Virus record (IMG/VR): IMGVR_UViG_3300013133_000083
Coordinates: 1 to 21,252 of that record
Direction: 5' to 3' (one strand)
Length of the DNA: 21,252 nt
DNA from: a virus
The position numbers and the translations under genes were made by a program. The notes under the pieces were generated by a model. It was not told the DNA's origin and did not search any database. It saw only the letters and a list, made by a program, of their open reading frames with translations. Positions 1 to 21,252 of this stretch are shown piece after piece. How positions within the stretch are numbered: position 1 is the first letter of the stretch; the number at the start of each line of letters is the position of its first letter.

Positions 1-360
1 GAAAGAACTAATATTCAGCATATATGTTTAACTCTACTTAGAATTCATAATAAAATAAGAAATAATAATGATAAAGATATAGACAAAGACTATACGACAT
101 TAGATAAATTAATTAAAACAGCAGGATACGATGCTGCTTCATCAAAGAAGATGAATGAGACAGATGCGGTTCAAGCATTTGGTAAATGGATAGCAGATAT
201 AGAAAACAACTCACCTGCTGAATTATTTGAAGAACCAGATTTATATGTAGATTATAACAACAAACAAAAATATTATCAAGATTATGTTACAAGAGCTTGT
301 AAAAATTTAATAACTGGAAATAGAGATTTTGAAGTTGATGATGAGGAATTGTATGAGTAG
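1..360 (+). CDS. Probable terminase small subunit, 5' end outside the window
   Basis: The reading frame is open from the first base to the TAG at 358-360, giving 119 visible residues; an internal ATG at 151 is not needed as a start because coding-like sequence continues upstream of it (LTLLRIHNKI, then DYTTLDKLIKTAGYD). The visible part is acidic at its C-terminus (VDDEELYE). I do not recognise a family domain. The assignment rests on position: it ends 8 bases inside the start of the large terminase, where the small subunit normally lies. The small subunit binds the phage packaging site as a ring and feeds DNA to the large subunit. The N-terminal DNA-binding region would lie outside the window. 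Another packaging-adjacent protein is possible. Confidence 0.5.
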   Translation, partial: ERTNIQHICLTLLRIHNKIRNNNDKDIDKDYTTLDKLIKTAGYDAASSKKMNETDAVQAFGKWIADIENNSPAELFEEPDLYVDYNNKQKYYQDYVTRACKNLITGNRDFEVDDEELYE

Positions 361-2212
361 AGTAGGTTATAAAATTGATGATATTAAATATAAAAATACT
401 GGTTTAATTTCAAAATTAAGAAAAAATACACAAAGATATAATACACTAGCAAATATTAAAGAACATGCACTTAAACATTGGATCACATTTTACAGAAGAA
501 ATATTGAAGTTTTTGTTGAACATTATATGGGAATAGAATTATATGAATATCAGAAATTTTGGTTACACAATATGCATGTTAATAATAAATCAATGATAAT
601 TGCCTCTAGAGCCTCGGCTAAGAGTTGGTTAATTGGTGTTTATTGTATTGCTGTATGCATTTTATATCCTGGTTCAAAAATTGTAATGGCTGCAAAAACA
701 AAGGCACAAGCTGGAAGAATAGTAAAAGATAAAATTAAAAACGAATTATTAAAATTTCCTAATATAAATAGGGAATTCTCACATATTCAAACAAACGGAA
801 ATGAGTATACAATTAATTTTTTTAATGGTTCTACAGTTGAAGTTGTTGTTAGTGATGATAGGTCTAGGGGTGCGAGAGCTACACTAATAATATTTGAAGA
901 ATTTAGAATCATTCCAAAAGAAGTTGTAGACAAAGTTCTTTCTCCATTTTTAGTACTTAGACAACCTCCATATCTTAAGAAAAAAGAATATAGAATATAT
1001 TCAAAACATGAAGAACCAAGAAAGATTTATATATCTTCTGCTGGATATAAAACAGAATGGATTTGGGATGAGTTTAAAAAAGTTGTTTTAGATCATTATT
1101 CAGGGTTAAGTTGTATGTTTCTTGCTTTAGATTATTTAATAGCAATAAAGCATGGAATAAAATCTAGGGCTAATATTAATGACGAGAGGAAAACTAATGA
1201 CGAAATATCATTTATGATGGAATATGAAAATGTGATGTTTGGTGAAAATTCAAATTCATTCTTCCAATTAAATCTATTTAAAAATTTAAGAGTTATAAAG
1301 AAAGCTTTTTATCCACTAAAATTTGATGAGAAGAAAGTTAATAAAGATACAATAAAAAAAATGCCTGATGAAGTTAGACTAATAACTTGTGACTTAGCGA
1401 GGTCTTCTTCTAAGAAAGCTGATAATACAATTATAGCGTGTATGAGATTGATCCCAACTAAAAATGGATATCAAAGAGATGTTGTATATATGGAAAGTCA
1501 TTGCGGTGCTTCATATATAGAACAAAATAAAAGAATAAAACAAATATTTTTTGATTTTCAATCTGATTATCTTATTATTGACTTACAATCCTTTGGTCAA
1601 GCTATATATACTTTGCTTTCATCAATCACAACTGATGAAGAGAGAGGTGTTGAGCATCCAGCACTTGGAATTATTTATGATGAATCATTAACAAAACCTT
1701 CTTGTGCAGATATATCATACAAAGATTTACAAAGCAATACACTTTCGTATAATGCAAGTCCAGTAATTGTTCCATATATGATTTCATCATTAAGACAGAA
1801 TTCTGAGATTGCAAAAGATTTAAAAGATAAGTTAAGAAGAAATAATATAAAATTCTTATGTGATATAAATACAGCAGAAACATATCTTTTGAAGAAAAAT
1901 GAATATTTTAGAAAAGCAACAGAGGCAAACGCCGAAGATAAATATGTTAAAGATTTATATTTAAATACTTATAAAGAAATAGAAGCGTTTGTAATAGAAA
2001 CTGTAAATTTAGAATATAGTTTATCAGGTGGAGATGTAAAAATAGAAAATAGAAATAGTAGGAAAGATAGATATACTGCTATATCTTATGGGAATTATTT
2101 TGCAACAACACTTGAAAATAAATATCTTAAACAGAAAAAAGAAAAAGATGGAAATTGGAATGATTATGTATGGTTTCCATCAGTTAATTATAATAATATT
2201 AAACCATTTTAA
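353..2212 (+). CDS. terL: Terminase large subunit (packaging ATPase and nuclease)
   Basis: This 619-residue protein is the DNA-packaging motor. The N-terminal ATPase shows a Walker A-like loop at residues 84-91 (ASRASAKS, a variant lacking the usual GK pair), a Walker B with catalytic Glu at 178-183 (LIIFEE) and a coupling motif around 226-230 (YISSA). The C-terminal RNase H-like nuclease shows its three acidic positions: D347 (LITCDLARS), D410 (YLIIDLQSFG) and D572 (SRKDRYTAISYG). Length fits the family. The start at ATG 353 is preferred over TTG 329 and ATG 338/341 because GAGG at 343-346 lies six bases upstream; it overlaps the end of the preceding gene. The family is certain; substrate range and packaging type (cos or pac) cannot be read here. 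Confidence 0.96.
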   Translation: MSRVGYKIDDIKYKNTGLISKLRKNTQRYNTLANIKEHALKHWITFYRRNIEVFVEHYMGIELYEYQKFWLHNMHVNNKSMIIASRASAKSWLIGVYCIAVCILYPGSKIVMAAKTKAQAGRIVKDKIKNELLKFPNINREFSHIQTNGNEYTINFFNGSTVEVVVSDDRSRGARATLIIFEEFRIIPKEVVDKVLSPFLVLRQPPYLKKKEYRIYSKHEEPRKIYISSAGYKTEWIWDEFKKVVLDHYSGLSCMFLALDYLIAIKHGIKSRANINDERKTNDEISFMMEYENVMFGENSNSFFQLNLFKNLRVIKKAFYPLKFDEKKVNKDTIKKMPDEVRLITCDLARSSSKKADNTIIACMRLIPTKNGYQRDVVYMESHCGASYIEQNKRIKQIFFDFQSDYLIIDLQSFGQAIYTLLSSITTDEERGVEHPALGIIYDESLTKPSCADISYKDLQSNTLSYNASPVIVPYMISSLRQNSEIAKDLKDKLRRNNIKFLCDINTAETYLLKKNEYFRKATEANAEDKYVKDLYLNTYKEIEAFVIETVNLEYSLSGGDVKIENRNSRKDRYTAISYGNYFATTLENKYLKQKKEKDGNWNDYVWFPSVNYNNIKPF

Positions 2213-2221
2213 AGGAGGTGA
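2211..2221 (+). promoter_or_regulatory. Strong ribosome binding site of the portal gene
   Basis: AAAGGAGGTGA matches the 16S anti-Shine-Dalgarno complement almost perfectly. It overlaps the stop codon of the large terminase. The only in-frame codons at a workable distance are ATT 2222, GTT 2225 and ATA 2228; ATA lies nine bases after GGAGG. TTG at 2223 is out of frame and stops after two codons. Confidence 0.8.
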
Positions 2222-2227
2222 ATTGTT

Positions 2228-3784
2228 ATAGAAAAAAACACTCCTAAAAGTAATTTTTCTTGGAATGATTATTGTAATGCATATGCAAGAGAGCTACAAG
2301 ATTTGATGGAAACAACACAAGCATATTATAGCCCATTTATGGGACAAAATTATATGCAAATGGTAAATATATCACCTCTTGTTCCAACGCAAGCTGATTT
2401 ATCTGAATGGTTAAAATATCCAGAAAAACATGACAAACAATTACGAGATGTATCTCAATATCTTGACAATTCTATTATGCAATATAAAAGAGCAAAAGAT
2501 CATTTTAGCAAACTTCTTACAATGAGATATGATATGAGGGCTATAAATAAGCCAAAATCTGGAGATACAGCAACATGGAAATCTGGTTATGAAAGATGTT
2601 TAAATTTTCTAAGGATATTTAATGCTCCAAATCAATTTACTAATGTTTTAGATAAAACATTATCTGAAGGTGGAATATTTACATATCTTAGGAAAAGAAA
2701 TAATAAAAATAACATAGAAGACATTGATGATATGTTGCTTATTGAAATTCCTTCTGATTATTGCTATATCACTGGAAGGTCACGATGGGGTTTTACATAT
2801 GCTATAAATCTTGTATGGTTTGATAGAATTATTGGTGTTGAATATGTTGTCCCTGAAATTTATGAATATTATAAACTATTTGTAAAGATGAGAGAGAACA
2901 AAAATATTCCAAAAAATTTACTACATAATTATCAATTTTTCCCTGTGCCAGTTGAAAATGGATTTGTATTTACATTTAATCCGCTTAGAGCACAAATAAC
3001 TCCTCCATTTCAAGGAATATTCAAGGATGCTTTGGCTATACTTGACTATAAAGCGTTACTTAGACAAAAAACAACAATGGATACTTGGAAACTTATTGCA
3101 CAAACTATTCCAAAGAATAGTGATGGTGAACCGATTATGGATGCTAAAGTTGCTGCAAAAGTAACACAAGCAATTCAACAGTCGATGCCTACTGGTGCAA
3201 TTACTTTTTCTACACCTTTTGAAATTACAGAATTAAATATGCAAAATGCACAAAGTCAAAACAATATAATTGGTCTTGGTGAACAGATGTTTTGGCGTTC
3301 TATTGGCGTAAATGGAACAATTATGGATCTTGGCGAAAAATCTGCTGCTAGTTTAAAATTTGGTTTAATAAATGATGTTGGATTTGTTGAACATATATAT
3401 AAACAATTTGAAGATTTTATAAACCTTCAATTGTATTTGCAGTCTAAGATATATCAATTTAGAGTATCTTTTTATGGAAATAGATATACAGAGGACGAAG
3501 ATGTTAAGAGACAAGCGGAAATGGTGCGTACTGCTAATATGCCAGTTGGAAAATTATTTGGTTTACTTGGATATCAGCCATTTGAAGTTGATGCTGTTCT
3601 TGAACAAGAAGAAATTCTTGGTTGGAAAGATAAAATGAAACCAATGACTTCAGCATTTAACACCAAAGGCTTTACTGGTGATGAGAGTAAAGATCAAGGT
3701 GGACAGAAGAAGAATGAGGCAGAACTAACTCAAGGTGGTGCAGAACAAAGAGATTATGATGCAAATAAAACAAATAAAGTATAA
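2228..3784 (+). CDS. Portal protein, with an apparent non-canonical start
   Basis: The portal is the dodecameric ring at one head vertex through which DNA enters and leaves and to which the tail joins. The identification rests on size (about 518 residues), position directly after the large terminase, and portal-like content: an early segment on inter-residue joining (KRAKDHFSKLLTMRYDM), a mid-protein region (PLRAQITPPFQGIFKDAL), a long helical segment near AAKVTQAIQQSMP, and a disordered Gln/Glu/Asn-rich tail (GGQKKNEAEL). The frame is open from 2222, and the stretch 2228-2302 reads like coding sequence (NFSWNDYCNAYARELQDL). The strong binding site at 2211-2221 points to a start at ATA 2228 rather than to TTG 2303 or ATG 2306, which have no binding site. 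If only standard starts are allowed, the gene begins at 2303 or 2306 (493 or 492 residues). Confidence 0.85.
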   Translation: MEKNTPKSNFSWNDYCNAYARELQDLMETTQAYYSPFMGQNYMQMVNISPLVPTQADLSEWLKYPEKHDKQLRDVSQYLDNSIMQYKRAKDHFSKLLTMRYDMRAINKPKSGDTATWKSGYERCLNFLRIFNAPNQFTNVLDKTLSEGGIFTYLRKRNNKNNIEDIDDMLLIEIPSDYCYITGRSRWGFTYAINLVWFDRIIGVEYVVPEIYEYYKLFVKMRENKNIPKNLLHNYQFFPVPVENGFVFTFNPLRAQITPPFQGIFKDALAILDYKALLRQKTTMDTWKLIAQTIPKNSDGEPIMDAKVAAKVTQAIQQSMPTGAITFSTPFEITELNMQNAQSQNNIIGLGEQMFWRSIGVNGTIMDLGEKSAASLKFGLINDVGFVEHIYKQFEDFINLQLYLQSKIYQFRVSFYGNRYTEDEDVKRQAEMVRTANMPVGKLFGLLGYQPFEVDAVLEQEEILGWKDKMKPMTSAFNTKGFTGDESKDQGGQKKNEAELTQGGAEQRDYDANKTNKV

Positions 3785-3802
3785 AAGTGGTGATAATACA
3801 TA

Positions 3803-4282
3803 ATGTTAATGTCAGATAAAATGAAATCATTATTTATGAGACAAATAGCACATGAGTTAAATAATTCAGTGATATATAGAAAAATATCAAACTTTCTATC
3901 CGTTAAAGGATTTTCAAATTTAGCATCAAGATTTAAAAAAGATTCTGAAGATAAAGTTGATCATAGTTGGTGGCTACAAGATTTTCTTGAAAAATTAAAC
4001 ATAGAGATTGATTTAATTCAGTTTCCTTTAAACGTGCAAACAATTACTTTGACTAATTTTGCAGAATTAGCATTACAAAGAGAGATAGAAACAACAAAGA
4101 TGATAAATGAAATGTTGGGTCAAAGTTATGAAGAGTCTGGTATCATAACAGATTTTCTTCTTTCAACAATGCTTAGAGAACAAACAGAGGAAATAGAAAA
4201 AGTAAACACGTTAAATGATGAAATCATAAATATCGGTGGAAATGTAGCTCTATTACAATTGTTTGATAAATCTTTGAGTTAG
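3803..4282 (+). CDS. Ferritin-family protein inside the head operon
   Basis: The 159-residue product aligns almost without gaps with my recollection of E. coli FtnA: an ELNNSVIY segment like ELYSSLLY in helix A, LASRFKKDSEDKVDH like helix B, REIETTKMINEM in helix C, REQTEE in helix D, and a C-terminal LFDKSLS like FIDKELS. Ferritins are four-helix bundles that oxidise ferrous iron and store it in a 24-subunit shell. Ferroxidase ligands appear at E18, H54, E94, Q127 and E130, but the position of FtnA E50 is K51, so activity may be altered. ATG 3803 is chosen because GTGGTGAT (3787-3794) lies eight bases upstream; ATG 3809 is too far. The gene sits 18 bases after portal and before the protease, all in one transcription unit, so it is expected to be made during head assembly. 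Whether it is packaged, sequesters iron or has become structural is unknown. Confidence 0.82.
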   Translation: MLMSDKMKSLFMRQIAHELNNSVIYRKISNFLSVKGFSNLASRFKKDSEDKVDHSWWLQDFLEKLNIEIDLIQFPLNVQTITLTNFAELALQREIETTKMINEMLGQSYEESGIITDFLLSTMLREQTEEIEKVNTLNDEIINIGGNVALLQLFDKSLS

Positions 4283-4292
4283 AGATAAAATT

Positions 4293-4544
4293 ATGAATGT
4301 GTTAAATTGGAAAACATTAAAAAAAGAGGATATTTTTCCTTGTTACTCCAGACCATTTTGTAAGTTTTTAAAAAATAATAATCTTTATTATATAAAAAAA
4401 GAATATGATAAAAAGGCAAAAAAATACTTTTTTGTATTTTTAAGAACTGTAAAATTTAATGATTTATTAAATGAATGGAGAAATAATAAATTATCTGGAA
4501 CATTTGCTTTCCCAAAAAGAGAGGGAGGTGAAGTTGTTGAATAG
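4293..4544 (+). CDS. Small protein of unknown function
   Basis: This 83-residue, lysine- and aromatic-rich protein (YYIKKEYDKKAKKYFFVFLRTV) is not recognised. It follows the ferritin-family gene by 10 bases and its last codons overlap the protease start (TTG 4537). The ribosome binding site is weak (AGAGAT around 4281). A strong site for the next gene lies inside its last codons, so translation of the two is probably coupled. No signal peptide or membrane segment is seen. Its place between portal and protease suggests a role in head assembly or with the ferritin-family protein, but the sequence itself gives no function. Confidence 0.6.
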   Translation: MNVLNWKTLKKEDIFPCYSRPFCKFLKNNNLYYIKKEYDKKAKKYFFVFLRTVKFNDLLNEWRNNKLSGTFAFPKREGGEVVE

Positions 4545-6321
4545 ATTAGCTACAAATTATTCAATTGAAAATTATTCTATTTTAGATGATGATGATTTGA
4601 TAATTATGGAAGCCGACATAGTTAAAGTTGGTATGAGTGCTCATGGTACTTATTTTTCTAAAGAATCTATATTAGATGCTCAAAGTTCTCTTCCAAATAA
4701 ACCAATTTTGTGTGTGTGGAATAAATTTGAAAATGATTTTAAAGAACATGCGAGAAATGATTATGATTTAGACGAATTAAGAGCAATTGGAAATATACCA
4801 GAATCTAACAATGCTACAATATTAGAAAAAGATGGCGAGATTTGGCAAAAAGCAACATTAGTAATATGGAAAAAATATATTAATAATGATATGATAGGTA
4901 AAATAAAGAATAAAGAAAAAATTGACATATCTATGGAAATTGATATATTAGAATACTCCGAAAGAGAAGATGGATACTATAATATTGACAAATATAGATA
5001 TGAAGGAATATGTCTTCTTGGTGATAAGTTTAAACCTGCGATTAAGAATGCAAAAGTTGTTTTGTCAAAATACTCATTAGATACATCGGAAATAAAAGAA
5101 TTGAATAATAAATATTATAATTTATCAACAAAAATTAGTATATCTGAAATATTAAATGATATTAAAGATATAAATAATAAAGTTAAAAATCCAGCATTAA
5201 AATATTTTTATAGTAATATTGTATCAAATGAAGATATCTCAATTAAAGATATTGAAAAACTTTCAAAATTAACAAAAAGTAACAAAGTAATCGATTGGTG
5301 TAATGATAAGATAAAATTATATGCTAATGAAACAATAACAATTGATAATTCTAAAGAATCTGCGATAAATTCTGGTACATGGAGTAATCCAGGTTCTAAA
5401 TTATATGAGAGATTATTAAAATCTCAAAATTCAAAATCCTTATTAAATGAAGCTTATTTAATTATTGGTAATAATTATAAAGAATCACCATCTTCAAACT
5501 TAAAGTACCCTCACCATACATTAAGTGGAGATAAATTAGTTATAAATATTGCTGGTATAAAAGCTGCTAGTTCTAGATTAAATCAAATGAAGTCTCAAAA
5601 CAAGATATCACCTGATGAATATCAAAAAGCTATGTCTCATATTAATAAACATAGAAATGAATTAGAGTTAGATAAGCTTGATAAACCTAATGGAAAGGAG
5701 AGTACTATGATAGAAGCATCAAAAATGGCTAAAATATTAAAAGAAGAAAACGCTTGTAATAAATATGTTAGTTGTGATGAAAAATATGTATATTATTCTA
5801 ATGATTCTGGAAAATTTAAAGCTACGTATTCAGTTGATGGAGATAAAATATCTGTAAATTATGCTGAACAAGAAAAAATTGAAGAAGAACCAAAAGAAGA
5901 AGAAAAACCTAAAAATAAGCCTGAAGAAAAAAACAGTGTAGAAAATGAAAAGAAAATTGCTGATTTAGAAAATGAAAAGAAAATGGCTGATTTAGAAAAT
6001 GAAAATAAAGAGCTAAAAGAAAAAATGGCTAAATTAGAAGAAGAAAATAAAAAATATGCTATTGAAAAAAATAAAGTTACAGTTAACGAATGGTTAAACA
6101 AGTATTCTGATTTTGTTAATAGTGAAGAAAAAAACAATCTATTAAGTGAGTTAGAAAAATATTCTAATTTTACTGATTATGAAAATATGTTTAATAAATT
6201 CATGTTAACAAAAATTTCTAGTAATGCTAAATTTTCAAAAAAAGATGATTTAGGTATGATTGTAGTACCAGTTATTAATAATAATATTAAAAAAGAAAGT
6301 AAAACTTTCATAGATTTTTAA
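4537..6321 (+). CDS. Prohead protease-scaffold fusion
   Basis: The 594-residue product combines three parts. Residues 1 to about 190 resemble the assemblin-like prohead proteases (S78/XkdF type): a beta strand MEADIVKVG, a candidate catalytic His at H71 (FKEHARND), a candidate Ser at S132 (IDISMEID) and a terminal GICLLGDKFKPAI strand. Residues about 278-385 form a separate conserved-looking domain (TWSNPGSKLYERLL, YPHHTLSGD, then HINKHRNEL) of unknown role. Residues 391-594 are a charged coiled coil (DLENENKELKEKMAKLEEEN) typical of scaffolds, ending in a hydrophobic-basic tail. Scaffold guides capsid assembly and is cleaved by the protease before packaging. TTG 4537 is the start: AGGGAGGTG (4522-4530) lies six bases before it, whereas ATG 4471 has no binding site. 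An internal start at 5707 is described separately. Catalytic residues are inferred from motif position. Confidence 0.78.
   Translation: MNRLATNYSIENYSILDDDDLIIMEADIVKVGMSAHGTYFSKESILDAQSSLPNKPILCVWNKFENDFKEHARNDYDLDELRAIGNIPESNNATILEKDGEIWQKATLVIWKKYINNDMIGKIKNKEKIDISMEIDILEYSEREDGYYNIDKYRYEGICLLGDKFKPAIKNAKVVLSKYSLDTSEIKELNNKYYNLSTKISISEILNDIKDINNKVKNPALKYFYSNIVSNEDISIKDIEKLSKLTKSNKVIDWCNDKIKLYANETITIDNSKESAINSGTWSNPGSKLYERLLKSQNSKSLLNEAYLIIGNNYKESPSSNLKYPHHTLSGDKLVINIAGIKAASSRLNQMKSQNKISPDEYQKAMSHINKHRNELELDKLDKPNGKESTMIEASKMAKILKEENACNKYVSCDEKYVYYSNDSGKFKATYSVDGDKISVNYAEQEKIEEEPKEEEKPKNKPEEKNSVENEKKIADLENEKKMADLENENKELKEKMAKLEEENKKYAIEKNKVTVNEWLNKYSDFVNSEEKNNLLSELEKYSNFTDYENMFNKFMLTKISSNAKFSKKDDLGMIVVPVINNNIKKESKTFIDF
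5694..5700 (+). promoter_or_regulatory. Internal ribosome binding site for the scaffold
   Basis: AAAGGAG lies six bases upstream of an in-frame ATG (5707) inside the protease-scaffold gene. A site of this quality within a gene, placed at the junction between the protease part and the coiled coil, marks a second translation start. Confidence 0.75.
5707..6321 (+). CDS. Scaffolding protein made from an internal start
   Basis: A 204-residue protein begins at ATG 5707 in the same frame as the protease-scaffold fusion and ends at the same stop. It has a short globular N-terminus (MIEASKMAKIL, then a YVYYSND segment), an acidic-basic hinge (EEEPKEEEKPKNKPEEK), a coiled coil and a C-terminal region with KKESKTF. 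This matches the arrangement known in lambda C/Nu3, where the separate scaffold is made in excess over the protease fusion. The strong internal binding site at 5694-5700 is the direct evidence. A tandem 27-base repeat lies in its coiled coil. Confidence 0.7.
   Translation: MIEASKMAKILKEENACNKYVSCDEKYVYYSNDSGKFKATYSVDGDKISVNYAEQEKIEEEPKEEEKPKNKPEEKNSVENEKKIADLENEKKMADLENENKELKEKMAKLEEENKKYAIEKNKVTVNEWLNKYSDFVNSEEKNNLLSELEKYSNFTDYENMFNKFMLTKISSNAKFSKKDDLGMIVVPVINNNIKKESKTFIDF
5941..5994 (+). repeat. Tandem 27-base repeat in the scaffold coiled coil
   Basis: Two adjacent 27-base units, in codon phase, differ at one base and encode ENEKKIADL and ENEKKMADL. A decayed third unit follows (ENENKELKE). 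The near identity suggests a recent duplication lengthening the charged helix by nine residues. Confidence 0.8.
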
Positions 6322-6339
6322 GAAAAGTGAGGTAAAAAA

Positions 6340-6879
6340 ATGGCTAATAAATTATGTTATCTTGCTAATGATGTATTACCAAGGCAAATAAGAAAAGTAA
6401 AAATTGCTACTGGTCAATCATTTTCGCAAGGAGACGCAATATTTTTAAACACATTAGATAGTGCTTCTGACAATATAGAGGTTTATGCTGCTACTCCAAT
6501 CGCAGATGTTACTACTGATGGATTTGGTCTTGTAATTAATCAAGGGGTTGAGGAATTATCAGATGGAAGAAGAATAAGTGGAAACGCTGATCCTTCAACA
6601 TTTACATATTATCCTGAACAAACAATAACTGTTGCTATTCCAGAAGTTAATGAAAGATTTTTTATATCTGAAGATTGTTTAGATAATACTAGTTCAGTTG
6701 CTTTGGCTGCTGGAGTATATCTAATTGGTCAAAATGCAGACTATCAGTTAGCAACTGCAAGTTCATATTCAACTGAAAAAGTTGTATTTTATGTTGAGAA
6801 ATTACATTCGACACCTAATGGTGGTCAGTTTGGTGCTGGCTTTATAGATGGTGCGTATATTAAATGTATAAAAGCGTAA
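6340..6879 (+). CDS. Putative capsid decoration (stabilising) protein
   Basis: This 179-residue beta-rich protein lies between scaffold and major capsid protein, the usual place for a decoration protein that binds the outside of the expanded capsid. It is rich in small, Thr, Ser, Asn and Gly residues (for example SFSQGDAIFLNTLD and FGLVINQGVEELSDG) and has no signal or membrane segment. It follows the scaffold stop by 18 bases with GAGGT (6330-6334) upstream of ATG 6340. The assignment rests on position, size and composition; I do not recognise a specific family, and a minor capsid protein is an alternative. Confidence 0.5.
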   Translation: MANKLCYLANDVLPRQIRKVKIATGQSFSQGDAIFLNTLDSASDNIEVYAATPIADVTTDGFGLVINQGVEELSDGRRISGNADPSTFTYYPEQTITVAIPEVNERFFISEDCLDNTSSVALAAGVYLIGQNADYQLATASSYSTEKVVFYVEKLHSTPNGGQFGAGFIDGAYIKCIKA

Positions 6880-6898
6880 GGAAGGAGGATAATATATA

Positions 6899-8035
6899 AT
6901 GAATTTCGAATTTAAAAAATATTCAGTTAATAATGTTGATAATAAATTCACAGCTCTTGTTGAAGCTGGTACAAGTTTATCAAAATTTGCAATGAATTCA
7001 CTTTACAAAGAAGACTCATTGTCTACTAAATATGCAGTAGATTTGAGAAGTACTTCTGGTATTGCTTTAAACTACCAAGAGGCAAATAAAGAATTTGTAA
7101 ACAAACTATATCAATATTGCTTAGAAGGTTCTCCTTCAGCTAATTTAGGTTTAGATGTTAATAATAGAGCAAATGTAGTAAGAATGTTTTCAGACCCATT
7201 CTTTGCTCATAAGTTCTTCGCAATTCAATCTGAGATACTCATTGGTATCAATTCAGATAATGAAGTTGAAGAAGCTCTTCAATTAGCAAATGTATCCAAT
7301 GTTGGATTAGGTGATTCAAAAGCATTCCAAATAGAATCAAAAGCATTGTGGAAAATCCAAGACCATGGCTGGGAAAATAATGTATCTGATGCTCAGAAAC
7401 AATTCAAATCTTCTATTTATGTAACACCTAGAAGAAAATCAGCTAAAATAACTATGGAAATCGAACAAGCTTCGGCATTAGATTATGATTTTGGTAAACA
7501 AATTGCTAAACTTGCAATGAGTTTAAGAAAAGCTATGTACAATGATATAATTGATATTATATTTACAGTAGCTAACGTTTCTTCAACTCCATTCTATCAA
7601 GCTAGTTTCAGCAAAACTACTTATGTAACTGTTGTAGATCAATTAGCTGCTACAAATAGTGCTAATGTAAGAGCTTATGGTTCAAGATTAGCATTTGTTA
7701 ATATGACAAATGGCGTTACAACTGGTTTCCAGACTCAAGATGAAATCAATAAAACTGGTTTTCTTGGAAATGTTTATGGAACTCCTTTTGTAGTTATTAA
7801 TCAAGTTGTTGATTCAAATAGTGCTTTATTTACAACTAAAGTTCCTACTAATAGAATTTTATTAGTATCTGATGTTGGAGATAAGCCAGTTAAATTAGTA
7901 AGAGAAGATGGTATGAGATATATAGTTAAAGATGGAACTGACACATCATTATTCTCAAGAAGTTATACTGTTATCGACAGTTGGAAAGCTGCTTTAGCAA
8001 CTCAAGCTTCATACGGAATTATAGTAGTAGCTTAG
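6899..8035 (+). CDS. Major capsid protein (HK97 fold)
   Basis: At 378 residues this is the best candidate for the icosahedral shell subunit. It lies directly after scaffold and decoration genes, has a very strong ribosome binding site (GGAAGGAGGATAATATA before ATG 6899) and is less AT-rich than its neighbours (20 G/C in the 60 bases from 7201), as expected of a highly expressed gene. Motifs consistent with HK97-type capsid proteins include a central VTPRRKSAKITMEIEQAS strand-helix, LRKAMYNDIIDIIF in the long helix, a GFLGNVYGTPFVVINQV stretch and a C-terminal WKAALATQASYGIIVVA. The N-terminal region (residues 1-100) may be the arm that scaffold or protease acts on. A terminator hairpin follows. 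Family placement is by pattern and context. Confidence 0.85.
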   Translation: MNFEFKKYSVNNVDNKFTALVEAGTSLSKFAMNSLYKEDSLSTKYAVDLRSTSGIALNYQEANKEFVNKLYQYCLEGSPSANLGLDVNNRANVVRMFSDPFFAHKFFAIQSEILIGINSDNEVEEALQLANVSNVGLGDSKAFQIESKALWKIQDHGWENNVSDAQKQFKSSIYVTPRRKSAKITMEIEQASALDYDFGKQIAKLAMSLRKAMYNDIIDIIFTVANVSSTPFYQASFSKTTYVTVVDQLAATNSANVRAYGSRLAFVNMTNGVTTGFQTQDEINKTGFLGNVYGTPFVVINQVVDSNSALFTTKVPTNRILLVSDVGDKPVKLVREDGMRYIVKDGTDTSLFSRSYTVIDSWKAALATQASYGIIVVA

Positions 8036-8052
8036 TATAAAAAAACATATAT

Positions 8053-8077
8053 GAGGTAGAATGATTCTACCTCTTTT
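8053..8077 (+). terminator. Rho-independent terminator after the capsid gene
   Basis: GAGGTAGAA pairs perfectly with TTCTACCTC around a TGA loop and is followed by TTTT. It lies 17 bases after the capsid stop. It probably lowers transcription of neck and tail genes relative to the head genes, by partial termination, since no new promoter is evident before 8107. Confidence 0.85.
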
Positions 8078-8106
8078 AATTTTAGAAGGGAGAATAAGCA
8101 GATATT

Positions 8107-8784
8107 ATGAATTATAATAGAATGAAAAAAGAAGATTTAATAGAGGAATTGAAAAATAAAGATAGTAAAATTAACAATATAGAAGATACAGTGAATCAAT
8201 TACAACAAATGATGATTCAATTTATGTCATCATCATCTAAATCACCAGAAAAACAAGAGGATTCTAAAAGTGAAATGATAACAGTTATATCTGTAATGAA
8301 TAATCTTGAGACTATTTTTATTAATGAAAATAAAGAATATATCTTAAAACACTATGGTGATAAAGTTAAGATTAAGATTTTAGATTGTCAAGATGCATTA
8401 TTAAGACCAAGAAATGCTCAACTTTTTTCAAGTGGATTAATTTATTTTGAAAATGAGAAATGGTATGAATTTTTCGGTATAGATAAACCAATATTAATAT
8501 TATCAAAAGAAAATATTATTGAGTTTATGGAAAAAGATGATAACGAAATTAAAAGAATACTATCATTAATAACGCAAAATAAAACAAATAAAAATGTTGA
8601 ATATTATTTATTATTAAATATTGCGAAGTTACAAAATGATGGTCATAGATTTTCTTCTGAAAGTATAGATTTATTAAATAAATTCTTTGAGGTAGAGGGA
8701 AATGAACATATAGAGGGAACTACAAACATAATATCTGATTATAGATCAATAGCAAAAATAAAAGAACAATATATCCAAAAATAA
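8107..8784 (+). CDS. Unknown protein with N-terminal coiled coil, head-neck region
   Basis: The 225-residue product begins with a predicted coiled coil (residues 5-35, KKEDLIEELKNKDSKI) and a Ser-rich linker (SSSSKSPEKQ), followed by a globular domain (residues 57-225) that I do not recognise. The domain starts ITVISVMNNLETIF and includes a Leu/Ile-rich helical part near PILILSKENIIEFME. It is the first gene after the capsid terminator. The ribosome binding site AAGGGAG (8086-8092) is 14 bases from ATG 8107, longer than usual; an in-frame TAA at 8095 rules out an earlier start. A head-neck structural or assembly role is inferred from position only. Confidence 0.6.
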   Translation: MNYNRMKKEDLIEELKNKDSKINNIEDTVNQLQQMMIQFMSSSSKSPEKQEDSKSEMITVISVMNNLETIFINENKEYILKHYGDKVKIKILDCQDALLRPRNAQLFSSGLIYFENEKWYEFFGIDKPILILSKENIIEFMEKDDNEIKRILSLITQNKTNKNVEYYLLLNIAKLQNDGHRFSSESIDLLNKFFEVEGNEHIEGTTNIISDYRSIAKIKEQYIQK

Positions 8785-8796
8785 GAAATAATAACT

Positions 8797-8804
8797 GGTG
8801 GTGG
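8797..8804 (+). promoter_or_regulatory. GGTGGTGG element before or over the connector gene start
   Basis: The run GGTGGTGG contains the two possible GTG starts (8798, 8801) of the following gene, and nothing upstream of it looks like a ribosome binding site. It is more likely itself the binding site, which would place the start at ATT 8807 or ATA 8810. Confidence 0.45.
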
Positions 8805-9466
8805 TAATTATAGCTACTACATTTTCTGATATCTACGATTTAAATGAAGCGATAACAAATGACGATAATTTGAATAGCTTGCCTAATAACCTATATTATT
8901 TTACAGCATATCAATATCTATTATTTGCCATTGCTGAATTTGTAGATGTATGTAATGTTGATATCGAAAATCACACAGCTTTTACTCAAGAAACATATAA
9001 TTTTACGGGTGATGGTAGTACTATTCAATATACTTTAAGTCCAACGCCGCCAGCACTATGTGAGTTATATGTTTCAATAAATGATGTAGAAACTACAAAT
9101 TATACTTTTGACTCTGTTTTAAATACTATTACTTTTAGTTCTACTCCAGTATTAAATGATGATATATATATTGGTGCATATATTGAAGGCTCATTTCTTG
9201 TTGATTTAACTATTAATGAGAAAAGAATACTTTCTGAAGCTATGACTATTCCATATATAGAATCTAAAATAAATAGGTCAGTTCAACTAGATCAAATGGT
9301 TTATGGGGCAAATCTTGGAATTCACTCTCAAGCAAATCATAATAAAGTACTTTCACAAGAGAAACAAGACAAATATCTTAAAATACATCAGATGATTGTA
9401 AGATACTCATTTAGAAGTGATCCCGATGATTTAGACAATCTTGTTGGCGATCCAGATTGGTATTAA
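8798..9466 (+). CDS. Head-tail connector-like protein with inserted beta domain
   Basis: The conventional start (GTG 8798) gives 222 residues; a start at ATA 8810 gives 218 and fits the GGTGGTGG element better. Flanking helical parts (SLPNNLYYFTAYQYLLFAIAEF and, after residue 132, EKRILSEAMTIPYIESKI) resemble the all-helical adaptor that docks under the portal. Between them, residues about 67-131, sits a beta-rich domain of the kind common in phage tail and fibre proteins (FTGDGSTIQYTLSPTPP, LYVSINDVETTNYTFD, NTITFSSTPVLNDDIYIGAY). An inserted domain of this type usually projects outward and may bind glycans or another subunit. The C-terminus is acidic (DPDDLDNLVGDPDW). Adaptor function is inferred from position and the helical frame; the insert is seen directly. 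Confidence 0.62.
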   Translation: MVVIIATTFSDIYDLNEAITNDDNLNSLPNNLYYFTAYQYLLFAIAEFVDVCNVDIENHTAFTQETYNFTGDGSTIQYTLSPTPPALCELYVSINDVETTNYTFDSVLNTITFSSTPVLNDDIYIGAYIEGSFLVDLTINEKRILSEAMTIPYIESKINRSVQLDQMVYGANLGIHSQANHNKVLSQEKQDKYLKIHQMIVRYSFRSDPDDLDNLVGDPDWY

Positions 9467-9467
9467 T

Positions 9468-10703
9468 ATGGCTAATAAAAATAGTTGGAGAATAATAAAA
9501 AATAGTAATGATAAACAAAACAGAGAAAATTCATATACAAATTTTTTAATAAATAACTTTGAAAAATATCCTAATTATAAAACATGTGTTAAGAATTTTG
9601 GTGAGACAACATATAAAATACAAATACATGAGGTAGATACACATAAAAAATCAAATAAAATGAAAAGAATGTTAGTTTATCCATATGATGATTTTGTATT
9701 TAATACTGGAGATTATTCTACTTGGGAATTTGGAGATGTGTCTACTGATTGGTTAATATTAGCGAGTGATTTAACATTTAAATATAATGCATATTATACA
9801 ATAGCATATTGTAACAACAGTTTAAATTGGTTCGATAGTAATAAAAATGAAATATCATATCCATGTTTTATTTATGATAAAATGACGGAAACGGAACTTG
9901 CTTTATTTAAAGAAATTATAATAGCTGAAGGACAAATCATTGTTGTTGTTCAAAACAATAACGATACATCTTTAATAGATATTAATAATAGATTTGTATT
10001 TGATAGCCAAGTGTACAAAATAAATTCAATGAAAGATTTTGTAGATGATGGATTATTAGTGTTTACAATGAGAAAAGATGGAAGTGGATATGACGATGAT
10101 TTCGATAATAATATTGCAAATACAGAAACGTATAATTATACAATAGAAATAGGTGATAGTTCATTTACTCAGAATATTGGATATACTACAACTTTGAGTG
10201 CAACTGTTAAACTTGATGGTATCGTTGTATCAAAATCTATTATATGGTCAAGTAGTGATGATAGTGTTGTATCAATTGACAATGATGGTAATATAGAGCT
10301 TTTATCAGAGGGTTCTTCAACTATATTAGTATCAATGGAAGATAATGAAGAAATATATGATGAGATAACAATAACATCGACATCTGGATCAATTCCTAGT
10401 GAGGGTGAAATTGTTGTATTACCAAATATTGAGTATATATTACAAGGTCGAACTGTATCATTTTCTGTTTATAAATATATTGATAATATTCAACAAAGTG
10501 ATACTTTTTCTGTGATTGTAGAAGAGCTGGTACAATTGCAAGTATTAGATATTACAACTGAGTTTTACAGACTTACTATAATAGATGGAAATCATTTTAC
10601 TATAGAAAATATAAAAAAGAATGGAACTATTACAATTAGATGTACAGATATGAAAGATAAATCATTTAAAACATTTACAATTGATTTGAGGGGGTTTTGG
10701 TAA
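9468..10703 (+). CDS. Head-closure (stopper)-like protein with Ig-like domains
   Basis: This 411-residue product has an N-terminal part (1 to about 215) in the position of the head-tail stopper that plugs the connector after packaging, ending in a beta segment FVFDSQVYKINSMKDFVDDGLL of the type seen in closure proteins. Residues about 222-300 form a bacterial Ig-like (Big_2 type) domain: ATVKLDGIVVSKSIIWSSSD, then VVSIDNDGNIELLSEGSSTI. Residues about 310-411 form a second beta domain (GEIVVLPNIEYILQGRTVSF, later NGTITIRCTD). Ig-like domains on virion proteins are thought to aid weak binding to cell-surface sugars. ATG 9468 is used rather than TTG 9441, which has no binding site; the gene starts one base after the preceding stop. 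The Ig domains are clear; the stopper role is positional. Confidence 0.6.
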   Translation: MANKNSWRIIKNSNDKQNRENSYTNFLINNFEKYPNYKTCVKNFGETTYKIQIHEVDTHKKSNKMKRMLVYPYDDFVFNTGDYSTWEFGDVSTDWLILASDLTFKYNAYYTIAYCNNSLNWFDSNKNEISYPCFIYDKMTETELALFKEIIIAEGQIIVVVQNNNDTSLIDINNRFVFDSQVYKINSMKDFVDDGLLVFTMRKDGSGYDDDFDNNIANTETYNYTIEIGDSSFTQNIGYTTTLSATVKLDGIVVSKSIIWSSSDDSVVSIDNDGNIELLSEGSSTILVSMEDNEEIYDEITITSTSGSIPSEGEIVVLPNIEYILQGRTVSFSVYKYIDNIQQSDTFSVIVEELVQLQVLDITTEFYRLTIIDGNHFTIENIKKNGTITIRCTDMKDKSFKTFTIDLRGFW

Positions 10704-11198
10704 ATGGCTTATTTTGAATCACTTGATGTTGGGATTAATGTTGCTTTAGATGAGATATTTAATAATCAAAATTTATGTAAATATTTATATTATAATGAAA
10801 AAGATCCATCATCTCAGCCCACCATAACAAACACAACATCACTATTGTTATTAAATGTATTTCCTTTGCCAAAAGATCCCGATGCAAAAGAATCTAAAAA
10901 AAGTTATTTAAATATTTACTTTATGTCAGCACAACCATATCAAAAAAATTCAGGATTTAAAAAGACTTTTTTATGTTTTGATATAATTTGTCATCTCGAT
11001 ATATGGTTGATAAATGAAGGAATTAGACCATTAAAAATATCGGCTGAAATAGATAGAATGTTTAATAATCAATATTATAAAGATTTATCAACAAATAATA
11101 TGTTTTTTGTTGATTGGTCATGTAATAAATACTCTGATTATTTTTATGGTTATCATTTAACGTATGCATTAGGTCAAGATTCTAACACTAGGTGTTAA
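10704..11198 (+). CDS. Tail terminator-like or neck protein
   Basis: The 164-residue product follows the stopper-like gene directly (stop 10701-10703, ATG 10704) with GAGGGGG upstream. It lies where the tail terminator or tail-completion protein is found, between closure protein and tail tube. Features include an N-terminal helix (SLDVGINVALDEIFNN) and a beta-rich middle (KKTFLCFDIICHLDIWLI) followed by a helix (PLKISAEIDRMFNN), consistent with the alpha-beta fold of terminator proteins that cap the tail tube. No specific family is recognised; the call is positional. Confidence 0.5.
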   Translation: MAYFESLDVGINVALDEIFNNQNLCKYLYYNEKDPSSQPTITNTTSLLLLNVFPLPKDPDAKESKKSYLNIYFMSAQPYQKNSGFKKTFLCFDIICHLDIWLINEGIRPLKISAEIDRMFNNQYYKDLSTNNMFFVDWSCNKYSDYFYGYHLTYALGQDSNTRC

Positions 11199-11199
11199 T

Positions 11200-11931
11200 A
11201 TGGTGAATGATTTTAGAATAAGCAAATTAGATTTACTTATGGGAGGATATATCGAAATCAATGGAATATTTGTGAAACATCCAACTTTGCAAGAAGTTTG
11301 TGATTATGGTGAGGATAATTACTATAATGCAATTGGGTTATTTGCTAATAAACCATATGATTTACGATTAATGCTCTATGAGTCTGGCAAATTATATACT
11401 GATGTTGATGATTATGAGTTGTTTTTAGGATTATTTCAAAGTGAAACATATGGTGATAATTGGAAATGGATTATTGGTGATTATAATTTTCAAATAGATT
11501 TCAATAAAGATAATAATCAATTTATATTGCATGATTATAAAAGAAAAATAATAATAGATAAATTAGTATATTATCAAATATCTCAGTTAATAAGAGATAT
11601 TAATATGATGAGCAATGAAAAAGATTATAATCCTGGTGATGTAAAAACACAAAAATTTATTTTAGAAAGAGAATTTAAAAAAGCAAAAAGAAAAAAAAAT
11701 AAAAAAGAAACTTCAATTTTAAAAAGGTATATAAGCACAATCGTTTGGTCTAAGTTTTCATCGTATACATATGACAACATATGGAAATTGTCTATGTATC
11801 AATTTTTTGATGCATTGGATAAAATTTCAACAAATGACCATCGTGAAAATATGATGTTAGGTTTATATACAGGAAATATTGATACAACAAAAAATCCAAT
11901 AAATATGGATAAAATAGATTTATTTAAATAG
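11200..11931 (+). CDS. Unknown phage structural or assembly protein
   Basis: This 243-residue protein carries HPTLQEVCDYGEDNYYNAI near the N-terminus, a lysine-rich helical stretch (residues about 148-172, EREFKKAKRKKNKKE) and a C-terminal WKLSMYQFFDALDKIS segment. I recall similar patterns (an early HPTLxE...GE..YY segment and a late W.LT.YQF.D segment) in uncharacterised proteins near tail genes of Firmicutes phages, but cannot name a family. The ATG overlaps the end of the upstream gene's region with AGGTG at 11190-11194. Position between tail terminator-like and tube genes suggests tail assembly. No signal peptide or membrane segment is seen. Confidence 0.55.
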   Translation: MVNDFRISKLDLLMGGYIEINGIFVKHPTLQEVCDYGEDNYYNAIGLFANKPYDLRLMLYESGKLYTDVDDYELFLGLFQSETYGDNWKWIIGDYNFQIDFNKDNNQFILHDYKRKIIIDKLVYYQISQLIRDINMMSNEKDYNPGDVKTQKFILEREFKKAKRKKNKKETSILKRYISTIVWSKFSSYTYDNIWKLSMYQFFDALDKISTNDHRENMMLGLYTGNIDTTKNPINMDKIDLFK

Positions 11932-11943
11932 GAGGTACACATA

Positions 11944-12750
11944 ATGGCAATACCATCAAAATGGGCAATACATCAGATATTTGATATATATCTTTTTGAT
12001 TTGGCAACTGGTAAAAATCTTGGATATCTAACAGATTTAAAACAAGCTAGTTTTACCCAAGAGGCTGAGACAGTATATGTAACTGGAGGAAAAGGAAATC
12101 CAAAACTCGTTCCATTTGATCATAGTAAAGTTGCTAAAATTGAATGTCAATCAGCTTTATATGAGAATGAATTCGCTGGAACTATTTTAGGGTCTACGCC
12201 AGTTGCAGCAGCTAGTACATCAATAATGATACCAGAAGTTGTTACTGTAACATCAAACGTAGCAACTACAACTTATACAGCTACAGGAGATACAAATGAT
12301 GAAATTAAATTTGCATATGTAAGAAATTCTGATGGTTCACTCGGAACTGCTATTACTCAGGCTGAAGTTGCTTCATCTGGATATTTTACTTATACGCCAG
12401 GAACAAAAACTTTAGCATTTAACTCTGGAGATTATGAAGATGATACAGAAATAGTTGTTTTTTATAATCCAACTACTACATCTGATACAGTCACAATTAC
12501 TTCATACACAGACCAGTTCTCTGAATCTGTTAAAGTTGTTGCCGCTGGATTAGCTAGAGATACTTGTACAAACTTAGATTATGCAATACAAATAATATTC
12601 TATCAAGGCAAAATCACAAATGGATTTAACCTTGAATTAACTGCTGATGGCGAACCTGCTGTTCATAACTTTAGTGTAGAAGCTTTAAAATCATGTTCTA
12701 GTAAAAAATTGTTTGATATTATTATATATGATGAAAATACTTTAGTATAA
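11944..12750 (+). CDS. Tail tube (major tail) protein with inserted Thr-rich beta domain
   Basis: The 268-residue product is preceded by a perfect ribosome binding site (TAGGAGGTACACATA) and sits after the neck genes, as expected of the abundant tail tube subunit that stacks around the tape measure. The core reads as beta strands (IFDIYLFDLATGKNLGYL; KVAKIECQSALYENEF; and, at the end, FSVEALKSCSSKKLFDIIIY). Residues about 98-180 form a Thr/Ser-rich inserted domain (SNVATTTYTATGDTND, YFTYTPGTKTLAFNSGDY, ending in TTTSDTVTITS), which would project from the tube surface. Such a domain is a plausible acceptor for the glycan enzymes encoded just downstream. No sheath gene is seen upstream. The tube call rests on position, expression signals and strand pattern. 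Confidence 0.68.
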   Translation: MAIPSKWAIHQIFDIYLFDLATGKNLGYLTDLKQASFTQEAETVYVTGGKGNPKLVPFDHSKVAKIECQSALYENEFAGTILGSTPVAAASTSIMIPEVVTVTSNVATTTYTATGDTNDEIKFAYVRNSDGSLGTAITQAEVASSGYFTYTPGTKTLAFNSGDYEDDTEIVVFYNPTTTSDTVTITSYTDQFSESVKVVAAGLARDTCTNLDYAIQIIFYQGKITNGFNLELTADGEPAVHNFSVEALKSCSSKKLFDIIIYDENTLV

Positions 12751-12752
12751 TA

Positions 12753-12781
12753 TTGACAAAATAACATAAATATGATATAAT
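12753..12781 (+). promoter_or_regulatory. Consensus sigma-A-type promoter with extended -10
   Basis: TTGACA (12753-12758), a 17-base spacer and TATAAT (12776-12781), with TG one base before it (12773-12774), match the bacterial housekeeping promoter consensus fully. Transcription would start near 12788, just after the tail tube gene and inside the first codons of the zinc-ribbon frame. It gives the cargo region expression independent of the structural operon. Confidence 0.85.
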
Positions 12782-13220
12782 GAACAAATTAAATAAAAGA
12801 TGTTTAGAATGTAATAAACTTTTTAAAGCTTGTTTGAATTGTAGTAAATTAGGAGCATTTGGTTGGAGAAGTTCATTTTGTTCAATTGAGTGCTTCAAAA
12901 CTCAAATGAGTAAAAGATTGGAAGAAGATAACATGCGGAAAAATAAAGAAAATAAATATGGTATGAAATTTCCAATTCGTGGTGTTACACATGAGAATAA
13001 TAGAATGCATGATATTCACACTTTTGCAATAAATAATTCTAAGGACAATATTTTTATTAGTAATGAAAATGATTTAGAATTTTGTGTTGATGATTTTGTA
13101 TATTTCTATATTCCAGGACATGTAATGAAAGATATCATAGAACAAATTTATAAAAACGGTTTTGAAGATGGTAAAAAAACAAAAATAAAGAATAATTATA
13201 AAATTACAAATATAGAGTAG
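12780..13220 (+). CDS. Zinc-ribbon protein of unknown function, moron-like
   Basis: The 146-residue product carries three cysteine pairs near its N-terminus: C8xxC11, C18xxC21 and C34xxxC38, the last within SSFCSIECF, a pattern typical of zinc-binding treble-clef or ribbon proteins. The rest (FPIRGVTHENNRMHD, later FVYFYIPGHVMKDIIEQIY) is not recognised. A consensus promoter overlaps its first ATG and a hairpin overlaps its stop, which is the layout of a moron: a gene inserted between phage genes with its own signals. ATG 12780 has no ribosome binding site and lies upstream of the predicted transcript start, so it could only be read from an upstream transcript. A later start would cut into the cysteine pairs. 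Its role (regulator, nucleic-acid binding or host takeover) is unknown. Confidence 0.6.
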   Translation: MNKLNKRCLECNKLFKACLNCSKLGAFGWRSSFCSIECFKTQMSKRLEEDNMRKNKENKYGMKFPIRGVTHENNRMHDIHTFAINNSKDNIFISNENDLEFCVDDFVYFYIPGHVMKDIIEQIYKNGFEDGKKTKIKNNYKITNIE

Positions 13221-13235
13221 CCTTCTGGCTACTCT
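13214..13235 (+). terminator. Hairpin, possible weak terminator, after the zinc-ribbon gene
   Basis: AGAGTAGCC pairs perfectly with GGCTACTCT around a TTCT loop, a stable tetraloop type. The stop codon of the zinc-ribbon gene is in the stem. The following AACTTATCTT is only partly T-rich, so termination is probably incomplete and read-through into the glycan genes is expected. Confidence 0.6.
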
Positions 13236-13263
13236 AACTTATCTTAGATGGAGATGATTTTTT

Positions 13264-14076
13264 TTGATTTTAGAAAATAAAAAAATATTCATAGCAACAT
13301 TAATTAGAGACAGGTCATGGATTCTTCCACATTTCTTAAAATATCTTTATGAATTAAACTATAATAAAAAAGATATATCAATTTTTTTCTTAATAAATAA
13401 CTCCAAAGATGATTCTTATCAAATAATTCAAAATTTTAGAAATACAAATTTAAAAAAATACCTAGATATAACAATTGAAAATATAGATATAAAAAATATT
13501 CCAGATGATGTAAGAACAATGAATGTTAGGAATAACTATATCTATAATCATCTTGCAAATATGAGAAATATAATTTTAGATAGATGTAATAAAAATAAAT
13601 TTGATTATATTTTTTCTATTGATTCAGATATACTTTTAATAAATAAAGATACTTTAAATAACTTAATTAGTCATAAAAAAGATATAATATCATCTATAAT
13701 ATATAATGGCTATGAATTTAAGCCAGAATTATATTATAGGTTTACAAATGCTTTAATTAAAGTTGCTGAAGAAAGATTAATCCCAATTAACAAAAATAAA
13801 ACTGAATTTATAAAAAGTCAAGAGACAAGATATAAACATCTTAGGAAAAAAAATGGATTAATAGAAGTTGATTTAACTGGTGCTATATATTTAATTAATA
13901 CTAAAATTCTTAGAGATATTAAATATGGATACCATATTGATGGTGAAGACGCTTATTTTTGTAATTCTGCTCAACAAAATAAAATTAAATTATATTGTGA
14001 TATGGATACATATAATCAACATATAATGAGTGAGAGTTGGCTGAATAAATTTTTAGATGGTGAAAAAATTAATTAG
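13264..14076 (+). CDS. Glycosyltransferase, GT-A fold (Anp1/GT2-like)
   Basis: The 270-residue enzyme is a nucleotide-sugar-dependent glycosyltransferase: an N-terminal strand IFIATLIRDRSW, a strand-loop FFLINNSKDDS, an ANMRNIILDRC helix at residues 98-108, a metal-binding DxD (SIDSDIL, D120 and D122) and a late acidic motif GEDAYFC (E228, D229) likely to include the catalytic base, followed by a His (YNQHIM). The pattern resembles Anp1-like and GT2 enzymes. No membrane segment is present, so it should act in the cytoplasm. TTG 13264 is the start, with GGAG at 13250-13253. It is the first of four clustered glycan-transfer genes. The region is extremely AT-rich (10 G/C in the 60 bases from 13381). 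Sugar and acceptor are unknown. Confidence 0.82.
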   Translation: MILENKKIFIATLIRDRSWILPHFLKYLYELNYNKKDISIFFLINNSKDDSYQIIQNFRNTNLKKYLDITIENIDIKNIPDDVRTMNVRNNYIYNHLANMRNIILDRCNKNKFDYIFSIDSDILLINKDTLNNLISHKKDIISSIIYNGYEFKPELYYRFTNALIKVAEERLIPINKNKTEFIKSQETRYKHLRKKNGLIEVDLTGAIYLINTKILRDIKYGYHIDGEDAYFCNSAQQNKIKLYCDMDTYNQHIMSESWLNKFLDGEKIN

Positions 14077-14091
14077 AAAGAAGAGATTATT

Positions 14092-14964
14092 TTGATAAAT
14101 TTTATACTTCCAAATATGGAAAAATATAAATTACTTCTAGATGAATATATAAATCCCATTATAGACAATTTAAATAAAGATAAATATAAAATTAGTGATT
14201 TCGCTCAAGAAGATTGTCTAAACATACATTTTTTTTCTGAAAGAGAATATAAAAATTGGGTTGGATTTGTTGGTAAAAATATATTTATACCTCATGGAAT
14301 TGCTGATAAAAATTCTAGGAATTTTGACAATACTGGAGATTTTGATTATTTAATAGTTTCAGGAGAATACTGGAAACAAAAACATATTTTACAAGGGGTA
14401 AACCATGAAAAAATTATTATAGGTGGATATCCAAAAATGGATAATATGTTTAAATTAAAAAAGAATACATATAATAAGCCTATGATATTATGGTGTCCAA
14501 CACATAACTTTTCAACACATCTTAATCTTACAACATACCCTGATTTTATAAATTATATAAATGACATACCATTTGACGATTTTATATTTAAGATATCACA
14601 ACATCCAGCTAACAAATACAATCTTAAACCGACAAAACAAGAGTTGATAGACGCTGATATAATAATATCTGATTCAGGATCGATGATATATGAGGCGTTT
14701 ACAATGAATAAACACGTTATTTTCCCAGATTGGATAGTAAAAGATAATATATTAAGAGTTTATAATAATACATTTGAAAGTCAAATATACGAAGAAGATA
14801 TTGGTATGCACGCAAACTCAATTGAAGAATTGTTGGAATTTTGCTATAATCCAGTCTTTGATAAGAAAATTAAAAAGTTTATAGACGGAATATTTCAAAA
14901 AGAACTTAGAGGAAAATCAGGTAAAGCAATTGCTGAAATTTTAGAAAGAAAGGATAACTCATAA
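14092..14964 (+). CDS. CDP-glycerol glycerophosphotransferase-like (TagB/TagF type)
   Basis: This 290-residue protein matches the GT-B enzymes that transfer glycerol phosphate (or ribitol phosphate) from CDP-glycerol when wall teichoic acid is made. Seen motifs: IPHGIADKN (H68), YLIVSGEYW, IGGYPKMDNMF, ILWCPTHN (H138), ISQHPAN (H171) and a substrate-binding DIIISDSGSMIYEAF (residues 189-203). Length is below full-size TagF, as if it were a core catalytic domain without the membrane-binding N-terminus. No membrane helix is seen. TTG 14092 is the start after GAAAGAAGAG. It lies 15 bases after the first glycosyltransferase. It may add glycerol phosphate to a glycan built by its neighbours; a different polyol phosphate is possible. 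Confidence 0.82.
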   Translation: MINFILPNMEKYKLLLDEYINPIIDNLNKDKYKISDFAQEDCLNIHFFSEREYKNWVGFVGKNIFIPHGIADKNSRNFDNTGDFDYLIVSGEYWKQKHILQGVNHEKIIIGGYPKMDNMFKLKKNTYNKPMILWCPTHNFSTHLNLTTYPDFINYINDIPFDDFIFKISQHPANKYNLKPTKQELIDADIIISDSGSMIYEAFTMNKHVIFPDWIVKDNILRVYNNTFESQIYEEDIGMHANSIEELLEFCYNPVFDKKIKKFIDGIFQKELRGKSGKAIAEILERKDNS

Positions 14965-14965
14965 A

Positions 14966-15694
14966 ATGAAAGATGTGAGATTGAGTGTTATAATCCCCTG
15001 GAGAAAAAGTAAAGAATTAGATAGGAATGTAATTGCTGAGTGGTGTTTTAAAAGATATAAATACCTTTTTGAAAATCTTGGATTGAGAGAAGTGGAATTT
15101 GTTTATTCTGATGATGGCGGTGATGTATTTAGTAGAGGTGGAAGTATAAATAAAGGCGTTGAAGAATGTAGGGGAGATTATATTATAATAACCGATGCTG
15201 ATTATTTATTTGGACAACAAATGGCAAGAAATTTAATAAATAAACAAGAATGGACAGTGGCTTGTAAGCAACATAATTATTATTTTACAGATCATTATAT
15301 TGCAAACTATATATTAAGCAAACCACATGATATTGATATAAAAAAAATAGCTTTTGGAAAACATATTGAAGTATCTAAATGGCAAACATATGGACAAATT
15401 CTTGCAATGCCTAAGAAAAATTTTGTAAAATTTTACAATAAATTTAGAGGTTATGGGTTTGAGGATGATGTATTTTATTATTGTATGAGAGCTTGGAATG
15501 GAAAAGAGTGGCGTACAAATAATTATATGTTTCATATATATCATAGTAGACCTATTGGTTCAGCATACATGCAAAAAAGCTATGACAATATTAAAATTCT
15601 TAAAGATGAATGGGAAGAAATTAAATTAGATAGAAAAAAAATGAGACAAGTTATGGAAGAAAAAGGGTTGTTATATGAATGGAATAGAAAATAA
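14966..15694 (+). CDS. Glycosyltransferase family 2-like, GT-A fold
   Basis: The 242-residue enzyme starts RLSVIIPWRKSKELDRN, a GT-A N-terminal nucleotide-binding strand, then VEFVYSDDGGD, SRGGSINKGVEECRGDY, a DxD motif in IIITDADYLF (D77, D79) and GYGFEDDVFYYC (E166, D167, D168), the catalytic-base region of the family, ending in HIYHSRP. This order resembles enzymes such as polymerase-type or galactosyltransferase-like GT2/GT7 members. The start ATG 14966 lies one base after the previous stop with AGGAT upstream. No membrane anchor. Transfers a sugar from a nucleotide sugar; donor and acceptor cannot be read from sequence. Confidence 0.85.
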   Translation: MKDVRLSVIIPWRKSKELDRNVIAEWCFKRYKYLFENLGLREVEFVYSDDGGDVFSRGGSINKGVEECRGDYIIITDADYLFGQQMARNLINKQEWTVACKQHNYYFTDHYIANYILSKPHDIDIKKIAFGKHIEVSKWQTYGQILAMPKKNFVKFYNKFRGYGFEDDVFYYCMRAWNGKEWRTNNYMFHIYHSRPIGSAYMQKSYDNIKILKDEWEEIKLDRKKMRQVMEEKGLLYEWNRK

Positions 15695-16316
15695 AATACC
15701 AAAACAAATTATTTATGCATGGTTTGGCGGTGGTCAAAAAACCAGATTAATAGAAAAATGTATAGATAGTTGGAAAAGAATAATTCCAGATTATAAAATA
15801 ATAGAATTAAATGAAAAAAATTGCAATATAGAAAGATATAATTATTCAAAAAAAGCATATGAAGAAAAAAAGTGGGCTTTTGTATCTGATTGTATGAAAC
15901 TTGATTATTTATATGAAAATGGTGGAATTGTTTTTGATGCCGATATAGAAGTTCTTAAACCGTTCTCAGATGAAATATTAAATAATAGAGCATTTACATC
16001 TAAAGAATCTGCTGGAAGATGGATTAGTGCTGTTTGGGGTGCTGAAATACATCATCCATGGATAAAGTCTATTTTAAAGTATTATAAACAAAATGAATTT
16101 ATTTATGATCCAGCAAGAATATGTAACACTACAATAATACATAATATTAATCAAAAATGGTACAAAAAAACAGAAGGAAATATTATTTATCTTCATGAAG
16201 ATGTTACAATATATCCAAGTGATTATTTTGAGTGTAAAAACTGGGCTAATGGATTAATAGAAACAACAAAAAATAGTTATACTATTCATCATTATACTGC
16301 CTCATGGCTAAAATAA
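15675..16316 (+). CDS. GT32-like glycosyltransferase
   Basis: The 213-residue protein shows the GT32 (capsular polysaccharide and Och1-like) signature: IPKQIIYAWFGGG (residues 8-20), WAFVSDCMKLDYLYENGG, a DxD motif in FDADIEVLKP (D88, D90), a WGAEIHHPWI segment and a C-terminal HHYTASW. These enzymes transfer hexoses with a metal-bound nucleotide sugar. It overlaps the preceding GT2-like gene by 20 bases, so the two are translationally coupled and probably act in sequence on the same glycan. No membrane segment or signal peptide is present. Confidence 0.88.
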   Translation: MNGIENKIPKQIIYAWFGGGQKTRLIEKCIDSWKRIIPDYKIIELNEKNCNIERYNYSKKAYEEKKWAFVSDCMKLDYLYENGGIVFDADIEVLKPFSDEILNNRAFTSKESAGRWISAVWGAEIHHPWIKSILKYYKQNEFIYDPARICNTTIIHNINQKWYKKTEGNIIYLHEDVTIYPSDYFECKNWANGLIETTKNSYTIHHYTASWLK

Positions 16317-16339
16317 AATTATAGAAAGGAATTAAGAGA

Positions 16340-17137
16340 ATGGCTAAAAAACCAATTAAAAGAAATACAAAAGTGAATCCAACTACAAAAACAATTAAAG
16401 TTGAAAAGATTATAGAAGATAAAATAGAGAGTAAAACAGAAGAAATTACTAAATTAGTAATAAACAATATAGATAAAAAAAATAATATCGAAGAAACTTT
16501 TGATATATCTCATATATTAAATAATGATACAACATGGCAAATGTCTATTGATGAAAGAATTATTGCAGATTATATTATTCAAAATTTAAAAGTTAAAGAT
16601 ATTGCAATAGAGATTGGAAGTTTAAAAGGTGGATTTACAAATATACTTGCTAAAAATTTTAAAAAAGTAATATCTTGTGATTTAGATCATAAACAAATCG
16701 ATAAAAACAGATTTAATAATGTTGAATGGGTAACAGGTAATACTAGAAAAACTTTAGCTGAATTAATAGAAGATATAAATGACAAAGAGGATAAAGTTTC
16801 TTTTATATTTGTAGATGGAGATCATACGTATGATGGCGTAATGTCAGATATAGAAGATATTTTGTTGTTAAAACCTAAGACAACAGTTGTAGTATTATTT
16901 CACGACACTTGGTATAAAAGTGTTAGATTGGCTATATGTGAATCGGAAATAAAGAACAATAAATATGTTTATTATGTTAATACTGATTTATGTAGCGTTT
17001 CAAGTGTTGTATGTAAGACTATGTGGGGTGGATTAGGAATTATGATAATGAAACCAGATGAAAGAGATTTTGAGTTAAGCATAAATCAATCAAATGATTT
17101 AATGTATCTCGAATTATTTAAATCTAATAATAGGTAA
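16340..17137 (+). CDS. Class I SAM-dependent methyltransferase (Methyltransf_24-like)
   Basis: Residues about 85-230 form a Rossmann methyltransferase: motif I IAIEIGSLKGG (residues 88-98), an acidic strand end ISCDLDHKQ, a FIFVDGDHTYDG motif (D159, D161, H162) and LFHDTW (H188, D189). The DGDH and HDT motifs are typical of the family found in sugar-modifying clusters. Residues 1-55 are an unusual lysine-rich, low-complexity extension (KKPIKRNTKVNPTTKTIK) that may bind nucleic acid or a partner. It follows the four glycan-transfer genes after 23 bases with AAGGA upstream, suggesting O-methylation of a glycan residue. Methylation of another small molecule or protein is possible. Confidence 0.8.
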   Translation: MAKKPIKRNTKVNPTTKTIKVEKIIEDKIESKTEEITKLVINNIDKKNNIEETFDISHILNNDTTWQMSIDERIIADYIIQNLKVKDIAIEIGSLKGGFTNILAKNFKKVISCDLDHKQIDKNRFNNVEWVTGNTRKTLAELIEDINDKEDKVSFIFVDGDHTYDGVMSDIEDILLLKPKTTVVVLFHDTWYKSVRLAICESEIKNNKYVYYVNTDLCSVSSVVCKTMWGGLGIMIMKPDERDFELSINQSNDLMYLELFKSNNR

Positions 17138-17142
17138 TAACT

Positions 17143-17598
17143 ATGATTATAGAATTTGAAGTTAATAAAAATATTTTAGAAGAATATAAAAAATTTTATT
17201 TTAAAGAAAATCCAAAAAGAAGAAAGTTTCCATTTAAATCACCAATACTTCCATCATTAAATGATTGGATAATTCTTACAAGACCAGCAATGAATGATTT
17301 GAAACAGAAATGGACAAATTTTGGAAGATGGTTAATTATAAAGAATGGATATAAAAATAAAAAAATTAGTAAATGCAAAATAGAAGTAATTTATTATTTT
17401 AAAGATAAGAGACGAAGAGATGCAGACAATTATACACCAAAAAATATTCTAGATGGATTTGTAAAAGAGGGGTTATTGATTGATGACTCTTTTTTTTATG
17501 TTGAAAGATTAGAAATAATTTATGGTGGAATAGATAAAGAAAATCCAAGAACAAAATTTAGATTTATAGAAAAAGAGGTAACAAAAAATGGAAAATAA
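17143..17598 (+). CDS. rusA: RusA-type Holliday junction resolvase
   Basis: This 151-residue protein carries the RusA core: PSLNDWIIL near residue 37, then RRRDADNYTPKNILDG and EGLLIDDS. The acidic residues D93, D95 and D114 have the same spacing as the catalytic D70, D72 and D91 of E. coli RusA as I recall them. RusA dimers cut four-way DNA junctions made during recombination or late replication, which clears branches before packaging. A strong binding site (AGGTAATAACT) precedes ATG 17143. It is usual for RusA to lie in early replication or lysogeny genes, so its place here with glycan genes is odd. Its last bases overlap the next gene's start. Confidence 0.9.
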   Translation: MIIEFEVNKNILEEYKKFYFKENPKRRKFPFKSPILPSLNDWIILTRPAMNDLKQKWTNFGRWLIIKNGYKNKKISKCKIEVIYYFKDKRRRDADNYTPKNILDGFVKEGLLIDDSFFYVERLEIIYGGIDKENPRTKFRFIEKEVTKNGK

Positions 17599-18199
17599 AA
17601 TTCATTATACAGAATTAATTGAGTTTATATTAAATGGTAAATTAGCTTTAAAAACCCCTAATAACGATAACAGTATGGCTGTTTTTGAGACAAACTGTAA
17701 TTATATTTCATATAGTAAACAGATGAGCATAGTAGAATCGCTTGAAAATAGCTGTATAATACAAGAAAAAAACTCATATCATGTTAATCATGTTTTAAAA
17801 AATATGATGATGATTTTATTAGTATTTGATAATTTTACAAATGTTTATGGATTAGATGAATTATTAGAAAAAGGAAATTATGAAGAGATAGAAAAATTTT
17901 GTGAAATTATAAAATTTAATAGTAATGGATTATATGAAAGAGTAATATCAGATATAAGTAATTTTAGAGAAGTTATTGATTTGGCAAATCTTACAATTCA
18001 AGATAAATTAAATAGATTAAATTCTGTCGAGAATATTGTTGCTGAAAAAATATCAGAATTATTTGATATGATAAAAAATATTGATAATAAAAAAATAGAT
18101 AAATTTGCAAAAACAGTATTTAAGCATATAAATAAAAATGACATATTAAAATCGTTAATAAATAACAAAGAAATGATGATGAAAGATGATAATAACTGA
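17588..18199 (+). CDS. Unknown protein upstream of the tape measure, possible tail chaperone
   Basis: The 203-residue, largely helical protein (for example YHVNHVLKNMMMILLVFD and a long C-terminal helix around LNRLNSVENIVAEKI) lies directly before the tail completion and tape-measure genes. In Gram-positive siphophages the tail assembly chaperone lies just before the tape measure, so this is the best candidate, but I see no family motif and no programmed frameshift that would give the usual extended product. AGAGGT precedes ATG 17588, and the start overlaps the RusA gene. Its end overlaps the next gene by 14 bases. Confidence 0.5.
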   Translation: MENKIHYTELIEFILNGKLALKTPNNDNSMAVFETNCNYISYSKQMSIVESLENSCIIQEKNSYHVNHVLKNMMMILLVFDNFTNVYGLDELLEKGNYEEIEKFCEIIKFNSNGLYERVISDISNFREVIDLANLTIQDKLNRLNSVENIVAEKISELFDMIKNIDNKKIDKFAKTVFKHINKNDILKSLINNKEMMMKDDNN

Positions 18200-18686
18200 T
18201 TGGGAACAATTGGCAGATTATTTAGATAATAGTATTAAACAATGTCTTCCAATTATAGCAAATAAAGTTTCTAAAATATTGAAACGATTTGTTAAGGAAA
18301 GATGGTATAATACACATAAACCGACACATTATAGAAGAACACTTGAAGTTTTAAATTCAATAACTGTATCAGAGGTTCAACAAGTCGGAAACGGATATCA
18401 AGTTCTTGTATATTTTGATCCAAGTAAAATAAATAATGTTTTAACTGATATTAAAGGATATTTTAATCATCATATGTCAATTGATGGAAGCTCAACATGG
18501 AGTGGTATGAATTTAGCTGAATTAGTTCCATTATTTATGGATCAAGGACAATCTTCTAAGATTAGACCTTATAGTGGTGTTCATTTTATGCAGGCTACTA
18601 TTGATGAAGTAAAAAGTAGTCAAATTGATGTAAATGTATTAAAAAGGAGACTTCGTTCTCAAGGATTAAATATAACCATAATATAA
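18186..18686 (+). CDS. HK97 gp10-like tail completion protein
   Basis: The 166-residue product has the shape of the gp10 family, which joins head-neck and tail: an N-terminal helix (WEQLADYLDNSIKQCL), a THYRRTLEVLNSI segment, a strand GYQVLVYFDPSKINN, then PLFMDQGQSS and a C-terminal HFMQATIDEVKSS helix. It overlaps the preceding gene by 14 bases and has only a weak ribosome binding site, so its translation is likely coupled. Genes of this type usually lie before the tail tube; here it is separated from the neck genes by the cargo region. The family call is by pattern recall and moderately sure. Confidence 0.6.
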   Translation: MIITDWEQLADYLDNSIKQCLPIIANKVSKILKRFVKERWYNTHKPTHYRRTLEVLNSITVSEVQQVGNGYQVLVYFDPSKINNVLTDIKGYFNHHMSIDGSSTWSGMNLAELVPLFMDQGQSSKIRPYSGVHFMQATIDEVKSSQIDVNVLKRRLRSQGLNITII

Positions 18687-18711
18687 AGTAAATAGAGAGG
18701 GGTGAAAAATT

Positions 18712-21252
18712 ATGGCAGCAATTAATATTAAAATAACATCAGTTAAACTTAATCATTCTGAGGCAGTTAAAACACTTCAAAAAGATTTAGATAGAGTTGC
18801 GGCGAAATTAACATTAAAGATACCAGCACTAAATCTTACTCAAATAAGTCAGTTAAATAATACTATAAATAGACTTGGCACTCAATTTAGACAAGTAAAT
18901 ACTCAATTAGATGGTATGAGAAATAGAATGTCTCAATTAGGTAATACTCAACAAAGAGTAATTCAAAATCAAAATCAGATGAATACATCAACGAGAGGGT
19001 ATCTTGACAATTTAACTAAAGTTGTGAAAAAATTCTCTGATTGGATGATTGCAGCAACATTATTTTATCAGCCACTTAATTTATTAAAGAACGGAATTCA
19101 AACACTTAAAGAGATTGATACAATTCTTGTTGATATAGCAAAAGTAACAAATATGACTAATGAAGAGATGAAAAAATTAGCACTTACAGGAGCTCAAGTT
19201 GGTCAAGAGTTTGGAAGAACAGCACAAGAATATTTAAGAATGTATGCTTCGTTCTCTAAAATGGGGTTTAAAGAACAAGCTGGTGAATTGACAGAGGCAG
19301 CGTTATTGCTAGCTAATGTTGGAGATATGACAGATGAAATGGCTAGTAAATCTCTTATAAGCACTATGGCTGGTTTTAGACTAGGTGCTGAGGAAGCCAC
19401 AAACGTAATAGACAAGTTGAATGCGGTATCCAATCAGAACGCAACTACAGTATCTTCGTTATCTGATGGTATGAGAAACTTTGCAAGCACAGCAAAAATG
19501 GCTAATATGAGCCTAGATGAAACCGTAGCATTGTTAGGAACTGCGACTTCAGTTACTCAAAAATCAGGTTCGGAAATGTCAAATGCTTTTAGAACAATTG
19601 TAATGAGATTACAAGGTGTTAGTGATGGATTTGAAACTTTTGACGAAGATATATCTAAGGCAGAAACAGCATTAAGAGGCATAGGTGTCGAGGCAAGAGT
19701 ATCGGATAAAGAATGGAAACCAGTTATAGAAATTCTTGGTGAAGTTGCTGGAAAGATGGATACACTTAGTGATGTTGAAATGTCAGCAGTTACAGAAGCT
19801 ATGGCAGGAAAACAAAGAGCTAATGCTCTTAAAGCTGTACTTCTTAACTGGGATATGTTTAATAAACAATTAATACAATCTCAAACATCTTTTGGTAGTG
19901 CAATAAAAGAAAATAATATATATATGCAATCTATGGAAGCTAAATTAAAGAATTTATCTGCTGCTGGCTCTGAATTTTGGCAAAAAAGTATAAATAGTGA
20001 TGCAATCAAAGCTGTTATAGATTTAGGTACTGCTATTGTAGGTGTTACAACTAAGGCTGGTGGTTTAATACCTATTATCATTTCGTTAGGTGCTGCATTT
20101 ATTGGGTTTAAATTAGCTCAATATGTTTTAAAGTTTAATAGTTTTGGTGTTGCAATTGAAATGTTAAGATATAAGTTTGTAAATGCGATACCTTCAATAA
20201 GAACATTTAATTTATCTATTATGGCTACAAAAGCTGCTGCTTTCGCACTACCAGGTATTTTTGCTGTTGCCACACTTGCAATTGGATATTTTGTGAATAA
20301 AAATAGAGAGTCTAAAGAAGCTATAGAACAAAATAATCAAAAAATAGAATCTCAATTGGCAAATTTAGAAAGACTTACTAATGAATATGTAAAGATTTCT
20401 ACATCCACAGAAAATAATGCAAATAAAAAAGAACAATTAAAATCAATTCAAGATGCATTAATTGAAAGCTTTGGAGATGAAGCAAAAGCTTTAGATTTAG
20501 TCAATGGTAAGTATGAAGAAGGAGTAGACAAATTAACAAGTTTTTCAGCAGAGAAAGCAAAACAATTAAGAATATCACAAGAAAATACTAGAGAAGAAGC
20601 AGAAGCAGCGTTAAAATCGCAAGGATCAACTATAGTTCAAAAAATGGGAGTTTCAGGATTTGACGTAATGTTTGAAGACATACTTGGAGGAAAAGAACTT
20701 GAATCTCAAGTAAAAATCCTAGAAAATGCATTTGACAAAATGAAAGAAAAACATAAAGAAGCTTTTGATGGAATGGCAGAATCTAATGGTAACGCAGTAT
20801 ACGAATTTAAAGGAACAATGAAACAAAGAATAGACGCCATGGACGCTTTTATTGATATATTGGAAAAAACTAAAGGCGACGTTGCAAAATCAAATTTAGA
20901 AAGCGTCAGAAACGCTTACTCTTCTTTAACAACTGAAGCTGATAAAGCTACAAAAACCATTGAAGATTATAAAAAAGTATATAAAACAGAATTTGCAGGG
21001 ACATTTACAAAACAAATGTCAACAATAAAAGCAAAAATTGTTGAAATGAAAACTGCTGGTAAAGGCAAAGACGAAATAGTAACTTATTTAAAAAAAGCAC
21101 AAACAGAATTTGTTAAAACTGCAAAAGCTTCTGAAAATATGGTTTTTGCTAAACCTCTTATTGACGAATTTTTTAAAACTTTAACTGAAGATCCTCAAAT
21201 AGCTAAAATGGCACTTGAAGACAATGAAACTGCAATGGTTAGACAAGGCGAA
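18712..21252 (+). CDS. Tape measure protein (TP901 family), 3' end outside the window
   Basis: An open frame of 847 codons runs from ATG 18712 to the last base without a stop. GAGAGGGGTG lies upstream. After an N-terminal Gln/Asn-rich helical part (residues about 40-95), the core of the TP901-type tape measure follows (residues about 104-416): QVGQEFGRTAQEYLRMYASF, EAALLLANVGDMT, STMAGFRLGAEEA, MANMSLDETVALLGTATSV, SGSEMSNAFRTIVMRLQG and MAGKQRANALKAVLLNW. Two hydrophobic segments (residues about 444-473, GGLIPIIISLGAAFIGF, and about 504-530, FALPGIFAVATLAIGY) fit the membrane-inserting part used in DNA delivery. Beyond 540 it is charged coiled coil. The protein sets tail length and is ejected into the cell. 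Full length cannot be judged. Confidence 0.93.
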   Translation, partial: MAAINIKITSVKLNHSEAVKTLQKDLDRVAAKLTLKIPALNLTQISQLNNTINRLGTQFRQVNTQLDGMRNRMSQLGNTQQRVIQNQNQMNTSTRGYLDNLTKVVKKFSDWMIAATLFYQPLNLLKNGIQTLKEIDTILVDIAKVTNMTNEEMKKLALTGAQVGQEFGRTAQEYLRMYASFSKMGFKEQAGELTEAALLLANVGDMTDEMASKSLISTMAGFRLGAEEATNVIDKLNAVSNQNATTVSSLSDGMRNFASTAKMANMSLDETVALLGTATSVTQKSGSEMSNAFRTIVMRLQGVSDGFETFDEDISKAETALRGIGVEARVSDKEWKPVIEILGEVAGKMDTLSDVEMSAVTEAMAGKQRANALKAVLLNWDMFNKQLIQSQTSFGSAIKENNIYMQSMEAKLKNLSAAGSEFWQKSINSDAIKAVIDLGTAIVGVTTKAGGLIPIIISLGAAFIGFKLAQYVLKFNSFGVAIEMLRYKFVNAIPSIRTFNLSIMATKAAAFALPGIFAVATLAIGYFVNKNRESKEAIEQNNQKIESQLANLERLTNEYVKISTSTENNANKKEQLKSIQDALIESFGDEAKALDLVNGKYEEGVDKLTSFSAEKAKQLRISQENTREEAEAALKSQGSTIVQKMGVSGFDVMFEDILGGKELESQVKILENAFDKMKEKHKEAFDGMAESNGNAVYEFKGTMKQRIDAMDAFIDILEKTKGDVAKSNLESVRNAYSSLTTEADKATKTIEDYKKVYKTEFAGTFTKQMSTIKAKIVEMKTAGKGKDEIVTYLKKAQTEFVKTAKASENMVFAKPLIDEFFKTLTEDPQIAKMALEDNETAMVRQGE

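Follow-up and report, generated by a model that had tools for sequence, protein, structure and literature searches.

Classical ferritins form 24-mers, for which helix E of the subunit is needed, and Dps proteins are without this helix, while EncFtn has two helices, is carried inside encapsulins and needs their shell. In the ferroxidase site of ferritins, glutamate E50 (numbering of E. coli FtnA) bridges the two irons; a complete ferroxidase centre is not required for membership of the ferritin family, light chains being without one. In phage T4, the genes of gp67 and gp68 are flanked by gene 20 (portal) and gene 21 (protease). Both proteins belong to the prohead core and are incorporated together with the protease and the scaffold before the shell (PMC9958956; PMC9026906). 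In mammalian L-ferritin, the iron site is replaced by a salt bridge between Lys62 and Glu107 (PMC11396501; ligand list in PMC7557750). Among phages, Dps and Mn-catalase genes of gut phages are ascribed a role in oxidative stress (PMC8008677), and the same role is given to Dps of Lactobacillus phages (PMC6669764). A ferritin of phage PMBT24 is merely listed under 'other functions', where it is neither discussed nor tested (PMC11035940). Full-text searches, which left most subscription journals outside, returned no paper describing a ferritin gene at a fixed place in a phage head operon, nor one on phage ferritins with a dead ferroxidase site; what is already known is the label 'ferritin' in GenBank records of the slot proteins described below.

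Here we analysed a window of 21,252 bases, which is an IMG/VR virus record carrying a late operon in the order terminase, portal, ferritin, DUF5659-like gene, protease, 179-aa protein, capsid and tail-region genes (Table 1). The ferritin open reading frame was recovered exactly as originally predicted in position, strand and length. It had also been predicted to lie between the portal and protease-scaffold genes; the slot in the head operon was confirmed, with a start 18 bp past the portal stop, but the gene does not adjoin the protease gene, since the DUF5659-like gene intervenes. A Shine-Dalgarno-like GGTGA precedes the ferritin gene, no terminator-like sites were found within positions 2100-6500, and the G+C content of the gene (27.3%) compares with 27.2% for the window. 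The same arrangement, with the same ferritin gene in the same place, was observed in a sibling contig that is 99.8% identical over 11.8 kb. Between these two contigs the ferritin genes differ by two nonsynonymous and no synonymous changes, which are too few codons for a rate test.

Table 1. Coordinates of the late-operon features in the window, with the evidence for each assignment.
Feature	Position	Strand	Evidence or remark
Terminase large subunit	329-2212	+	PHROGs terminase large subunit families, best E 1.7e-10
Portal protein gene	2303-3784	+	phrog_2739 portal protein, E 5.5e-64; homologous to TR-TP1 portal; directly upstream of the ferritin gene
Ferritin subunit gene (type A)	3803-4282	+	159 aa, 18.4 kDa, pI 4.8
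Codon 51, AAA (Lys)	3953-3955	+	Position of the bridging ferroxidase Glu: E50 of E. coli FtnA, E62 of human H-ferritin
Small DUF5659-like gene	4293-4544	+	83 aa; phrog_21297, E 2.9e-9; TR-TP1 homologue annotated DUF5659
Putative prohead protease with coiled-coil, scaffold-like C-terminal part	4471-6321	+	phrog_3313; PJN02 homologue; conserved D89/H93/S154
179-aa protein between protease and major capsid protein	6340-6879	+	Position conserved in all relatives
Major capsid protein	6899-8035	+	phrog_4088, E 1.2e-27; homologue so annotated in PMBT24 and PJN02

The putative prohead protease matched a PHROGs family for which no function is given, while its homologue in Bacillus phage PJN02 is annotated 'putative prohead protease' and the residues Asp89, His93 and Ser154 are kept in 12 relatives. 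A match to a solved structure was not found, so the protease call is not strengthened by solved structures. The 179-aa protein, which had no family match in Pfam and PHROGs profile searches, is a possible decoration or head protein. Elsewhere in the window, a protein of the head or neck region (9441-10703) was found to carry the bacterial Ig-like domain Big_2 (PF02368, E 9e-7). Moreover, four glycosyltransferase-like genes and a methyltransferase gene (16340) lie at 13264-17137, inside the structural gene region; Pfam assigned an Anp1-like gene (13264), a GT2-like gene (14966) and a DXD/Gly_transf_sug gene (15675), the fourth one (14092) having no Pfam match.

The window protein matched Pfam family PF00210 with E 1.9e-10 and 41.3 bits (family cut-off 24.5), and its best PDB chains were those of Thermotoga maritima ferritin (E about 1e-8, residues 1-156), in agreement with the near end-to-end similarity to bacterial ferritin that had been claimed. 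When a profile was built from the window protein and two type A relatives, PDB ferritins were found with values up to E 2.9e-13. The AlphaFold2 model had a mean pLDDT of 91.4 and predicted five helices: A (5-34), B (38-64), C (86-108), D (113-144) and E (148-157). In VIA-align, the best structural match of this model was SynFtn (5ouw; Z 22.2, 1.3 Å, 158 of 159 residues), and only ferritins were present among the 50 structural matches listed. Hence, neither a non-ferritin fold nor a lack of profile similarity, the two outcomes that would have spoken against the original prediction, was found when both were tested. The predicted model shows the five-helix subunit of classical ferritins, consisting of a four-helix bundle and helix E. 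With five helices and 159 aa, the protein differs from EncFtn (two helices, about 100 aa), and with a predicted helix E and an intrasubunit, Ftn-like ligand pattern it differs from Dps (no helix E, inter-subunit ferroxidase site, 12-mer). By profile and predicted structure, the window protein is a classical five-helix ferritin subunit and a member of PF00210.

The complete ferroxidase centre (E17, Y24, E50, H53, E94, Q127 and E130 in FtnA), present in all 20 Clostridia-type reference ferritins (19 genome loci and the bacterial contig MT839617), is not found in the window protein. Its site residues are E18, Y25, K51, H54, E94, Q127 and E130, and in the alignment with the 20 Clostridia ferritins all ferroxidase residues are kept except E50, which is replaced by Lys51 where ferritins have Glu. 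Lys51 is also present in the sibling contig, and Glu94, equivalent to Glu107 of L-ferritin, is retained in the window protein. Since the bridging Glu is replaced by Lys, as in L-ferritin, the window protein is probably ferroxidase-poor or inactive; Lys51 may pair with Glu94, like Lys62 with Glu107 in L-ferritin, which would give a stable, ferroxidase-inactive subunit. The ligands are complete in the two other type A ferritins, those of contigs L037 and L040, which suggests that these proteins may still oxidise iron.

Relatives were located through alignments of portal, capsid and type B proteins, as single-sequence tblastn finds almost none of them. The nearest cultured phages by portal are the Thomasclavelia phages TR-TP1 and TR-TP2, and the gene following the portal gene of TR-TP1 is labelled 'Ferritin domain-containing protein'. 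A diverged ferritin-fold protein, here called type B, occupies the slot in at least 16 portal-bearing relatives, including TR-TP1, the Enterocloster phages PMBT24, CB457P1 and CB473P1 and the IMG/VR contigs L019, L021, L033-L035, L041, L042, L048 and L049, while type A was found in only two other lineages, L037 and L040, and thus in three with the window. A search for the gene beside the portal gene of other phages, as had been suggested, thus found a ferritin-fold protein in the slot of TR-TP1, PMBT24 and IMG/VR contigs. The ferritin-like gene and its DUF5659-like neighbour have swapped order in L041 and L042, both still being located between portal and protease, and the slot position is kept even among phages that have only 18% identity between their capsid proteins. 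On the 11-kb contig L038, no ferritin-like gene was present in the slot. No copy was detected in the slot or on the whole contig records of L043 and L044, nor a ferritin-like copy on the whole records of further relatives, among them Sundance and the 949-like and SPbeta-like phages, though a highly diverged copy could escape such sequence searches. Because some relatives are without the gene, phages with this capsid type can dispense with it.

A scan of genome contigs for type A ferritins found nothing, and a portal scan of the same kind of contigs found one Clostridium MAG contig, L053. In L053 the type B gene (3822-4351) is split by a frameshift, which is either an assembly error or a genuinely broken gene, and the terminase (58-1993) is apparently interrupted, as read by eye, by an intein-like segment with the motif VPESHSFVSNGFISHN ahead of the ATPase part. 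On contig 3300012344_000001 (L021), a TnpB/OrfB-like transposase gene, assigned by eye, lies at 2285-3430 on the minus strand between the protease gene and an 18-kDa head gene. Upstream of the portal gene of CB473P1 and CB457P1 (L007 and L008), the terminase region is broken by genes annotated as ITEVIR intron-associated endonuclease, which suggests a group I intron in the terminase of these Enterocloster phages. The only match of the window protein in a tblastn search of the phage collection, MT839617 (L003, 'Bacteriophage sp.'), was rejected as phage since it is bacterial DNA, and it was used solely as a bacterial ferritin; the neighbours of its ferritin gene resemble, as read by eye, a desulfoferrodoxin-like protein and a thioredoxin reductase.

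Type B proteins share about 15-20% identity with the window protein, and single type B sequences all stayed below the cut-off of PF00210, some giving no match and the others E values of 5e-5 to 0.1. Combined into a profile, bacterial and type A ferritins, in contrast, matched the type B profile over nearly the whole length (E 4.6e-8, probability 95%). The AlphaFold2 model of the L048 type B protein has the same helix order (pLDDT 91.9), its best structural match was BfrB of M. tuberculosis (Z 21.5, 1.5 Å over 157 residues), and the 50 structural matches listed were all ferritins. Profile comparison and modelling thus indicate that the type B slot proteins share ancestry with ferritins. In all eight type B sequences tested, the ferroxidase positions are replaced by non-ligands, except for the His53 column, the alignment of which is uncertain. 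An early alignment had placed the window ferritin badly against type B, and this placement was corrected by profile methods; although an H-x4-H motif is conserved in helix B of type B, no inference was drawn from it given the uncertain column of the kept His. Across 12 type B sequences, 11 residues are invariant. Weak full-bundle matches to the type B model were also obtained in BFVD for A0A6J7WIS1, A0A6J7WPK9 and A0A6J7XDU5 (ranks 13, 16 and 31; TM about 0.5-0.6), each named prohead protease in an uncultured Caudovirales phage; the three might be fusions of a prohead protease with a ferritin- or Dps-like domain.

The three type A proteins share 33-41% mutual identity (z above 20) and fall into a single clade (support 100/100) that is separate from the Clostridia ferritins. 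In the portal tree, the window and L037 group with L038, whose slot has no ferritin-like gene, whereas L040, which has type A, forms a clade with L048, which has type B, at 100% support. The portals of L040 and L048 are 59% identical and their DUF5659-like neighbours 40%, whereas their slot proteins are 20% identical and, with a z of 1.3 against shuffles, indistinguishable from shuffled sequence. For comparison, TR-TP1 and L041, both with type B, have slot proteins that are 64% identical and portals that are 40% identical. The simplest reading of these sequence comparisons, for a type A sample of three lineages in which L040 is a 15.8-kb metagenomic contig, is that ferritin genes of the two types have replaced one another in place. 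Because of these replacements, selection seems to act on the presence of a ferritin-shaped protein in the slot.

Since relatives keep a ferritin-fold protein in the slot even where the ferroxidase site is gone, we infer that the fold, more than iron chemistry, has been selected there. A structural use of the four-helix bundle, which the original prediction had listed as an alternative, thereby appears to be favoured by the comparative evidence. Genes of head operons located between portal and protease commonly encode prohead components, as is the case in T4, and for this reason a role in head assembly is the most likely one for the slot protein: it would be made late, alongside the portal, protease and capsid proteins, and would be a prohead core component resembling T4 gp67 and gp68, or a minor head protein near the portal. 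Going by gene position and fold only, we regard it as evenly balanced whether a phage-lineage ferritin subunit was recruited into the head-assembly module of these large siphophage-like viruses and acts in head morphogenesis. More tentatively, a ferritin-fold subunit, perhaps as a cage, might serve as a prohead core or portal-proximal head protein across a tailed-phage clade, with catalytically complete and dead ferritins being swapped in the slot. The main rival to the head-assembly role is iron storage, which we consider rather unlikely. Here, a ferritin cage made late, or a subunit co-assembling with host ferritin, would bind iron and lessen the oxidative damage suffered by an anaerobic host; the head operon would merely offer a strong late promoter, and the window copy would resemble L-ferritin in storing iron oxidised by H-type subunits of the host. 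The complete ligands of L037 and L040, the helix E predicted in the window protein and the comparable role assigned to phage Dps and Mn-catalase in PMC8008677 (and to Dps in PMC6669764) agree with such iron handling, but most members have lost the site and the window copy its bridging Glu, and the placement is non-random, the portal-protease slot being kept across phages with highly diverged capsid proteins.

The original prediction had preferred an encapsulin-like arrangement, with the ferritin as an internal iron-handling or DNA-protecting capsid protein. We find this unsupported for the window copy, because Lys occupies the position of the bridging Glu and most slot relatives are without the whole site; nor is the protein a two-helix EncFtn. 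In its general form, in which ferritin is packaged in the prohead as encapsulins package their cargo and there serves for iron mineralisation, for DNA protection or for ejection into the host, this explanation is improbable in our view, since encapsulin cargo is a different, two-helix ferritin and neither type B nor the window copy fits a mineralising or ferroxidase function. The gene does lie beside the scaffold and protease genes, and the internal proteins of T4 are core components that are ejected later (PMC9958956). Moreover, the ferritin-like gp217 was detected by mass spectrometry in CsCl-purified Kuttervirus Sajous1 (PMC10892097), which is the only virion evidence that we found for any phage ferritin-like protein; however, the gp217 gene adjoins a tail-completion gene, in a different phage and a different operon. 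A hitchhiking moron without a stable role, drifting to loss, with type B representing decayed ferritins, is the explanation to which we give the least credence. It would agree with the absence of the gene from several relatives, the frameshifted MAG copy and the purely nonsynonymous differences between the sibling contigs, but two codons are insufficient for a rate test and the frameshift in L053 may be an assembly error. In addition, type B proteins keep their full length, a fold predicted at pLDDT 92 and their invariant residues despite very large divergence, and this needs purifying selection.

If the head-assembly role is correct, these phages would clearly exemplify how a metabolic enzyme can be taken over as a component of virus assembly. 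They would thereby mirror the encapsulins, where cells recruited the phage capsid fold. The label 'ferritin' on such phages, PMBT24 for example, should then not be taken to imply an iron-related auxiliary gene. The cultured members, TR-TP1 on Thomasclavelia ramosa and PMBT24 and CB473P1 on Enterocloster bolteae, make the question of the slot testable.

Compared with the bacterial non-haem ferritins E. coli FtnA, T. maritima TM1128 and SynFtn, the window protein is the same full-length five-helix subunit with an E-helix, matched end to end in sequence and structure, and it keeps the Tyr, the His and most carboxylate ligands, with Lys in place of the bridging Glu50. It differs from them in being encoded in a phage head operon and in belonging to a clade found only in phages, which has about 24% identity to Clostridia ferritins and the C-terminal signature NIGxNxAxLQxFD. 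The mammalian light chain shows the same Glu-to-Lys swap with the partner Glu kept (Lys62/Glu107; K51/E94 in the window protein), but its other ligands have changed too and it co-assembles with the H-chain, whereas no such partner is known for the window protein, and the likeness is convergent. With PMBT24 'Ferritin' (ORF39) and the proteins of TR-TP1 and TR-TP2, slot and fold are in common while homology is remote, these being type B proteins without ferroxidase ligands. Dps and Mn-catalase of Gratiaviridae and Lactobacillus phages are likewise ferritin-superfamily proteins in phages, but of other families; one phage Dps is placed near DNA-metabolism genes, and the portal-protease slot is described in the excerpts of neither PMC8008677 nor PMC6669764. 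The T4 genes of gp67 and gp68 resemble the locus in being two small genes of similar sizes between portal and prohead protease, a likeness by position and size and not by homology, since these T4 proteins, unlike the slot protein, are not ferritins. Finally, EncFtn and the window protein both belong to the ferritin superfamily and are both linked to an HK97-fold shell, but the window protein has the five helices of a classical subunit, as in ferritins of the 24-mer type.
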